From: Dietzia lutea
GTDB lineage: Bacteria; Actinomycetota; Actinomycetes; Mycobacteriales; Mycobacteriaceae
DNA length: 64,000 bases
Reading direction: 5' to 3'
Assembly (NCBI RefSeq): GCF_003096075.1
Contig: NZ_CP015449.1
Span: forward strand, 1,977,001-2,041,000
Each line of letters opens with the position of its first letter. The first letter of the stretch is position 1. Shown in pieces: positions 1 through 64,000 of this stretch. The translations under genes were made by a program, and so were the position numbers. Under the pieces are notes generated by a model. That model was not told where the DNA came from. It did not search any database and saw only the letters and a list, made by a program, of their open reading frames with translations.

Positions 1-294
1 CGCGGGCAGTTCCCCGGAGGCGGTGAGGGTCCCCACCGCGAGCGCCAGGTCGAAACCGGAGCCCCGCTTGGGCAGACCCGCCGGCGACAGCGACAGGACG
101 ACCTTGCCCGCCGGCCACGACAGGCCGCTGTTGGTCACCGCCGCCCGTATCCGCTCCCGGGCCTGCAGCACCGCCGAATCCGGCAGCCCCACGATGCTCA
201 CCCCCGGCAGCCCGCGACCCACGTCCGCCTCGACCTCGACCATCTGACCGCCCACCCCGTGCAGGGTCACCGCCCACGTCCGCCCGAGCGCCAC
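1..294 (-). CDS. YifB/ComM family Mg-chelatase-like AAA+ ATPase, N-terminal part (cut by window edge)
   Basis: The first 98 residues are present; the rest lies beyond base 1. The start is GTG at 294, two bases after the yraN stop, and gives a V-ALGRTWAVTLHGVGG N-terminus followed by VEVEADVGRGLPGVSIVGLP and SPAGLPKRGSGFDLALA. These are the hallmarks of the ChlI/ComM N-terminal (Lon-protease-like) domain. Family members are about 500 aa with an AAA+ Mg-chelatase core further on, not visible here. ComM helps branch migration during natural transformation in proteobacteria; its role in actinobacteria is not settled. It is the last gene seen of the leftward rnhB-DUF2469-yraN-yifB run. Confidence 0.9.
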   Translation of the reverse strand, partial: MALGRTWAVTLHGVGGQMVEVEADVGRGLPGVSIVGLPDSAVLQARERIRAAVTNSGLSWPAGKVVLSLSPAGLPKRGSGFDLALAVGTLTASGELPA

Positions 295-296
295 GG

Positions 297-692
297 CTAC
301 ATCACGTCCTCGAACAGCTCGAGTCGGGGCCGCGACGGATCGGCCAGATCCACCCCGACCACGTCGAAACACACCTGACGCCAGCGACCCGGGTGCTCCG
401 CCAGCCAGTGGGTGGCCAGCAGGCGCAGGCGTCGGCGCTTCTTCCCCGTGACGGACTCGGCGGGGCTGCCGTAACCCGTACCGGTGCGGGCCCTCACCTC
501 GACGAAGCGCAGTCTGCCCGCGGGGTCCAGGACCACCAGGTCGAGTTCCCCGACCGGACACCGCCAGTTCCGGCTGATCACCACCGCACCGCGGGCCTCC
601 AGCAGGACCGCCGCGTGTTCCTCCCCGATCCGTCCCGTCCTCCGCCGCGGGTCCTCGCCGCCCCTGGCGCGCCTCGCCCCGTCCCCTGTCAT
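297..692 (-). CDS. YraN/UPF0102 family endonuclease-like protein
   Basis: A 131-aa protein of the UPF0102 family, which has the restriction-endonuclease-like (Holliday-junction-resolvase-like) fold. The family signature is visible as GELDLVVLD (about residues 48-56) and RFVEVRARTGTGYG (about 62-75), supplying the E..D..ExK-type metal ligands, here EVR instead of EVK. ATG at 692 is chosen because GGAGG lies six bases upstream; an in-frame extension to 737 has no such signal and is Arg-rich and unlike the family. The downstream yifB start follows the TAG stop directly, so the two are probably co-transcribed. Its molecular role is unproven in the family. Confidence 0.88.
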   Translation of the reverse strand: MTGDGARRARGGEDPRRRTGRIGEEHAAVLLEARGAVVISRNWRCPVGELDLVVLDPAGRLRFVEVRARTGTGYGSPAESVTGKKRRRLRLLATHWLAEHPGRWRQVCFDVVGVDLADPSRPRLELFEDVM

Positions 693-756
693 CGCCGTCC
701 TCCCGGCGGCCCGGCCCGTCCGGGTCCGCCGGGGCACACCCTTCCGGACGACGACG

Positions 757-812
757 GCCCGATCCGCTGGTCGCGGACCGGGCCGGGGGCCTCCTGTGGA
801 GGCGGATCGGGC
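757..812 (-). other. three-way-junction-like inverted repeat between DUF2469 and yraN
   Basis: In the 141-bp gap between two co-directional genes there is a 9-bp perfect outer stem (GCCCGATCC at 757-765 with GGATCGGGC at 804-812). It encloses two further perfect hairpins, GGTC-gcg-GACC (769-779) and GCCTCC-tgt-GGAGGC (789-803). It has no U-tract on the minus strand. It could be a terminator without a U-tract, a processing site, or a structured intercistronic element. Confidence 0.4.
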
Positions 813-833
813 TGTGGAGAACTGCGGCGGGGG

Positions 834-1139
834 TTACTCCGGCAGGCGCAGCTCGGGCTTGTCGAGCTCCTCGATGTTGACGTCCTTGAACGTCAGCACG
901 CGAACGTATTTGACGAAACGAGCAGGTCGGTACATGTCCCACACCCACGCGTCTGACATGCGCACGTCGAAGTACACCTCCCCGTCGGCGGACCGCGGGA
1001 TCAACTCGACGGCGTTGGCGAGGTAGAAGCGCCGCTCCGTCTCGACGACGTAGGTGAACTGACCGACGATGTCGCGGTACTCGCGGTACAGCGAGAGCTC
1101 CATCTCGGTCTCGTAGTTCTCCAGATCCTCGGCGCTCAT
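834..1139 (-). CDS. DUF2469 family conserved protein (Rv2901c-like)
   Basis: A 101-aa protein that begins [20 protein letters not shown] and continues with [18 protein letters not shown] and [20 protein letters not shown], the strongly conserved pattern of DUF2469. This family is almost restricted to actinobacteria and nearly always sits between rnhB and yraN. The start ATG overlaps the rnhB stop by four bases (ATGA), so translation is coupled. No catalytic motif, signal peptide or membrane segment is evident. The many aromatic and acidic residues suggest a small soluble protein. The constant neighbourhood hints at a role linked to RNase HII or nucleic acid maintenance, which is inference only. 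Confidence 0.9.
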
Positions 1140-1843
1140 CTCGTGCTGCTCCTCGAATGCGCCTGCGCGGCGCGACGGACGTTGGCGTACGACATCCGAT
1201 GGATGTCGCTGGGACCGAGCTGCTCGATCGCCCTGGCGTGACTCGTGGTGCTGTACCCCTTGTGGGCGGCGAAGCCGTAGCCCGGGTACCGCGAGTCGAG
1301 GTCCACCATAATCCGATCGCGCGTGACCTTCGCGAGGACACTCGCGGCGGCGATGGATGCGACCACCGCGTCACCCCCGATCACCGCCGTGGACTGGCAC
1401 CCGAGACCGTCGACCGCGAACCCGTCTGTCAGGACGAACCCGGGTCGCGGGTCCAGGGCGGCGACCGCCCGACGCATCCCCTCGATATTGCAGCGGTGGA
1501 TCCCGCGCGCGTCGATCCGATCCGGCTCGATCACGACGACCGAGACCGCCCTGGCGCGCCGCAGGACCGCGTCGTGGAGCCGATCACGGGCCGCCGCGGT
1601 GAGCTTCTTCGAGTCGTCCAGGTCCGCCAGTTCCGGGTGGAGGCGGTCACCGAGCACACACGCCGCCACGACGAGCGGACCCGCGCAGGAGCCGCGGCCG
1701 GCCTCGTCGACGCCCGCTACGGGACCCAGCCCCCGACGGCTGAGCGCGGCCTCCAGCGCGAGCCGGCCGTCCCTGCGGGTCACCCGCGCCCGGGTGGGCA
1801 GCAGGCGGTGCCGTCGCGACCGCTCCGGACGTCCCCGGGTCAC
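1136..1843 (-). CDS. rnhB: ribonuclease HII
   Basis: RNase HII removes the RNA strand of RNA/DNA hybrids and single ribonucleotides embedded in DNA. The 235-aa protein has the signature [20 protein letters not shown] (catalytic Asp-Glu near residues 43-44), DDSKKLT, and VLTDGF with the third acidic residue, followed by [12 protein letters not shown]. The first about 30 residues are Arg-rich and longer than in many homologues. The start is GTG at 1843 within a GTGA overlap with the lepB stop; its own stop overlaps the DUF2469 start. The lepB-rnhB-DUF2469 trio is therefore translationally coupled. Confidence 0.96.
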
Positions 1844-2604
1844 CCCGCGCTGATGTCCGGCGAGGAGACCGTCCCGATCCTGTCGAACGGGAGGATGATC
1901 GCCTGCACCTTGCCGATGATGTTCTCCGCCGGCACCGTGCCCTGGTACTCGTCGCCCATGTGGAAGCGGGAGTCCGCGGAGTTACCGCGGTTGTCGCCCA
2001 TCACCCAGTAGTTGCCCTCCGGGACGGTGACGGGACCGAACGCGCAGTTCAACGGGTTGCGGGCGGGCGACGGGTCCTCGTTGAGGTAGGGCTCGTCAAG
2101 CGGTTGGCCGTCGACGAGGAGCGACCCGTCCGGCGCACATCCCCCCACGGTCTGCCCGCCCACGGCGATCACGCGCTTGACCATGTCGTTCTGGTCGGGC
2201 GGGACGATGCCGATCACACCGCCGATGTTCTGGAGGGTGCGGATGACGGGATTGTCCGAACGAATGGACTGGTATCCCTCGTTCCACGAATCGGGCCCTT
2301 CGAAGACGACCACGTCGCCGGGCCGGGGATCACCGAACCGGTAGCTGATCTTGTCGACGAAGATCCGGTCTCCCGTGCAGCCGGCGCAGCCGTGCAACGT
2401 GGGTTCCATCGACTCGGACGGGATCTGGTAGACGCGACCGACGAAGGTCTGGAAGACGAACACCAGGGCCAGGGCGATCACCACCAGCAGCGGGATCTCG
2501 ATGTACCAGGGCTGGCCCTTCTTCTCGACGCCGCGAGCCGGGGCCCCGTGATCACGGGGTCCCGGCTCGGCGGTGTCGTGTCCGGGCGTATCGGTGCTGC
2601 TCAC
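1840..2604 (-). CDS. lepB: signal peptidase I
   Basis: A 254-aa membrane-bound type I signal peptidase, which cuts Sec and Tat signal peptides at the outer face of the cytoplasmic membrane. A polar N-terminal tail of about 35 residues precedes one transmembrane helix ([19 protein letters not shown]). Then come the catalytic Ser in [10 protein letters not shown], the catalytic Lys in [10 protein letters not shown] and the box D/E motif [12 protein letters not shown]. The start is GTG at 2604. It lies downstream of rplS (62-bp gap containing an imperfect hairpin) and overlaps rnhB by four bases, the usual actinobacterial order. Confidence 0.96.
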
Positions 2605-2666
2605 CCGGATGAGCGTAGTCGATCCCGCACCGCCGACGGCGGCCGAGTCCGACTCGCTCTATGCGC

Positions 2667-3008
2667 TCAGCGCTTCTCCTTGATCTTGGCGGCCTTGCCA
2701 CGGAGCGCGCGCAGGTAGTACAGCTTGGCGCGGCGGACGTCGCCACGCACGAGCACGTCGATGCGGTCGATGTTGGGCGAGTGCACGGGGAACGTGCGCT
2801 CGACGCCGACGCCGAACGAGACCTTGCGGACGGTGAAGGTCTCGCGGACGCCACCGCCCTGGCGACGGATCACGACGCCCTTGAAGACCTGGATGCGCTC
2901 CTTGGAGCCCTCGATGACCTTGACGTGCACGTCGAGCGTGTCGCCGGCACGAAACTCCGGGATGTCGTCCCGGAGGGACTTGTTGTCGATGAAGTCGAGA
3001 GTGTTCAT
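2667..3008 (-). CDS. rplS: 50S ribosomal protein L19
   Basis: A 113-aa L19 protein at the 30S-50S interface of the ribosome. Full-length conserved blocks are visible: [41 protein letters not shown] and the basic C-terminus [11 protein letters not shown]. The start is ATG at 3008. It follows trmD with a 161-bp gap, long enough for its own promoter or a leader; no convincing -35/-10 pair was found there. Confidence 0.97.
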
Positions 3009-3169
3009 TGTGTTCCTTGCATGTCAGGAATGAGGACAGAGGACCCTGGCGCCCGCCGTCAGGCGGATCGACCGGTTCGTGCCCCGGATCAGCGCGACCG
3101 TCCACGGGCGCGCGTGCGCCCGAAAGGTCAACCTCGCTAGTGTGCCATCCCCGCCGCGGCCGGCCCAAA

Positions 3170-3961
3170 TCAGTCCGCGGGTGGTTCCCATCCCAGCTCG
3201 GCGAGGGTCTGCAGGTCGGCGGCGCCGAGCGCGGCACGGCGCAGGAGGTCCGGTCGCCTCTCCGCGGTCCGCCGCAGCGATTCGTCGCGGCGCCATCGCG
3301 CGATCCTCGCGTGATCGCCGCTCTTGAGGACCTCGGGCACCGGGCGGTCGCGCCACACCTCGGGGCGGGTGTAACTCGGCCCCTCGAGGAGGCCGTCGGA
3401 GAAGGAGTCCTCCTCGTGACTGCGCCGATTCCCCAGCACACCTGGCAGGAGGCGGACCACGGCCTCCGCGATGACGAGGACGGCCACCTCGCCCCCGATC
3501 AGGACGTAGTCCCCGATGCTGACCTCTTCGACGTCCATACGCTCGGAAGCCTCGTCGACCACGCGCTGATCGATGCCCTCGTAGCGGCCGCACGCGAACA
3601 CGATCCGACGGCGACGGGCGTACCGGTGGGCGTCGGCCTGGGAGAAGGGCCGCCCGGCGGGGGTCGGGACGATCAGCAGGGGCCGGGAGTCCGGATCCGA
3701 GGCGGTCGACCCGGTCGCCCCCCCGGTGCCGGCCGGGGGGACGAGGTCGTCGAGCGCGTCGCCCCACACCGTCGGCCGCATCACCATCCCCGGCCCGCCG
3801 CCGAACGGGGTGTCGTCGACGGACTTGTGCACGTCGTGGGTCCAGGCGCGGAGATCGTGGACGCCGACCTCGACGATGCCGCGGTCGACGGCGCGACCGA
3901 GGAGGGCGAGACGGAGCGGGGCGAGGTAGTCGGGGAAGACGGTGACGACGTCGAGACGCAT
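3170..3961 (-). CDS. trmD: tRNA (guanine-N1)-methyltransferase
   Basis: TrmD makes m1G37 in tRNAs reading CNN and some GNN codons, which prevents +1 frameshifting. The 263-aa protein starts MRLDVVTVFPDYLAPL and shows DTPFGGGPGMVM, the trefoil-knot SAM site (EEVSIGDYVLIGGE) and the C-terminal substrate segment with SYTRPEVW and SGDHARIARWRRD. ATG at 3961 is the conserved family start; an upstream in-frame extension is unlike TrmD. It lies 35 bp after rimM in the rpsP-khpA-rimM-trmD cluster. Confidence 0.97.
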   Translation of the reverse strand: MRLDVVTVFPDYLAPLRLALLGRAVDRGIVEVGVHDLRAWTHDVHKSVDDTPFGGGPGMVMRPTVWGDALDDLVPPAGTGGATGSTASDPDSRPLLIVPTPAGRPFSQADAHRYARRRRIVFACGRYEGIDQRVVDEASERMDVEEVSIGDYVLIGGEVAVLVIAEAVVRLLPGVLGNRRSHEEDSFSDGLLEGPSYTRPEVWRDRPVPEVLKSGDHARIARWRRDESLRRTAERRPDLLRRAALGAADLQTLAELGWEPPAD

Positions 3962-3996
3962 GATCGGCCCGGACCGCTCGCCGGCGGCGGGCCCGG

Positions 3997-4530
3997 TCAC
4001 GACGTACCCAGGTCGAGCAGCCCCTCCGGTGGGTCGATGACGCACGTGCCACCGGGGACGTCGACCTCGGGGACCATCTCGGTGACGAAGGGGACGAGCG
4101 CGTCGGCCCCGTCGTTCAGTCGGATTCCGAGGAGTTCTCCGGCGGCGGTGTGGACGATCTCGGTGACCTCGCCCAGCGGTGCGCCCGAGGCATCGAGCAC
4201 CCGCAGCCCGACGAGCTGGTGATCGTGGTACTCGTCCGGGTCTTCCGGATCGGGGAGCTCGGCGGAGTCGACCAGCAGGAGCATGCCCCGCAGGGCGTCG
4301 GCCGTGTCGCGGTCGGACACACCGGCCAGGCGCACGAGAAGCCGCCCGGAGTGGTTCCGGGCGGCTTCCACTGTGACGTCACGATCGGTGGCGCGGTCCC
4401 CCTTGCCGACGCGGCCGGTGAGCCGTGCGCCGGGCGCGAACCGCTCCTCGGGCGAGTCGGTGCGGACCTCCACCACGAGCTCGCCGCGGACGCCGTGCGA
4501 TTTGACGACGCGGCCCACGACGAGCTCCAT
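3997..4530 (-). CDS. rimM: 16S rRNA processing protein RimM
   Basis: A 177-aa assembly factor that binds S19 and helps mature the 30S head. The N-terminal RimM beta-barrel is seen as MELVVGRVVKSHGVRGELVV; the C-terminal PRC-barrel contains EYHDHQLVGLRV, VTEIVHTAAGELLGIRLNDG and LVPFVTEMVPEVDV. The length is normal for the family. ATG at 4530 lies 41 bp after the khpA stop, and the gene is transcribed with rpsP, khpA and trmD. Confidence 0.96.
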   Translation of the reverse strand: MELVVGRVVKSHGVRGELVVEVRTDSPEERFAPGARLTGRVGKGDRATDRDVTVEAARNHSGRLLVRLAGVSDRDTADALRGMLLLVDSAELPDPEDPDEYHDHQLVGLRVLDASGAPLGEVTEIVHTAAGELLGIRLNDGADALVPFVTEMVPEVDVPGGTCVIDPPEGLLDLGTS

Positions 4531-4571
4531 GGTGTGTCAGGTCCTCCGGTTGTCGGCGTGCGGGGTGGGGA

Positions 4572-4814
4572 TCAGCGGTCGGTGTCGACCACGTCGACCC
4601 GGATTCCCTCTCCCCCGACGGCGGAGACGATCGTCCGGATCGCGGAGGCGGTGCGACCGCCCCGGCCGATGACACGGCCGAGATCCTCGGGCGCGACCGC
4701 GACCCGGATCACGGTGCCGCGCCGACCACCACTCGACCGCACGGAGACCGCGTCGGGATCCGACACGATTCCGCGGACGAGGTGGTCGACGGCGTCGACG
4801 ACCATGTCGTTCAT
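4572..4814 (-). CDS. khpA: KH-domain RNA-binding protein KhpA
   Basis: An 80-aa single-KH-domain protein. The RNA-binding GxxG loop is GRGG within EDLGRVIGRGGRTASAIRTI (about residues 43-62). In Gram-positives KhpA pairs with KhpB/Jag and affects cell elongation and sRNA/mRNA binding. It is encoded five bases after rpsP, its invariant neighbour in actinobacteria. Confidence 0.95.
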   Translation of the reverse strand: MNDMVVDAVDHLVRGIVSDPDAVSVRSSGGRRGTVIRVAVAPEDLGRVIGRGGRTASAIRTIVSAVGGEGIRVDVVDTDR

Positions 4815-4819
4815 CTGTC

Positions 4820-5317
4820 TCAGGCCTCGGCGGTCTCGGCGTCAGCCGACGCGGCCTCGCCCTCGGCGGAGTCGGTCGCCGCGGCGGCCTCCTGCTCGGC
4901 CTTCTTGGCCTCATCGGCCTTCTTCGCCTTGTCGGCCTTGCGCTTGGCGGTGATGGCCTCGGCGGACGGCTCGCCCTGGGCCTCCTCGAGCGCCTTGTTG
5001 AACAGGTCCAGCTTGGAGGGCTTGGGCTCCGGGGTACGAAGGGTGCCCTCGGCGCCCTCGATGCCCTTGAACTTCTGCCAGTCGCCCGTGACCTTGAGCA
5101 GCTGCTCGACGGCCTCGGTCGGCTGGGCGCCGACGCCGAGCCAGTACTGCGCGCGATCGGAGTCGATCTGGATGAAGCTCGGCTCCTCCTTCGGACGGTA
5201 GAGGCCGATGGTCTCGATCGCACGGCCGTCGCGGCGGGTGCGGGCGTCGGCGACGACGACCCGGTACTGCGGGTTGCGGATCTTGCCGAGTCGGGTGAGC
5301 TTGATCTTGACGGCCAT
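4820..5317 (-). CDS. rpsP: 30S ribosomal protein S16 with acidic/Ala-rich tail
   Basis: S16 is needed for 30S assembly. The first about 85 residues are canonical ([55 protein letters not shown]). The protein runs to 165 aa because of a low-complexity tail rich in Ala, Glu, Lys and Asp after residue about 115. Such tails are common in actinobacterial S16 and are probably disordered. It is the first gene of the rpsP-khpA-rimM-trmD unit, downstream of a hairpin and a candidate -10 box in the gap after ffh. Confidence 0.96.
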
Positions 5318-5461
5318 GAGCGCGTCTCACTTCCTGTTGTGGGTCACATGGCGATTCAGCGACGCCCGCGCTGGTCGCGGGGTCCGGTTTCGCCTTCCGG
5401 GTGACCGCCGTTCGGCCCGGGCCCCGCGCGGGGGCCCACCGGTGACGGCGTCCAGCGGTCC

Positions 5462-5467
5462 AGTTTA
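5462..5467 (-). promoter_or_regulatory. candidate -10 box for the rpsP operon
   Basis: TAAACT on the minus strand fits the actinobacterial TANNNT -10 consensus and lies about 145 bp before rpsP, directly downstream of the ffh hairpin. No good -35 is seen; at 17 bp it would fall within the hairpin arm. Confidence 0.35.
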
Positions 5468-5475
5468 GACACGCC

Positions 5476-5509
5476 CGGCCCGCGGGCACCAATCGGTGCC
5501 CGCGGGCCG
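5476..5509 (-). terminator. 15-bp perfect hairpin after ffh
   Basis: CGGCCCGCGGGCACC (5476-5490), loop AATC, and its exact complement (5495-5509) lie six bases beyond the ffh stop. There is no U-tract on the minus strand. The position between ffh and rpsP suggests a GC-type terminator. Confidence 0.55.
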
Positions 5510-5514
5510 TCGGG

Positions 5515-7104
5515 TCACCGCTTGGGGAACTTGAGGTTGTCCAGATCGATGCCCTCGAGACCGGGCGGGAGCTGGTCCAGGCCCGGCGGCATCTGCGACA
5601 GGTCCGGCATGCCACCGGGCGGCATCCCCGGCATGCCCGGCATCCCGCCGGGCGGCATCCCGGGCATCCCGGGCATCATGCCGCGGTTCTTCGGCGGCGT
5701 GGGGCCGCGCCCCTTGCCCTTCCCCTTACCCTTCTTACCCTTGCGCTGGTTCTTACGCCCGGCCCCGGGCATCCCCATCTGGCCGGCCATCCGGCTCATC
5801 ATCTTGCGGGCCTCGAAGAACCGGTCGACGAGCTGGTTGACGTCGGTGACGGTGACGCCCGAGCCGTTGGCGATGCGTTGACGGCGGGAACCGTTGATGA
5901 TCTTGGGATCGGCACGTTCCTCGGGGGTCATGCCGCGGATGATGGCCTGGATGCGGTCGAGGTGCTTCTCGTCGATGTCGCCGACGGCGTCCTTCATGTC
6001 CTTGCCGCCGGGCAACATACCGAGCAGGTTCCCGATGGGGCCCATCTTGCGGATCATCATCATCTGGTCGAGGAAGTCCTCGAGCGTGAGCTCGCCGGAG
6101 CCGATCTTGGCGGCGGTCTTCTCCGCCTCCTTGGCGTCGAAGACCGTCTCGGCCTGCTCGATGAGCGACAGGACATCGCCCATGCCGAGGATCCGGCTCG
6201 ACATGCGCTCGGGATGGAAGACGTCGAAGTCCTCGAGCTTCTCGCCGTCCGAGGCGAACATTATCGGGGTGCCGGTGAGCTCGCGGACGCTGAGCGCGGC
6301 GCCGCCGCGCGCGTCACCGTCGAGCTTGGTGAGCACGACGCCCGTGAAGCCGACGCCCTCGCGGAACGCCTCGGCGGTGACCACCGCGTCCTGACCGATC
6401 ATGGCGTCCAGGACGAAGAAGGTCTCGTGTGGCTGGACGGCGTCCCTGATGCCCCGGGCCTGGGCCATCATCTCCTCGTCGATGCCGAGGCGGCCGGCGG
6501 TGTCGACGATCACGACGTCGTGCATCTTGGCGCGCGCGTGGGCCAGCCCGCGCTGCGCCACCGACACGGGCTCCTGGACGCCGATCTCCGCGCCGTCCCC
6601 TCCGACCGAGGTGCCGGGGTGCGGCGCGAACGTCTGGACGCCGGCACGCTCACCGACGATGCGCAGCTGGTCGACCGCGCCCGGGCGTTGGAGGTCGCAC
6701 GCCACCAACAGCGGGGTGTGCCCCTGGCCCTTGAGCCAGTACGCGAGCTTGCCCGCCAGCGTGGTCTTACCGGCGCCCTGGAGACCGGCCAGCATGATCA
6801 CCGTCGGCGGCTGCTTGGCGAACTCGATCCGGCGGGCCTCGCCACCGAGGATGGCGGTGAGCTCGGCGTCGACTATCTTGACGACCTGCTGGGCGGGGTT
6901 GAGCGCCTCGGAGACCTCGGCACCCTTGGCCCGTTCCTTGACCCGGGAGATGAAGGCGCGCACGACCGGCAGCGCGACGTCGGCCTCAAGCAGCGCGAGT
7001 CGGATCTCGCGGGCCGTCGCGTCGATGTCGGCCTCGCTCAGCCGACCTTTTCCGCGCAGGTCCTTGAGCGCCCCTGTGAGGCGGTCGGACAAGGATTCGA
7101 ACAC
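5515..7104 (-). CDS. ffh: signal recognition particle protein Ffh (SRP54)
   Basis: Ffh binds signal sequences of nascent membrane proteins with 4.5S RNA and delivers them to FtsY. The 529-aa protein has the N helical bundle, the G domain (G1 GLQGAGKTT near residues 107-115, DTAGR, TKLDGDARGG) and the methionine-rich M domain. The start is GTG at 7104, with AGGGAG upstream and VFESLSDRLTGALKDL as N-terminus; the longer in-frame reading to 7299 is Arg-rich non-homologous sequence. The C-terminus is unusual: a basic KGKKGKGKGKG stretch followed by Met/Pro/Gly repeats and PPGL repeats, ending LKFPKR. Confidence 0.97.
   Translation of the reverse strand: MFESLSDRLTGALKDLRGKGRLSEADIDATAREIRLALLEADVALPVVRAFISRVKERAKGAEVSEALNPAQQVVKIVDAELTAILGGEARRIEFAKQPPTVIMLAGLQGAGKTTLAGKLAYWLKGQGHTPLLVACDLQRPGAVDQLRIVGERAGVQTFAPHPGTSVGGDGAEIGVQEPVSVAQRGLAHARAKMHDVVIVDTAGRLGIDEEMMAQARGIRDAVQPHETFFVLDAMIGQDAVVTAEAFREGVGFTGVVLTKLDGDARGGAALSVRELTGTPIMFASDGEKLEDFDVFHPERMSSRILGMGDVLSLIEQAETVFDAKEAEKTAAKIGSGELTLEDFLDQMMMIRKMGPIGNLLGMLPGGKDMKDAVGDIDEKHLDRIQAIIRGMTPEERADPKIINGSRRQRIANGSGVTVTDVNQLVDRFFEARKMMSRMAGQMGMPGAGRKNQRKGKKGKGKGKGRGPTPPKNRGMMPGMPGMPPGGMPGMPGMPPGGMPDLSQMPPGLDQLPPGLEGIDLDNLKFPKR
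5611..5676 (-). repeat. two 33-bp tandem units in the ffh 3' end
   Basis: Two adjacent 33-bp units (5611-5643 and 5644-5676) each encode MPGMPGMPPGG in the Ffh M-domain tail. Synonymous differences between them (atg/atc context and ccc/ccg changes) show they are not a very recent copy. Confidence 0.8.
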
Positions 7105-7168
7105 GGCAACAGCTCCCTGGTTCGCGTCCCGGGAGCGCGCGCGTCCCGGCGTCGTCGGCGACGACTGA

Positions 7169-9544
7169 TCACAGGGTATCGGCACGCGCGACGACGGGCG
7201 TCGCGGGCTGGTGTCCCGGCAGCAGCGACTCGACCTGACCGGCCGTGCTGAGGACCGCACCGGGCCCGGAGAGGGCGAACACGTCCTCGACCGCCGCACC
7301 CCTGGTCCGGACCACCACCCAGTCGATCCGGGCGCCCGTCTGCAGGATCGCGGAGACGATCCGGGCGAACAGCCCCGGTCGGTCCTCGGCGCGGACCTCC
7401 ATCATCACGCCGTCCGCGTCGGAGCGGTGCCCGACGAGGACGGAGGACCTGGCCCGCGGGGGCCCGATGGGCAGGGCCTCGCCCCGCGCCAGGGCTGCGC
7501 GCAGCGATCCCGGGAGGCCGGCGTCGATCGCCCGGCGCAGGTCCTGCCGGAGCACGCGCGCGTCCACTGGATCGCCGAACCTCGTGGAGACCGTCATCCT
7601 CGCGCGCATCCCGCCGGGCGGCCGGAGGTCGATCTCCGCGTCGACGATCTCCAGTCGGTGGGCGGCGAGGACCTCCGCGGCCACCGCCAGTGATCGTCCG
7701 GCGCCGGGGGCGACGAGGGTGACCTCGTGGGTGGTGCCCGTGCCCGCGGCACGGAGCTCGACGACGACGTCGGGGGGCCCGTGCCGTCTCGACGCCCGCA
7801 CCGTCGGCGCCTCGACGGCGGCGGGCCGGGGCCCCACCTGGGCGCGGCACGCCGCGACGAGCGCCGTGTGCGCGCTGGCCCGTCCCGCCGTCCACACGGT
7901 CGGGCCGGTGGCGATCGAGTCCGCCTCGGTGAGCGCGGCCGACACGTCCAGGGCGGCCGTGTCCCAGTCCAGTGTGTCGAGGACGAACTGGGCGGTCTCC
8001 GGGTCGGAGGGGTCGCGGCGGCCGGCGGTCCTGGCGAGGAGGAGGTGGTGTCGGACGAGTCGTTCCAGGGTCTGGGTGTCGCGCACGCTCAGCCCCATCC
8101 TCTCGGCGATCGGCCGGATCATGACCGCGCCGTTCTCGCTGTGGTCGCCCCCGCGGCTCTTGCCGAGGTCGTGGAGGAGCGCCGCCAGCAGTAGGAGGTC
8201 GGCCCGCCCGACCGAGGTGGTGAGCCGCGACGCCTCGACCGCCGTCTGCACGAGGTGCCTGTCGACCGTGTAGACGTGCGTGCGTTCGCGGGCGGGCAGG
8301 TCCCGCACGCCGGACCACTCGGGCAGTAAGCGCTCCCACAGTCCGCAGCGGTCGAGGGCCTCGTGCACGGGGATCTGCGCCTCGCCCGAGCCCAGCAGCA
8401 CCAGCAGGTCGGACAGCGCCTCCGCGGGCCACCGGCCCTCGGGGGCGGGGCTGCGTTCGGCCAGGACGCCGAGGGTGGAGCCCGCCACCGGCAGGGAGAA
8501 CCGCGCGGCGGCGGCCGCGACCCGCAGCGGTAGCCAGGGGTCCTCCGCGACGCGCGCGCCACGGGCCAGCGCCACCTCGCCCGCGTGCTCGACCACGCCG
8601 TCGTCCAGCGGCCGGCGGACCGGGGACCGCCTCAGCAGCCCGGTGAGCCCCCGCGTCGACAGGGTCGCGCACGATCCGCGTATCGCCTGGTCGGCGGTGA
8701 ACGCGATCGTGCGGGAGGCGTCGCTGAGGGCACGGGCGAGGTCGAACCGGTCACCGAGTCCTAGGGCACGGCCGACCTCGTCGCCGTACTCCGCGTGCAG
8801 CACCTCGCGGGCGCGCCCGGCGACCCGGTGCAGCTCGGTGCGGGCGTCGAGCACGAGCCGGTGCGCGGCAGCCATCCCCCCGGGCACCACGGGTCGGCCG
8901 TCGCTGAGGTGCGCCAGCGCCAGGGCTGTGACGAGCTGTGCGTCGCGCAAACCCCCGACACCGTTCTTGAGGTCCGGCTCGCTGCGGTGGGCGATGACGC
9001 CGGCGCGGTGGCGCCTCGCCGCGGCGGCGGCGACGAGGTCGTCGAAGCGGGAGGCGATCTGGTCACGCCACTGGCGGCGGGCGCCGTCGACGACCAGAGC
9101 ACCGAGATCCGCATCGCCCGCGATCACCCGCGCGTCGAGCAGGCTCAGGCCCACCGAGACGTCGGCGGCGGCGACGGCCAGGCACTGGTCAACCGTGCGG
9201 ACGCTGTGGTCGAGGCCGACCCCGGAGTCCCACAGGGGGTACCACAGCGCGTCGGCGAGCTCGCCCACGTCGCGGTCCGTGCGGCGTTCGTGCACGAGCA
9301 CCAGGTCGAGGTCCGAATGCGGCAGGACCTCCCTGCGGCCGAGTCCGCCGAACGCGATCAGGGCGAATCCTGAGCCCGGGTCGACGCCGGCCTCCTCGGC
9401 GAGCCGCGACAACTCCATCTCGTAGAGCTCGCACAGGGCTGCCCGCAGTGCCGCGGCCGGCAGGTCCTCGCGCCGCGCGGAGAGGATCCGTGCACGTCCG
9501 GCTCGCAGTGCCGTGGCACGTTCGCCGTCAGCGGTCGCCCTCAT
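7169..9544 (-). CDS. glnD: [protein-PII] nucleotidyltransferase/hydrolase GlnD
   Basis: GlnD modifies and de-modifies the PII protein according to glutamine level; in actinobacteria the modification is adenylylation. The 791-aa protein has a nucleotidyltransferase site (FGGLGRREVLPHSDLDLVLVH, about residues 65-84), an HD hydrolase domain (LLAALLHDLGKSRGGDH) and two C-terminal ACT domains (around VAPGAGRSLAVAAEVL and EDRPGLFARIVSAIL). ATG at 9544 has AAGGGGAG just upstream; the in-frame extension to 9769 is low-complexity and runs through the glnB-glnD gap. It lies downstream of amtB and glnB, but a strong hairpin in the 187-bp gap may lower or uncouple its expression. Confidence 0.96.
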   Translation of the reverse strand: MRATADGERATALRAGRARILSARREDLPAAALRAALCELYEMELSRLAEEAGVDPGSGFALIAFGGLGRREVLPHSDLDLVLVHERRTDRDVGELADALWYPLWDSGVGLDHSVRTVDQCLAVAAADVSVGLSLLDARVIAGDADLGALVVDGARRQWRDQIASRFDDLVAAAAARRHRAGVIAHRSEPDLKNGVGGLRDAQLVTALALAHLSDGRPVVPGGMAAAHRLVLDARTELHRVAGRAREVLHAEYGDEVGRALGLGDRFDLARALSDASRTIAFTADQAIRGSCATLSTRGLTGLLRRSPVRRPLDDGVVEHAGEVALARGARVAEDPWLPLRVAAAAARFSLPVAGSTLGVLAERSPAPEGRWPAEALSDLLVLLGSGEAQIPVHEALDRCGLWERLLPEWSGVRDLPARERTHVYTVDRHLVQTAVEASRLTTSVGRADLLLLAALLHDLGKSRGGDHSENGAVMIRPIAERMGLSVRDTQTLERLVRHHLLLARTAGRRDPSDPETAQFVLDTLDWDTAALDVSAALTEADSIATGPTVWTAGRASAHTALVAACRAQVGPRPAAVEAPTVRASRRHGPPDVVVELRAAGTGTTHEVTLVAPGAGRSLAVAAEVLAAHRLEIVDAEIDLRPPGGMRARMTVSTRFGDPVDARVLRQDLRRAIDAGLPGSLRAALARGEALPIGPPRARSSVLVGHRSDADGVMMEVRAEDRPGLFARIVSAILQTGARIDWVVVRTRGAAVEDVFALSGPGAVLSTAGQVESLLPGHQPATPVVARADTL

Positions 9545-9662
9545 CCCTCTCCCCTTCCCCACGTCCGTCGGGATCCAGAGTCCCGCGCCCGTGTCACCCC
9601 GCCGGGGCGGGCGTGTTTCGCTTCTGTGAACGGCCCCGCACGGAGCGGGCGCACACGAGAGC

Positions 9663-9691
9663 GCGGGCCGCCCCCGTGGGGGACGACCCGC
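9663..9691 (-). terminator. hairpin between glnB and glnD
   Basis: GCGGG..CG.CCCCC-gt-GGGGG.CG..CCCGC forms a compact GC-rich hairpin 41 bp after the glnB stop. No U-tract follows. It may end most amtB-glnB transcripts before glnD. Confidence 0.45.
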
Positions 9692-9731
9692 GCGCGGAAG
9701 CGTGGGTATGTGTGGGAACGGGCGGGGCCGC

Positions 9732-11466
<1,735 letters not shown>

Positions 11467-11563
11467 GGTGCTGTCCTCCTCGTTTCGTTGCGTGGTGAGC
11501 GTCTTCTCGCTCCCCGTCGCACTAGAGGTTTCCGCTGCCGTGTTGCGGTGGATGTGCGCGTGT

Positions 11564-11579
11564 GTTTCCTACCGGTTAC
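11564..11579 (-). promoter_or_regulatory. GlnR box upstream of amtB
   Basis: The minus strand reads GTAAC-CGGTAG-GAAAC, an exact match to the actinobacterial GlnR consensus GTNAC-N6-GAAAC. It lies 98 bp before the amtB start. A second GAAAC half-site occurs at 11528-11532. GlnR is the global nitrogen activator in Streptomyces and mycobacteria; its gene is outside this window. Confidence 0.72.
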
Positions 11580-11624
11580 ACGCGACGGGCCCCGGTTCCG
11601 GTCATGTGTCGCGGCCCGCCGCGC

Positions 11625-13142
11625 CTAGGTCCCGAGCAGCGCGTCGACGAACGCCTCGGGGGTGAACGGCGCGAGATCGTCCGCGCCCTCGCCCAGCCCG
11701 ACGAGCTTGACCGGCACGCCCAGCTCGTGCTGCACCTGGAAGACGATGCCGCCCTTGGCGGTGCCGTCGAGCTTGGTCAGCACGACGCCGGTGATGTCGA
11801 CGACCTCTTTGAACACGCGGGCCTGCATGAGCCCGTTCTGTCCGGTGGTCGCGTCGATCACGAGCAGGACCTCGTCGACGGGGGTCTTCTTCTCGACGAC
11901 CCGCTTGACCTTGCCGAGCTCGTCCATGAGGCCGGCCTTGGTGTGGAGGCGGCCCGCGGTATCCACGAGCACGGCGTCCACACCGGTCTCGACGCCGCGT
12001 CTGACCGCGTCGAAGGCGACCGAGGCGGGATCGGCGCCCTCCTTGCCGCGCACGACCTCGGCGCCGACGCGCTCGGCCCAGGTCTGGAGCTGGTCCGCCG
12101 CGGCGGCGCGGAACGTGTCCGCGGCGCCGAGCAGGATGGCGCGGCCGTCGGCGACGAGGACGCGGGCGAGCTTGCCGGTCGTGGTGGTCTTGCCGGTGCC
12201 GTTGACGCCGACGACGAGGAGGACCGCGGGCGTGCCCTCGTTCGGCAGCGCACGTAGCGAGCGGTCGTACTCGGGGTGGAGGTTGTCGATGAGGGTCTGC
12301 CGGAGCAGGTCCCGCACCTCGGCCTCGGTGCGGACCTGGCGGGTCGCGATCTCCTCCCGCAGCCGGTCCACCACGCGCTGGGTCGTGGTGGCCCCGAGGT
12401 CGGCCATGATGAGGGTGTCCTCGATCTCCTCCCAGGCGTCCTCGTCGAGGTCGCCCGCACCGAGCAGGCCGAGCAGCCCCTGGCCGACGGTGTTCTGCGA
12501 GCGGGCGAGCCGGCCCCGGAGGCGGTCGAGTCGGCCGGTGGCCGGATCGATGCGCTCGACCGGTGCGACCGGCTCGGGGGTCCCGGTGATGACCTCCGTG
12601 GTGGGCGCCGGGACCTCGTCGGAGGGAACCTCGGGCGGCACGACCACCGGCTCGACGGGGGCGGGTTCGACGATCTCCGTGTCCGCGCTCGGACCGGGTT
12701 CGACGTCCGGCTCGACGACCGGGATCTCGGGCTCGGCATCGACGCCGCGCTCCGGCGCGGGCGTCGGCTCGGCCACCGGCGGGGTCTCCGGCGCCGTCGG
12801 CGTACCGGGCCGGGCGTCAGTGGGCGTCGCGGGTGGCGGTCCGGCCGGCGCGGCGGGAGGCGCGACGGGAGGCGCGACGGGAGGTGCGGCTGCGGAACGG
12901 GGCTCCTCCCTCGGGATCGGCTCCTTGGCGGGCGCGGCCACACCGCCGCCCTGCGCGAAGGAGAACCCCGTCCCGGCCTGGTAGTTGCCGGACCGCTCCT
13001 CGCGGGTGAGCTCCTTGCGTTCCTCGGCCTTGGTCAGGGAGATCTGCCGCTTCTTGCGCAGCTGCAGGCCCACGACGAGGGCGATGACGGCCAGCAGCAG
13101 CACCGCGGCGACGGCGATGATGATCCAGGTGGTGGTAGTCAC
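11625..13142 (-). CDS. ftsY: signal recognition particle receptor FtsY, membrane-anchored
   Basis: FtsY is the SRP receptor GTPase. This 505-aa version starts with a transmembrane helix (residues about 6-27, WIIIAVAAVLLLAVIALVVG) followed by LRKKRQ, so it is probably an integral membrane protein. A long Pro/Ala/Glu-rich linker (about residues 75-195) follows, then the NG domain with VGVNGTGKTTTTGKLA, DTAGRLHTK and TKLDGTAKGG. GTG at 13142 is chosen because it gives the conserved VTTTTWI N-terminus; the reading continues upstream without homology. It lies downstream of smc. Confidence 0.95.
   Translation of the reverse strand: MTTTTWIIIAVAAVLLLAVIALVVGLQLRKKRQISLTKAEERKELTREERSGNYQAGTGFSFAQGGGVAAPAKEPIPREEPRSAAAPPVAPPVAPPAAPAGPPPATPTDARPGTPTAPETPPVAEPTPAPERGVDAEPEIPVVEPDVEPGPSADTEIVEPAPVEPVVVPPEVPSDEVPAPTTEVITGTPEPVAPVERIDPATGRLDRLRGRLARSQNTVGQGLLGLLGAGDLDEDAWEEIEDTLIMADLGATTTQRVVDRLREEIATRQVRTEAEVRDLLRQTLIDNLHPEYDRSLRALPNEGTPAVLLVVGVNGTGKTTTTGKLARVLVADGRAILLGAADTFRAAAADQLQTWAERVGAEVVRGKEGADPASVAFDAVRRGVETGVDAVLVDTAGRLHTKAGLMDELGKVKRVVEKKTPVDEVLLVIDATTGQNGLMQARVFKEVVDITGVVLTKLDGTAKGGIVFQVQHELGVPVKLVGLGEGADDLAPFTPEAFVDALLGT
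12855..12890 (-). repeat. three 12-bp tandem units in the ftsY linker
   Basis: The unit GGGAGGCGCGAC (plus strand) is repeated at 12855, 12867 and, degenerate, at 12879. It encodes the APPV repeats of the FtsY linker. A likely site of length variation. Confidence 0.75.
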
Positions 13143-13237
13143 GGTGCCCAGTATGGCCGAGGGCGTCCGTCGCCATGGCGGCCCCGGGGGTCCGCGGCCC
13201 GCGGCCACGCCGCTCCCCCTCGCCGCGCCGGTCACGG

Positions 13238-16200
13238 TCAGCGCATGCGTTGGGAGATGACCTTGGAGATCCCGTCGCCCTGCATGGAGACGCCGTAGAG
13301 CACGTCGGCCACGTCCATGGTCGGCTTCTGGTGGGTGATCACGATGAGCTGGCTGGTCTCGCGCAGCTGCTCGAACAGCCCGATGAGCCGGCGCAGGTTG
13401 GTGTCGTCGAGCGCGGCCTCGACCTCGTCCATCACGTAGAACGGGCTGGGCCGGGCCTTGAAGATCGCCACCAGCATCGCCACCGCCGTCAGCGACTTCT
13501 CGCCGCCGGACAGCAGCGAGAGCCGCTTGACCTTCTTGCCGGGCGGCCGCGCCTCCACCTCGATGCCGGTGGCGAGCATGTCGTCGGGCTCGGTGAGCAC
13601 CAGCCGGCCCTCGCCGCCCGGGAACAGCACCGAGAACACGTCGCGGAACTCGCGTTCGACGTCGATATACGCCTCGGTGAAGATCTGCTCGATCCTGTCG
13701 TCGACGTCGTCGATCACGCCCTCGAGGTCCGCGCGGGCTTTCTTGACGTCGTCGAGCTGGGCCGACAGGAACGCGTAGCGTTCCTCGAGCGCGGCGAACT
13801 CCTCCAACGCGAGGGGGTTGACCTTGCCGAGCGTGGCGAGGTCCTTCTCCGCTCGCCTGAGGCGCCGCTCCTGCTCGGACCGCACGAACGGCATGGGCGG
13901 CGGCGGGGTGACGTCCTCGCCACGCTCGCGGGCCGCCTCGTACTCCGACATCTCCAGCGCGGACGGCGGCAGGTCCACGTCGGGCCCGTACTCCGCGACC
14001 AGCGCCTCCGGTTCGATCCCGTGCCGCTCGAGCACCGCCGCCTCGAGCTCCGAGACCTTGACCTCGAGCTGGGCGCGGACGATCTCGTCGCGGTGCGCGG
14101 CGTCCCCCAGCCGTGAGACCTCGCTCTCCGCCGCGGTGAGGTCACCGCGCAGGGCGGTGGCCCGGGCGGTCGCCTCCGAGCGCGCGGCCGCCAGCCGGTC
14201 GCGTTCCGCCGAGGCGGCGGCGATGAGCTCGTCGAGGCGGGCCAGCAGTCGCCCGCTGAGCTCGTCCACCACCCCGGCGACCTCGGCGCCCCGTCGGCGC
14301 TCGGCCGCCGCCCGGGCCGCGCGGGCACGGGACTCGCGCTCGGCCTGGGCGGCCCGTCGCAGGGACGCCGACTTCCCGCGGACGCCGGCGGCCCGTTCCT
14401 CGGCGGAGCGGTGCGCGAGCCTGGCCTCCAGTTCGGCGGCCCGGGCCGTCGCCACCTCCGCCTGCGCCGCGACCCGACCGTCGTCCTCGGGCGGCCTGAC
14501 CTCGTCGTCGTCACCCGCCCGGACGAGCCGGTCGGACAGCTCGGCGTGCTCGGCGCGCGCGGCATCGAGCTTGTCCACGGCGATGCGCCGCGACTGCTCG
14601 AGGCGGCGCACGTCCGCCTCGGCGCGGCGACGCCGCTGCCCGATGCGGGCCAGCTCGGCGTAGATCTCCTCGATCGCGGCATCGGACTCCCCGATCGCGG
14701 CGAGGGTCTCGGAGTACCTGTCGGCGCGCTCGGCGTCCTCCGCCTCGGCGCCGGCCAGCTCGGCGCGGGCGGTCTCGATCTCGGCGCGGACCGAGTCGCG
14801 CTCGGCGACGGCGGCGTCGATCGCGGACTGGATCTCCAGACCCGTGCGCCCGGACGCCGAGCCACCCACGGCCCACCCCGCGCCGGCGAGCTCCCCGTCC
14901 CGGGTCACCGCGCGCACGCGCCGGTCCGCGTCGACCTGAGCCTGGGCGGCGGTCAGGTCGTCGACCACGACCACGTCCACCAACAGGGCGGTCACCGCGG
15001 CGACGAGGTCCTCGGGCACGTCCACCACGTCCAGGGCCCACCGGGCGCCGTCGACGAGGTCCACCTCGAGCCGGTAGTCCCCGCCGGGCGCGCCGCGGCC
15101 CACGAGCCCCGCCCGCCCCGCGTCGGCCTCGCGCAGCGCGGCGAGCACCTCCCCGCGGTCCACCCCGGCGTCCACGACCACCGCGTCGACGGCGGGGCCG
15201 AGCGCCACGCCGATCGCGCGCTCCCAGCCGTCGCGCACGCCGAGCGACTCCCCCACCGTGCCGGCCACGGCATCCGCGCCGAGATGCCGCACGACCCAGT
15301 CGGCGCCGTCACCGGCGCCCTTGTTCTGTTCGAGGGTCTCGATGCGCGCGGCCAACCGCGCGATCCGCTGATCGGCCTCCCGCTCGAGGCCCTGCAGCTC
15401 GGCCAGTCGCGCCCGGGCGGCCAGGTGGGCGCGCTCCGCGCGGCCGAGGTGCTCGTCGAGGGTGCGCTCGCCCTCGGAGTGGGCGCCGATCCGGGCGTGG
15501 ACCGCGTCGAACTCGGCCTCGGCGTCGGCCACGGCGGCGCGGGCAGCGGCGGCCTCGGCGTCCAGCCGCGCGATCTCCGCCTCGGTCGACTCCACGCGCG
15601 CGGCGAGCGTCTCGACCTTGCCGGCGAGTCGGGCCACGCCCTCGCGCCGGTCGGCGATCGCCCGGACGGCCTTGAGGTGCTCGGCCTCGAGCGCGGCGAG
15701 CGCAGCCTCGGCCGCACCCAGCGCCTCCGTCGCGCGGCGGGCCCGGTCGGCGGCGGCCTCGGCCTGCTCCGCGAGATCCTGCTCGTGCGCCGCGGCGCGC
15801 TCGGCCTGACGGTCGAGTTCGTCGGGATCGGTGCCGTGGTGCACGGCGACCTCGGCGGCGAGCGAACGGGCGCGGTCGGAGGCGATACGGGCGGTCGCGC
15901 GGGCCCGCTCGGCCAGGGTCGACAGGGCGAACCACCGCTGCTGGGCGGCGTCGGCCTCGGGGGTGAGCCTGTCGAGCTCGGCCTGGGTCTCCGCCGCGGC
16001 GCGGGCCAGCTCGTCCCGGCGGTCGACCGCCTCGGCCACCCGGTCGGCCAGGCGGGCGCGCACGCTCTCGGCGTCGGCGAGCTCGCGCCGGCGGGTGACG
16101 AGGTCGTCGGCGGCCAGCCGGAACGTCGCATCGCGCAGGTCGGCCTGGATGGTCTGCGCCCGCCGCGCGACCTCGGCCTGCCGCCCGAGCGGCTTGAGTT

Positions 16201-16801
16201 GGCGTCGGAGCTCGGTGGTGAGGTCGTTGAGCCGGTCGAGGTTGCCCTGCATCCCGGCGAGTTTGCGCTGCGCCTTCTCCTTGCGGCGGCGGTGCTTGAG
16301 GATGCCGGCGGCCTCCTCGATGAACGCGCGTCGCTCCTCGGGCTTGGACTCGAGGATCTCGGCGAGCTTGCCCTGGCCGACGATCACGTGCATCTCGCGC
16401 CCGATGCCGGAGTCCGACAGCAGTTCCTGCACGTCCATGAGGCGGGCGCGGTCGCCGTTGATCTCGTACTCCGCGGCCCCGTCGCGGAACATCCGGCGGG
16501 TCAGGGAGACCTCGGCGTAGTCGATCGGCAACGCGCCGTCGGAGTTGTCCAGGGTGAGCGTGACCTCCGCGCGGCCGAGCGGCTGCTTGCCGGCGGTGCC
16601 GGCGAAGATGACGTCCTGCATCTTCCCGCCGCGCAGGGTCTTGGCGCTGTGCTCGCCCATGACCCACGTCAGCGCGTCGACGACATTCGACTTGCCCGAG
16701 CCGTTGGGGCCGACGACGCAGCAGATCCCGGGCTCGAATCTCAACGTCGTGGGCGCGGCGAAGGACTTGAAGCCCTTGAGCGTCAGCGACTTGAGATACA
16801 C
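13238..16801 (-). CDS. smc: chromosome segregation protein SMC
   Basis: A 1187-aa SMC ATPase that organises and separates chromosomes with ScpA/ScpB, which are not encoded here. The N-terminal Walker A is GPNGSGKSNV (residues 31-40). Two long coiled coils flank a hinge around residues 500-650 (DWVVRHLGADAVAGTVGESL onward). The C-terminal head has the ABC signature LSLLSGGEKSLTAVAML and Walker B PFYVMDEVEAALDDTN. The gene shows no frameshift. It is followed by ftsY and preceded by acyP, as in mycobacteria. Confidence 0.98.
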   Translation of the reverse strand: MYLKSLTLKGFKSFAAPTTLRFEPGICCVVGPNGSGKSNVVDALTWVMGEHSAKTLRGGKMQDVIFAGTAGKQPLGRAEVTLTLDNSDGALPIDYAEVSLTRRMFRDGAAEYEINGDRARLMDVQELLSDSGIGREMHVIVGQGKLAEILESKPEERRAFIEEAAGILKHRRRKEKAQRKLAGMQGNLDRLNDLTTELRRQLKPLGRQAEVARRAQTIQADLRDATFRLAADDLVTRRRELADAESVRARLADRVAEAVDRRDELARAAAETQAELDRLTPEADAAQQRWFALSTLAERARATARIASDRARSLAAEVAVHHGTDPDELDRQAERAAAHEQDLAEQAEAAADRARRATEALGAAEAALAALEAEHLKAVRAIADRREGVARLAGKVETLAARVESTEAEIARLDAEAAAARAAVADAEAEFDAVHARIGAHSEGERTLDEHLGRAERAHLAARARLAELQGLEREADQRIARLAARIETLEQNKGAGDGADWVVRHLGADAVAGTVGESLGVRDGWERAIGVALGPAVDAVVVDAGVDRGEVLAALREADAGRAGLVGRGAPGGDYRLEVDLVDGARWALDVVDVPEDLVAAVTALLVDVVVVDDLTAAQAQVDADRRVRAVTRDGELAGAGWAVGGSASGRTGLEIQSAIDAAVAERDSVRAEIETARAELAGAEAEDAERADRYSETLAAIGESDAAIEEIYAELARIGQRRRRAEADVRRLEQSRRIAVDKLDAARAEHAELSDRLVRAGDDDEVRPPEDDGRVAAQAEVATARAAELEARLAHRSAEERAAGVRGKSASLRRAAQAERESRARAARAAAERRRGAEVAGVVDELSGRLLARLDELIAAASAERDRLAAARSEATARATALRGDLTAAESEVSRLGDAAHRDEIVRAQLEVKVSELEAAVLERHGIEPEALVAEYGPDVDLPPSALEMSEYEAARERGEDVTPPPPMPFVRSEQERRLRRAEKDLATLGKVNPLALEEFAALEERYAFLSAQLDDVKKARADLEGVIDDVDDRIEQIFTEAYIDVEREFRDVFSVLFPGGEGRLVLTEPDDMLATGIEVEARPPGKKVKRLSLLSGGEKSLTAVAMLVAIFKARPSPFYVMDEVEAALDDTNLRRLIGLFEQLRETSQLIVITHQKPTMDVADVLYGVSMQGDGISKVISQRMR

Positions 16802-16817
16802 GGATGTCGATCCTAGG

Positions 16818-17108
16818 TCAGCGTTCGACGAATCCCGTCAGTCCGCCTCGCGCCGGTTCGTAGGTGTCGACGACGAGGTCCACGCGTCCGGGGGTCTCGC
16901 CACCGCGGAGGAGATCGCACAGGGCCCGGCACGCCGACTCCGGTCCCTCGGCCACCACGTGGACGCGGCCGTCCGGCTTGTTGGCCGCGTACCCGCTCAG
17001 GCCCAGTTCGAGGGCGCGGCTGCGCGTCCACCAGCGGAAGCCGACGCCCTGGACGTGACCGTGCACCCACGCGACCAGGCGGACCGTGTCCTGCCCCGGG
17101 TCGCTCAC
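16818..17108 (-). CDS. acyP: acylphosphatase
   Basis: A 96-aa acylphosphatase that hydrolyses acyl phosphates. The motif HVQGVGFRWWTRSRALELGL carries the catalytic Arg (GVGFR), and GYAANKPDGRVHVVAEG carries the conserved Asn. GTG at 17108 overlaps the OsmC stop by four bases (GTGA). Upstream in-frame codons read into the OsmC gene and are not homologous. The smc gene begins 16 bp downstream. Confidence 0.94.
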   Translation of the reverse strand: MSDPGQDTVRLVAWVHGHVQGVGFRWWTRSRALELGLSGYAANKPDGRVHVVAEGPESACRALCDLLRGGETPGRVDLVVDTYEPARGGLTGFVER

Positions 17109-17596
17109 TCGGGATCGCGCCCGGTCTCGAAGTGCAGCGCCACCTCGGTACCCGCGGTGATGGTCCGGCCGACGGTGCACGTGGCGTCGACCGAGCGGCG
17201 GATCATGTCGAGCACGCGGTCGGCCATCGCCGGGTCCAGGCCCGACAGGTCGAGCTCGTAGGTCTCCTCGAGGCGCGGGTAGCGCTCGTTCTCGCGGTCG
17301 GCGTCGCCGGAGACGCGGACGGTCGCGGCGTAGTCGTCACCGAGCCGGCGGGAGACGGTGAAGTCCGACGCCATGGCCGTGCACGCACCGAGCGCGATCT
17401 TGAGCAGCTCGCCCGGGGTGAACACGCCCTCGACGTCGGCCGACCCGATCTCGACCCGTGCCCCGCGCGAGGAGGTGCCCACGTAGCGCCGGGTGCCGAC
17501 CCGGTCGACCCGCAGCTCCGGGCCCGGGGCGTACCCGGGGGCGTCCCCGTGGGCGGGTGCGGGATCCTGCGGTGCGGGCTGAGGCGTCTGGGTCAT
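17105..17596 (-). CDS. OsmC/Ohr family peroxiredoxin-like protein
   Basis: A 163-aa OsmC-family protein. The first catalytic Cys is in KIALGACTAMAS and the second in VDATCTVGRTI; the pair reduces organic hydroperoxides in this family. The N-terminal about 30 residues are Pro/Ala-rich. It is translationally coupled to acyP downstream and starts four bases after the mutM stop. The physiological substrate is not evident. Confidence 0.9.
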   Translation of the reverse strand: MTQTPQPAPQDPAPAHGDAPGYAPGPELRVDRVGTRRYVGTSSRGARVEIGSADVEGVFTPGELLKIALGACTAMASDFTVSRRLGDDYAATVRVSGDADRENERYPRLEETYELDLSGLDPAMADRVLDMIRRSVDATCTVGRTITAGTEVALHFETGRDPE

Positions 17597-17600
17597 GCGG

Positions 17601-18512
17601 TCATCGTACGACCGGGCGGCGGCGCGCCCCGCTCCGGCGGCGGGGCGCGGGCTGGCAGACGGGGCAGAAGTGTGAGCCCCGGTTCATGAAGTCCTCGCGC
17701 ACGACGGCGGTCCCGCAGCGGCCGCACGGCAGGCCCGCACGGCCGTAGACGTCGAGCGACCGGTCGAAGTACCCGGAGGCGCCGTTGACGTTGACGTACA
17801 GCGCGTCGAACGAGGTGCCGCCGGCGTCGAGGGCGTCGGCCATCACCGCGCGGGCGTGCTCGAGGGCGCCGGTGACGGCGCGCAGGGTGACCGCGCCGGA
17901 CCGTCGCCGACCGTGCAGACCGGAGCGCCACAGCGCTTCGTCGGCGTAGATGTTGCCGATGCCGGACACGACGGTCTGGTCCAGCAGGAGCCGCTTGATC
18001 TCGGTGTCGCGGCGTCGGATGACCCGGGCGGCGGCGAGGGGGTCGAACGCGGACTCGAACGGGTCGGCGGCGATGTGCGCGGCCGGCGCGGGCAGCAGCA
18101 CCCCGCTGCCGTCACGGGACTCAGCCATCGGCACGACCGTCCACCCGCCGAACGTGCGCTGGTCGACGAACCGGAGCTCGTTGCCGTCGTCCAGGACGGC
18201 CCGGGCGTGCAGGTGGCGCACCGGCGGTGCGCCGGCACCCGTGACGAGCATCTGCCCGCTCATGCCCAGGTGGACCAGGAGGCAGTCGGCGCCGGCCGCG
18301 TCCTCGCCGTCGAGGGTGAGCCACAGGTACTTGCCACGGCGTCGCGCCCCGCTGACGGTACGCCCGGTCAGCCGCGCGACGATCTCGGTCGCGCCCCCGG
18401 GCTGGCGGCGTGCCGTGCGCGCCCCGGTGACCTCGACGGAGACGAGCGTGCGACCCACGACGTGATCGACCAGTCCCCGGCGGACGACCTCGACCTCGGG
18501 AAGTTCGGGCAC
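17601..18512 (-). CDS. mutM: formamidopyrimidine-DNA glycosylase (Fpg/MutM)
   Basis: A bifunctional glycosylase/AP lyase that excises 8-oxoguanine and FapyG. The 303-aa protein begins MPELPEVEVVRRGL, so the catalytic Pro2 and Glu3 are present after Met removal. It also has the helix-two-turn-helix region (DQTVVSGIGNIYADEALWRSG) and the C-terminal zinc finger (CGRCGTAVVREDF...FCPVCQP) with four Cys. The start is GTG at 18512, one base after the rnc stop. About 15 Arg-rich residues follow the finger. Confidence 0.96.
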   Translation of the reverse strand: MPELPEVEVVRRGLVDHVVGRTLVSVEVTGARTARRQPGGATEIVARLTGRTVSGARRRGKYLWLTLDGEDAAGADCLLVHLGMSGQMLVTGAGAPPVRHLHARAVLDDGNELRFVDQRTFGGWTVVPMAESRDGSGVLLPAPAAHIAADPFESAFDPLAAARVIRRRDTEIKRLLLDQTVVSGIGNIYADEALWRSGLHGRRRSGAVTLRAVTGALEHARAVMADALDAGGTSFDALYVNVNGASGYFDRSLDVYGRAGLPCGRCGTAVVREDFMNRGSHFCPVCQPAPRRRSGARRRPVVR

Positions 18513-18513
18513 G

Positions 18514-19227
18514 TCAGCCGGCGGTCCGGTCCGCCGTGGCCCCGTCCAGGGCCGCCCAGGCCTGCTCGGCCGCCTTCTGTTCGGCCTCCTTCTTGGTGCG
18601 GCCGGTGCCCTCGCCGAGCGCGTCGTCGCCGACGAACACCACGGCGGAGAAGGTCTTGTCGTGGTCCGGGCCCGTGGAGGTGATCTCGTAGCGCGCCTTG
18701 GGCCGGCCGAGCGACGCGCACTTCTCCTGGAGGCTGGTCTTCCAGTCCAGCGCCGCGCCCAGATGGGGCACGACCGTCAGGCGGTCGCCGATGATCTTCT
18801 CGATCAGGCCGCGGGCCGTCTCGAGGCCGTGGGTGAGATAGACCGATCCGAACACCGCCTCGAGGGTGTCGGCGAGGATCGAGTGCTTGTCCCGGCCGCC
18901 GGTGAGCTCCTCGCCGCGGCCCAGCCGCAGGTGTCGGCCCAGTCCGCCGTCGCCGAGTTCGCGGGCGATGTCGGCCAGGACGTACGTGTTGACCAGGCTC
19001 GCGCGGATCTTGGCCAGGTCGCCCTCGGGGCGGTCCGGGTACGCGTTGTAGAGGTACTCCGTCACGACGAGCTCCAGCACGGCGTCGCCGAGGAACTCCA
19101 GGCGCTCGTTGTGCGGCAGCCCCCCGTGCTCGTAGGCGTAGGAGCGGTGGGTCAGCGCCTGGGTCGCCAGGCCGGCGGGCAGGGCCACGCCCAGGACGGT
19201 GTCCAGCGGCGAGGGCTGGTCGGTCAC
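18514..19227 (-). CDS. rnc: ribonuclease III
   Basis: A double-stranded-RNA endonuclease that matures rRNA. The 237-aa protein contains the signature NERLEFLGDAVLELVV and DTLEAVFGSVYL with the acidic catalytic residues, and a C-terminal dsRNA-binding domain (DWKTSLQEKCASLG to KKEAEQKAAEQAW). GTG at 19227 lies in a GTGA overlap with the DUF177 stop. It is part of the DUF177-rnc-mutM run. Confidence 0.96.
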   Translation of the reverse strand: MTDQPSPLDTVLGVALPAGLATQALTHRSYAYEHGGLPHNERLEFLGDAVLELVVTEYLYNAYPDRPEGDLAKIRASLVNTYVLADIARELGDGGLGRHLRLGRGEELTGGRDKHSILADTLEAVFGSVYLTHGLETARGLIEKIIGDRLTVVPHLGAALDWKTSLQEKCASLGRPKARYEITSTGPDHDKTFSAVVFVGDDALGEGTGRTKKEAEQKAAEQAWAALDGATADRTAG

Positions 19228-19823
19228 GCGCGGTCCCCGTCGGAGTCGGCCGGGTCCGTCATGCCGAACTTCTCCGCCAGTCCGGCCCAGCGCGGGTCGA
19301 TGCGGCCGGTCTCCTCGCCGGAGACCCCGTCCGGGGCGGGGGTCTCGGGGTTCACGCACTTGTCGTGTCCGTAGTCGGTGCACGTGGGCGACATGGGGAA
19401 CTCGAGACCGAACGCGTCGACGAGGGCCGGTTCGAGGTCGATCAGCTCGCCGTCGAGCAGTCGCACCTCGTCCTCCTCCGCGCCGTCGGCCGCGGCGGTG
19501 CCGGGGGTCGCGTACATCTCGGTCAATTCCACGGCGACGTCGGTGGTGAACTCACCGAGGCAGCGCGCGCACTCGACGTCGGCCCGGCCGCTGACCGACC
19601 CGGTGACCAGCACGCCCTCGTCGACGAACGTCATCATCAGGTCCAGCTCGACCTGCGACCCGCTCGGGATCCGGATGAGCTCGACGCCGATGTCGGAGGG
19701 CAGCACGGCGGCGCGCTGCACCGGCTCCATCGCGCCGGGCGTGCGGGAGAGCACGCGGGTGTCGAGGACGAGCGAATCGGCGGCCGGACGGCCGTGGCGG
19801 GGGGTGCGGGAGGTGGTGGACAC
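19224..19823 (-). CDS. DUF177/YceD family protein
   Basis: A 199-aa YceD-family protein. The conserved core is VSGRADVECARCLGEFTTDVAVELTEMY with a CxxC pair, followed by DLEPALVDAFGLEFPMSPTC and DPRWAGLAEKF near the C-terminus. YceD homologues have been linked to 23S rRNA maturation and are often encoded with rpmF; here rpmF is absent and rnc follows by four-base overlap, which fits an rRNA-processing role. Confidence 0.92.
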   Translation of the reverse strand: MSTTSRTPRHGRPAADSLVLDTRVLSRTPGAMEPVQRAAVLPSDIGVELIRIPSGSQVELDLMMTFVDEGVLVTGSVSGRADVECARCLGEFTTDVAVELTEMYATPGTAAADGAEEDEVRLLDGELIDLEPALVDAFGLEFPMSPTCTDYGHDKCVNPETPAPDGVSGEETGRIDPRWAGLAEKFGMTDPADSDGDRA

Positions 19824-19846
19824 GCCCAGCAGACTACCCGCCTGAC

Positions 19847-20638
19847 TCAGTAGTCCCCGTACCCGTCGCCGAAGCGCTCGTCGTCACGGGTGCCCCTGCG
19901 GGCGGCCGGATCGCGCCGTGCGGCGGGCGCGACACCGTGCAGTTCCTCGCGGCCGCGTGCGACGGTGCGCAGCGTGGCCCCGAGGAACTCCTCGAAGCGG
20001 GCCATCTTCTCGTCGATGTAGGCATCGCACTCCTCGCGCCGGCGCTCGCTCTCGGCGTGGGCGGCGTCGCGCACGCGGGCGGCCTCCTCGTCGGCGATCC
20101 GGACGACCTCGGACTCGGACAGCATGCGCTGCTGCTCCTGGCGGGCCTCGGTGATCGTGCGGTCGTAGAGGATGTTGGCCTGCTCGACCAGCCGGTCGGC
20201 CTCGGCGCGGGCGCGGGTGGTGGTGGACTCGGCGTCCCGGCGGGACCGATCCAGTAGCTCGGCGGCCTCGGCGCGGGCATCACCGACGAGCCCGTCGGCG
20301 TGCGCGGTGGCCTCGGCGACCATGCGGTCGGCGCGGGACTTGGCGTCGGCGAGCATCGCGTCGGCGTCCTCGCGGGCGTCCCGCAGGGTGCGGTCCGCCT
20401 CGGCGTCGGCGGCGGCGACGGTCTCGCGAGCGGTGGCGTCCGCCTCGGCCAGCACCCGGTCGCGCTGGTCGAGCACGTCCTGGGCGTCGTCGAGTTCGCC
20501 GGGGAAGGAGTCGCGGATGTCGTCGAGCAACAGCAGGGACTCGTGCCGGGGCACCACGCAGTTCGCGGTCATGGGCAGACTGCGGGCGTCCTCGATCATC
20601 GCGTTCAGCTCGTCGAGGGCCTGGAACACTCGGTACAC
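19847..20638 (-). CDS. sepIVA: DivIVA-like septal factor SepIVA
   Basis: A 263-aa coiled-coil protein. The N-terminal about 60 residues (MYRVFQALDELNAMIEDARS, HESLLLLDDIRDSFPGELDD) match the short DivIVA-like domain of the mycobacterial septation factor SepIVA (Rv2927c family, recalled). Residues about 60-215 form a nearly continuous Ala/Glu/Asp/Arg coiled coil; the tail is short and charged. The start is GTG at 20638 behind AAGGGA. SepIVA localises to the septum and acts in late division in mycobacteria. The position after DUF177 and rnc matches the M. tuberculosis order. Confidence 0.85.
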   Translation of the reverse strand: MYRVFQALDELNAMIEDARSLPMTANCVVPRHESLLLLDDIRDSFPGELDDAQDVLDQRDRVLAEADATARETVAAADAEADRTLRDAREDADAMLADAKSRADRMVAEATAHADGLVGDARAEAAELLDRSRRDAESTTTRARAEADRLVEQANILYDRTITEARQEQQRMLSESEVVRIADEEAARVRDAAHAESERRREECDAYIDEKMARFEEFLGATLRTVARGREELHGVAPAARRDPAARRGTRDDERFGDGYGDY

Positions 20639-20738
20639 GCTCGTCCCTTCACCGGATCGTCACATTCGTCCCATCAGTGTGCCCGCAACACACGGTGACG
20701 GGCCGGTGCGGCGGCGGTGTGTCCGGTGGTCCGGCGAT

Positions 20739-20798
20739 TTCAGCCCGGGCGCTCCCGCAGCGCGACGGTTCAGCCCAGGCGCTCCCGCAGCGCGACCG
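20739..20798. repeat. 30-bp tandem duplication at the coaD 3' end
   Basis: Units 20739-20768 and 20769-20798 differ at only two positions. The right unit encodes the coaD C-terminus and stop; the left unit repeats those ten codons, including a second in-frame stop, just after the gene. Confidence 0.85.
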
Positions 20799-21243
20799 CG
20801 ACCGGATCCGGCAGCAGGTGCGAGACGTCGCCGCCGAGCCGGGTGACCTCGCGGCACAGCGACGACGACACGAACGCCAAGTCGGCCCGGGTGGGCAGGA
20901 AGACGGTGTCGACGCCCGCGATGGACCGGTTCATGTGGGCCATCGGCAGCTCGTAGTCGTAGTCGGTGGAGTCCCGCAGGCCTTTGATGACGGCCGTCGC
21001 CCCCTGGTCGCGGCAGTAGTCCACGAGCAGTCCGTAGAAGCTGTCCACCCGCACGCCGGGTATGTCCGCGCACACCTCGTCGATGAGCGCCTTGCGCTCG
21101 TCGATCGTGAAGGTGCCCTGCTTGTTGGGGTTGGCGACCACGCACACGACCACGTCGTCGAACAGCTCCGCGGCGCGGCGGATGATGTCGAGGTGCCCGA
21201 GGGTCACCGGGTCGAAGGAGCCTGGGCACACGACGGTCGTCAT
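20770..21243 (-). CDS. coaD: phosphopantetheine adenylyltransferase
   Basis: CoaD converts 4'-phosphopantetheine and ATP to dephospho-CoA. The 157-aa protein has CPGSFDPVTLGHLDII with the nucleotidyl-transfer TxGH motif, KGLRDSTDYDYELPMAHMN, and a family-typical FLPTRADLAFVSSSL segment. ATG at 21243 overlaps the rsmD stop (ATGA). The 3' end is duplicated in tandem: readthrough of the TGA would give TVALRERPG and then a second stop. Confidence 0.97.
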   Translation of the reverse strand: MTTVVCPGSFDPVTLGHLDIIRRAAELFDDVVVCVVANPNKQGTFTIDERKALIDEVCADIPGVRVDSFYGLLVDYCRDQGATAVIKGLRDSTDYDYELPMAHMNRSIAGVDTVFLPTRADLAFVSSSLCREVTRLGGDVSHLLPDPVAVALRERLG

Positions 21244-21827
21244 GGGGCGACCGTATCAACCGGCCTGGCCATTTCGATCGTGGTCTCCCCGTACGTGCGC
21301 TCGAAGATCACGTCGTAGCCGGCGGGCCAGCGCACCGCGGGGTCGCGCTTCGAGCGCTCCCACACCACGAGGGCGTCCTCGGCGAGCCAACCCCCCGCGA
21401 GCAGCGCGCCCAGGACCGGCTCGTCGAGCACGGCCGAGCGCTCGTACGGCGGGTCGGCCAGGACCAGGTGAAAGCCGCCGGGCACGGGGCAGTCGCCCTC
21501 GACGGCCGCCGGGAGGGCCGCACGTCTGACGATGGTGCGCAGGGAGGGTGACGACGACGAGGCCCCTCCGGTGTTCTTCTTCAGGCAGGCCACCGCCCGG
21601 TGGTTCTCCTCGACGAACCACGCGGTGTCGGCCCCCCGGGACAGGGCCTCGAGCCCGAGCGCCCCGGAGCCGGCGAACAGGTCGAGGACGGCGGCGCCGT
21701 CCAGGTCCACCCGGCTGTCGATGGCGCTGAACAGCGCCTCGCGGACCCGGTCGGTGGTGGGCCGTGTCCCGGCCGGCGGCACGGTGATCGACAGCCCGCG
21801 CAGGCGGCCGGAGATGATGCGGGTCAT
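21240..21827 (-). CDS. rsmD: 16S rRNA (guanine966-N2)-methyltransferase RsmD
   Basis: A 195-aa SAM-dependent methyltransferase of the 30S subunit. The signature MTRIISGRLRGLSI, the SAM loop LDLFAGSGALGLEALSRGA and the catalytic LVLADPPYE are all present. ATG at 21827 is the conserved start; upstream in-frame sequence overlaps the recG end and is not homologous. It is coupled to coaD by a four-base overlap. Confidence 0.96.
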   Translation of the reverse strand: MTRIISGRLRGLSITVPPAGTRPTTDRVREALFSAIDSRVDLDGAAVLDLFAGSGALGLEALSRGADTAWFVEENHRAVACLKKNTGGASSSSPSLRTIVRRAALPAAVEGDCPVPGGFHLVLADPPYERSAVLDEPVLGALLAGGWLAEDALVVWERSKRDPAVRWPAGYDVIFERTYGETTIEMARPVDTVAP

Positions 21828-21843
21828 TCGGGTTCCCGTCGCG

Positions 21844-24114
21844 TCAGTATCTGAACAGGTAGTCGGATTCCTCGGAGCCGGCCAGGCGGCGGACACGCTC
21901 GGCGAGGGCGGGGTGCCGGTGCAGGCCCGGGTCCGCCTCGAGGATCTCCTCGGCGTGGCGGCGGGCGATCTCGATGACGTCCCCGTCGTCGACAACCGAG
22001 AGCAGCCGTAGCGCCGACAGCGCCCCGGACTGCGCGTCCCCCAGGATGTCCCCCTCGCGCCGTTGGACGAGGTCCAGCTGGGCCAGGGCGAACCCGTCGC
22101 TCGTGGCGGCGACCGCGTCGAGCCGCTCCATGGACCGGCTCCCCGCGCGGGAGTTGGTCACGAGCAGGCACAGTCCCGGCAGCCCGCCGCGGCCGACCCG
22201 ACCGCGCAGCTGGTGGAGCTGGCTCACACCGAAACGCTCGGCGTCCATCACCACCATGACCGTGGCCTCGGGGACGTCCACCCCGACCTCGATGACGGTC
22301 GTGGACACGAGTACGTCGAGGTGGCCCGCGGCGAAGTCGGCCATGGTGGCGTCCTTCTCCTCCGACGGGAGCCGGCCGTGCAGGAGGCCGATCCTCAGCC
22401 CGGCCAGCGGGCCGGTGGACAGGTACTCGTGCAGATCCACGGCGGCGACCAACGGCGGTCTGTCGCCGCCCTCGTCGTCGTCACCCTTCGCCCCGTCGTC
22501 GGCCTTGCCGTCGTCGGCATCGATGCGGGAACACACCACGTACGTTCGGTGGCCGGCGGCCACCTCCTCGCGCACCCGCTCCCACGCCCGCACCAACCAC
22601 GCCGGCCGCTCGCGCGCCGGCACGACGGACGTCGAGATCGGGCGCCGACCCCCGGGGAGCTCCTCGAGCTCGGAGACCTCCAGGTCGCCGAACACCGTCA
22701 TGGCGATCGTCCGCGGGATGGGGGTCGCCGTCATCACCAGCAGGTGCGGCACCATGCCGGCGCGGCCCTTGGACCGCAGGCGGTCGCGCTGACGCACCCC
22801 GAAGCGGTGCTGCTCGTCCACCACCACCAGGCCCAGGTCGAAGAAGTCCACCGAGTCCTGGATCAGGGCGTGGGTCCCCACGACGATCCCCGCCTCGCCG
22901 GTGACGATGTCGAGCAGGGCCGCCCGACGCTGGGCGGTGGACATCGAACCGGTGAGCAGCACGACGCGGGTGGCGTGGTCGGCGGCGCCCAGGCGGCCGC
23001 GCTCGCCGAGATCGCCGAGCATCGCGGTGAGGGACCGGTGGTGCTGGACCGCCAGGACCTCGGTGGGCGCGAGCATGACGCACTGCCGTCCGGCGTCGAG
23101 CACCTGCAGCATCGCGAGCAGCGCGACCACGGTCTTGCCCGAGCCGACCTCGCCCTGCAGGAGCCGGTTCATGGGCTCGTCCCGCGCCAGGTCGGCCGAG
23201 ATCTCCTCCAGCACCGCCTTCTGTCCGTCGGTGAGCTCGAACGGCATGCGGGCGCCCATCGCCGCGCGGATGCCGTCGTCCCGCACCGGGCTGGCCGGCG
23301 CCGGGTCCCGCGCGACGAACCGGCGCCGCGCACCGAGCAGCAGCTGCAGGGCGAGCGCCTCGTCGAAGCGCAGCCGGTGTCCCGCGTGGTCCTTCTCCCG
23401 CGCGTTCTCGGGCAGATGCGCCTTACGCAGCGCCTCGTCCAACCCCATCAGCCCCGCCGCCGACCGCACGGTGTCGTCCAGCGGGTCGACCACCGGCACC
23501 AGCGCCCGCAACGCGGTCACGACCGCGCCGAGCAGGTCCCACGAGGTGACGCCCTCCTTCGCGGCGTAGACGGGCAGCAGCGGGCGGTCGAACAGGCTCG
23601 GCCCGCCCTCGGCGTCGATCTCCGCAGCGAGCCGGGCCAGCGCGGCCAGGTCGCCTGATCCCTTGAGCTGCCCGCTCTGCCCGGAGACCGACCGCAGCAC
23701 CAGGAACTCGGGGTGCTTGAGGTCCGGCGCGCGACGGAAGTGCGACACGGTGCCGTCGAACATGGCGAGGGTGCCCACCGGGAGCAGGTACTTGATGCTG
23801 CGACCGGCGAAGAAGACCACTCGGAACTCCATGTCGCCGTCCTCCACGGTGAGCGTGAGCATCTCGCGAGGCTGGCCTTTTTTGGTGTGGTAAGTCCTCG
23901 TCCGCGCCGTGGTGACCGTGCCGATGACCGTCACCCGCTCGCCGTCGACGAGCTGCCGCTTGTCGTAGCGTTGCCCGTGCTGGCGGTAGCGCCGCGGCAG
24001 GGTGTGCAGCAGGTCCCCGACGGTCCGGTGGCCGAACGCCGTGGTGATCCGCTCCGCCAGCCCGGGGTCGAGCACCTCGACCAGGGGCGTGTCCGTGGTG
24101 GCGAGCGTCGTCAT
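21844..24114 (-). CDS. recG: ATP-dependent DNA helicase RecG
   Basis: A 756-aa branch-migrating helicase that remodels stalled forks and Holliday junctions. It has the N-terminal wedge/OB domain (RQHGQRYDKRQLVDGERVTV), Walker A LLQGEVGSGKTVVA, the DEQH box VVVDEQHRFGVRQRD, and motif VI in QLRGRVGRGGLPG. An acidic insertion (about residues 545-570, Asp/Gly/Lys-rich) sits between helicase motifs. ATG at 24114 overlaps the upstream stop (ATGA). Confidence 0.97.
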   Translation of the reverse strand: MTTLATTDTPLVEVLDPGLAERITTAFGHRTVGDLLHTLPRRYRQHGQRYDKRQLVDGERVTVIGTVTTARTRTYHTKKGQPREMLTLTVEDGDMEFRVVFFAGRSIKYLLPVGTLAMFDGTVSHFRRAPDLKHPEFLVLRSVSGQSGQLKGSGDLAALARLAAEIDAEGGPSLFDRPLLPVYAAKEGVTSWDLLGAVVTALRALVPVVDPLDDTVRSAAGLMGLDEALRKAHLPENAREKDHAGHRLRFDEALALQLLLGARRRFVARDPAPASPVRDDGIRAAMGARMPFELTDGQKAVLEEISADLARDEPMNRLLQGEVGSGKTVVALLAMLQVLDAGRQCVMLAPTEVLAVQHHRSLTAMLGDLGERGRLGAADHATRVVLLTGSMSTAQRRAALLDIVTGEAGIVVGTHALIQDSVDFFDLGLVVVDEQHRFGVRQRDRLRSKGRAGMVPHLLVMTATPIPRTIAMTVFGDLEVSELEELPGGRRPISTSVVPARERPAWLVRAWERVREEVAAGHRTYVVCSRIDADDGKADDGAKGDDDEGGDRPPLVAAVDLHEYLSTGPLAGLRIGLLHGRLPSEEKDATMADFAAGHLDVLVSTTVIEVGVDVPEATVMVVMDAERFGVSQLHQLRGRVGRGGLPGLCLLVTNSRAGSRSMERLDAVAATSDGFALAQLDLVQRREGDILGDAQSGALSALRLLSVVDDGDVIEIARRHAEEILEADPGLHRHPALAERVRRLAGSEESDYLFRY

Positions 24115-25886
24115 TCGACCCCGACGTGCGCCAGCGCCCGCCCCGGGCCCGCGGCGTAGCCGACGACCTCGATGTCGGGGTGCGCGCTGCGCAGCCTGGA
24201 GAGCGCCGACTCGGTCGCCGCCTCGTCGTACTCGTCTCCGAACAACACCGTGACGAGCTCCCCGCCGGCGGACAGCATGCGGTCGACCAGCGCACAGACC
24301 GCCTCGACCGCGTCGGTCCCGATGAGCGCGACATCGTGGCCGACCACGCCGAGCAGGTCGCCCGCCGCGCACCGGCCGACCAGCGTGAGGGCGTCCTGCT
24401 CGGCCCGGGCGAGGTGCGCGTGCCGGGTGCCCGCCGCCGCGTCGGCCATCGAGAACCCGTCCAGCGACAGGGTCGTGGTGGGGTCGTGCACGGCGAGCGC
24501 GGCCAGTCCCTGGACCACCGATCCCGTCGGCAGGATCAACGCGTGGCCGACGGCGTCCCGCAGCGCGGCGTCGAGCGCGCTGATCCGGTCCCGCGAGAGC
24601 TCCCCGTTGGGCAGCACGAGCAGTTCATCGGCCTCCACGGCCAGCACGGCGTCGACCACACCGGCCCCGTTCTCGCCGGGGTCGACGGTCGCGGCGCCCG
24701 CGCCCGCGAACAGCTCGGCGAGCGGGCCGTCCGGGACGATGGCCACCACGCGTCGCACGCCCGGCTCACCGCCGGGACCGCCACGCCGGGCGCCGCCGCC
24801 GACGCCCGCGCCCGCGGCGTCGTCGGCGGATTCGCCCCGGCCGCTGTTCCCGATCGGGTCGAGCATGTCCGTGACCCTGATCTCGGTGACGCGCCCCAGC
24901 GGCAGCGCCGTCTCTATTGCCGAGCCGATGTCGTCGGTGTGGACGTGGACCGCCCACCTGGCGTTGACGTCCGAGCCGCCGTCGCCGACCACCACCACGC
25001 TGTCGCCGAGCATCCGCAGTGCCGACCGCAGCTCGTCGGCGCGCGCGTCGTCGGAGTGGGTCAGCGAGTACATCACCTCGTACCGCGTCCCGCGCTCGAC
25101 GTCTTCGGCGTCGCAGGTCCCTCCGGCTCCCGCGCCGCCGGGCCGGCCGTCGCCACCGGATGCCGCGACCGCGGCCGCCGCGGCGGCTGGCTCGGACGGC
25201 GTGAAGTACTCCGGGCGCTCGGGGGTCTGTCCCGTCAGCACCTCGACCATCGCGTCGAGCAGGACGAGCAGGCCCCGACCGCCGGCGTCCACGACCCCGG
25301 CACGGCGCAGCGCCGGGAGCTGCGCGGTCGTGCGGTCCAGGGCCTCCGCTCCGGCGTCCGCAGCCGCGCGGGCCACCTCGACCAGCGAGTGGGCCGACGA
25401 GCGCCCCGCCGCCGACGCGGCCTCGCGCAGGACCGTGACGATGGTCCCCTCCACGGGGTCGCTCAGCGCGTGGTCGACGAGTGTGACGGCCGTGCGCAGG
25501 GCCCGGCGGTAGGTCGAGGCGTCGACGACGGTGAAGGTCGCCGCCTCACCGACCGCACGGAGCACCTGGGACAGGATCACGCCGGAGTTGCCGCGCGCCC
25601 CGTGGACCGCCCCGTGGCCGAGCGCGACGGCGATCTCGCGGGCGCCCGCCGTGCCGCCGCCCTCGGTGATCCACGCGTCCTCGCCCTCAGCACGGTCCAC
25701 GGCCGCGCGCATCGTATAGAGCAGGTTGGTCCCGGTGTCCGAATCGGGCACCGGGAAGACGTTGAGGGCGTTGATCTCCTCGCGGTGGAGCGCGAGCATC
25801 TCGACGGACCGCCGCGCCCAGAGGAGCAGTCCGTGCGCGTCGAGGGTCGACGGACGATCCTCGACATGAGTCGACTCCTGCGTCAT
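24111..25886 (-). CDS. DAK-domain (FakA/DhaL-like) kinase
   Basis: A 591-aa protein with the FakA architecture. The N-terminal DhaL domain has the Mg-ATP motif NVFPVPDSDTGTNLLYTM and HGARGNSGVILSQVLR. The middle domain contains VVVGDGGSDVNARWAVHVHTDD, and the C-terminal DegV-like module runs from RVVAIVPDGPLAELFA to the end. In Firmicutes FakA phosphorylates fatty acids bound to FakB; no FakB gene is next to it here. A Gly/Ala-rich insertion lies near residue 235. ATG at 25886 has better spacing from GAGGAGG (four bases) than GTG at 25889. It is coupled to recG, as in mycobacteria (Rv2974c-Rv2973c, recalled). Confidence 0.88.
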   Translation of the reverse strand: MTQESTHVEDRPSTLDAHGLLLWARRSVEMLALHREEINALNVFPVPDSDTGTNLLYTMRAAVDRAEGEDAWITEGGGTAGAREIAVALGHGAVHGARGNSGVILSQVLRAVGEAATFTVVDASTYRRALRTAVTLVDHALSDPVEGTIVTVLREAASAAGRSSAHSLVEVARAAADAGAEALDRTTAQLPALRRAGVVDAGGRGLLVLLDAMVEVLTGQTPERPEYFTPSEPAAAAAAVAASGGDGRPGGAGAGGTCDAEDVERGTRYEVMYSLTHSDDARADELRSALRMLGDSVVVVGDGGSDVNARWAVHVHTDDIGSAIETALPLGRVTEIRVTDMLDPIGNSGRGESADDAAGAGVGGGARRGGPGGEPGVRRVVAIVPDGPLAELFAGAGAATVDPGENGAGVVDAVLAVEADELLVLPNGELSRDRISALDAALRDAVGHALILPTGSVVQGLAALAVHDPTTTLSLDGFSMADAAAGTRHAHLARAEQDALTLVGRCAAGDLLGVVGHDVALIGTDAVEAVCALVDRMLSAGGELVTVLFGDEYDEAATESALSRLRSAHPDIEVVGYAAGPGRALAHVGVE

Positions 25887-25942
25887 CACCCCTCCTCACC
25901 ACACGACCACCCCTGTGGTGCAACTCCCGGCCCGCGCGGCCA

Positions 25943-25948
25943 AGCCTA
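25943..25948 (-). promoter_or_regulatory. candidate -10 box for the fakA-like/recG operon
   Basis: TAGGCT on the minus strand fits TANNNT and lies 57 bp before the start codon, in the 127-bp divergent gap. No clear -35. Confidence 0.3.
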
Positions 25949-26013
25949 GTACCCTCACCACTCGACAGCCCTCCGACTAGCCGAGACGGCCGATACGACC
26001 CGGGAGCACCACG

Positions 26014-26808
26014 ATGACCTTCGACCTCGCCGACACCCCGCTCGTCACCCTCGCCGAGGGTGTGCTCACGCTCCCGGTCTCCCTGGAGGGCAGGGGCAAC
26101 TCGCTGGACTCCGACGCGGTCGACCAGGCGTCGGTCGCGCTGCGCGCCCTGCTCGCGGGTGAGATCGACGCCGGCGCGGTCCTCCTGGTGGGCCTGGGCG
26201 CGAACTTCTGCGCGGGCGGCAACGTCCCGGGCTTCGCCGCGGCCCCCGACCGCGCGGAGCACGTGCGCGAGCTCGCCGACCGTCTCCACGCGGTCGTCCG
26301 TCAGCTCGACGAGCTCCCCGTGCCGGTCGTGGCCGCCGTCGCGGGGTGGGCGGCCGGCGCCGGGGCCTCGCTGGTCCTGGCCGCGGACTTCTCGGTCGGC
26401 GGCCCCGACACCCGGCTGCTGGCGGCCTATCCGGGTATCGGCCTGTCCCCCGACGGCGGGATGTCGTGGCGCCTGCCCCGCGCGATCGGCCAGGGTGCGG
26501 CTCGGGCGTTCATCATCAGCAACGAGCCGATGGACGGTGCGAGGGCGTACCAATTGGGCCTGCTCACGACGTTCGTCGACGGCGACGTCCGCGAGGCCGC
26601 GCGCGAGCTGGCGGTCCGCCTGGCCGCCGGGCCCCGGGAGTCACACGCGGCCGCCAAAGCCCTGCTCCGCGCCTCGGAGTCCACGACGCTGGCCGAGCAG
26701 CTCGACGCCGAGCGGGATTCGATCGCCCGGCTGGCCGTCTCCCCGGACGGCGTCGAGGGCGTGGACGCCTTCGTCGCCAAGCGCACGCCGGAGTTCGGCG
26801 GGCGCTGA
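26014..26808 (+). CDS. enoyl-CoA hydratase/isomerase family protein
   Basis: A 264-aa crotonase. The oxyanion hole segment is LVGLGANFCAGGNVPGF and the second loop is VAAVAGWAAGAGASLVLAADFSV. The active-site segment YPGIGLSPDGGMSWRLPRAIG has Asp in the position where hydratases have the second Glu, as in PaaG-type isomerases. Isomerisation or another crotonase reaction is therefore more likely than classical hydration. The start is ATG at 26014 behind GGGAG. It is monocistronic, divergent from the fakA-like gene and convergent with ung. The substrate is unknown. Confidence 0.87.
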   Translation: MTFDLADTPLVTLAEGVLTLPVSLEGRGNSLDSDAVDQASVALRALLAGEIDAGAVLLVGLGANFCAGGNVPGFAAAPDRAEHVRELADRLHAVVRQLDELPVPVVAAVAGWAAGAGASLVLAADFSVGGPDTRLLAAYPGIGLSPDGGMSWRLPRAIGQGAARAFIISNEPMDGARAYQLGLLTTFVDGDVREAARELAVRLAAGPRESHAAAKALLRASESTTLAEQLDAERDSIARLAVSPDGVEGVDAFVAKRTPEFGGR

Positions 26809-26824
26809 CGCGACGGGGCCTGCT

Positions 26825-26846
26825 GGCCGGTCCGCCGGCACCGGCC
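26825..26846. terminator. weak hairpin between convergent crotonase and ung genes
   Basis: GGCCGG (26825-26830) and CCGGCC (26841-26846) can pair across a 10-base loop in the 54-bp convergent gap. Only six base pairs. Confidence 0.25.
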
Positions 26847-26862
26847 CGCCCGCCTCCTGCCT

Positions 26863-27570
26863 CTACGCTTGTCGGGGCTCGTCGGGGAGGCTCCAGTCGA
26901 CCGGCTCCACGCCGAGTCGGCGAAGCTCCTCGTTCGCCCGACTGAACGGCCTGGAGCCGAAGAAGCCCCGCGATGCCGACAGCGGCGAGGGGTGCGCGGA
27001 GGCGATGACCGGAGTGTCGCCGAGCATCGGCGCCAGTGACTGCGCGTCGCGTCCCCACAGGATCGCCACCATGGGCCGTTCGCGCTCGACGAGCGCCTCG
27101 ATCGCCCGCTGGGTGATCTCCTCCCAGCCCTTGCGGCGGTGCGAGGCGGGCTCGCCGGGGGCCACGGTGAGCACCCGGTTGAGCAGCAGCACGCCCGCCC
27201 GGGTCCACGCGCCGAGGTCACCGTGTCGGGGGGCCGGCAGCCCGAGGTCGTCGGTGTACTCGCGGTAGATGTTGACCAGGCTGCGGGGCAGCGGGCGCAC
27301 GTCCGCCTCGACCGCGAAGCTCAGTCCGATCGGATGCCCGGGCGTGGGATACGGGTCCTGGCCCACGATGAGCACGCGGACGTCGTCGAACGGCTGCGTG
27401 AACGCCCGCAGGACACGGTCCGCGTCCGGCAGGAAACCCCGGCCGGCGGCGTTCTCGGCGCGGAGGAAGTCGCCCATCTCGTGGATTCGCTCCTCGACCG
27501 GGGCCAGGGCCTCCGCCCAGCCGGGGTCGAGGAGGTCGGCGAGCGGCGCGGGGGTGCGTCGTGGTGCCAC
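26863..27570 (-). CDS. ung: uracil-DNA glycosylase
   Basis: Family 1 UDG, removing uracil from DNA. The 235-aa protein shows the water-activating motif [20 protein letters not shown] with the catalytic Asp, the LLLNRVLTV segment, and the C-terminal leucine-loop motif [18 protein letters not shown] with the catalytic His. The length is normal. It starts 3 bp downstream of the gamma-carbonic anhydrase stop. Confidence 0.97.
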
Positions 27571-27573
27571 CGG

Positions 27574-28095
27574 TCAGTCCAGGCGGCGCAGGTCGGCGCG
27601 GTAGCGCATGGCGTTGTCGTGGTACATCTGCGTGTTGCCCTCGAGCATCGCGGGGTCGACCTTGTGGCCCTCCCGGATCTTCGCGGGCATCCCCATCGCC
27701 ATGCGGCGGTCGGGCAGCTCGAACCGCGGGGGCACCAGGCACCCCGCGGCGACGACGGCGCCCGCGCCGATGACTGCGCCGTTGAGCACGATCGACCCGG
27801 ACGAGATCAGCGTGCGGTCACCGATGGTCGCGCCCTCGATGTGGGCGTTGTGCCCGACCACGCAGTGCTCGCCGATGATCGTCGCGTCGCTCGCCGTGCA
27901 GTGCACGATCGTGCCGTCCTGGATGTTGGACATGGCGCCGACCTCGATGCGCCCGTAGTCCCCGCGCAGCACGGCGGTGGGCCACACCGAGACGCCGGGT
28001 CCGAGGGTCACCCGCCCGATGACCACCGCGTCGGGGTGCACCCACGCGTCGGGGGCGATGTCGGGTTCGAGGTCTCCGAGTGCGTAGACGGCCAT
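27574..28095 (-). CDS. gamma-carbonic anhydrase-like protein (left-handed beta-helix)
   Basis: A 173-aa hexapeptide-repeat protein of the gamma-CA/YrdA family. Visible motifs are WPTAVLRGDYGRIEVG, SNIQDGTIVHC and GEHCVVGHNAHIEGATIGD, supplying the three zinc-binding His, then a helical C-terminus with MAMGMPAKIRE. Many family members bind metal but lack measurable CO2 hydration; activity cannot be judged from sequence. It lies between thiL (9 bp upstream) and ung in one transcription unit. Confidence 0.9.
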   Translation of the reverse strand: MAVYALGDLEPDIAPDAWVHPDAVVIGRVTLGPGVSVWPTAVLRGDYGRIEVGAMSNIQDGTIVHCTASDATIIGEHCVVGHNAHIEGATIGDRTLISSGSIVLNGAVIGAGAVVAAGCLVPPRFELPDRRMAMGMPAKIREGHKVDPAMLEGNTQMYHDNAMRYRADLRRLD

Positions 28096-28104
28096 GCGTC
28101 CACC

Positions 28105-29118
28105 CTAGTTCGCGCCCCGCGCCGAGTCCCAGCCCCCGGGGACCCGCGGCTGGCCGTCGAGTGTGACGCGCCCCGGCTCACCGGCCCGGACGGTGCCGAT
28201 CACCGTGAACCCGGCCGGCGGGGTGGTCCCGGGTGGGAAGGTGCCGAGCAGGCCGTGGTCCTCGCCGCCGTCGAGCACCCAGTCCGTGACCTGCGCGGCG
28301 GGGTCGGCCGCGCCGAGCGTACCGGCGGCTTCGTACAGGAGGGGGTCGACGGGGAGCGCGTCCGCGGTGAGGTCGGCCGCGACGCCCGAGGCGCGCGCCA
28401 GGCCCGACAGGTCTCGCAGCAGGCCGTCGCTGACATCGGTGAGGGACCGTGCCCCCGCGAGGCGCGCCGCGGTCCCGAGTCCGATCGGGGGCACGGGAAC
28501 GCGGTGCGACTGCTGTAGAGGCCCCTGGGGATGTCCGGCGAGGAGGAGCGCGAGGCCGGCCGCCGAGCGCCCGGGGGTCCCGGTGAGTGCGACGGCATCC
28601 CCCGGCTCCGCGCCGTTGATGCGTAGTGCCCGGGCGCCGCGCGGGAGGGTGCCGATCGCGGTGACGCCGACGACGACGAGGTCGGCCCTGGTGAGATCGC
28701 CGCCCACCACGACGGCGCCGGATCGGGCGGCCTCCCCGTGGATCCCCGCGGCGAGGTCCTCGATCTGCCCCATGGTCGTCCCGGCGGGTACCGCGAGGGC
28801 GACGAGCACACGGGTGCAGTCGGCGCCCATCGCCAGGACGTCGGAGACGTTCTGGGCCACCGCCCGGCGCCCCAGGTCGGCCCAGCCGGTGAAGTCCAGT
28901 CGGAAGTGGGTGCCCTCGACGAGCATGTCGGTGGTGACCACCGTCGCCTCCGCCGGCCCCAGCACCGCCGCGTCGTCCCCGTTGCCCACGGGATCGTCCG
29001 CATGCCCGTCGCCCGGCCCGCTGAGGACGGCGAGTACCGCCGCCTCCCCCGCCCGGGCAACGGTCAGGTCCCGGTCGGGGCTGACCGCATGGGCGGCGGT
29101 CTCGGCCCGGTCTGACAC
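28105..29118 (-). CDS. thiL: thiamine-monophosphate kinase
   Basis: ThiL phosphorylates TMP to TPP. The 337-aa PurM-like protein has VGNGDDAAVLGP (Mg-ATP Asp pair), TTDMLVEGTHFRLDFTGWADLGRRAVAQNVSDV, VVGGDLTRADLVVVGVTAIG and a late DVSDGLLRDLSGLA motif. GTG at 29118 is preferred because AAAAGGGG lies eight bases upstream; GTG at 29127, three codons earlier, sits directly on that signal. It is first in the thiL-gammaCA-ung run. Confidence 0.94.
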   Translation of the reverse strand: MSDRAETAAHAVSPDRDLTVARAGEAAVLAVLSGPGDGHADDPVGNGDDAAVLGPAEATVVTTDMLVEGTHFRLDFTGWADLGRRAVAQNVSDVLAMGADCTRVLVALAVPAGTTMGQIEDLAAGIHGEAARSGAVVVGGDLTRADLVVVGVTAIGTLPRGARALRINGAEPGDAVALTGTPGRSAAGLALLLAGHPQGPLQQSHRVPVPPIGLGTAARLAGARSLTDVSDGLLRDLSGLARASGVAADLTADALPVDPLLYEAAGTLGAADPAAQVTDWVLDGGEDHGLLGTFPPGTTPPAGFTVIGTVRAGEPGRVTLDGQPRVPGGWDSARGAN

Positions 29119-29239
29119 GGCGGCCACCCCTTTTCCCGTGGTGTCGCACGCCGGGAGCTCCGGCGCGGGTCTGTAGCGTTGCCGTCAGGCTAGCGGCCGC
29201 GCTCCGCGCCGGCCGCCGTGGGAGGAAGGACGACGCGAC

Positions 29240-29854
29240 GTGGCTTCGAGGGATTCGGACCCGGCCGACCGGTACGACGCCGGACCGAGGGACGCGGGTG
29301 CCGCGTCCGCGGCGCCGGTCTCGAAGATCGTGGTGGCGCTCGCCGCCGTCATCCCCCTCGCGATGCTGGCGGTGGTGCTGGTGATGGTGCGCGGAATCGG
29401 CGACGAGGCGGCAGAGGAGGCCGCGAGCGAGCCTGTGGCCGCCGTCGCCATCCCGGCGCCGGCTGCGGGGTCCGAGGAGTGCGCCGCCCTCGTCGGCCAG
29501 CTGCCCGAGATGCTCGGCGACGCCGCCCGGGTGGCGCTGGTCGAGCCGGCGCCCGAGGGGACGGCCGCCTACCGGATGCCGGACGCCGAGCCCATCATCG
29601 TGCGCTGCGGGCTGCCCGCGCCGCCGACGTTCACGGTCGGCGTGGGACTGCAGGAGGTCAACGGCGTGCAGTGGTTCAACGAGCCCGATCCGGACCCGGC
29701 CGTCACCGACTCCACGTGGGTCGCGGTCGACCGCCCGCAGTACGTGGCGGTGACCCTCCCCGAGGGCAGCGGCACCGGCCCGATCCAGGACCTGTCCGAC
29801 GCGCTCACCGCGGCGCTCGAGGAGGTCGAGCCGAACCCGGCCCCGGCGGGCTGA
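29240..29854 (+). CDS. DUF3515 family membrane-anchored protein
   Basis: A 204-aa protein with a cytoplasmic Asp/Arg-rich N-terminus, one transmembrane helix (about residues 29-50, IVVALAAVIPLAMLAVVLVM) and an outside domain with a conserved Cys pair region (EECAALVGQLPEML, IIVRCGLPAPP) and the core VNGVQWFNEPDPD and STWVAVDRPQYVAVTLP. This matches DUF3515, an actinobacterial family of unknown function, always between thiL and ddl. The start is GTG at 29240 with GGAGGAAGGA upstream. It converges on ddl. Confidence 0.88.
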   Translation: MASRDSDPADRYDAGPRDAGAASAAPVSKIVVALAAVIPLAMLAVVLVMVRGIGDEAAEEAASEPVAAVAIPAPAAGSEECAALVGQLPEMLGDAARVALVEPAPEGTAAYRMPDAEPIIVRCGLPAPPTFTVGVGLQEVNGVQWFNEPDPDPAVTDSTWVAVDRPQYVAVTLPEGSGTGPIQDLSDALTAALEEVEPNPAPAG

Positions 29855-29898
29855 CCCGCCCGAGGGCGCCCCGACAGGGCCCCACCGCGCCCTGAGGG

Positions 29899-31005
29899 TC
29901 AGCCGCGGGCGATCGCGGTGTGGATCAGCGTGTCGAGCAGACTCTCGTAGTCCACCCCGGTCGCCGCCCACATCTGCGGGTACATCGAGATCGGGGTGAA
30001 CCCCGGCATCGTGTTGACCTCGTTGATCACCGGCCCGTCGGCGGTGACGAAGAAGTCCACGCGGCTGAGACCGCGTCCGTCGAGGGCGTGGAACGCCTCG
30101 ACCGCCAGGGCCCGCAGCTGCGCGGTCTGCTCGGCCGGGAGGTCGGCGGGCAGATCGAAGGTCGTCACGTCGTCGAGGTACTTGGTGTCGAAGTCGTAGA
30201 AGGCGTCGCCCTCCGTCTCGCCCCCCACCCCGGTCGGTTCGCCGGGGATGTGCAGTTCGGCCGGCAGGCTCGCCTCGACCCGGCCGTCCGGGTACTCCAG
30301 CACCCCGCACTCGATCTCGCGGCCGACGATCGCGGCCTCGACGATCACCTTGTCGTCGAAGCGGCGGGCTTCAACGATCGCGGCGTCGAGGTCGGCCGCC
30401 CGCGAGACCTTGGTGATGCCGATGGACGAACCGCCGCGGGCGGGCTTGACGAACAACGGAAGTCCCAGCCGGTCGCGGTCGGCGGGCGAGAGCGTCGCGG
30501 TGCCGGGCCGCAGGACGACCTGGCGCCCGATGGGCAGCCCTGCCGCGCCCAGCACGACCTTGGTGAACTCCTTGTCCATCCCCGCCGCGCTGGCGAACAC
30601 ACCCGGCCCGACGTACGGGATGCCGGACAGCTCCAGCAGGCCCTGGATGGTCCCGTCCTCGGCGTGGGTGCCGTGCATGGCAGGGAAGACCACGTCCACC
30701 CGGGCGATCTCCTGCCCGGCCCGGTCGCCGTCGGCGTACCGCAGCACGCCGCGGTCGTCGGTGGACAGTCCGAGGGCGACCCGCGGTCGGCCGGCGTCGA
30801 CCACGGGCATGACCCGGTCGGCGATGCGCAGGTCCGCCGTGTCGTCGGATCCGAGGGTCCAGGCCCCCGCTTCGGTGATGCCGACGGGGATCACCTCGTA
30901 GCGGGAGCGGTCGAGGTGACCCATGACGGCACCGGCGGACACGCAGCTCACGGAGTGCTCGGAGCTGCGGCCGCCGTAGAGGACTGCGACGGTGATGCGA
31001 TTCAC
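29899..31005 (-). CDS. ddl: D-alanine--D-alanine ligase
   Basis: Makes the D-Ala-D-Ala dipeptide for peptidoglycan. The 368-aa ATP-grasp protein has VAVLYGGRSSEHSVSCVSA, VVFPAMHGTHAEDGTIQGLLEL, the ATP loop PARGGSSIGITKV and the metal site SRVDFFVTADGPVINEVNTMPG. The start is GTG at 31005. It is 10 bp downstream of gpsA and certainly co-transcribed. Confidence 0.97.
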   Translation of the reverse strand: MNRITVAVLYGGRSSEHSVSCVSAGAVMGHLDRSRYEVIPVGITEAGAWTLGSDDTADLRIADRVMPVVDAGRPRVALGLSTDDRGVLRYADGDRAGQEIARVDVVFPAMHGTHAEDGTIQGLLELSGIPYVGPGVFASAAGMDKEFTKVVLGAAGLPIGRQVVLRPGTATLSPADRDRLGLPLFVKPARGGSSIGITKVSRAADLDAAIVEARRFDDKVIVEAAIVGREIECGVLEYPDGRVEASLPAELHIPGEPTGVGGETEGDAFYDFDTKYLDDVTTFDLPADLPAEQTAQLRALAVEAFHALDGRGLSRVDFFVTADGPVINEVNTMPGFTPISMYPQMWAATGVDYESLLDTLIHTAIARG

Positions 31006-31015
31006 CGGGCCGAGG

Positions 31016-32014
31016 CTACTCGGGCTTGGTGCTGCGTCTCATGAGGCGCACCGCCACCTCCACGGCGTCGCCGCCCTCGTGGCAGATCTCGTGGACGGCC
31101 TCGGTGAGCGGCATCTCGACCCCGGTCCGCCGGGCCAGCTCGCGGATCGAGGTGCACGACTTGACGCCTTCGGCGACCTGGCCGTTGGTCGCCCGCTGCG
31201 CCTGTTCGAGGGTCTCGCCGCGGCCCAGCCGCTCCCCGAAGGTCCGGTTGCGCGACAGCGGCGAGGTGCAGGTGGCCACGAGGTCGCCCAGCCCGGCCAG
31301 CCCGGCGAACGTCATCTGGTTCGCGCCCAGCGCCACCCCGAGCCGGGTGGTCTCGGCCAGCCCCCGCGTGACGAGGGTGGCCATGGTGTTGTCCCCCAGG
31401 CCCATCCCGGTGGCGATCCCGCACACCAGCGCGATGACGTTCTTGGTGGCGCCGCCGATCTCGCACCCCACGACGTCGGTGTTGGTGTACGGCCGGAAGT
31501 ACGGGGTGGAGAACGCGTCCTGGAGGCGGGCGGCCCGCTCCTCGTCCGAACACGCGATCACGGTGGCGGCGGGCTGTCCCTCGGCGATCTCGCGGGCGAG
31601 GTTCGGGCCGGACAGCACGGCGATGCGGGACTCCGGCAGACCGACGACCTCCGCCACGACCTCGCTGATGCGCATGAGGGTGCCGGTCTCGATGCCCTTG
31701 GCCAACGAGAGGACGCCGGCGTCGGGCTCGAAGGACCGGACCCAGGTCTCGAGGTTGCCGCGCAGGCTCTGCGAGGGCACGGCGAGCACGACCTCCTCGG
31801 CGCCCTCGAGGACCTCCGCGGGATCGGTGGACGCGGACACGCTCGCGGGCAGCACGATGTCGGGCAGGTACGTGGGGTTGCAGTGCGCTCCGTTGATATC
31901 GGCCGCCACCTCCTCGCGGCGGGCCCACATCACGACCTCGGACCCGGCATCGGCGAGCACCTTGCCGACCGCGGTCCCCCAGGATCCCGCTCCCATCACC
32001 GCGATCCGCGCCAT
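31016..32014 (-). CDS. gpsA: NAD(P)-dependent glycerol-3-phosphate dehydrogenase
   Basis: GpsA reduces DHAP to sn-glycerol-3-phosphate for phospholipid synthesis. The 332-aa protein has the Rossmann motif [38 protein letters not shown] and the catalytic Lys in [16 protein letters not shown], then the substrate Arg-Asn region [13 protein letters not shown]. The start is ATG at 32014. It heads the gpsA-ddl unit, divergent from cofC. Confidence 0.97.
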
Positions 32015-32121
32015 CTTCGCCTCCCGGCCCTCGTCGTCCCTGCCCGCCGACCGCGGTGGATCCCGGCAAACGCTACCCGGCGCGGGACGCCACCGAGGCG
32101 CGGCTGGCAGGATGGCGGGCG

Positions 32122-32841
32122 ATGAGCACAGCTGAGGGCGGCACGACCGGCACTGACGGCTGGACGATCGTCGTCCCCGTCAAGGCGCTGGACCGCGCGA
32201 AGAGTCGCCTGGATCCGGCTCTGCCGTCGGCCGGGCGGAAGGCCCTCGTCCTGGCGATGGCCGCCGACGTACTGCGGGCGTGCCTCGCCACCCCCGGTGT
32301 CGGTCGGGTCCGTGTCGTCTCCGCCGTCGATCCGCTCGTCCGGGACCTGGCGGCCCGGGTCGGCGCGGAGTTCGTCCCGGAGCCACAGCAGGCCCCCCGC
32401 CCCCGCGTCGACCCCCTCAACGCCGCGCTGACGGCCGCGCTCGCCGACGTCCACGGACCGGTCGGGGTCGTCACCGCCGATCTGCCCGAGCTCCGCCCGC
32501 ATCACCTCGCGCGCATCCTCGCCTCCGCCGCGCGGCATCCCCATTCGACGGTCGCGGACCATCGCGGGGCCGGGACGACGATGGCGTTCTGGACGGGCGC
32601 GCCGGAGTCCCGCGTGTGCCGTTTCGGCCCCGACTCCGCGACCCGGTTCCGCGCGGGCGGGGCAGTGACCGTCGGCGTGGCGGCCGATCTCGCCGCGGCC
32701 GCCCGGGACGTCGACATCCCGGCCGATCTCGCCACCCTCTCGGCCCGCGACGTGGGAGCCGCCACGGCCGAGACGCTGCGGGACCCCTCGACGCGGCACG
32801 CCACACACGTCCACGGGGTATCGGCCACAATGGTGCGGTGA
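32122..32841 (+). CDS. fbiD: phosphoenolpyruvate/2-phospholactate guanylyltransferase (CofC/FbiD)
   Basis: A 239-aa nucleotidyltransferase of coenzyme F420 biosynthesis; in mycobacteria FbiD activates phosphoenolpyruvate with GTP. Features are [16 protein letters not shown] at the N-terminus, [18 protein letters not shown], and a late [32 protein letters not shown] segment. ATG at 32122 is chosen because the protein then begins just before the conserved core. The ppk start overlaps its stop (GTGA), giving a cofC-ppk-mutT1 operon. The other F420 genes are not in the window. Confidence 0.88.
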
Positions 32842-34934
32842 CCGTAGAACAGCACGCCCTCCAGGGACTGCCCCGGCCCCGAGACCGTTACCTCAACCGC
32901 GAACTGAGCTGGCTCGACTTCAACGCGCGGGTCCTCGCGCTGGCCGGCGAGAAGGATCTCCCGCTGCTGGAGAGGGCCAAGTTCCTCGCGATCTTCGCCT
33001 CCAACCTGGACGAGTTCTACATGGTGCGCGTCGCCGGCCTCAAACGACGTGACAAGACGGGGTTGTCGGTCCGTTCCGCCGACGGTCAGACGCCAGCCGA
33101 GCAACTCGGGCGGATCAGTCTGCGCACGCGCGAGCTGTGTGACGAGCAGACCCGGTTGTTCCGCGACGAGATCCGACCGGAGCTGGAGGCGAACGGCATC
33201 CGGATCCTCCCGTGGTCCGAACTCACCGCGGACGAGCGGTTCTCACTGGCGGAACTGTTCCGCAACTCGATCTTCCCGGTGCTCACCCCGCTGGCGGTGG
33301 ACCCGGCGCACCCGTTCCCGTACATCTCGGGCCTGAGCCTCAACCTCGCGGTCATCATCCGTGACCTCGACTCGGGCCAGGAGCACTTCGCCCGGGTGAA
33401 GATCCCCCACAACGTCCCCCGCTTCGTCCGGGTGGACCGCGGGGGACCGGACGAGTACTCGTTCGTCCCCGCCGAGGACATCATCGCCGCGCACCTGGGC
33501 GAGTTGTTCCAGGGAATGGAGGTCGTCGAACACCACGTCTTCCGGGTGACCCGCAATGCGGACATGGAGGTCGAGGAGGACCGAGACGAGGACCTGCTGC
33601 AGGCTCTCGAGCGTGAACTGGCGCGTCGCCGCTTCGGGTCGGCGGTGCGGTTGGAGATCGCGGAGGACACCACCCCGCGGATGCTGCGGATCCTGCAGCG
33701 GGAACTCGACGTCGACTCCGCCGACGTCATCCGGTTCTCCGGTCTGCTCGACCTCACCGGCCTGTGGCAGATCCACGGACTGGACCTTCCCGACCTCAAG
33801 GACCCGGCCATGGTCCCGGCCACTCCCCCGGCCTTCGGGGAACGGGAGACAGCCCGCAACATCTTCGCCTCCCTGCAGGAGTGCGACGTCCTCGTCGAGC
33901 ACCCCTACGACTCGTTCGCCACGACCGTGCAGCGGTTCATCGAGCAGGCCGCCGCGGACGAGGACGTCCTGGCGATCAAGCAGACCCTCTACCGGACCTC
34001 CGGTGACTCCCCCATCGTCAACGCGCTCGTCGACGCCGCGGCGGCCGGCAAGCAGGTGGTCGCGCTGGTGGAGATCAAGGCCCGGTTCGACGAGCAGAAC
34101 AACATCCGGTGGGCCCGCGAGCTCGAGCAGGCCGGCGTGCACGTCGTCTACGGTCTGCTCGGCCTCAAGACGCACTGCAAGACCTGCCTGGTGGTGCGCA
34201 AGGAGGGCGACCGGCTACAGCGGTACGCGCACATCGGCACCGGCAACTACAACCCCAAGACGGCCCGGCTGTACGAGGACGTGGGACTGTTCACGGCCGA
34301 CGAGGAGGTCGTGTCGGACCTGACGGACCTGTTCAACCACCTCACCGGGTTCTCCAACGTGAGCAAGTACCGCCGTCTCCTGGTGGCGCCGGAGGGCATC
34401 CGCTCCGGCATCATCGAGCGAATCGACCGCGAGATCGCCCTGGCCGAGGAGGGGCACGAGGCGGGCATCCGGCTCAAGGCCAACGCGTTGGTGGACGAGC
34501 AGGTGATCGACGCGCTGTACCGCGCCTCCCAGGCCGGCGTGCCGGTCGAGATCGTGGTGCGCGGCATCTGTTCGCTCCGCGCCGGGGTCCCGGGCCTGAG
34601 CGAGAACATCCACGTCCGGTCGATCCTCGGCCGCTTCCTCGAGCACTCGCGGATCCTGCACTTCCGTGGTGCGGACGAGGTGTTCATCGGCAGTGCGGAC
34701 ATGATGCACCGCAACCTCGACCGCCGGGTCGAGGTGATGGTCACCGTCTCCGACCACCGCCTCAAGGAGCAGATCCGCCGCATCTTCGACTCGGCGCTCG
34801 ACCCGGCGACCCGCAGCTTCCACCTCCAACCGGACGCGACCTGGCGACGCATGCCGGCGCCGGAGGACTGGGACGACTCGGTCGATCACCAGGAGCGCAT
34901 GGCCTCCCAGCACGCGGGGTTCCGGAACCGATGA
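32838..34934 (+). CDS. ppk: polyphosphate kinase 1
   Basis: PPK1 makes inorganic polyphosphate from ATP. The 698-aa protein begins shortly before [20 protein letters not shown]. It has the autophosphorylated His in [23 protein letters not shown] and the second active-site His in [26 protein letters not shown]. The start is GTG at 32838 in a four-base overlap with fbiD; the long in-frame extension upstream lies inside fbiD and is a shadow. The stop overlaps the mutT1 start (ATGA). Confidence 0.97.
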
Positions 34935-35845
34935 GCCCGAAGCCGGGGAAGTCCAGGGTCCGCGTGGTCCCGGCCGCCGGGGCCGTCCTGTACCGGAAGG
35001 ACGGCGACTCGCCGCTGTGTGCGGTCGTCCACCGGCCGCGCTACGACGACTGGTCCCTGCCCAAGGGCAAGGTCGACGCCGGCGAAGCACTGCCGGTCAC
35101 CGCCGTGCGCGAGATCGAGGAGGAGACGGGCTTCGCCGCCGAGTTGCGGTCCCGGATCGGGACCACCGCCTACCCCCTCAAGGAGAACACCCGCAAAGAG
35201 GTCACCTACTGGTCGGCGCTGGCCACCGGCGGTGACTTCGAACCCAACTCCGAGGTCGACGAGATCCGCTGGGTGCCCGTGGACGAGGCCAAGCGGCTCG
35301 TCTCCTACCCGCTCGACCGGAAGATCCTCAGCCGCTTCGACGACGCGCCGCGCGCCCGGTCGGTCCTGCTGCTCGTGCGGCACGCCAAGGCGGGGCGCCG
35401 GAGCGAGTGGAGCGGTGACGATGACCTGAGGCCGCTGGAGAAGAACGGCCGGGTGCAGGCCGAGATGTTGGCGCCGATGCTGCGGGCGTTCGGTGTCACC
35501 CGTCTCCACAGCGCGCCGCGGGTCCGGTGCGAGCAGACGCTCGCGCCACTGGCCGATGAACTCGGGGTCCCGGTCTCGACCGAGCCGGCGCTGAGCGACG
35601 AGGCCTACCTCGACGATCCCGTCGCGGCCGTGTCACGGCTGACCCGGATCGCCGCCGGTGAGGGTGTCGCCGCGGTGTCCTCGCAGGGCAGCGCCATCCC
35701 CGGGATGGTCCGTGATCTGGCCGGGCCGGCCGGCCTCGACGTGGGCGACGCGTCCACGAAGAAGGCCGGCGTCTGGGTGCTGGGGTTCGACGGCGGGACG
35801 GTGGTCCACGCCGACTACTACCCGAGCCCCCTACCGCTGTTCTGA
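34931..35845 (+). CDS. mutT1: MutT1-type NUDIX hydrolase with C-terminal histidine phosphatase domain
   Basis: A 304-aa two-domain protein. The N-terminal NUDIX box is complete ([22 protein letters not shown]). The C-terminal half is a histidine phosphatase with [20 protein letters not shown]. In mycobacteria this fusion hydrolyses 8-oxo-(d)GTP and diadenosine polyphosphates. ATG at 34931 overlaps the ppk stop by four bases, so polyphosphate synthesis and nucleotide sanitation are translationally coupled. It converges on hup. Confidence 0.95.
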
Positions 35846-35917
35846 GGCGCGGGCGGCCACGCGGCCGGGTCACCCGGGTGCGGCCGGGGCCGAGCCAGCC
35901 GACCGAGGCCGAGCGGC

Positions 35918-36298
35918 TCAGCTGACCTTGTCGCGGAGGCCGACGCCGTTGGTGTGCAGGCCACCGAACGACTGGTGCGAACTCGACCGCTTGGCGGCGA
36001 GCCGCCCCTCGGGCAGCGTCTCGGTGCCCTGGATGACGGACTTGAAGTACTGACCCGGCCGGAACACCGGCGAGTAGGTCGGCGGGACCGGGATGGACTC
36101 GCCGGTGTGGGGGTTGCGCGCGACGCGGGCCGCACGTGCCTTCTTCTCGAAGATGCCGAAGCCCATGATGGTGATGGATTCCCCGGACGCCACCGTCCGC
36201 ACGATGATGTCGAGGGTGTTCTCCAGCGCCTCGGTGGCGAGCTGGTGGTCTCCGCCCATCCGGTCCGCCAGCTCGGCGATCAGGTCGGCTTTGTTCAC
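35918..36298 (-). CDS. hup: HU-family DNA-binding protein, short form
   Basis: A 126-aa nucleoid protein. It starts VNKADLIAELADRMGGDHQLAT from GTG at 36298 behind AAGGGGG, and has the core SGESITIMGFGIFEKKARAARVARNPHTGE with the DNA-binding arm. Beyond residue about 90 there is only a short Ser/Gly/Arg tail (FKSVIQGTETLPEGRLAAKR). The long lysine/alanine/proline repeat tail of mycobacterial HupB is absent. The position next to leuD matches mycobacterial hupB. Confidence 0.93.
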   Translation of the reverse strand: MNKADLIAELADRMGGDHQLATEALENTLDIIVRTVASGESITIMGFGIFEKKARAARVARNPHTGESIPVPPTYSPVFRPGQYFKSVIQGTETLPEGRLAAKRSSSHQSFGGLHTNGVGLRDKVS

Positions 36299-36318
36299 GT
36301 GGGGATCCCCCTTCGGGT

Positions 36319-36370
36319 GAGTATGCGTGCGCGGTTTCCGCAACCGCACGGAATGAATATAAGCATACTC
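36319..36370 (-). promoter_or_regulatory. hup upstream region with nested inverted repeats
   Basis: Perfect arms GAGTATGC (36319-36326) and GCATACTC (36363-36370) flank an inner hairpin GCGGTT-tccgc-AACCGC (36331-36347). On the minus strand the distal arm overlaps a candidate -10 (TATGCT, 36367-36362), next to an AT-rich TATATT in an otherwise GC-rich window. This probably contains the hup promoter and a 5'-UTR structure or operator. Confidence 0.45.
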
Positions 36371-36434
36371 ACACGGCTGGGCCGGACGGCGGTCAACTCG
36401 GAGGTGACTCCGGAACATTTTTGACGCGCGTCGA

Positions 36435-37031
36435 TCAGCGGGGTGTGGTGACCGGTTTGAACGCCGGCCGCCGGCTTTCGAACGCCTCGATATCGTCGGC
36501 ACGCCGCAGCGTGAGGCCGATGTCGTCGAGCCCCTCCATGAGCCGCCAGCGCGTGTAGTCGTCGATGTCGAACGGCACGGTGATTTCACCCGCGGTGATC
36601 GTGCGGGCGACCAGATCCACGGTGAGCTCGATACCCGGTCGCTCGTCCATCACCTTCCACAGGAGCTCGACGTTCTCCTGTTCGACCTGAGCGGCCACGA
36701 GACCGGACTTACCCGAGTTGCCGCGGAAGATGTCGGCGAAGCGGGACGAGACGACCACGCGGAAGCCGAAGTCCATGAGCGCCCACACGGCGTGCTCGCG
36801 CGACGAGCCGGTTCCGAAGTCCGGTCCGGCGACCAGGACGGAGGCGCGGTCGTACGGCGCACGGTTGAGGACGAAGTCCGGCTCGTTGGCGCGCCAGGAG
36901 GAGAACAGCCCGTCCTCGAAACCCGTGCGCGTGACGCGCTTGAGGTACTCGGCGGGGATGATCTGGTCGGTGTCCACGTTGGAGCGGCGCAGCGGGGCGC
37001 CGATGCCGGTGTGGGTGGTGATCGGCTCCAT
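36435..37031 (-). CDS. leuD: 3-isopropylmalate dehydratase small subunit
   Basis: The 198-aa swivelling subunit of isopropylmalate isomerase in leucine synthesis. Conserved segments are [42 protein letters not shown] and [15 protein letters not shown]. The start is ATG at 37031, six bases after leuC. Its neighbour and partner LeuC forms the heterodimer. Confidence 0.97.
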
Positions 37032-37037
37032 GAGGTG

Positions 37038-38504
37038 TCAGGCCCCCTTCGCGGGCTCGAGATCGACGGGCGAGGCGAGGTGCCCGAGCACCGCGGTGGC
37101 CGCGGCGACCGACGGGCTGACCAGGTGGGTGCGCGCACCCTTGCCCTGACGTCCCTCGAAGTTGCGGTTTGAGGTCGACGCGCACCGCTGGCCGGGCAGC
37201 AGCGAGTCGGGGTTCATGCCCAGGCACATGGAGCAGCCGGGCTGGCGCCATTCGGCGCCGAACTCGGTGAACACCCGGTCCAGGCCCTCCTGCTCGGCCT
37301 GCTCGCGCACCCGCATGGAACCCGGCACGACGAGCATCCGGACGCCGTCGGCGATCCTCTGCCCGTCGATGACCTCGGCGACGGTGCGCAGGTCCTCGAT
37401 GCGGCCGTTGGTGCACGACCCGACGAACACGACGTCGACGGGCACCTCGCGCATGGGGGTGCCGGCCCGCAGGTCCATGTACTCCAGGGCGCTCTCGGCG
37501 GCGATGCGCGCGCTCTCGTCCGTGAACGAGTCCGGGTTCGGGACGGACGCGCCCAGCGGGACGCCCTGGCCGGGGTTGGTGCCCCAGGTGACGAACGGGG
37601 TGAGCGCGGAGCCGTCGATCACGACCTCGGTGTCGAAGACCGCGTCGTCGTCGGTGCGCAGGCTGTCCCAGTACCGCACGGCCTCGTCCCACTCGTCGCC
37701 CGTGGGCGCGTGCGGACGGCCGCGCAGGTAGTCGTAGGTCGTCTGGTCGGGCGCGATCATGCCCGCCCGCGCGCCGGCCTCGATGCTCATGTTGCAGACG
37801 GTCATCCGGGCCTCCATCGAGAGCTTCTCGATGGCCTCGCCGCGGTACTCGATGATGTAGCCCTGTCCCCCGCCGGTGCCGATCTGGGCGATGACGGCGA
37901 GGATGAGGTCCTTGCCCGTGACGCCGGGCTGCAGCTCGCCGGTGACGGTCACCGCCATCGTCTTGAACGGCCGCAGGCTGAGCGTCTGGGTGGCCATGAC
38001 GTGCTCGACCTCGGAGGTGCCGATGCCCATGGCGATGGACCCGAACGCCCCGTGGGTGGACGTGTGCGAGTCGCCGCACACCACCGTCATGCCCGGCTGG
38101 GTCAGGCCCAGCTGGGGGCCCACGACGTGGACGATCCCCTGGTCGAGGTCGCCCATCGGGTACAGCCGGACCCCGAACTCCTCGCAGTTGCGGCGCAGGG
38201 TCTCGATCTGGACGCGCGAGGTCCGGTCGGCGATGAGGTTGACGGCGCCGCCGACGATGTCGGTCGGCACGTTGTGGTCCTCGGTGGCCAGGGTGAGGTC
38301 CGGGCGGCGGAGCTGACGGCCGGCCAGGCGGAGTCCGTCGAACGCCTGGGGGCTGGTGACCTCGTGGATGAGGTGGAGGTCGATGAAGATGAGGTCGGGC
38401 CCCCGGGACTCGCCCTCGCCCTCTCCGCTGACCACCACGTGGTCATCCCAGACCTTCTCGGCCAGGGTCCGCGGTCGCGTTCCGCCGGTCACGGTCTCAG
38501 TCAT
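37038..38504 (-). CDS. leuC: 3-isopropylmalate dehydratase large subunit
   Basis: The 488-aa aconitase-like subunit. Iron-sulfur ligands are seen in [14 protein letters not shown] and [10 protein letters not shown], with [32 protein letters not shown] upstream of them. ATG at 38504 ([19 protein letters not shown]) is chosen, with GGAGG four bases upstream; a longer in-frame reading to 39263 crosses the divergent regulator gene and is false. The promoter lies in the 69-bp gap with the IclR gene, which contains two palindromes. Confidence 0.96.
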
Positions 38505-38537
38505 CACGCCTCCAGTCACGTCCCGGATGAGCCTCTG

Positions 38538-38552
38538 ATGGTTTCTCACCAT
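38538..38552. promoter_or_regulatory. palindrome 1 in the leuC-ltbR divergent region
   Basis: ATGGT-TTCTC-ACCAT; it carries GTGAGA on the minus strand (38549-38544). It overlaps the region expected for the regulator's -35 and the leuC leader. Confidence 0.5.
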
Positions 38553-38561
38553 GTAGGACGA

Positions 38562-38567
38562 TATAGT
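38562..38567 (+). promoter_or_regulatory. -10 box of the leaderless IclR-family gene
   Basis: TATAGT followed by six bases and then the GTG start at 38574, so the transcript should begin at or next to the start codon. The -35 region is weak. Confidence 0.55.
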
Positions 38568-38570
38568 CGA

Positions 38571-38583
38571 ACTGTGAGACAGT
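38571..38583. promoter_or_regulatory. palindrome 2 (ACTGT-GAG-ACAGT) over the ltbR start codon
   Basis: A perfect 13-bp palindrome containing GTGAGA (38574-38579), the same core as palindrome 1 but in the opposite orientation, 30 bp away. A likely autoregulatory operator of the IclR-type regulator. Confidence 0.55.
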
Positions 38584-39275
38584 ATAGCGGGATCGGGGTC
38601 CTCGACAAAGCGATGACGGTGCTGCACGCGGTGGCCGAACAGCCCTGCGTCCTGGCCGACCTCTGCGAGCGGACGGGACTGCCGCGCGCCACCGCGCACC
38701 GCCTCGCCGTGGGGCTGGAGATCCATCAACTGCTGTCCCGCGACGACGCCGGGGTGTGGAGCCTCGGGCCCGGCCTGGCCAAGCTCGCGGCGCACGTCTC
38801 CGACTCCCTCGCCGACGCCGCCTCCACGGTGCTGCCGCGGTTGCGGGAGATCACCGAGGAGAGCGTTCAGGTCTACCGCCGGGACGGCGATCGTCGAATC
38901 TGCGTGGCCTCGGCCGAGCCGCCGACCGGCCTGCGGGACACGGTGCCCGTCGGCGCAGTCCTGCCCATGAGCCGCGGTTCGGGGGCCAAGGTCCTCGCGG
39001 CGTGGGCCGACCCGGCCACGCAGCGCACGCTGCTGACCGACGCCACGTACACCGAACGCCAGCTGGCGGAGGTCCGCCGGCGCGGCTGGGCGCAGTCCGT
39101 CGCCGAGCGGGAGGCGGGCGTGGCCTCGATCTCCGCGCCCATCCGGGACTCGACGGGAACCGTGGTCGCGGCGATCTCGGTCTCCGGGCCGGTGGACCGC
39201 ATCGGCCGACGACCGGGCGTGAAGTGGGCCGCCGACCTGCTCGCCGCGGCCGACGCGATCCACAATCGGCTGTAG
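38574..39275 (+). CDS. ltbR: IclR-family regulator, LtbR-like
   Basis: A 233-aa IclR regulator: N-terminal winged helix ([41 protein letters not shown]) and C-terminal effector domain ([54 protein letters not shown]). It is divergent from leuC, the conserved place of the Corynebacterium leucine/tryptophan regulator LtbR and of Rv2989. GTG at 38574 gives [13 protein letters not shown] and lies six bases after a TATAGT box, so translation is probably leaderless. It likely represses leuCD and itself. Confidence 0.9.
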
Positions 39276-39319
39276 GGCGGCCCGTCGGCACGCGGCCGGC
39301 CCTCAGGCGGGCCGTCGCC
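39276..39319. terminator. imperfect hairpin between convergent ltbR and lipoprotein genes
   Basis: GGCGGCCCG right after the ltbR stop can pair with CGGGCCGTCGCC (39308-39319), with one bulge. The second arm lies in the 3' end of the convergent gene. Confidence 0.3.
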
Positions 39320-40157
39320 CGCGGACGAGCCTGTCCAGCGCCCACGGCAGGCTCGTGACGCTGGGCTGTCGCACGGCCGCCACGAGGTCGTCGTCGCGGG
39401 GGTCGACCCGCACCACCTGGACGCCCGGACGCCGCAGCGCCCGATACGGCCGGGGCTCGGCCCGGGCGTCCACCTCGAAATCCAGGGCGCGGATCTCCGC
39501 GCCGAGCGGCGAGTCCGCCGCGAGGGTGGCGACGGGGGTGTCGGGCCGGGCGCCGGTGCCGACGACGACGGCGAGGGCCTCGACCCCGAGCCGCCGCTGA
39601 CCCCGGGTCCACGCGTCGAGCGCCTCCTCGGCGGTGGCGGCCGCCGGTCCGGGATCGCGGTCGAGGGCGTCGGCCACGAGGTCGAGGTGGTCCCGCCAGC
39701 CCGGTCGCCCCTGCGGGTCGACGATCACGGTCGCCAGGCGCTCGTACCCGCGTAGCTGGTCGCCGGTGACGTCCGCCGCGGCCAGGACGAAGGCGTCGAC
39801 GCCGAACGGCAGCAGTGACCGCAGATCGGGCAGGCCCGGGCCGTCCCACTCGGGACGCGGCGGGGCGGGCCGCCCACGCCACGGCCGCGGGCCCGTGCCG
39901 TCGACCGCCCACGCGGCCTCCGGCTCGCGGTCGAGAGCGTGCAGGACGTCGAGATCCGCCGAGGAGAGCGCGAGGAGACGCCGCGGCGGCGCGTCCGGCG
40001 TGGGTGTCCGGACCGGTTTCGGAGGGGCCAGCGGGTCCGTCGGGGTGGCGGACGGACTCGTCGTCGTCGCCCCCTTCTCCGCGCCGCACGCACCGAGGGC
40101 GGTGAGGGACAGGCCGGCCCCCGCGGCGAGGCGGAACAGGTCACGGCGCGAGGTCAC
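39303..40157 (-). CDS. Tat-exported lipoprotein, periplasmic-binding-protein-like
   Basis: A 284-aa protein. The N-terminus has a twin-arginine motif (TSRRDLFRLAAG) and a lipobox (ALGAC, Cys at about residue 24), then a Thr/Ser/Pro-rich linker. The mature part resembles iron-siderophore binding proteins of the FecB/TroA class: RRLLALSSADLDVLHALD, DLRSLLPFGVDAFVLAAADVTGDQLRGYERLATVIVD. It ends VTSLPWALDRLVRGRR. GTG at 40157 is the start; upstream codons would run into the tRNA terminator. No permease or ATPase gene is adjacent, so any transporter partner is elsewhere. The family assignment is moderate. Confidence 0.72.
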   Translation of the reverse strand: MTSRRDLFRLAAGAGLSLTALGACGAEKGATTTSPSATPTDPLAPPKPVRTPTPDAPPRRLLALSSADLDVLHALDREPEAAWAVDGTGPRPWRGRPAPPRPEWDGPGLPDLRSLLPFGVDAFVLAAADVTGDQLRGYERLATVIVDPQGRPGWRDHLDLVADALDRDPGPAAATAEEALDAWTRGQRRLGVEALAVVVGTGARPDTPVATLAADSPLGAEIRALDFEVDARAEPRPYRALRRPGVQVVRVDPRDDDLVAAVRQPSVTSLPWALDRLVRGRRPA

Positions 40158-40190
40158 GCGGTGATCTTCGCACGACCCCCGAAATGCGGA

Positions 40191-40223
40191 ACGTCCCGGC
40201 TCGTCAGTGACGAACCGGGACGT
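40191..40223 (-). terminator. terminator hairpin of tRNA-Glu copy 1
   Basis: ACGTCCCGG (40191-40199) pairs with CCGGGACGT (40215-40223), and the loop itself pairs (TCGTCA-g-TGACGA), giving a nearly perfect 33-nt hairpin six bases after the tRNA CCA. On the minus strand it is followed by TTCCGCATTTCGGG, a tail shared with tRNA-Glu copy 2. Confidence 0.6.
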
Positions 40224-40228
40224 CTGCC

Positions 40229-40304
40229 TGGTACCCCCGATGGGATTCGAACCCACGCTACCGCCGTGAGAGGGCGGCGTCCTAGGCCGCTAGACGACGG
40301 GGGC
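40229..40304 (-). tRNA. tRNA-Glu (anticodon CTC), copy 1, CCA encoded
   Basis: The minus-strand cloverleaf has acceptor GCCCCCG/CGGGGGT, anticodon stem CCGCC/GGCGG with loop CTCTCAC (anticodon CTC) and T-arm GTGGG-TTCGAAT-CCCAT. The discriminator A is at 40232 and a genomic CCA follows (40231-40229). The body is identical to the copy at 43412-43484. A candidate promoter lies 19-48 bp upstream. Confidence 0.95.
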
Positions 40305-40322
40305 CTTGCTTGCTGCTCCACC

Positions 40323-40352
40323 ACAGTAGCCGACAGGTGGACGCGGAACCAA
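40323..40352 (-). promoter_or_regulatory. candidate promoter of tRNA-Glu copy 1
   Basis: TTGGTT (40352-40347), 18-bp spacer, TACTGT (40328-40323). The predicted start is about 10-12 bp before the tRNA. Confidence 0.5.
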
Positions 40353-40411
40353 ATCGGTGCGCGTGGCGGACTTCACCCGGTACAAAGATGCACTCGGTCT
40401 ACTTATTCCGT

Positions 40412-40417
40412 TAGGCT
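40412..40417 (+). promoter_or_regulatory. -10 box of the leaderless tetR gene
   Basis: TAGGCT followed by TCCTCT and the GTG start at 40424, a six-base gap typical of leaderless mRNAs. No good -35. Confidence 0.5.
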
Positions 40418-40423
40418 TCCTCT

Positions 40424-41164
40424 GTGAGCTCTCCCCCCGACGCCTCCCTGCAGGCCCACGACGCGTCCCCGAGTGCGGACGCCCCACGCGACGACTCCCT
40501 GCGCGACCGCAAGCGCCGCGCGACGCTCCTCGCCATCGAGGACGCCGCCACCGCGCTGGTCCTCGAGCACGGGTACGACGCGGTGACGGTCGACCAGATC
40601 TGCGCGGCCGCCGAAGTCTCCAAGCGGACGTTCTTCAACTACGTCGCCTCCAAGGAGGCCGCGGTCATCGGCGCCACCCCGCAGGACGTCCCCGAGACCG
40701 AGCGCGAGGAGTTCCTCGACCGGGTCGATCCGGACGTCCCCGGCGCGGTGATGCGCGTCTTCCTCGCCGGCTTCGCCGCCACCCGCATCGCGGACCGCGA
40801 GCAGACCGCCACGCTCGTCCAACGTCGGCGCGACATCTTCCGGGCCGAGCCGCAACTCGGCGCCGCGCGGATGACCGCCTCGTACCGGTTCCAGCTCGAA
40901 CTCGTGGACCTCGTCTCCTGCCACCTCGACCAGCACCCGCGGCTGCGCCGCCTGCCCGGAGTGAGCGCCGAGGCCGAGGCACGCGCGTGCGTCGCGCTCG
41001 TCGCCGCCTCGGGCAACCTCGGCATGGCCACCTGGCTGAACCGGGACTCCGCCACCTTCGCCGACCTCCACGCCGACTGTGCCACCGCCCTGCGGCAGCT
41101 CGCCGTGCTCGTCGGCGAGCCCTGCGCCCACGACTCCTCCACCGACGGGACCCCGCATGAGTGA
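40424..41164 (+). CDS. TetR/AcrR-family transcriptional regulator
   Basis: A 246-aa regulator. After a 30-residue polar tail comes the TetR helix-turn-helix (RKRRATLLAIEDAATALVLEHGYDAVTVDQICAAAEVSKRTFFNYVASKEAAV). A second helical region follows for ligand binding and dimerisation, with MTASYRFQLELVDLVSCHL and RACVALVAASGNLGMATWLNR. The downstream MFS gene starts inside its last codons (8-bp overlap), so it probably controls that exporter. GTG at 40424 lies six bases after TAGGCT. Confidence 0.92.
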   Translation: MSSPPDASLQAHDASPSADAPRDDSLRDRKRRATLLAIEDAATALVLEHGYDAVTVDQICAAAEVSKRTFFNYVASKEAAVIGATPQDVPETEREEFLDRVDPDVPGAVMRVFLAGFAATRIADREQTATLVQRRRDIFRAEPQLGAARMTASYRFQLELVDLVSCHLDQHPRLRRLPGVSAEAEARACVALVAASGNLGMATWLNRDSATFADLHADCATALRQLAVLVGEPCAHDSSTDGTPHE

Positions 41165-42746
41165 GACAGACATCCGCACCACCGCGGCACCGCCCGGTGC
41201 CGACCGCTCCCCCGCCCCGGCGCCGACGACGCACAACGTCCCGCTGGTGTTCACCTCGCTGCTGCTGGGGATGCTCATCGTGTCCCTGGGGCAGATGATC
41301 TTCGCCACCGCACTGCCGACGATCGTCGCCGACCTCGGCGGCGTCGACCGCATGAGCTGGGTCATCACCGTCTACCTGCTCACCATGACGATCGGCCTGC
41401 CCGTGTACGGCAAGCTCGGGGACCAGATCGGGCGCAAACCCCTCTTCGTCACGGCCATCCTGCTGTTCTCCGCCGGCTCCCTCCTCGGCGCGCTGGCGTG
41501 GAACATCGATCTGCTCATCGCCGCACGCGCGGTCCAAGGACTCGGCGGCGGCGGCCTCATGGTCCTGTCCCAGGCGATCGTCGCCGACGTCGTCCCCGCC
41601 CGGCAGCGCGGCCGCTACATGGGCGTCATGGGCGCCGTCTTCGGGCTGTCCTCCGTCCTCGGCCCGCTGCTCGGCGGATTCTTCACCGAGGGGCCCGGCT
41701 GGAGGTGGGCGCTGTGGTTCAACCTCCCCGTGTGCCTGATCGCCCTCGTCGTGGCCGTCGTCTGGCTGCGCCTGCCCAACCGCGGCAGCGGACGCCGCAC
41801 CGACTGGCCCGGCACGCTGCTCATGGCCGTCGGCACCACCGCGCTCATCCTCATCTCCTCGTGGGGCGGCAACCGCTACGACTGGACCGACCCGGTCATC
41901 CTCGGCATGGGCGCGCTGTTCCTCGTGTGCGCCGTGGCCTTCGTACAGGTCGAGCGTCGCTCCCCGCACCCGCTGATCCCGATGACGCTGTTCGCCGAGC
42001 GCAACTTCTCGGTCTCCACCGCCGCCGGGCTCCTGATCGGCGTCGCGATGTTCGGGTGCATGGCCTACCTGCCCACCTACATCCAGATGGTCCACGGTCT
42101 CGGGCCCACCGCGGCCGGCCTCATGATGATCCCCATGATGATCGGCATGATGGGCACCTCCATCGTCGTCGGCAACATCGTGAGCCGCACCGGCCGCTAC
42201 AAGTGGTATCCCGTCGCCGGCACGCTCATCATGGGCGTCGGGCTCTGGCTCATCGGCTCGCTGCAGGCCGGTGACACCCTCGTCCACCTCGGCGTGGTGC
42301 TCTTCGTGTTCGGTTTCGGACTGGGCCTGTGCATGCAGCTGCTCGTGCTGATCGTCCAGAACGCGTTCCCCATCTCGGTGGTCGGCACCGCGACCGCGTC
42401 GAACAACTTCTTCCGCCAGATCGGCGGGACCATGGGTTCGGCCATCGTCGGCTCGCTGTTCGTCAGCCGGCTCGCCGACCTCATGGGCGAGCGCATCCCC
42501 GCCGCGGCGGCCCAGCTCGGACCCGAGGGCGCACGGCTCGCCGAGACCTTCGCCCACGGCTCGGGAGCCAACTCCATGAGCCCGGAGATCCTCGCCGGGC
42601 TGCCGGGCCCCCTGCACGACGCGATCGTCGGGGCGTACAACGACGCCCTGGTGCCGATCTACCACATGGTCGTCCCGCTCATCCTCGTCGCGACCGTGCT
42701 GCTGCTGTTCGTCCGCGAGGACACCCTCAAGGAGACGGTCGACTGA
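41157..42746 (+). CDS. MFS drug exporter, DHA2 (14-TM) family
   Basis: A 529-aa major facilitator of the EmrB/QacA type. Membrane segments start at FTSLLLGMLIVSLGQMIFATALPTI. Motif A-like GKLGDQIGRKPLF and antiporter motif C-like AVFGLSSVLGPLLGGFF are present, and about 14 helices are predictable to the last, VVPLILVATVLLLFV. Such pumps export drugs or toxic metabolites with protons. ATG at 41157 overlaps the tetR end by 8 bp. It is followed by two terminator hairpins. The real substrate is unknown. Confidence 0.93.
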   Translation: MSETDIRTTAAPPGADRSPAPAPTTHNVPLVFTSLLLGMLIVSLGQMIFATALPTIVADLGGVDRMSWVITVYLLTMTIGLPVYGKLGDQIGRKPLFVTAILLFSAGSLLGALAWNIDLLIAARAVQGLGGGGLMVLSQAIVADVVPARQRGRYMGVMGAVFGLSSVLGPLLGGFFTEGPGWRWALWFNLPVCLIALVVAVVWLRLPNRGSGRRTDWPGTLLMAVGTTALILISSWGGNRYDWTDPVILGMGALFLVCAVAFVQVERRSPHPLIPMTLFAERNFSVSTAAGLLIGVAMFGCMAYLPTYIQMVHGLGPTAAGLMMIPMMIGMMGTSIVVGNIVSRTGRYKWYPVAGTLIMGVGLWLIGSLQAGDTLVHLGVVLFVFGFGLGLCMQLLVLIVQNAFPISVVGTATASNNFFRQIGGTMGSAIVGSLFVSRLADLMGERIPAAAAQLGPEGARLAETFAHGSGANSMSPEILAGLPGPLHDAIVGAYNDALVPIYHMVVPLILVATVLLLFVREDTLKETVD

Positions 42747-42757
42747 CCGTCCCCGAG

Positions 42758-42842
42758 GCGCACCCATCGGTGCGCTCCCCGCCGCGGTCCGCCGCCCTCA
42801 CCCCCGTGCCCGCGCTCACCGCGCGCCGGCGCGGGGGTGAGG
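42758..42842 (+). terminator. two hairpins after the MFS gene
   Basis: GCGCACC-catc-GGTGCGC (42758-42775), then CCTCACCCCCG (42796-42806) pairing perfectly with CGGGGGTGAGG (42832-42842). No U-tract, but two strong stems in the gap before the next gene. Confidence 0.5.
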
Positions 42843-42895
42843 AGTCCGACACGGGATCCGTACGCACGACACACGGCCCCGTCACGCGGCGTCAC

Positions 42896-42901
42896 TAGCG
42901 T
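42896..42901 (+). promoter_or_regulatory. -10 box of the leaderless thioesterase gene
   Basis: TAGCGT followed by seven bases and GTG at 42909. Confidence 0.45.
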
Positions 42902-42908
42902 CCGACGT

Positions 42909-43349
42909 GTGACCACGCCGCACCTCACCGCTCCCGACCGCACCGCCTCCCACCAGACCGTGCTGCGGTTCCTGGCCGCCCCCTCGGACGTCAACTGGGG
43001 AGGCAACGCCCACGGCGGACGGATCATGTCGTGGATCGACGACGCGGCGAACCTGTGTGCGGCCCAGTGGTCGGGGACCCCGTGCAACTCCGTGTACGCC
43101 GGCGGGGTGCGCTTCTACCACCCGGTGCGGATCGGGGACGTGGTGGAGGTGGAGGCCCGCCTCCTCCACACCGGCCACGAGACCATGCACGTCTCCGTGC
43201 ACGTGCGCTCCGGGCCGGCCACCTCGTCCGCCCGCACGCTCAGCACGCACTGCCTCACCGTCTGCGCCGCCCTGGACGCACACGCACGGGACCTCATCCG
43301 GCTGCGGGCACGGGGACGGTCCGCGAGGCGGGCGCCCGCCCCGAGCTGA
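42909..43349 (+). CDS. hotdog-fold acyl-CoA thioesterase
   Basis: A 146-aa protein of the YciA/BFIT hotdog family. The motif DVNWGGNAHGGRIMSWIDDAANLCAAQW holds the catalytic Asn/Asp region, followed by VRFYHPVRIGDVVEVEARLLHTGHETMHVSVHVRSG. It hydrolyses acyl-CoA thioesters in this family. GTG at 42909 (VTTPHLTAP) gives the normal N-terminus and lies seven bases after a TAGCGT box. It is separated from the MFS gene by terminators, so it is probably its own unit, converging on tRNA-Glu copy 2. Confidence 0.9.
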   Translation: MTTPHLTAPDRTASHQTVLRFLAAPSDVNWGGNAHGGRIMSWIDDAANLCAAQWSGTPCNSVYAGGVRFYHPVRIGDVVEVEARLLHTGHETMHVSVHVRSGPATSSARTLSTHCLTVCAALDAHARDLIRLRARGRSARRAPAPS

Positions 43350-43373
43350 GCGATGACCGCCCGAAATGCGGAA

Positions 43374-43402
43374 GACGCCCGGAGCGATGTGCTCCGGGCG
43401 TC
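43374..43402 (-). terminator. terminator hairpin of tRNA-Glu copy 2
   Basis: GACGCCCGGAGC-gatgt-GCTCCGGGCGTC, a perfect 12-bp stem ten bases after the tRNA. On the minus strand it is followed by TTCCGCATTTCGGG, as at copy 1. Confidence 0.65.
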
Positions 43403-43411
43403 TTCATGTTG

Positions 43412-43484
43412 TACCCCCGATGGGATTCGAACCCACGCTACCGCCGTGAGAGGGCGGCGTCCTAGGCCGCTAGACGACGGGGGC
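43412..43484 (-). tRNA. tRNA-Glu (anticodon CTC), copy 2
   Basis: Identical to copy 1 over 74 bp (40231-40304 versus 43411-43484), but the 3' end is followed by CAA, so CCA is not encoded. It lies downstream of tRNA-Gln and gltX, the ancestral place of this gene in mycobacteria as recalled. Confidence 0.95.
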
Positions 43485-43514
43485 TAGGACACGGATCCGC
43501 AGGGGATCCGCTGT

Positions 43515-43535
43515 GAGCACTCGCGTGGAGTGCTC
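43515..43535 (-). other. hairpin between tRNA-Gln and tRNA-Glu
   Basis: GAGCACT (43515-43521) and AGTGCTC (43529-43535) pair perfectly, two bases after the tRNA-Gln 3' end. Possibly a processing signal or weak terminator in the tRNA-Gln/tRNA-Glu transcript. Confidence 0.4.
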
Positions 43536-43537
43536 CG

Positions 43538-43609
43538 CTGGCCTACCAGGACTCGAACCTAGAACGACTGAACCAGAATCAGCTGTGTTGCCAATTACAC
43601 CATAGGCCA
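43538..43609 (-). tRNA. tRNA-Gln (anticodon CTG)
   Basis: The minus-strand cloverleaf has acceptor TGGCCTA/TAGGCCA, anticodon stem GCTGA/TCAGT with loop TTCTGGT (anticodon CTG), T-arm with GGTTCGAGTCC, and discriminator G. CCA is not encoded. It is next to tRNA-Glu and gltX. GltX in actinobacteria often charges both tRNA-Glu and tRNA-Gln before GatCAB amidation, so the linkage is functionally sensible. Confidence 0.95.
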
Positions 43610-43648
43610 CTATTTTCACTTGTCCGCCGCTCTTCGGCGACCTCGAAG

Positions 43649-43679
43649 AGACTACCAAACCTCTGTGGGTGAATAACAA
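43649..43679 (-). promoter_or_regulatory. candidate promoter of tRNA-Gln/tRNA-Glu
   Basis: TTGTTA (43679-43674), 19-bp spacer, TAGTCT (43654-43649). It is followed by a CTCTTCG/CGAAGAG hairpin before tRNA-Gln. The spacer is slightly long. Confidence 0.4.
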
Positions 43680-43716
43680 ATCGCCTGGTCAGAGTCCTTG
43701 TTTCCGAGGGCGGACC

Positions 43717-43751
43717 CGGCCGCGCCCGTCACCTGACGACCGGCGCGGCCG
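43717..43751 (-). terminator. gltX terminator hairpin
   Basis: CGGCCGCGCC (43717-43726) pairs perfectly with GGCGCGGCCG (43742-43751), seven bases beyond the gltX stop. Confidence 0.6.
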
Positions 43752-43757
43752 CTCTCA

Positions 43758-45242
43758 TCAGTCGGCGACCGGCGCCGAGCGGAGACGGGACAGGGTCGCC
43801 TCGCGGCCGAGCAGCTCGATGGACTCGAACAGCGGGGGCGAGATATGCGAGCCCGTCGCCGCCACCCGCACCGGGCCGTAGGCCTTGCGCGGCTTGATGC
43901 CCAGACCGTCGACCAGCGCCCCGGACAGTGCTGCCTCGATGGCGGGCGTCGTCCACTCCTCGAGAGAGTCGAGGACGGCGATCGCCGCGTCGACGACCTC
44001 ACGCGACTCAGGCTTGAGGATCTTGGCCGCGGACTGCGGGTCCACCGTGAACTCCGACTCGTCCACCAGCAGGAAGCGGATGAGATTCCAGGCGTCCGAC
44101 AGGACCACGATGCGGGTCTGCAGCAACTCGGCCACGACCGCCCACCGCTGCTCGTCGAAGTCCGCCGGCAGCGTGAGTCCGTCCTGGGCCGGGTGGGCGA
44201 CGAGGTACTCGCGCAGACGACGCGCGAACTCGTCGGCCGACAGCTGACGGATGTGTTCGGCGTTGATCGCGTCGGCCTTCTTCTGGTCGAAGCGGGCCGG
44301 GTTCGCGTTGACCTGGCGGACGTCGAAGGCGTCGACCATCTCCTGCAGCGAGAACACGTCACGGTCGTCCGACAGGCCCCACCCGAGCAGCGCCAGGTAG
44401 TTGAGCAGGCCCTCGGGCAGCATGCCGCGGTCGCGGTGCAGGAAGAGGTCCGACTCGGGATCGCGCTTCGAGAGCTTCTTGTTGCCCTCGCCCATGACGA
44501 ACGGCAGGTGACCGAACTCGGGCACATCGTCGGCCACGCCGATGCGCTCGAGGGCGCGGTACAGGGCGATCTGCCGCGGGGTGGAGCTGAGCAGGTCCTC
44601 GCCGCGCAGGACGTGAGTGATCTTCATCAGGGCGTCGTCGACGGGGTTGACCAGCGTGTAGAGCGGGATCCCGTTGGCGCGGGTGAGCGCGAAGTCGGGG
44701 ACCGTGCCGGCCTTGAACGTCGTCTCACCGCGGACGAGGTCGTCCCAGGACAGGTCCTCGTCCGGCATCCGCAAGCGGATCACAGCTCCGCGGCCCTCGT
44801 CGCGGAAGGCCTGCTTCTGCTCCTCGGTGAGGTCGCGGTCGTATCCGTCGTAGCCGAGCTTGGGGTCGCGTCCGGCCGCCCGGTGCCGGGCCTCGACCTC
44901 CTCGGGGGTGGAGAAGGACTCGTAGGCCTCCCCCGCCTCGACGAGCCGGCGCACCACGTCGAGGTGCAGATCTCGCCGCTCCGACTGGCGGTACGGCGCG
45001 TACGGACCGCCGACCTCGGGTCCCTCGTCCCAGTCCAGGCCGAGCCACCGCAGCGCGTCGAGGATCGCCTGGTAGGACTCCTCGGAGTCGCGCGCGGCGT
45101 CGGTGTCCTCGATCCGGAACACGAACGTCCCACCCGTGTGCCGGGCGTGCGCCCAGTTGAACAGTGCCGTGCGCACGAGCCCCACGTGAGGTGTGCCGGT
45201 GGGCGACGGACAGAAGCGGACGCGGACATCGGAGGCTGTCAT
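43758..45242 (-). CDS. gltX: glutamyl-tRNA synthetase
   Basis: A class I aminoacyl-tRNA synthetase of 494 aa. The HIGH-type motif is in [22 protein letters not shown] and the KMSKS-type motif is [29 protein letters not shown] and [18 protein letters not shown] are also typical. The start is ATG at 45242 ([10 protein letters not shown]); TAGGAT lies seven bases upstream, suggesting a leaderless message. ATG at 45251, overlapping that box, is less likely. It is followed by its terminator, then tRNA-Gln and tRNA-Glu. Confidence 0.96.
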
Positions 45243-45249
45243 GGGGCCC

Positions 45250-45255
45250 ATCCTA
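45250..45255 (-). promoter_or_regulatory. -10 box of the leaderless gltX gene
   Basis: TAGGAT on the minus strand, then seven bases (GGGCCCC) and ATG at 45242. Confidence 0.45.
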
Positions 45256-45370
45256 GTGACGGTCCCGGCTCGCACCCCCGTCGAGGACCGGCCTAGGATC
45301 AGCGGGTACCCGTGGCCGGCGCCTCCAGGACGGCGCCCCACGGACCGGACCGAGTCGAGGGAGGCGAGCC

Positions 45371-46501
45371 GTGGCGTCAGGGCTCCACCCCGACGTCGGG
45401 CGTCCCGTCACCGCCCCGGACTTCCTGCTCTCGCGGGCGACCGGCTCGCTGCGCACGCAGGGCGCGCTCGCCTCGTTCACCGATCCCGCCGACGCCGCAC
45501 TGGCCCTGCGTTCGGGCTCCTGCGGCCTCGTGGTGGGTGCGATCGGTTTCGAGCCGGACGCACCGGCCGCGCTCGTGGAGCCCGACGTCGTGGTGCGCAC
45601 CGACGGCCCGCTCGAGCCGCCTGCGTATTTCCGCGCGATGCGGACTCGCGCCCACATCGCCGAAGAGATGCCCACGGCGGCGGAGCACCGGGCGCGTGTC
45701 GCGACCGCGATCGCGGGCGTGCGCGCGGGCGAACTCGACAAGGTGGTCCTCGCCCGGGCGGTGCGCCTGGCGGCGGAGGAGCCGATCGATCCCCACGCGG
45801 TGTGCGCCGCCCTCATCGACTCGAGCCCCTCGGCCGACGGGTACCTCGTCGACCTCTCCCCCGCCGGCGGTCGCTACTCGGGCCGCGTCCTGGTGGGGTC
45901 CAGTCCCGAGTTGCTCGTCCGTCGCCGGGGTGACCTGGTGGAGTGCCACCCGTTGGCCGGGTCCGCGCCCCGTTCCGCCGATCCCGCCGCCGACCAGGCC
46001 GCGGGCCGCGCGCTGCGGGCCTCCGGAAAGGACGCCTCCGAGCACGCCTTCGTCGTGGACTCGCTGGCCCGGTCGCTCGGGCCGTTGTGCACCGACCTCG
46101 AGATCCCCGAGCACCCGTCGTTGACCTCGACCCGGGAGATGTGGCACCTCGGGACCCGGATCCGAGGGCGCATCGCCGACCCCAGGACCACCGCTTTGGA
46201 TCTGACCCTGGCCGTCCACCCCACGCCTGCGGTGTGCGGGACGCCGACGGACGCGGCCCGCCGCCTCATCGCGGGGATCGAGGGCGACCGGGGCTTCTAC
46301 GCGGGCGCGGTCGGCTGGTCCGACGCCGGCGGAGACGGCGAGTGGATGGTCACCATCCGGTGCGTCGAGATCGACGCGGACCGCGCCGGGGCTGTCGCCT
46401 GGGCCGGGGGCGGGCTCGTGGCCGACTCGCAGCCCGACGACGAGGTCGCGGAGACCGGCGCCAAGCTGCGGACCGTCCTGCGGGCGGTCGGCGCCGCATA
46501 G
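45371..46501 (+). CDS. isochorismate synthase (MenF/EntC/DhbC family)
   Basis: A 376-aa chorismate-utilising enzyme that makes isochorismate for menaquinone or siderophores. Motifs are [13 protein letters not shown] (general base Lys region), [61 protein letters not shown] and [11 protein letters not shown]. The start is GTG at 45371 behind GGGAGGCG. It is divergent from gltX and convergent with the FAH-family gene. No other menaquinone or siderophore gene is near, so which pathway it feeds is undecided. Confidence 0.9.
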
Positions 46502-46526
46502 GCCGCCGGGGGCCGAGCCCGGCGGC
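46502..46526. terminator. bidirectional hairpin between convergent genes
   Basis: GCCGCCGGG (46502-46510) and CCCGGCGGC (46518-46526) form a perfect 9-bp stem directly after the isochorismate synthase stop and 12 bp from the FAH stop. Confidence 0.55.
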
Positions 46527-46537
46527 ACGCGGGGTGG

Positions 46538-47332
46538 CTACCTGTCGACGACCGGGTTGGTCAGAGCACCGATGCCCTCGATCTCCACGGTGACGCGGTC
46601 CCCGGGCAGCATCGACCCGACGCCGGCCGGGGTGCCGGTGAGGATGACGTCCCCGGGCAGCAGGGTCATGACCCGGCTGACGTACTCGATGATCTCGCCG
46701 ACGGTGTGCATGAACTGCGAGGTGTTGCCGTCCTGGCGCAGCTCGCGGGTCCCGTCCTCGTGCGTGACGGTGGTGCGGACGTCGAGACCGTTCGGGTCGA
46801 GGTCGGTGACGATCCACGGACCGAGCGGGCAGAAGGTGTCGTAGCCCTTGCCCCGCGTCCACTGTCCGTCCGAGAGCTGCTGGTCGCGCGCGGTGACGTC
46901 GTTCGCGCAGGTGTAGCCCAGGATGACCTCGTGCGCACGGGCGGCGGCGACGTCGCGGCACGGCTGCCCGATCACGACGGCGAGCTCGCCCTCGTGGTCG
47001 ACCCGCTCGGAGCTCGGCGGGTACGCGATGGCGGCCTCGGGGCCTACGACCGAGGTGTTGGGCTTGAGGAAGATCAACGGCTCGGCGGGGGCCTGCGAAC
47101 CCATCTCCTCGGCGTGGTCGGCGTAGTTCTTGCCGACACACACGATCTTCGACGCCAGGATGGGCGCGAGGAGTCGGACGTCGGCCAGCGGCCACTCCCG
47201 TCCGGTGAACTCGGGGGTGCCGAACGGGTGCTCGGAGATCTCGGCACAGGTCAGGGAGGTGGGGTCGGCGACGTCCCCACGGACCTCGACGAAGGCGAAC
47301 CCCTGCGGATGGGCGATACGGGCGAGACGCAT
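46538..47332 (-). CDS. fumarylacetoacetate hydrolase-family protein
   Basis: A 264-aa FAH-family enzyme. It has VCVGKNYADHAEEMG, EPLIFLKPNTSVVGP, the metal ligands in VDHEGELAVVIG, ILGYTCANDVTARDQQ, RGKGYDTFCPLGPWIV and the C-terminal LLPGDVILTGTPAGVG. Family members cut or decarboxylate beta-keto acids such as acylpyruvates or oxaloacetate; the exact substrate is open. The start ATG is nine bases after the exonuclease stop; TAGGAT overlapping that stop could be a -10 for a leaderless transcript. Same neighbourhood as Rv2993c (recalled). Confidence 0.92.
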   Translation of the reverse strand: MRLARIAHPQGFAFVEVRGDVADPTSLTCAEISEHPFGTPEFTGREWPLADVRLLAPILASKIVCVGKNYADHAEEMGSQAPAEPLIFLKPNTSVVGPEAAIAYPPSSERVDHEGELAVVIGQPCRDVAAARAHEVILGYTCANDVTARDQQLSDGQWTRGKGYDTFCPLGPWIVTDLDPNGLDVRTTVTHEDGTRELRQDGNTSQFMHTVGEIIEYVSRVMTLLPGDVILTGTPAGVGSMLPGDRVTVEIEGIGALTNPVVDR

Positions 47333-47341
47333 ACCGCGATC

Positions 47342-48064
47342 CTAGGGCGTACGGAGGTCACGCAGAACCCGCGCCCCACGGTCGCGGAGCTCGGCCACCT
47401 GGGCGAGGTACAACTCGGCGCAGGCGAGCGCGTCGACGGCCGCGTCGTGCGCGCGGTACCGGGGCAGCCCGTAGCGTCCCCGGGCGCCCCACAGGCGCAG
47501 CTCGTCGGGCGAGGGATCCGCCGTGAACCCCATGTCGATCCCTCCGCCGAGTATCCGTCGCTGCAGCTCGAGGGTGTCGACGGCCTCCAGCGGCGGGCGC
47601 ACGCCGTACACGCGCTGACACAGCGCGCCGAGGAAGTCCACCTCGATCGTGCTGTAGTGCGCCAGCAGGGTACGCCCGGTCAGGGCGGTGAGCACCCGGT
47701 CGAGCACCTCCGCGACCCCCGCCCCGTGCGCCACGTCGTCGTCGGTGAGGCCGTGCACGGTGGCGCTCTGGCCCACACCGCCGTCGTCACCCGACCGGTC
47801 GTCCGGCCGCAGGAGCATCGACCCGGCCCCGCCCAGCACGATCCGGTCCCCGTCGACCGGGACGAATCCCACCGACACGACCCGGTCCCGTCGCGGGTCG
47901 AGGCCCGTCGTCTCCACGTCCACGGCCAGCAGCCGCGCCTCGTCGAGCGGGGTGCCGGGGCCCGGCGGCGGTGTCCGCAGGAAGGTGCCGAGCGGGCCGT
48001 CGGGCACCCGGCGCGCCGCGCGTCGCCGGCGGGCGGCCGTCGTCAGTCTGCCCCGACCCGTCAC
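47342..48064 (-). CDS. DnaQ-like 3'-5' exonuclease
   Basis: A 240-aa DEDD exonuclease. ExoI is LLAVDVETTGLDPRRDRVVSVGF (residues about 46-68), ExoII is TLLAHYSTIEVDFLGAL and ExoIII is YRAHDAAVDALACAELYL. The N-terminal about 40 residues are Arg- and Pro-rich. It has no polymerase or BRCT domain. GTG at 48064 overlaps the stop of the upstream cNMP/CBS gene (GTGA), so the two are made together. This pairing of an exonuclease with a CBS/nucleotidyltransferase protein recurs in other bacteria. Confidence 0.9.
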   Translation of the reverse strand: MTGRGRLTTAARRRRAARRVPDGPLGTFLRTPPPGPGTPLDEARLLAVDVETTGLDPRRDRVVSVGFVPVDGDRIVLGGAGSMLLRPDDRSGDDGGVGQSATVHGLTDDDVAHGAGVAEVLDRVLTALTGRTLLAHYSTIEVDFLGALCQRVYGVRPPLEAVDTLELQRRILGGGIDMGFTADPSPDELRLWGARGRYGLPRYRAHDAAVDALACAELYLAQVAELRDRGARVLRDLRTP

Positions 48065-49917
48065 ATCTGCCCGACCCGGTACTGGATGGCCAACGCGGAC
48101 TGTGCGGCCGCGATGATGCGGAACGCCGCCCGCAGGCGGTGGCGGTCCATCGTGCCGAGGGTCGACGGGTCGACGTGGTTGTCCAACTCGAGCCCCTCGG
48201 CAATCTGGCGCGCGTGGTGCCGGTAGGCCAGACCCCTGAGGAATCGGATAGCGCCGGAGAGGTTCTCGGCGTCCGTCCGGGCGATCACCCCGGCGGCCGC
48301 CGCGGCCTCGAGCCGGCCCAGTGTGGAGACCTCCGGTAGCCCGGCCGACAGCGCGTGCAGCCGGGCGATCTGGACGACGGGCGCGATGCCGCCCGCCTTG
48401 ATGTCCAGCGTGTTGCGGTACTCCCCCCGGCGCGCGACCACGAGGCCCCGGAAGAACCCGAGGGGCGGTTGCCAGTCGCAGGCGATCCGGGCGAGGTGGG
48501 CGAGGAACCGCCGGCTCCCCCGGGACCTGGAGAGCATCTCGCGGCGGACCCGGTCCACCAGGCGCTCGGACCCGTGGACGGCGCGGATGTCGAAGAACAC
48601 CTGGCTGTGCAGGACGGCGTCGGGGTCGGGCGCGCCCACCCAGTCCCGCACCCGCCGTTCCCAGTCGGACGCGGTGCGCCGCCACTGCGGGTTGCTCGCC
48701 ATCACGCCGCCCGGGCAGCGCGGGAAGCCCGCCCGGTCCAGGCCGTCGCAGACCCGGTCGGCGAGTGCGGCGAAGTAGTCGTGGGCGCCCGGGACCGTGT
48801 CGGCGGCGTCGTCGAGGATCAGGGCGTTGTCCTGGTCGCTGGAGGCACCGAGTTCCCCGCGGGCCTGCGAGCCGAGACCGACCCAGCAGTAGGCGGCGGG
48901 CGCCGGACCGAGGTCGGCCTCGGCCAGGGCGATCAGTCTCCGGGTGGCGGCGTCGGCGGTGGCGGTGATGACGCGCCCGATGTCCTGGGGTGCGGTCCCG
49001 CGCCGCACGAATTCACCGATCAGCGGCAAAAGCCGTTCCGCCAGCCGGGCGACCGTGTCGGCGTCCGGGGCGCGGGAGATCCGCGCGGCGAGGTAGACGG
49101 GGTCGGCCTGGGCGAGCCGGAGCAGGTCGCCCGTGGTGACCATCCCCATCGGCGCCCCGTCCTGGCACACCGGTAGATGGTGGACCCCGCGGTCAATCTG
49201 GAGCAGCGTGGCGTCGAACGCCCGCGTGCGGGCGTCCACCGTCACCGGGTCGCGGGTCATGATGGTCGAGACCGGGGCCTCGGGGTCCCCGCCGACGGCG
49301 ACGACCTTCGCGCGGAGATCGCGGTCGGTGAAGATCCCCACCACGCGCCCGACCTCGACCACCACGAGCGCCGACACCCGCTCCCTCGTCATGACCTGTG
49401 CGGCCTCCCGGATGGGGGTGTCGGGTCCCACGGTGACCGCGTCCCGCGTGAGCAGTTCTCCCACCGGCGTGCCGAGGGCGTCTCCGCCGGACGCGGCGAC
49501 GCGGGCGGAAGCCAGATCCTGGCGGATGCGGTCGCTGCGTGCACCGAAGAAGGCGCGCAGGGCAGGATGCCCGTCGGCCAGCTCGTCGAACACCTCGCGG
49601 GGCATCTCGAGGAGCAGGGTGTCCGCCGAGGCGACCATGAGGTAGCGCGACAGGCGGGACTCGGTGAGCGTCGAGTAGCCGAAGCAGTCGCCCTCGTCGC
49701 GCGCGTCCAGCAGGGTGCCGTCGGGGTCGCACACCTCGACGGCTCCCGTACGGATGATGTGCAGGCAGTCGTTCGGCGTCCCCGGCTCGATGATCACGGA
49801 GCCGCGGCGGTGGTACCGCTGGGACAGCAGGGCGGGCAACCGGTCGAGTTGCTCCGACGGCAACCCGTCGAACGGCGCGCAGCGGGCGAGGAAGTCGCGC
49901 ACCTCGGCCAGTTCCAC
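48061..49917 (-). CDS. cNMP-binding/CBS/DUF294 putative nucleotidyltransferase
   Basis: A 618-aa signalling protein. It contains a cyclic-nucleotide-binding-like domain (residues 10-125), two CBS domains (about 153-270), and a DUF294 nucleotidyltransferase domain with the GS motif GLGSQARGE (347-355) and DQD metal ligands (361-363), related to the GlnD transferase domain. A helical DUF294 C-terminal domain follows. The start is taken as GTG 49917 because GGAGG lies seven bases upstream; GTG 49923 would add two residues. It sits after a very strong hairpin downstream of leuB and is coupled to the exonuclease. The protein or nucleotide it modifies is unknown. Confidence 0.9.
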   Translation of the reverse strand: MELAEVRDFLARCAPFDGLPSEQLDRLPALLSQRYHRRGSVIIEPGTPNDCLHIIRTGAVEVCDPDGTLLDARDEGDCFGYSTLTESRLSRYLMVASADTLLLEMPREVFDELADGHPALRAFFGARSDRIRQDLASARVAASGGDALGTPVGELLTRDAVTVGPDTPIREAAQVMTRERVSALVVVEVGRVVGIFTDRDLRAKVVAVGGDPEAPVSTIMTRDPVTVDARTRAFDATLLQIDRGVHHLPVCQDGAPMGMVTTGDLLRLAQADPVYLAARISRAPDADTVARLAERLLPLIGEFVRRGTAPQDIGRVITATADAATRRLIALAEADLGPAPAAYCWVGLGSQARGELGASSDQDNALILDDAADTVPGAHDYFAALADRVCDGLDRAGFPRCPGGVMASNPQWRRTASDWERRVRDWVGAPDPDAVLHSQVFFDIRAVHGSERLVDRVRREMLSRSRGSRRFLAHLARIACDWQPPLGFFRGLVVARRGEYRNTLDIKAGGIAPVVQIARLHALSAGLPEVSTLGRLEAAAAAGVIARTDAENLSGAIRFLRGLAYRHHARQIAEGLELDNHVDPSTLGTMDRHRLRAAFRIIAAAQSALAIQYRVGQM

Positions 49918-49942
49918 GTCCACGCCTCCACTGTGGACGCCA

Positions 49943-49989
49943 GCGGCCCGCGGTGTGATCGCTTCACGCGATTCACACCCGCGGGCCGC
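49943..49989 (-). terminator. 20-bp hairpin between leuB and the cNMP/CBS gene
   Basis: GCGGCCCGCGG plus TGTGA plus TCGC (49943-49962) pair with GCGA plus TTCACA plus CCGCGGGCCGC (49968-49989), with only one or two bulged bases. It lies 48 bp after leuB. There is no U-tract. Confidence 0.6.
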
Positions 49990-50036
49990 GGGGTGGAACG
50001 GGTCCCGGCGTGCCGTCGCCGGCGAGGCGGTCCGGG

Positions 50037-51056
50037 CTAGGCGCTGACCGCGGCGACGATCCGGTCGCCCACCTCGGAGGTGACGACGGGCGCGTCGCCG
50101 CGCGAGCCGAGGTCGGCCTCGACGGCGGCCTCGACGCGCGCGGCCACCTCCTCCTTGCCGAGGTGGCGCAGGAGCAGGGCCACGGACAGGATGGCCGCGG
50201 TCGGGTCGGCCTTGCCCTGGCCGGCGATGTCCGGGGCCGAGCCGTGGACGGGCTCGAACATCGACGGGTTGGTGCCGGAGGCGTCGATGTTGCCGGACGC
50301 CGCGGTGCCAATCCCGCCGGTGACTGCGGCGGCGAGGTCGGTGATGATGTCGCCGAAGAGGTTGTCGGTGACGATCACGTCGAAGCGCGCGGGGTCGGTC
50401 ACCATGTAGATGGTCGCGGCGTCGATGTGACAGTAGTCCACCTCGACAGCGGGGAACTCGGGCGCGACCTCGTCGACCGTCCGCTGCCACAGTCCGCCGG
50501 CGTTGACCAGCACGTTGGTCTTGTGGACCAGCGTGAGCTTGCCGCGGCGGGCCTGCGCGCGGGCGAACGCGTCGCGGACGACGCGCTCCACGCCGAAGCG
50601 GGTGTTGACCGACGTCTCGGTCCCGATCTCCTGTGGGGTGCCGACGCGGATCGCGCCGCCGTTACCGGTGTAGAGGCCCTCGGTGCCCTCGCGCACCACC
50701 ACGAAGTCGATCTCGCCGGGGTTCTTCAGCGGGGTGGCCGAACCGGGGAAGAGCCGCGAGGGCCGGAGGTTGACGTGGTGGTCGAGCGCGAACCGCAGCG
50801 GCAGCAGCATGCCGCGTTCGAGCACGCCGGCCGGCACGGAGCGCGGGTCGCCGATGGCGCCCAGCAGGATGGCGTCGTGCTCCTTGAGGCTGGCGATGTC
50901 GGCGTCGGTGAGGGTCTCGCCGTTGCGCAGGTAACGGCGGGCACCGAGGTCGTACTCGGTCGTGGAGACGTCGGGCACCAGCGCGTGGAGGACCTTGAGC
51001 GCCTCGGCGGTGACCTCGACGCCGATGCCGTCGCCGGGGATGACTGCGAGCTTCAT
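50037..51056 (-). CDS. leuB: 3-isopropylmalate dehydrogenase
   Basis: A 339-aa NAD-dependent decarboxylating dehydrogenase, third step of leucine synthesis. It starts [15 protein letters not shown], has [22 protein letters not shown] with the substrate Arg residues, [16 protein letters not shown], and the metal site [26 protein letters not shown]. It is 26 bp downstream of serA and co-transcribed with it. Confidence 0.97.
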
Positions 51057-51082
51057 GACGGTGTGGGTTCCTTTGCTGCTCG

Positions 51083-52675
51083 TCAGTCGAGGTTGATCTG
51101 GGTGGCGGTGGCGCCCAGGTCGGAGACGATCCGGTCGATCGTCGGCTCGGCGACCGCACGGTCCACGCGCAGGATGAGCGACGCGCCCTCACCCGTGGCG
51201 TCCTGGCTCAGGGCGGCGGCCTGGATGTCGATGCCCTCGCCGCCGAGGATCGAACCCACCTTGCCGAGCACACCCGGGCGGTCCGAGTAGTGGACGAAGA
51301 GGTTCTGACCCTGGGCGCGCAGATCGAAGCCGCGCTCGTTGATCCGGACGATCTTCTGCACCTGGTCCAGGCCCGAGAGGGTCCCGGTGACCTTCCCGGT
51401 GGAACCGTCGGCGGCGACGGCCGTGACGGTGACGGTGCTGCGGTAGGACTTGGACTCGCTGCGGGTCTCGACCGAGTGCGTGACGCCGCGCTGCTCGGCC
51501 ATCTGGCCGACGTTGACGAACGTGGCCGGCTCGTCGGTGATGGCGGAGAACAGGCCGCGCAGGGCGGCCAGGCCGAGGACGTCGACCTGCTCGGCGGCGA
51601 GCTCGCCGGCGACCTCGACGTTGACGGTGGTGGGCACGCCCGGGCACAGGTGGCCGGCGATGAGGCCGACCTTGCGGACGAGGTCGAGCCACGGGGCGAC
51701 CTCGTCGCCGACCGGGCCGCCGGAGACGTTGACGGCGTCGGGCACGAACTCACCGCGTAGGGCCAACAGGACGCTGCGCGCGACGTCGGTGCCGGCGCGG
51801 TCCTGGGCCTCGGCGGTGGAGGCGCCCAGGTGCGGGGTGACGACGGTGTTCTCGAGCTCGAACAGCGGCGAGTCGGTGCACGGCTCGGTGTCGAACACGT
51901 CGAGCGCGGCGGCGCGGACCTTGCCGGACTTCAGGGCGTCGACGAGGGCGTCCTCGACGATGAGGCCGCCGCGGGCGGCGTTGACGATCACGACGCCGTC
52001 CTTGGCGCGGGCGAGACGCTCGGCGTCGAACAGGCCGGCGGTCTCCTTGGTCTTGGGCAGGTGCATCGTGATGATGTCTGCGCGGGAGACCAGCTCGTCG
52101 ATGTCGACCAGCTCGATGCCCAGCTGCGCCGCGCGGGCGGCCGGCAGGTAGGGGTCGTAGGCGATGATGTGGGTCTCGAACGCCGCCAGGCGCTGGGCCA
52201 CGAGCTGCCCGATGCGGCCCAGGCCCACGACGCCGACGGTCTTGCCGAGCAGCTCGACGCCGTTGAAGGAGCTTCGCTTCCAGGTGTGCTCGCGCAGCGT
52301 CCGGTCGGCGGCGGGGATCTGACGGCAGGCGGCCATGAGCAGCGACACCGCGTGCTCGGCGGCCGAGTGGATGTTGGAGGTGGGCGCGTTGACCACCATG
52401 ACGCCGCGCTCGGTGGCGGCGGGGATCTCGACGTTGTCCAGGCCCACCCCGGCGCGGCCTACGATCTTGAGGTTCGGCGCCGCGGCGAGCACCTCGGCGT
52501 CGACGGTCGTCGCGGAGCGCACGAGCAGGGCGTCGGCGTCGGCGACGGCCTCGAGGAGCTTGGGACGATCCGGGCCGTCGACCCAGCGGACCTCCACGGC
52601 GTCGCCGAGCGCGTCGACGGTCGACTGGGCGAGCTTGTCGGCGATGAGGACGACGGGACGTCCGGATGCTGTCAC
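51083..52675 (-). CDS. serA: D-3-phosphoglycerate dehydrogenase
   Basis: First enzyme of serine synthesis. The 530-aa long (type I) form has the NAD domain ([30 protein letters not shown]), catalytic Arg/Glu/His ([24 protein letters not shown]), an allosteric substrate-binding domain and a C-terminal ACT domain ([20 protein letters not shown]). The start is GTG at 52675 behind GAGGAG. The serA-leuB order is conserved in mycobacteria (recalled). Confidence 0.97.
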
Positions 52676-52710
52676 AGTGGGATCTCCTCGGTGTCAAAAT
52701 GGGCACGGCC

Positions 52711-52716
52711 AGTCTA
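52711..52716 (-). promoter_or_regulatory. candidate -10 box of serA-leuB
   Basis: TAGACT on the minus strand, 36 bp before the serA start; no convincing -35. Confidence 0.4.
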
Positions 52717-52869
52717 GGGCACCTGTCACCGACGCCGACCAGTGGCCGGTGCGGCCCGGGACGCCTACCGTGGCGGGGAGTCCGGGCTGACGGTTACGGT
52801 CGATCCGCTGCCACCGTCGTGGCACCGGCGCACCGACGAGCACACCGCCGCGCGATGAACGGAGCCCCG

Positions 52870-53496
52870 ATGCCCCGCAGCCCCCGGTCGACACCGCCCC
52901 CGGTCCGTTTCCCTGACCCGTGGTTGCCGGTGGTGGCGCCGGCGCGCGGAGCGACGGCGGTGGCGACGTATCTGCGGGCGCACCTGTACGGCGCGGCCGT
53001 GGGTCGCAGCCTCCTCGACCGCTGTATCAGCGCCGTGGAGCCGGCCGACCGCGTGCGGTTGGTACCGCTGCGCGCGGAGTTCGACCGGGAGATCGACATC
53101 GCCGCCGCGCTGCTGCGGCGCCTGTCGCCGTGGGGCGCGCCGGGTCGCGGTCTGCTCCGGGCGTCGTCCGTGGTGACGCTTTCCGCGTTACCCGTGGGGC
53201 CGGTGTTGCGCGATCCGTTGGCGCGGCTCGCCGTGCTGGAGACGCTCCGCACCCTGGTGGTGGCCAAGCGCTCGATGTGGGAGCTGCTCGCGGCGTCGTG
53301 GGTCGCCGACGACCCGGCGCCCGGCGGTGACGGTGCCGGAGCCCGGCGCGACGGTGCGGGGACCGGAGGCGACGACGACGAGGTCGGCGTCCACGACACG
53401 GGCCGGCTCCTGCGGGGTCTCGCCGGACAGGCCCGGGCGCAGGAGGAGTTGCTGGAGCAGTTGCGCCGCACCTACGGTCTGGCGGTCTTCGGGTGA
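52870..53496 (+). CDS. protein of unknown function coupled to a CrtI-like oxidoreductase
   Basis: A 208-aa protein of no family I recognise. After a Pro-rich start (MPRSPRSTPPPVRFPDPW) it is mainly Ala/Leu/Arg helical, with FDREIDIAAALLRRLSPWG and RLAVLETLRTLVVAKRSMWELLAASWV. Then comes a Gly/Asp/Arg linker (about residues 155-180) and a final helix. There is no signal peptide or clear membrane segment. ATG at 52870 has GGAG six bases upstream; an ATG at 52855 has none. Its stop overlaps the next start by four bases (GTGA), so the two products are probably made in step and may act together. Confidence 0.7.
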   Translation: MPRSPRSTPPPVRFPDPWLPVVAPARGATAVATYLRAHLYGAAVGRSLLDRCISAVEPADRVRLVPLRAEFDREIDIAAALLRRLSPWGAPGRGLLRASSVVTLSALPVGPVLRDPLARLAVLETLRTLVVAKRSMWELLAASWVADDPAPGGDGAGARRDGAGTGGDDDEVGVHDTGRLLRGLAGQARAQEELLEQLRRTYGLAVFG

Positions 53497-54977
53497 GCGC
53501 CGCGGGAACCGTGCGCGCGGACGTCATCGTGGTGGGCTCGGGCCCGAGCGGTCTGGCCGCGGCCGTCATGTGCGCCCGTGCCGGGCGGAAGGTCGTTGTC
53601 CTCGAGGCGCAGGACACGGTCGGCGGCGGCTGCCGGACCCTCCCGATGTCCGACGCCGCCGGCGACATCCCGGACGACCTCGCCGACGGTCTGCTGGTGG
53701 ACCCCTGTTCGGCCGTGCATCCGATGGCGGGGGCCTCACCGTTCTTCCGCGAGTTCGATCTCGCGGCCCACGGTGTCGAGCTGGCCACGCCCCCGGTACA
53801 GCTCGGGCACGCCCTGCCGGGTCGGGACGCGATCGTCGTGCCGTCCGACCCCTCCCCCGCCACCCTCGCCGAGGGGCTGGGCTCGCGCGAGGAGGCCGAC
53901 CGCTGGTGGAGCGTGATGGGTCCGGTCGGCCGCCGCGCCGAGGACGCGGTCGCGGCCGCCCTGTCCGATCAGCGCTCGATCCCGCCCGTAGCGGCGACGG
54001 CGGCGCTCGCCGGCGCCTTCCTGCGGGCCCACCCCCGCGGCGGGGTCGCCGACCCGCTCGGCCCGGACGGCCGGACGCTGCTGTCCGGCATCGCGTCCCA
54101 CGCCATCACTCCCCTGACGTCCCCGGCCGCGACCGGCGTCGGGCTCGTCCTGGGCGCGCTGCTGCACTCCCCGCGCGGATGGGGTCTGCCCGTCGGCGGC
54201 AGCGGCGCGATCACCGCGGCCCTCGCCGACGCCGTGCGTGACGCCGGCGGCGAGATCCACACGGGCGTCACCGTCGACTCGCTGGCGCGGCTCGACGCCC
54301 GGGACGTGGTGTTCAACACCTCGTCCCGGATCCTCGGTGAGATCCTGCTGGCGTCCTCGCCGTCGCCCGCCGTGGCCCGCCGGGCGCGGAAGCTGCTGGA
54401 GGCGCCGGTCGGCGGTGCGGCCGCGAAGGTCGACCTCGTCCTGTCCGGCCCCGTGCCGTGGCGGGACGAGCGCCTCGCCCGCGCGGGCACCGTGCACCTG
54501 GGCGGGGACTCGCACGCGCTCGCCGTCGCCGAGCGCGAGGTGGCCGCCGGTCGCCACGCCGAGCGTCCGATGATCCTCGTCTCGCAGCCGTGGGTGACCG
54601 ACCCGGGCCGCATCGCCCCGGACGGCCGGCGGCCTCTGTGGACGTACGCCCACGTCCCCGCCTTCTCCGGCCGCGATCAGACCGAGCAGGTGCTCGCCGC
54701 GCTGGAGGAGGTCGCGCCCGGCGTGCGCGACGTCGTGCTGGCCGCGCACTCCACGCCCGCGGACCGGATGGCCGAGCACAACGCCAACAACGCAGGCGGG
54801 GACATCGCGGCGGGACGGGTGGACCTGCGGGGGCTCATCGCCCGCCCGGTGCCGCGGGTCGACCCGTTCGCCACGCCCGTCCCCGGGATCTGGCACGCCT
54901 CGGGCTCCACCCCGCCCGGGCCCGGCGTGCACGGGATGGCCGGCCGACACGTGGCGAACCGGATCCTCGGCCGCTGA
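53493..54977 (+). CDS. phytoene dehydrogenase-like FAD-dependent oxidoreductase
   Basis: A 494-aa flavoprotein of the CrtI/amine-oxidase-like superfamily. The N-terminal dinucleotide fold is DVIVVGSGPSGLAAAVMCARAGRKVVVLEA (GxGxxG at residues 15-20). PVGGSGAITAALADAVRDAGGEIHTGVTV is the typical second FAD segment. The C-terminus GIWHASGSTPPGPGVHGMAGRHVANRIL is the conserved FAD-binding end. No carotenoid genes are near, and homologues often act outside carotenoid synthesis, so the substrate is unknown. It is translationally coupled to the unknown gene upstream. Confidence 0.87.
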   Translation: MSAAGTVRADVIVVGSGPSGLAAAVMCARAGRKVVVLEAQDTVGGGCRTLPMSDAAGDIPDDLADGLLVDPCSAVHPMAGASPFFREFDLAAHGVELATPPVQLGHALPGRDAIVVPSDPSPATLAEGLGSREEADRWWSVMGPVGRRAEDAVAAALSDQRSIPPVAATAALAGAFLRAHPRGGVADPLGPDGRTLLSGIASHAITPLTSPAATGVGLVLGALLHSPRGWGLPVGGSGAITAALADAVRDAGGEIHTGVTVDSLARLDARDVVFNTSSRILGEILLASSPSPAVARRARKLLEAPVGGAAAKVDLVLSGPVPWRDERLARAGTVHLGGDSHALAVAEREVAAGRHAERPMILVSQPWVTDPGRIAPDGRRPLWTYAHVPAFSGRDQTEQVLAALEEVAPGVRDVVLAAHSTPADRMAEHNANNAGGDIAAGRVDLRGLIARPVPRVDPFATPVPGIWHASGSTPPGPGVHGMAGRHVANRILGR

Positions 54978-55017
54978 TCACGCCGCCGGCGACGTCACCT
55001 CGCGGAGGCCTGCCGGG

Positions 55018-56673
55018 TCACTGGTAGGACACGAACCACGGGCGCGGCCGCACGGCCATCGTCTGCTCGGGCGTGAACGTGGGCGTGTCCTCGTCGTAGA
55101 AGTTCTTCCAGGCCATCCAGATGTCGGGAGAGAGCCCGCTGCGCAGGACGTCCCACGTCTCCATCTTCAGCCCCGGCGTCCCGTGTCCGTCGGCGTGCAG
55201 GGCGATCGCCACCTCGGGTCGGGAGGTGTCTATCTGGTCCCGGTTGGTGATCATCGCCATGCTGAACTGGTGGAGGATGAGCAGCTTCTGAGGCCCCCCG
55301 CTGTCGCGGGTGAGGTCCGCCAGCCAGTGGATCACCCGGTTGATCTCCTCCGCGTCCACCGACCCGATCTGCGCGCCCGGCTGCTGCCCCGGCTCCAGCT
55401 TCCACTCGGGGTCCAGCGCCAACCCCACGCCGGGCCGCCGGAGCAGGTCCTCGAAGATCCTGGCCTGGTCGACCATGTCGGCCATCCCCGGCTGCAGGTC
55501 GATCACCGCGTAGCCACCAGCGTCGGTGATCGCGTCGACCATCGGGACGAACACCTCCGGCGGCCACTCGTTGGTGAAGTTCCCGTCCGCGCCGGGCCCG
55601 CCCGCGGCGACCGTGCCGATGATCTCGAACGCCGGGATCACCGGTTCCGGCGAGAACGGCTGATACTGGTCGACCAGGGTCTGCACGCGCGCCACGCTCT
55701 CGGCGGGCCCCTGCTCGCCGAGGATGCCCAGCGCCGGGGTGATCGGCGACCCGTAGGCCGCGACGAACCGCCGCCCCGGGAACATCAGCTGCCCGCCGCC
55801 CGGGAGCTCGGGCACCGTCCGGGCGGTCTCGACGCGGTCTCCGAGCTGCTGCTCGGTGCCCCACCCGGGACCGAGTGCGTAGACCGCGTCGGCGTCGCGC
55901 ACGGCCTCGACCGACCCGCCGTCGACCCGGGGATCCGGCGCCCGCAGGTGGGACACCGCCGCGCCGGCGGCCACGGCCGTCGCTATCGACGCGACGGGGG
56001 TCCGGTCGTGGACGAGCACGCTCGGGGCGTCGTCGCCGTCCCACGCGGGTGCGCCCGGCTCGAACGGCTCCGCCGCACCCGAGCCGTCGTCGCTGTCCGC
56101 GTCGCCTCCGGCGGTATCCGTTCCGCCGCCCGCGGCGTCCGTGCCGCCGACCGTCATCAGCGCCGGCGCGCCGGGCGACTGGTGGACCGTGACGTCGTCG
56201 ATCCGGTCGCCGGGGACCTCCACCTCGGAATCGAAGCTGATGCCGGTCAGCTCCTCGAGTCCCGGCCGGTCGGTCGGGGAATCGACCACCTCGCCGTCGT
56301 CGTATCCGAAGGACACCGCGCCGACCCGGAGCACCCGCTCGGCGCCGAGCCGCGACACCTCGTCGGCCAGGCCCGCCTCGCCGCCCGGAACGGCGGTGAG
56401 CATCGGGGCGCGCAGGCCCACGGCGACCGACGCCGCCGCGGCCTGGGCCGCCTCGTCCGGCGCGGCCACCACGACCACCGGCGCGGACTCCACCAGCAGT
56501 CGCGTGGCCTCCACCCCCGAGCCGTCGGCGTCGGCGGCGACCCGGACGCCGTCCGCCTCCACCGCCCGCATCCCGGGGGCGTCACCGTCCTCCGTCGACC
56601 CGCAGGCCACCGTCGTGGCGGCCAGGGAAATGGCGAGGACCGCCGCACCCACACCTCGGTTGATGTGACGCAC
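55018..56673 (-). CDS. putative lipoprotein with cell-wall-binding-2-like N-terminal region
   Basis: A 551-aa exported protein with signal peptide GVGAAVLAISLAATTVACG; Cys24 fits a lipobox (TVAC), so it is probably lipid-anchored. Residues about 50-125 resemble the CW_binding_2 repeat (EATRLLVESAPVVVVAAPDEAAQAAAASVAVGLRAPMLTA, then RLGAERVLRVGAVSF). A Gly/Asp/Ala-rich spacer lies near 165-210. The C-terminal about 280 residues look like a TIM-barrel-type domain (AGGYAVIDLQPGMADMVDQARIFEDLL, VGLALDPEWKL, LLILHQFSMAMI), but I cannot name a family. The start is GTG at 56673 behind AGGAGG. It lies next to ilvC. Confidence 0.72.
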   Translation of the reverse strand: MRHINRGVGAAVLAISLAATTVACGSTEDGDAPGMRAVEADGVRVAADADGSGVEATRLLVESAPVVVVAAPDEAAQAAAASVAVGLRAPMLTAVPGGEAGLADEVSRLGAERVLRVGAVSFGYDDGEVVDSPTDRPGLEELTGISFDSEVEVPGDRIDDVTVHQSPGAPALMTVGGTDAAGGGTDTAGGDADSDDGSGAAEPFEPGAPAWDGDDAPSVLVHDRTPVASIATAVAAGAAVSHLRAPDPRVDGGSVEAVRDADAVYALGPGWGTEQQLGDRVETARTVPELPGGGQLMFPGRRFVAAYGSPITPALGILGEQGPAESVARVQTLVDQYQPFSPEPVIPAFEIIGTVAAGGPGADGNFTNEWPPEVFVPMVDAITDAGGYAVIDLQPGMADMVDQARIFEDLLRRPGVGLALDPEWKLEPGQQPGAQIGSVDAEEINRVIHWLADLTRDSGGPQKLLILHQFSMAMITNRDQIDTSRPEVAIALHADGHGTPGLKMETWDVLRSGLSPDIWMAWKNFYDEDTPTFTPEQTMAVRPRPWFVSYQ

Positions 56674-56750
56674 GGCGGTCCTCCTACAGCTGTCGGGAAA
56701 CGATCCCGGTGGACCCTACAGGGACCTCACACGAGATGCTTCAGCGACAC

Positions 56751-57818
<1,068 letters not shown>

Positions 57819-58325
57819 CTATCGAGTGGTGGTGATGGACTTGGGACCGCGTCCGAGCGCGACCATGCCGGACTGGACGATCTCGCGGATGCCGTAGCCG
57901 TCGAGCATCCGCAGCAGCGCGTCCAGCTTGTCCGGCGTGCCCGTGGCCTCGAGCGTGAGCGACTCCGGCGAGACGTCGACGATGTGCGCACGGAACAGGC
58001 TGGCGATCTCCACGATCTGCCCGCGGTTGGTGGCGTCGGCACGGACCTTGACCAGCGTGAGCTCGCGGGCCACCGAACCGGCCGGGTCCTGCTCGACAAT
58101 CTTGATGACGTTGACCAGCTTGTTGAGCTGCTTGGTCACCTGCTCGAGCGGGAAGTCCTCGACGTTGACCACGATCGTCATGCGTGACAGCCCGTCGGTC
58201 TCGGTCGGGCCGACGGCCAGCGACTCGATGTTGAACCCGCGCCGGGAGAACAGTGACGCGACGCGCGCGAGCACGCCGGGCTTGTCCTCCACCAGCACGC
58301 TCAGGGTGTGGGAACGAGCGCTCAC
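57819..58325 (-). CDS. ilvN: acetolactate synthase small (regulatory) subunit
   Basis: A 168-aa ACT-domain subunit giving valine feedback inhibition. It starts [38 protein letters not shown] and has a second ACT-like half ([28 protein letters not shown]). GTG at 58325 overlaps the ilvB stop by four bases (GTGA). Confidence 0.96.
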
Positions 58326-60217
58326 TGATCCTCCTCCTGGCCGGAGGTGACGGCGGCGTCGATCCGCTCGGTCACCTCGTGGATCTCCGTGGCCTCGTCC
58401 GCCGCGGAGTCGGTGTCGTCGAACAGCGGACGGATGTCCCGGGCCGCCATGATCTCGTCGTTGGACGTCCCGGCCGCGACCATCGGCCAGACCTGGGCGT
58501 CCTTGCCCACGATGAAGTCGATGAGCACCGGCCGGTCGTTGATCTCGCGCGCCTTGGCGATCACGTCGTCCACGTCCTCGGCCCGCTCGCAGCGCAGCGC
58601 CACGCAGCCCAGCGCCTCGCCGAGCTTGACGAAGTCGGGGATGTGCATGGAGTGCGTCGACAGGTCGGTCTGCGAGTAGCGCTCCTCGTAGAACAGCGTC
58701 TGCCACTGCCGGACCATGCCGAGGTTGCCGTTGTTGATGAGCGCGACCTTGATCGGCGCACCCTCGATGGCGCAGGTGGCGAGCTCCTGGTTGGTCATCT
58801 GGAAGCAGCCGTCGCCGTCGATGGCCCACACCTCGGCGTCCTGACGGCCGAACTTGGCGCCCATCGCGGCGGGGACCGCGTAACCCATGGTGCCGAGACC
58901 GCCCGAGTTGAGCCACGTGCGCGGCTTCTCGTACTGGACGAACTGGGCAGCCCACATCTGGTGCTGCCCCACGCCCGCGCAGTACACCGCGTCGGGGCCG
59001 GCGGCGGCGCTGAGGCGCTCGATGACGTACTCCGGAGACAGCGACCCGTCCGACTGCGGCGCGTATCCCAGCGGGTACTCGTCACGGATCTCGTCCAGCT
59101 CGCCCACCCACGCGGACGGCGCGTCCAGCGCACCGGACTCCCGCTCACCGCGGAGCGTCTCGACCAGCTCGACCAGCACCTCCTTGATGTCGCCGACGAT
59201 CGGCACGTCGACCGCACGGTTCTTGCCGATCTCCGCCGGGTCGATGTCCGCGTGGATGACCTTCGCGTCGGGCGCGAACGTGTCGAGGCGCCCCGTGACC
59301 CGGTCGTCGAAGCGCGCGCCGAGCGTGACCAGCAGGTCGGAGCGCTGCAGTGCGGCGACCGCGGCGACCGTTCCGTGCATGCCGGGCATGCCGTAGTGCA
59401 GCCGGTGCGAGTCCGGGAACGCGCCGCGGGCCATGAGCGTGGTGACGACGGGGATGCCTGTCAGCTCGGCCAGCGCCATGAGCTCCGCCGAGGCGTCCGC
59501 CTTGATGACGCCGCCGCCGACGTACAGCACCGGGCGCTTCGACCGCGCGATCATCCGGGCGGCCTCGCGGATCTGCTTGCCGTGCGGCTTGGTGACGGGC
59601 CGGTAGCCGGGGAGCTTCATCTCCGGCGGCCACGAGAACGTCATCTCGCCCTGGAGGACGTCCTTGGGGATGTCGACCAGCACGGCACCCGGACGGCCCG
59701 TCTGGGCGATGTGGAACGCCTCGGCGATCATCCGCGGGATGTCGTCGCCGTGGGAGACCAGGAAGTTGTGCTTGGTGATCGGCATCGTGATGCCGGAGAT
59801 GTCGGCCTCCTGGAAGCCGTCCGTGCCGATGAGAGAGGTCCCCACCTGGCCGGTGATCGCCACGACCGGAACCGAGTCCATCTGTGCGTCCGCGAGCGGC
59901 GTCACCAGGTTGGTGGCACCGGGGCCCGAGGTCGCCATGCAGACGCCGACCCTGCCGGTGGCCTGGGCGTAGCCGGTGGCGGCGTGGCCCGCGCCCTGCT
60001 CGTGCCGGACGAGCACGTGTCGGACCTTGGCCGAGTCGTAGAGCGGGTCATAGACCGGCAGGATCGCCCCGCCGGGGATGCCGAAGACCACCTCGGTGCC
60101 GATCTCCTCGAGGGACCGGACGACGGCCTGCGCGCCCGTCATCCGCTCGGGGGCCGCCGGGCGGGCCTTCTGGTCTGTGCCCGGACGGGGTCCGGGCTGT
60201 GCCGTTGGTGCGCTCAC
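58322..60217 (-). CDS. ilvB: acetolactate synthase large (catalytic) subunit
   Basis: A 631-aa TPP/FAD enzyme joining two pyruvates, or pyruvate and 2-oxobutyrate. It has [39 protein letters not shown] with the catalytic Glu, the FAD domain, and the TPP motif [31 protein letters not shown]. The start is GTG at 60217. It is preceded by an attenuator, so expression probably rises when charged branched-chain tRNA is scarce. Confidence 0.97.
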
Positions 60218-60298
60218 TTCAACTGTCCTTCATGCTGGTCGTGGAGCTTGTCGTTCGTCGCCTCACCCGGTCCGGTGGGACCGGTGGAACCTGGCAAC

Positions 60299-60347
60299 AA
60301 AAAACCCCCGACGGCCACATGGGGCCGGCGAGGGTGCGCGTCGGGGG
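60299..60347 (-). terminator. ilvBNC attenuator terminator
   Basis: On the minus strand CCCCCGACG (60347-60339) and CGTCGGGGG (60313-60305) form a perfect 9-bp stem with a 25-base loop, followed by six T residues (60304-60299). The stem is bracketed by AACCTGGC (60358-60351) and its exact complement GCCAGGTT (60295-60288), an alternative long-range pair. An ACCTGG inside the leader-peptide codons can pair with the same downstream strand. Confidence 0.85.
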
Positions 60348-60363
60348 AAAGCCAGGTTGCGGC

Positions 60364-60411
60364 TCAGGCGCCGACGCGCCGGCCGAGTACGAGACCGTTC
60401 CAGGTGTTCAC
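60364..60411 (-). CDS. ilvL: ilvBNC leader peptide
   Basis: A 15-residue reading frame, (M/V)NTWNGLVLGRRVGA, GTG at 60411 to TGA at 60364. It holds Leu-Val-Leu at residues 7-9 and Val at 13, so stalling on uncharged tRNA-Leu or tRNA-Val would place a ribosome at the start of the attenuator. It begins seven bases after the -10 box, so the message is probably leaderless. Too short for domain evidence; the call rests on position, codon content and the following terminator. Confidence 0.75.
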   Translation of the reverse strand: MNTWNGLVLGRRVGA

Positions 60412-60418
60412 GCGGCCC

Positions 60419-60448
60419 AGACTAGGCCCCGGCTGTCCGCAGCGTCAA
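60419..60448 (-). promoter_or_regulatory. ilvBNC promoter
   Basis: TTGACG (60448-60443), 18-bp spacer, TAGTCT (60424-60419), then seven bases to the leader-peptide GTG. This is the best -35/-10 pair in the window. Confidence 0.75.
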
Positions 60449-60499
60449 CTCGTGGAACACCGATCCCACATAGTGGACCGTGCGAGACTAGAGGGCATC

Positions 60500-60934
60500 A
60501 TGAGCGCCCCATTCAGAGCCCCCGTGCCGGAGTCGACCCCGCGCGACCGCGCCCTCTTCCGCGTCAACCCCATGTCCTACATCGTCATCGCCATCCTCGT
60601 CGTGGCGATCCTCTGGCCCGTCGCGGCCTACCCGCTGGCCCTCGGCTGGCTGGTGCTGATCCCGGTGGGCTTCGCCTGGTGGGTGGCCAGGACCCGCACC
60701 CGGCTCGACGAGCGCGGAGTGCACCTGTCGACCTGGCGCTCCCGGCGTTCGGTCCCGTGGGACGAGGTGAAGGGCGTGATGTTCCCGAAGAAGGGCTTCG
60801 CCCGGCTCGTGACGACCTCGGACGACTCCCTACCGATGGGCGGCGTGTCGTTCCACGACCTCCCGCGCCTGTCCGCCGCCAGCCGGGGCCGCATCCGCGA
60901 CCCCTACGCCGCGCCCGGACCCGAGCAGCCCTGA
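60500..60934 (+). CDS. Cfp6-like PH-domain membrane protein
   Basis: A 144-aa protein with two transmembrane helices (about residues 25-62, SYIVIAILVVAILWPVAAYP and LGWLVLIPVGFAWWVA), then a small PH-like domain (TRLDERGVHLSTWRSRRSVPWDEVKGVMFPKKGFARLVT). It matches the mycobacterial Cfp6 family (Rv3004), also divergent from ilvB. The start is ATG at 60500. Its last about 105 bp overlap the end of the convergent YhgE-like gene. Function unknown. Confidence 0.88.
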   Translation: MSAPFRAPVPESTPRDRALFRVNPMSYIVIAILVVAILWPVAAYPLALGWLVLIPVGFAWWVARTRTRLDERGVHLSTWRSRRSVPWDEVKGVMFPKKGFARLVTTSDDSLPMGGVSFHDLPRLSAASRGRIRDPYAAPGPEQP

Positions 60935-62266
60935 TCCGCCCCGGCCGGCCGGCACCCGATCGGCCACGGCCTGCCGACGCATCCCCATCCGCTCGTACAC
61001 GAGGGTGACCGCGATGCCCACCGCGAGCCCGCCCAGCGTCCAGGCACCGAGCACCCACACGGCGTGACCAAGGCCGGCCTCCCAGCCCGAGTCGAAGAAC
61101 ATGATCGAGCGCAGGCCGAGATAGGCCTGGTGCATCGGTTGCAGGTCGCCGATGGCGACGAAGACGGGCGGCAGCATCTGGGTGGGCGTCGCCCCGCCGG
61201 AGGTGGGGATCCCGAGCACCACGAACAGCACGAGGTTGACCAGCAGCCCGGCGTTGCCGATCGCGGCGATGATGGTGTGCGCGCAGACCCCCACCGCCAC
61301 GATCACGAGGTTCGAGAACCAGAACATGTGCCACGGGTCGTACCCGCTGATGCCGAGGATGTCCGCCACCCACAGGCATAGAACCGACACCAGCGGAGCG
61401 GTGACGAGCGTGACCGCCCACTTTCGCACGAGGGTCTGGAACCGACCGAACGGCGCCACGTGGACGTGATGGGCGAACGGCCCGATCTCGAGCGGGATGA
61501 ACCCGAGTCGGGCGTCCAAGAGCGCCGAGATGATCATCGCGCCGGTGAACCCGGCCAGGATGACGACCAGCGCGTAGAACATCGGCAGCGACGCGTTGGA
61601 GACACCCGCCGGCAGCGGGTTCCACGCCGTGACGTCCACCCTGATCGGGTCCTCGACTGCGAGTGCGGCCGCCGCGCCCACCGATCCGCCCTCCGCGCCC
61701 GCCAGGAGCCCGGCGTCCTCCAGCAGGCCGGGTCCCACGCTCTCCCGGAACGACTCCCGCATCCGGTCGGCCATCGTGTTCAGCACCTGGCCGGAGACGA
61801 TCGACACCCGCGGTGAGTACTGCAGCTCCACGCGTGCGCGGTCCGGCACGGGCCCGCTCCGCCCCGCCTCCGTCGCGGCCGCCTCGACCAGTCCCACGAC
61901 CCGGTCGCTGAGGTCGGCGGGTATCCGCAGGGCGCCGAAATACGTTCCGTCTCGCAACCCGGCCTCGGCGGTGGCCGGGTCCACCATGTGCAGCCTCACG
62001 GTGCCCCAGTCGTTGTTCTGGATGAGCCCCGCCGTGATGCGGGTGCCCACGTCGATCCGTCGCGGGCCGATCGGGGTCTCGAGCGTCGACGCCTCGTCCG
62101 AGTTCACCACGGCGACAGGAATGTGCCGGGCGTGGGCCTGCGGGTCCGCGGTGCCGCCGATGTACATGAAGGCCAGGAGGAAGAACAGGCCACAGACCAC
62201 CGCGACGGCCCCTGCGGAGTGCGAGACGAACTCACGGATCCCGCCGGTGTGGCCGGAGTCGCTCAT
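60830..62266 (-). CDS. YhgE/Pip-type (DUF3533-like) membrane protein
   Basis: A 478-aa membrane protein with one N-terminal helix (about residues 18-37, [20 protein letters not shown]), a large outside domain (about 40-240, with [20 protein letters not shown]), and a C-terminal block of five or six helices ([22 protein letters not shown] onward). This layout matches the ABC-2-like YhgE/Pip/DUF3533 families, some of which are linked to ESX/type VII secretion or phage infection. ATG at 62266 has GAAGGGG six bases upstream. The cytoplasmic tail (about 50 residues, Gly/Ala/Arg-rich) overlaps the opposite PH-domain gene. No ESX gene is near. Confidence 0.78.
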
Positions 62267-62355
62267 ATCCATCCCCTTCGCGTCGTGGGCGGGCTGGCCG
62301 GGCGGCCGACCGTGAGAAGAGTAAACCCACAACGGGGCGTATCGTGGGGAGGTCA

Positions 62356-62395
62356 CGGCGCGTCCGGGGCGCCGTCGGCGCGTCCGGGACGCCCC
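62356..62395. repeat. 20-bp tandem repeat upstream of ilvD
   Basis: Two adjacent 20-bp units (62356-62375 and 62376-62395) agree at 17 of 20 positions; the shared core is CGGCGCGTCCGGG. They lie in the divergent gap before ilvD and could be a pair of regulator sites or plain GC-rich duplication. Confidence 0.5.
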
Positions 62396-62448
62396 CGCGG
62401 GTACAGCCCCTCCGGCCGCCCGCCCCCTTCGAACCGGATCGAGGTCCC

Positions 62449-64000
62449 ATGCCGCCCCTGAGGTCACGAACCAGCACCGCCGGACGCAACGCCGCGGGGG
62501 CCCGGGCCCTCTGGCGTGCGACCGGCATGACGGACTCGGACTTCGGCAAGCCGATCATCGCGATCGCCAACTCCTACACGCAGTTCGTACCCGGCCACGT
62601 CCACCTGAAGAACGTGGGCGAGATCGTCGCGGAGCAGATCGCGGCGGCGGGCGGCGTGGCGCGTGAGTTCCACACCATCGCGGTCGACGACGGCATCGCC
62701 ATGGGGCACGCCGGGATGCTGTACTCGCTGCCCAGCCGCGAGATCATCGCGGACTCGGTGGAGTACATGGTCAACGCCCACACGGCCGACGCGTTGGTGT
62801 GCATCTCCAACTGCGACAAGATCACGCCGGGCATGCTCAACGCGGCCATGCGGCTCAACATCCCCACGGTGTTCGTCTCGGGCGGGCCGATGGAGTCGGG
62901 CTTCTCGGTGGTCGTCGACGGCGTCGTCAAGGCCGGTTCGGACCTCATCACCGCGATCTCCGCCTCGGCGAACTCCGCCGTCGACGACGAGAATCTGGAC
63001 GCCATCGAGCGGTCGGCCTGCCCGACCTGCGGGTCGTGCTCGGGCATGTTCACCGCCAACTCGATGAACTGCCTCACCGAGGCCCTCGGGCTGTCCCTGC
63101 CGGGTAACGGCTCGACGCTGGCCACGCACGGTGCGCGCCGCGAGCTGTTCGCCGAGGCGGGTCGGCTCATCGTGGACCTGTGCACGCGCTACTACCGCGA
63201 CGAGGACGACTCCGTGCTCCCCCGCTCGGTGGCCACCAAGTCGGCTTTCACCAACGCGATGGCGCTCGACGTCGCGATGGGTGGCTCCACGAACACTGTG
63301 CTGCACATTCTCGCCGCCGCGCAGGAGGGCGAGGTCGACTTCGACCTGCACGACATCGAGGAGGTCTCCCGCCGGGTGCCGTGCCTGGCCAAGGTCGCCC
63401 CGAACTCGGACTACTACATGGAGCACGTCCACCGGGCCGGCGGCATCCCCGCGATCCTCGGCGAGCTGTACCGCGGTGGCCTGCTGGAGACCGACGTCCA
63501 CTCGGTGCACTCGCCGTCGCTCGAGCAGTACATCGCCGACTGGGACATCCGCAGTGGCACGGCCACCGAGAAGGCCGTCGAGCTGTTCCACGCCGCCCCG
63601 GGCGGGGTGCGCACGATCGAGCCCTTCTCCACGGACAACCGGTGGGAGTCGCTCGACACCGACGCGGTGGGCGGCTGCATCCACTCGGTGGAGCACCCCG
63701 CGACCGCCGAGGGCGGCCTCGTCGTGCTGCGCGGGAACATCGCCCCCGACGGGTCGGTGTTCAAGACCGCGGGCGTGTCCGAGGAGAACTTCCACTTCTC
63801 GGGGCCGGCCAGGGTGGTCGAGTCCCAGGAGGAGGCGGTGTCGGTGATCCTCAGCAAGACGCTGCGGGCCGGTGAGGTCCTGGTGGTGCTGTATGAGGGA
63901 CCGGCCGGCGGCCCGGGCATGCAGGAGATGCTGCACCCGACCGCGTTCATCAAGGGCGCCGGCCTCGGCACCAAGTGCGCCCTCATCACCGACGGTCGGT
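62449..64000 (+). CDS. ilvD: dihydroxy-acid dehydratase, 5' part (cut by window edge)
   Basis: The fourth enzyme of isoleucine/valine synthesis, an iron-sulfur dehydratase. 517 codons are present without a stop; the family's long form is about 610 aa. It starts at ATG 62449 ([22 protein letters not shown]). Cluster ligands are seen in [14 protein letters not shown] and [44 protein letters not shown] and [19 protein letters not shown] follow. It is divergent from the YhgE-like gene. Confidence 0.96.

Follow-up and report, generated by a model that had tools for sequence, protein, structure and literature searches.

Short leader peptides in front of actinobacterial ilvB genes were predicted in Corynebacterium, Mycobacterium, and Streptomyces by Seliverstov et al. 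in 2005, who called the mode of regulation unclear (PMC1262725). According to the same source, changes in the leader codons of Streptomyces coelicolor ilvB reportedly had no effect. In S. lividans, the ilvL peptide MRTRILVLGKRVG, encoded upstream of ilvBHC, has been called leaderless from RNA-seq data (PMC8079986). The Mycobacterium tuberculosis ilvB1NC leader carries LVVI codons with GUA as a regulatory codon and gives rise to a terminated RNA of about 120 nt, for which a ribosome-masked antiterminator with two mutually exclusive structures has been modeled; in reporters, replacing LVVI with AAAA resulted in low, uninducible expression (PMC13236596). The Corynebacterium glutamicum ilvBNC leader encodes a peptide, MTIIRLVVVTARRLP, that contains BCAA (Leu, Val, or Ile) residues and has its start codon at the transcript end; the RNA forms three hairpins, including a terminator before ilvB, and the mutationally supported model for this leader has the hairpins H2 and H3 overlapping at GCC (PMC11857589). 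As told in that paper, Morbach et al. found that three Val-to-Ala changes remove the valine response and that a start-codon change lowered expression by 80%; an earlier terminator deletion had little effect, but the paper reports its own evidence that the terminator works. In-line probing of a Corynebacterium ilvB-II leader was consistent with both model hairpins together in free RNA, the first of which may correspond to either P1 or P0 as defined below (PMC10272879, PMC11109978). The papers on ilvB leaders disagree on how, and whether, the leader peptide acts, and the antiterminators differ from one paper to the next. In the trp-type attenuators of enterobacteria, the position of the ribosome on the leader peptide chooses the RNA fold, and hairpins 2:3 and 3:4 share a strand.

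The 64,000-nt stretch of the Dietzia lutea genome analyzed here (the window) contains an ordinary member of this known class, located on the minus strand directly before ilvBN(C) as called with NCBIfam models (Table 1). The distance from its U tract to the ilvB start at 60217 is 81 nt, and ilvB is presumed to be the gene under its control. A literature search by the genus name Dietzia found no title on an ilvB attenuator. A generic promoter and terminator scan detected neither element on the minus strand, and an Rfam scan of positions 56000-64000 gave no family match, ilvB motifs included, up to E = 5. Two frames on the plus strand are divergent from this locus: a short one, MSAPFRAPVPESTPRDRALFRVNPMSYIV..., at 60500-60934, whose start codon lies 88 bp from that of the leader, and an ilvD-like frame (dihydroxy-acid dehydratase, by eye) at 62344-63999, near ilvBNC and cut by the window end.

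Table 1. Features of the ilvBNC leader region, in the order of transcription (positions in the window)
Feature	Positions	Strand	Details and basis
Promoter	60419..60448	minus	TTGACG 60448-60443, 18-nt spacer, TAGTCT 60424-60419; sequence
Leader peptide frame MNTWNGLVLGRRVGA	60364..60411	minus	Start GTG 60411, stop TGA 60366-60364, 15 codons
Presumed sensing codons CTC GTA CTC (Leu-Val-Leu)	60385..60393	minus	14, 11, and 8 nt before the GCG core of P1
Possible local hairpin P0, GGCGC-GUCG-GCGCC	60367..60380	minus	Candidate anti-antiterminator; would sequester the P1 5' arm
P1 5' arm GCGCGUCGG	60371..60379	minus	Within the Arg-Arg-Val-Gly codons
Proposed flanking pair AACCTGGC/GCCAGGTT	60288..60358	minus	AACCTGGC 60358-60351, GCCAGGTT 60295-60288; encloses T and its U tract
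P1 3' arm CCGACGCGC	60336..60344	minus	Ends directly 5' of T
Terminator hairpin T (ACCCUCGCCGGCC...GGCCGUCGGGGG)	60305..60335	minus	Minimum-energy fold, genus alignment, covariation
U6 tract of T	60299..60304	minus	GUUGCC next; sequence
ilvB, acetolactate synthase large subunit	58322..60217	minus	NF005860, 1147 bits, above cut-off
ilvN, small subunit	57819..58316	minus	NF008864 and TIGR00119 above cut-offs; C-terminal part of the listed ORF 57819-58955, start approximate
ilvC, ketol-acid reductoisomerase	56751..57764	minus	NF004017 above cut-off

A first-pass annotation of this DNA had proposed a TTGACG-N18-TAGTCT promoter followed seven bases later by a 15-codon frame containing Leu-Val-Leu, and both are indeed found there; the frame reads M NTWNGLVLGRRVGA stop, with its GTG codon 7 nt past TAGTCT. 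The sequence LVLGRRVGA ends the leader peptide in 19 of the 22 complete leaders from the genus (23 genomes; 16 distinct leaders, with the 23rd cut by a contig end), and the frame is conserved in the genus, as is its core in the family. The peptide differs from that of C. glutamicum, as the annotation had noted, and is nearly identical in its core to S. lividans ilvL, in which an LVLG-R/K-RVG peptide likewise precedes ilvB. Streptomyces leaders in the present set share P1 and the U6 terminator with the window leader; they have other N-terminal residues and, judged by eye, mostly a longer P1 loop. Of 178 unique leaders, 165 carry TTGAC or TTGAN in the -35 zone and 130 have a TAnnnT box 6 to 9 nt ahead of the start codon, the box being present in 122 of 123 from the family of the window (named Mycobacteriales records counted in). 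This spacing across leaders fits a probably leaderless frame, as called for the S. lividans homologue, with a transcript expected to start at or near GTG 60411.

An intrinsic terminator with a U tract stands between the leader frame and ilvB. In the minimum-energy fold, ACCCUCGCCGGCC pairs with GGCCGUCGGGGG-U; the window leader folds with z = -2.2, and 5 of 200 shuffles were equally good. The six U residues noted in the first-pass annotation are in place, and so is the complementarity of its 9-bp stem CCCCCGACG/CGTCGGGGG, but conservation points to a different stem. In the genus alignment (22 loci, 16 distinct), CCCUCGCCGGCC/GGCCGUCGGGGG is paired in 97.4% of the cells and CCCCCGACG/CGTCGGGGG in 81.9%, with one pair of the latter forming in only 1 of the 16 distinct sequences and two more failing in 5; the 9-bp stem was rejected as the conserved terminator and is a local variant of this species group. 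Within the genus, the peptide and the CCCUCGCCGGCC/GGCCGUCGGGGG stem are conserved and the 9-bp stem is not. The sequence GGGNTTTTTT occurs only once in the 3.9-Mb genome, at the attenuator. Right after the U tract, 111 of 178 unique leaders have GUUG (14 of 14 in the genus, 60 of 109 in the family, and 37 of 55 others); in the window, at 60293-60298, it lies past the termination point.

The second hairpin that uses the leader codons and is common to the relatives, as identified by helix search and covariation, is P1, which appears together with T in the minimum-energy fold of the window leader. The comparison started from 221 ilvB loci; without four own-genome IlvB paralogues and one 38-nt scrap, 216 usable loci from named records and from family and genus genomes remained, and a leader was obtained from 205 of them. 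Three loci are cut by contig ends (L025, L045, L121), one has a leader with an interrupted U tract and was counted as a miss (L219), and six gave no leader by the patterns used (L053, L210, L212, L214, L215, L220). All 205 leaders yielded a helix that ends at T and is 6 to 17 bp long, although a best-helix search always returns some helix; the results were compared with 60 shuffles. The observed helix was better than all 60 shuffles in 140 of the 205 leaders and better than at least 59 in 176; it was weak (more than 3 of the 60 shuffles as good) in 8, among them L216, whose helix is probably not P1 and which was excluded from the codon-spacing table. The remaining miss, L151, is from a family genome (G022, loci L151/L282) in which P1 spans 14 bp, carries the compensating changes GCCCGUCCAACAUC/GAUGUUGGACGGGC, and is accompanied by a terminator; an intact leader frame was not found there at the usual place.

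Covariation was evaluated independently of this search, with P1 and T fixed on a MAFFT alignment of 73 dissimilar leaders. Paired cells amounted to 86.2%, compared with 77.0% in shuffles and 33 to 59% in slid controls; there were 153 double-change cells, 66 of them in P1 (52.1 in all in shuffles), and the covariation was 0.294 versus 0.146, with none of 500 shuffles as high. Any double change was seen in 13 pairs, a number reached by 40 of 500 shuffles, and the outermost pair of P1 fails in 35 of 69 aligned leaders, partly through alignment shifts. As kinship alone can beat such shuffles, the weight lies on the slid controls and on the variety of pair types at single positions. In a scan of the same alignment for 4-bp helices, the well-spaced ones paired at more than 0.82 all fell in P1 or T, the exceptions at that level being register shifts and the pairing of GGGG with the U tract; register shifts apart, nothing outside P1 and T was as well paired with double changes. 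Covariation across relatives, proposed as a check in the first-pass annotation, is found in P1 and T and is absent from the two pairings of which its switch had been composed (see below). P1 typically lies flush against T: of the 205 leaders, 147 have no gap between the two, and in 185 they come within 1 nt of each other. Among 177 unique leaders, the gap is 0 in 122, compared with 15% in shuffles, and 159 have the first G-C pair of T at 0 to 2 nt from P1.

The codons in front of P1 are placed with the same regularity. In 159 main-phase leaders, drawn from the 165 whose stop codon lies behind the start of the P1 5' arm, codons for BCAA occupy positions -14, -11, and -8 (codon starts, relative to the GCG core of P1) in 99, 99, and 96% of cases, respectively. 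The stop codon precedes or coincides with P1 in another 12 leaders; eight of these are in the main phase and have BCAA codons in 8 of 8 cases at each place, and the other four, in a different phase, have them at -12 (4 of 4), -9 (3 of 4), and -6 (3 of 4). In two genomes of the family, at L209 (MREQLLEVII) and L211 (MREQLLEVRI), the frame ends before P1, which is kept as untranslated RNA. The codon-to-P1 distance is kept while the frame end moves, and P1 is kept even where it is untranslated, which argues that conservation of RRV reflects RNA pairing more than a role as an arrest peptide. The Val codon at -11 is GUA in 161 of 162 leaders; by comparison, GUA accounts for 1.7% of 3090 Val codons when the coding sequence of ilvB is counted over 74 named loci, and for 2 of 187 Val codons in four frames of the window. 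The automatically picked start codon was wrong in roughly ten loci outside the family, in a few of them in the wrong frame.

A covariance model built from the 73 leaders matches the window at 60299-60400, the window leader being one of the training rows. It matches 165 of 246 genomes of the class and 79 of 104 genera, and six of the matched genomes have a second match; the 165 is a lower bound, as laxer filters recovered four of five re-tested misses (all but G225). Outside the family, 39 places in 38 genomes were fetched, plus a weak own-genome match. An IlvB motif lies downstream of 37 of these 39, and P1 comes within 1 nt of T in 37, figures that are only partly independent, as the model that chose the places includes the codon region. 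Two matches were discarded: a second one at L290, located inside a coding gene with no U run seen and judged false, and the own-genome one (E = 0.48), likewise without a U run.

The two places without the IlvB motif (L243 and L265) precede citramalate synthase genes. TIGR00977 was the best match by far for both fragments, which were too short for its cut-off, and the whole genes (G169, G136) exceed it. By coordinates, at least five covariance-model matches stand before cimA (G136, G169, G186, G228, G266). A cimA family match was found in 117 of 148 genomes searched (112 above the cut-off), with none in the window's own genome; at the E-value used, this family also matches 12 of 14 control genomes, 5 of them above the cut-off. 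Among the 30 loci with the best protein scores (L292-L321, all above the cut-off), the attenuator model matched before cimA in 21, of which 18 had E <= 0.01 and three had E of 0.016 to 0.12, with the near end about 43 to 167 nt upstream of the protein match. Additional model matches in this set, at E = 0.14, were seen in L309 and L313. An Ile codon is present in the sensing region of all 21 leaders, in 17 of them as two neighboring codons (read from the printed sequences), and GUA is absent from -11 in every case; for L300 and L321, where a wrong helix had been chosen automatically, P1 was read by eye. As the training set of the model consisted of ilvB leaders, the matches were not selected for Ile. 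The same layout with Ile codons was also seen in L243/L276, L265/L286, L287 (the same place as L302), L288, and L289. In L291, near position 1501 in minus orientation, a small ORF resembling an ACT-domain protein (by eye) is preceded by a leader that ends in Arg-Ile-Ile-Ile-stop and is accompanied by a U tract and a P1-like hairpin. At the level of literature listings, and with the review PMC12857756 set aside, no published report of cimA attenuators was found.

The effect of the ribosome on these structures was modeled in masked folds of 177 to 178 unique leaders, with an assumed cover of 15 nt upstream of and 13 nt from the A-site codon (177 leaders each for the Leu, Val, and third codons in the A site, 178 for the stop codon). 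The mean probability of P1 is 0.80 with no ribosome, 0.96 at Leu, 0.65 at Val, 0.19 at the third codon, and 0.05 at the stop; the respective values for the window leader are 0.98, 1.00, 0.78, 0.35, and 0.00. The mean probability of T stays at 0.94 to 0.97 in every ribosome state, and with Leu masked, 175 of 177 leaders have P1 as well as T above 0.5. In the window leader, T drops to 0.67 in the stop state, where we suppose that the 9-bp stem competes with it. Keeping the 3' arm of the lower T stem unpaired with P1 formed has a median cost of 13.4 kcal/mol. Exclusion of T by P1 through base pairing was thus not found in most leaders in the masked partition functions and the T-blocking calculation. 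As T stays folded in all states and the cost of blocking it is high, equilibrium folding alone predicts no switch. In these folds, the ribosome is predicted to gate P1, and pairing of P1 would leave T free to form in most leaders. The M. tuberculosis model of a ribosome-masked antiterminator is similar to what is proposed below for the window, but the mutual exclusion of the two structures described in that paper (PMC13236596) is mostly not seen in the present folds of related leaders. Similarly, P1 and T do not share the strands that make the terminator and antiterminator of the classical trp type mutually exclusive; the element is modeled as working like a trp-type attenuator and is not filed as one.

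Given the computed parts, their conservation, the covariation of P1 and T, the codon-to-P1 spacing, and the gating of P1, the element is likely a ribosome-mediated transcription attenuator of ilvBNC in which P1 opposes T. The first-pass annotation had already suggested ribosome-mediated attenuation of this operon, and that suggestion is supported. We infer the start site, the direction of the response, and the opposition of P1 to T. RNA polymerase would start at or next to the GTG codon, and a ribosome would load on the leaderless RNA. With ample charged tRNA, the ribosome would reach the stop codon and cover the 5' arm of P1 in the Arg-Arg-Val-Gly codons; with P1 barred, T would fold and transcription would end at the U6 tract. 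If leucyl- or valyl-tRNA is short, the ribosome would wait at CUC or at the rare GUA, with its leading edge just before or at the edge of P1, so that the later codons could pair with the bases just 5' of T to give P1, and RNA polymerase would read through into ilvB. Because P1 and T are compatible in free RNA, P1 is proposed to act by lying flush against T: with no linker between them, the base of T could not form in the exit channel while P1 is folded. This steric conflict in RNA polymerase is the favored way for P1 to defeat T; in literature listings on adjacent hairpins and steric effects, and in PMC10907184, no statement of such a flush-hairpin proposal was recognized.

Since P1 also forms in the folds without a ribosome, an untranslated leader is expected to read through, and the start-codon mutant of C. 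glutamicum fits this poorly. When no ribosome is present, formation of P1 would have to be prevented by a local hairpin, P0. P0 can be drawn in 108 of 122 family leaders (shuffled rate, 0.48) and in 30 of 55 others (0.35), an only moderate enrichment; by position, the C. glutamicum hairpins H1, H2, and H3 would be the counterparts of P0, P1, and T. P0, or H1, might reconcile the low expression of the untranslated leader with the action of P1, a suggestion that is weakly supported. The C. glutamicum mutant speaks against P1 alone as the antiterminator, which makes the model somewhat less likely and P1 as a protecting hairpin (see below) somewhat more so.

A rather unlikely alternative to steric action of P1 is competition for strands at the boundary, with P1 and T sharing a few junction bases and the outer pairs of P1 peeling the base of T. 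This is the C. glutamicum model, with its overlap at GCC and its mutational support (PMC11857589), and P1 and T do abut in most leaders; in the present leaders, however, they mostly only abut. For 8 of 178 leaders, the folds with no ribosome put the base of T at less than 0.5; in seven of these, P1 is at about 0.9 or more (L015, L018, L022, L026, L051, L183, and L216, the last with a helix that is probably not P1; the eighth is L135), and several of these leaders extend P1 into the AA before CCC (by eye). Against this, outward extension of P1 into T is rare: the positions that would need to invade T, -2 and -3 from the GCG core outward, are paired in no more than 18 and 10%, respectively, of the 178 unique leaders. 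T also averages about 0.96 with P1 formed.

Less likely still, P1 could accompany termination as a protecting or pause hairpin, in the manner of the 1:2 hairpin of trp, forming when no ribosome covers it, with some other pairing as the antiterminator. The compatibility of P1 with T would suit such a role, as would the low expression from the untranslated C. glutamicum leader (as told in PMC11857589) and the blocking of P1 in masked folds by a stall at the third BCAA codon. The 73-leader scan also offers weaker helix candidates: one in the leader surrounds the P1 5' arm and is 81% paired, with 15 double-change cells, and another joins the frame end to the 3' arm of T (70%, 34 double-change cells) and resembles the antiterminator drawn for Corynebacterium in PMC10272879. 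However, these candidates pair less than P1 and T do and are among many similar ones that the GC-rich sequence offers, and a stall at Leu leaves P1 free, so that starvation would strengthen termination, against the published response of the relatives. Control of the terminator by a protein or by the general level of translation, with the codons incidental, is very improbable: it would accord with the codon changes reportedly without effect in S. coelicolor (as told in PMC1262725), but not with codon spacing that is independent of the stop position, the nearly invariant rare GUA, the Ile codons before cimA, or the M. tuberculosis AAAA mutant (PMC13236596). Finally, the switch of the first-pass annotation, in which the ACCTGG of codons 3-4 or AACCTGGC would pair with GCCAGGTT downstream of the terminator, can hardly be maintained: both complementarities exist and are kept in 84.4 and 82.8%, respectively, of the genus cells, but ACCTGG is replaced by ACACGG, TCTTGG, ACATGG, or ACACTG in 7 of the 16 distinct genus sequences, neither pairing covaries above shuffles (AACCTGGC/GCCAGGTT less than most of them), the 3' partner is transcribed only once the terminator has been passed, and the AACCTGGC/GCCAGGTT pair surrounds T and so cannot compete with it.

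For the ribosome-mediated attenuator with P1 opposing T, the comparison names one helix that recurs across the class and a spacing rule that predicts the sensed codon, and in most leaders base pairing turns out not to impose mutual exclusion. Specialists may be surprised by the spacing rule, by how nearly invariant GUA is, by the compatibility of P1 with T, and by the branch of attenuators before cimA. It is possible, if on balance doubtful, that Actinobacteria share one modular attenuator, in which a ribosome-gated hairpin flush against T acts by steric block and the codons at -14, -11, and -8 alone set the amino acid that is sensed, namely Leu-Val(GUA)-Leu/Ile before ilvB and Ile-Ile before cimA. 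The Ile codons before cimA would be a natural codon-swap experiment.
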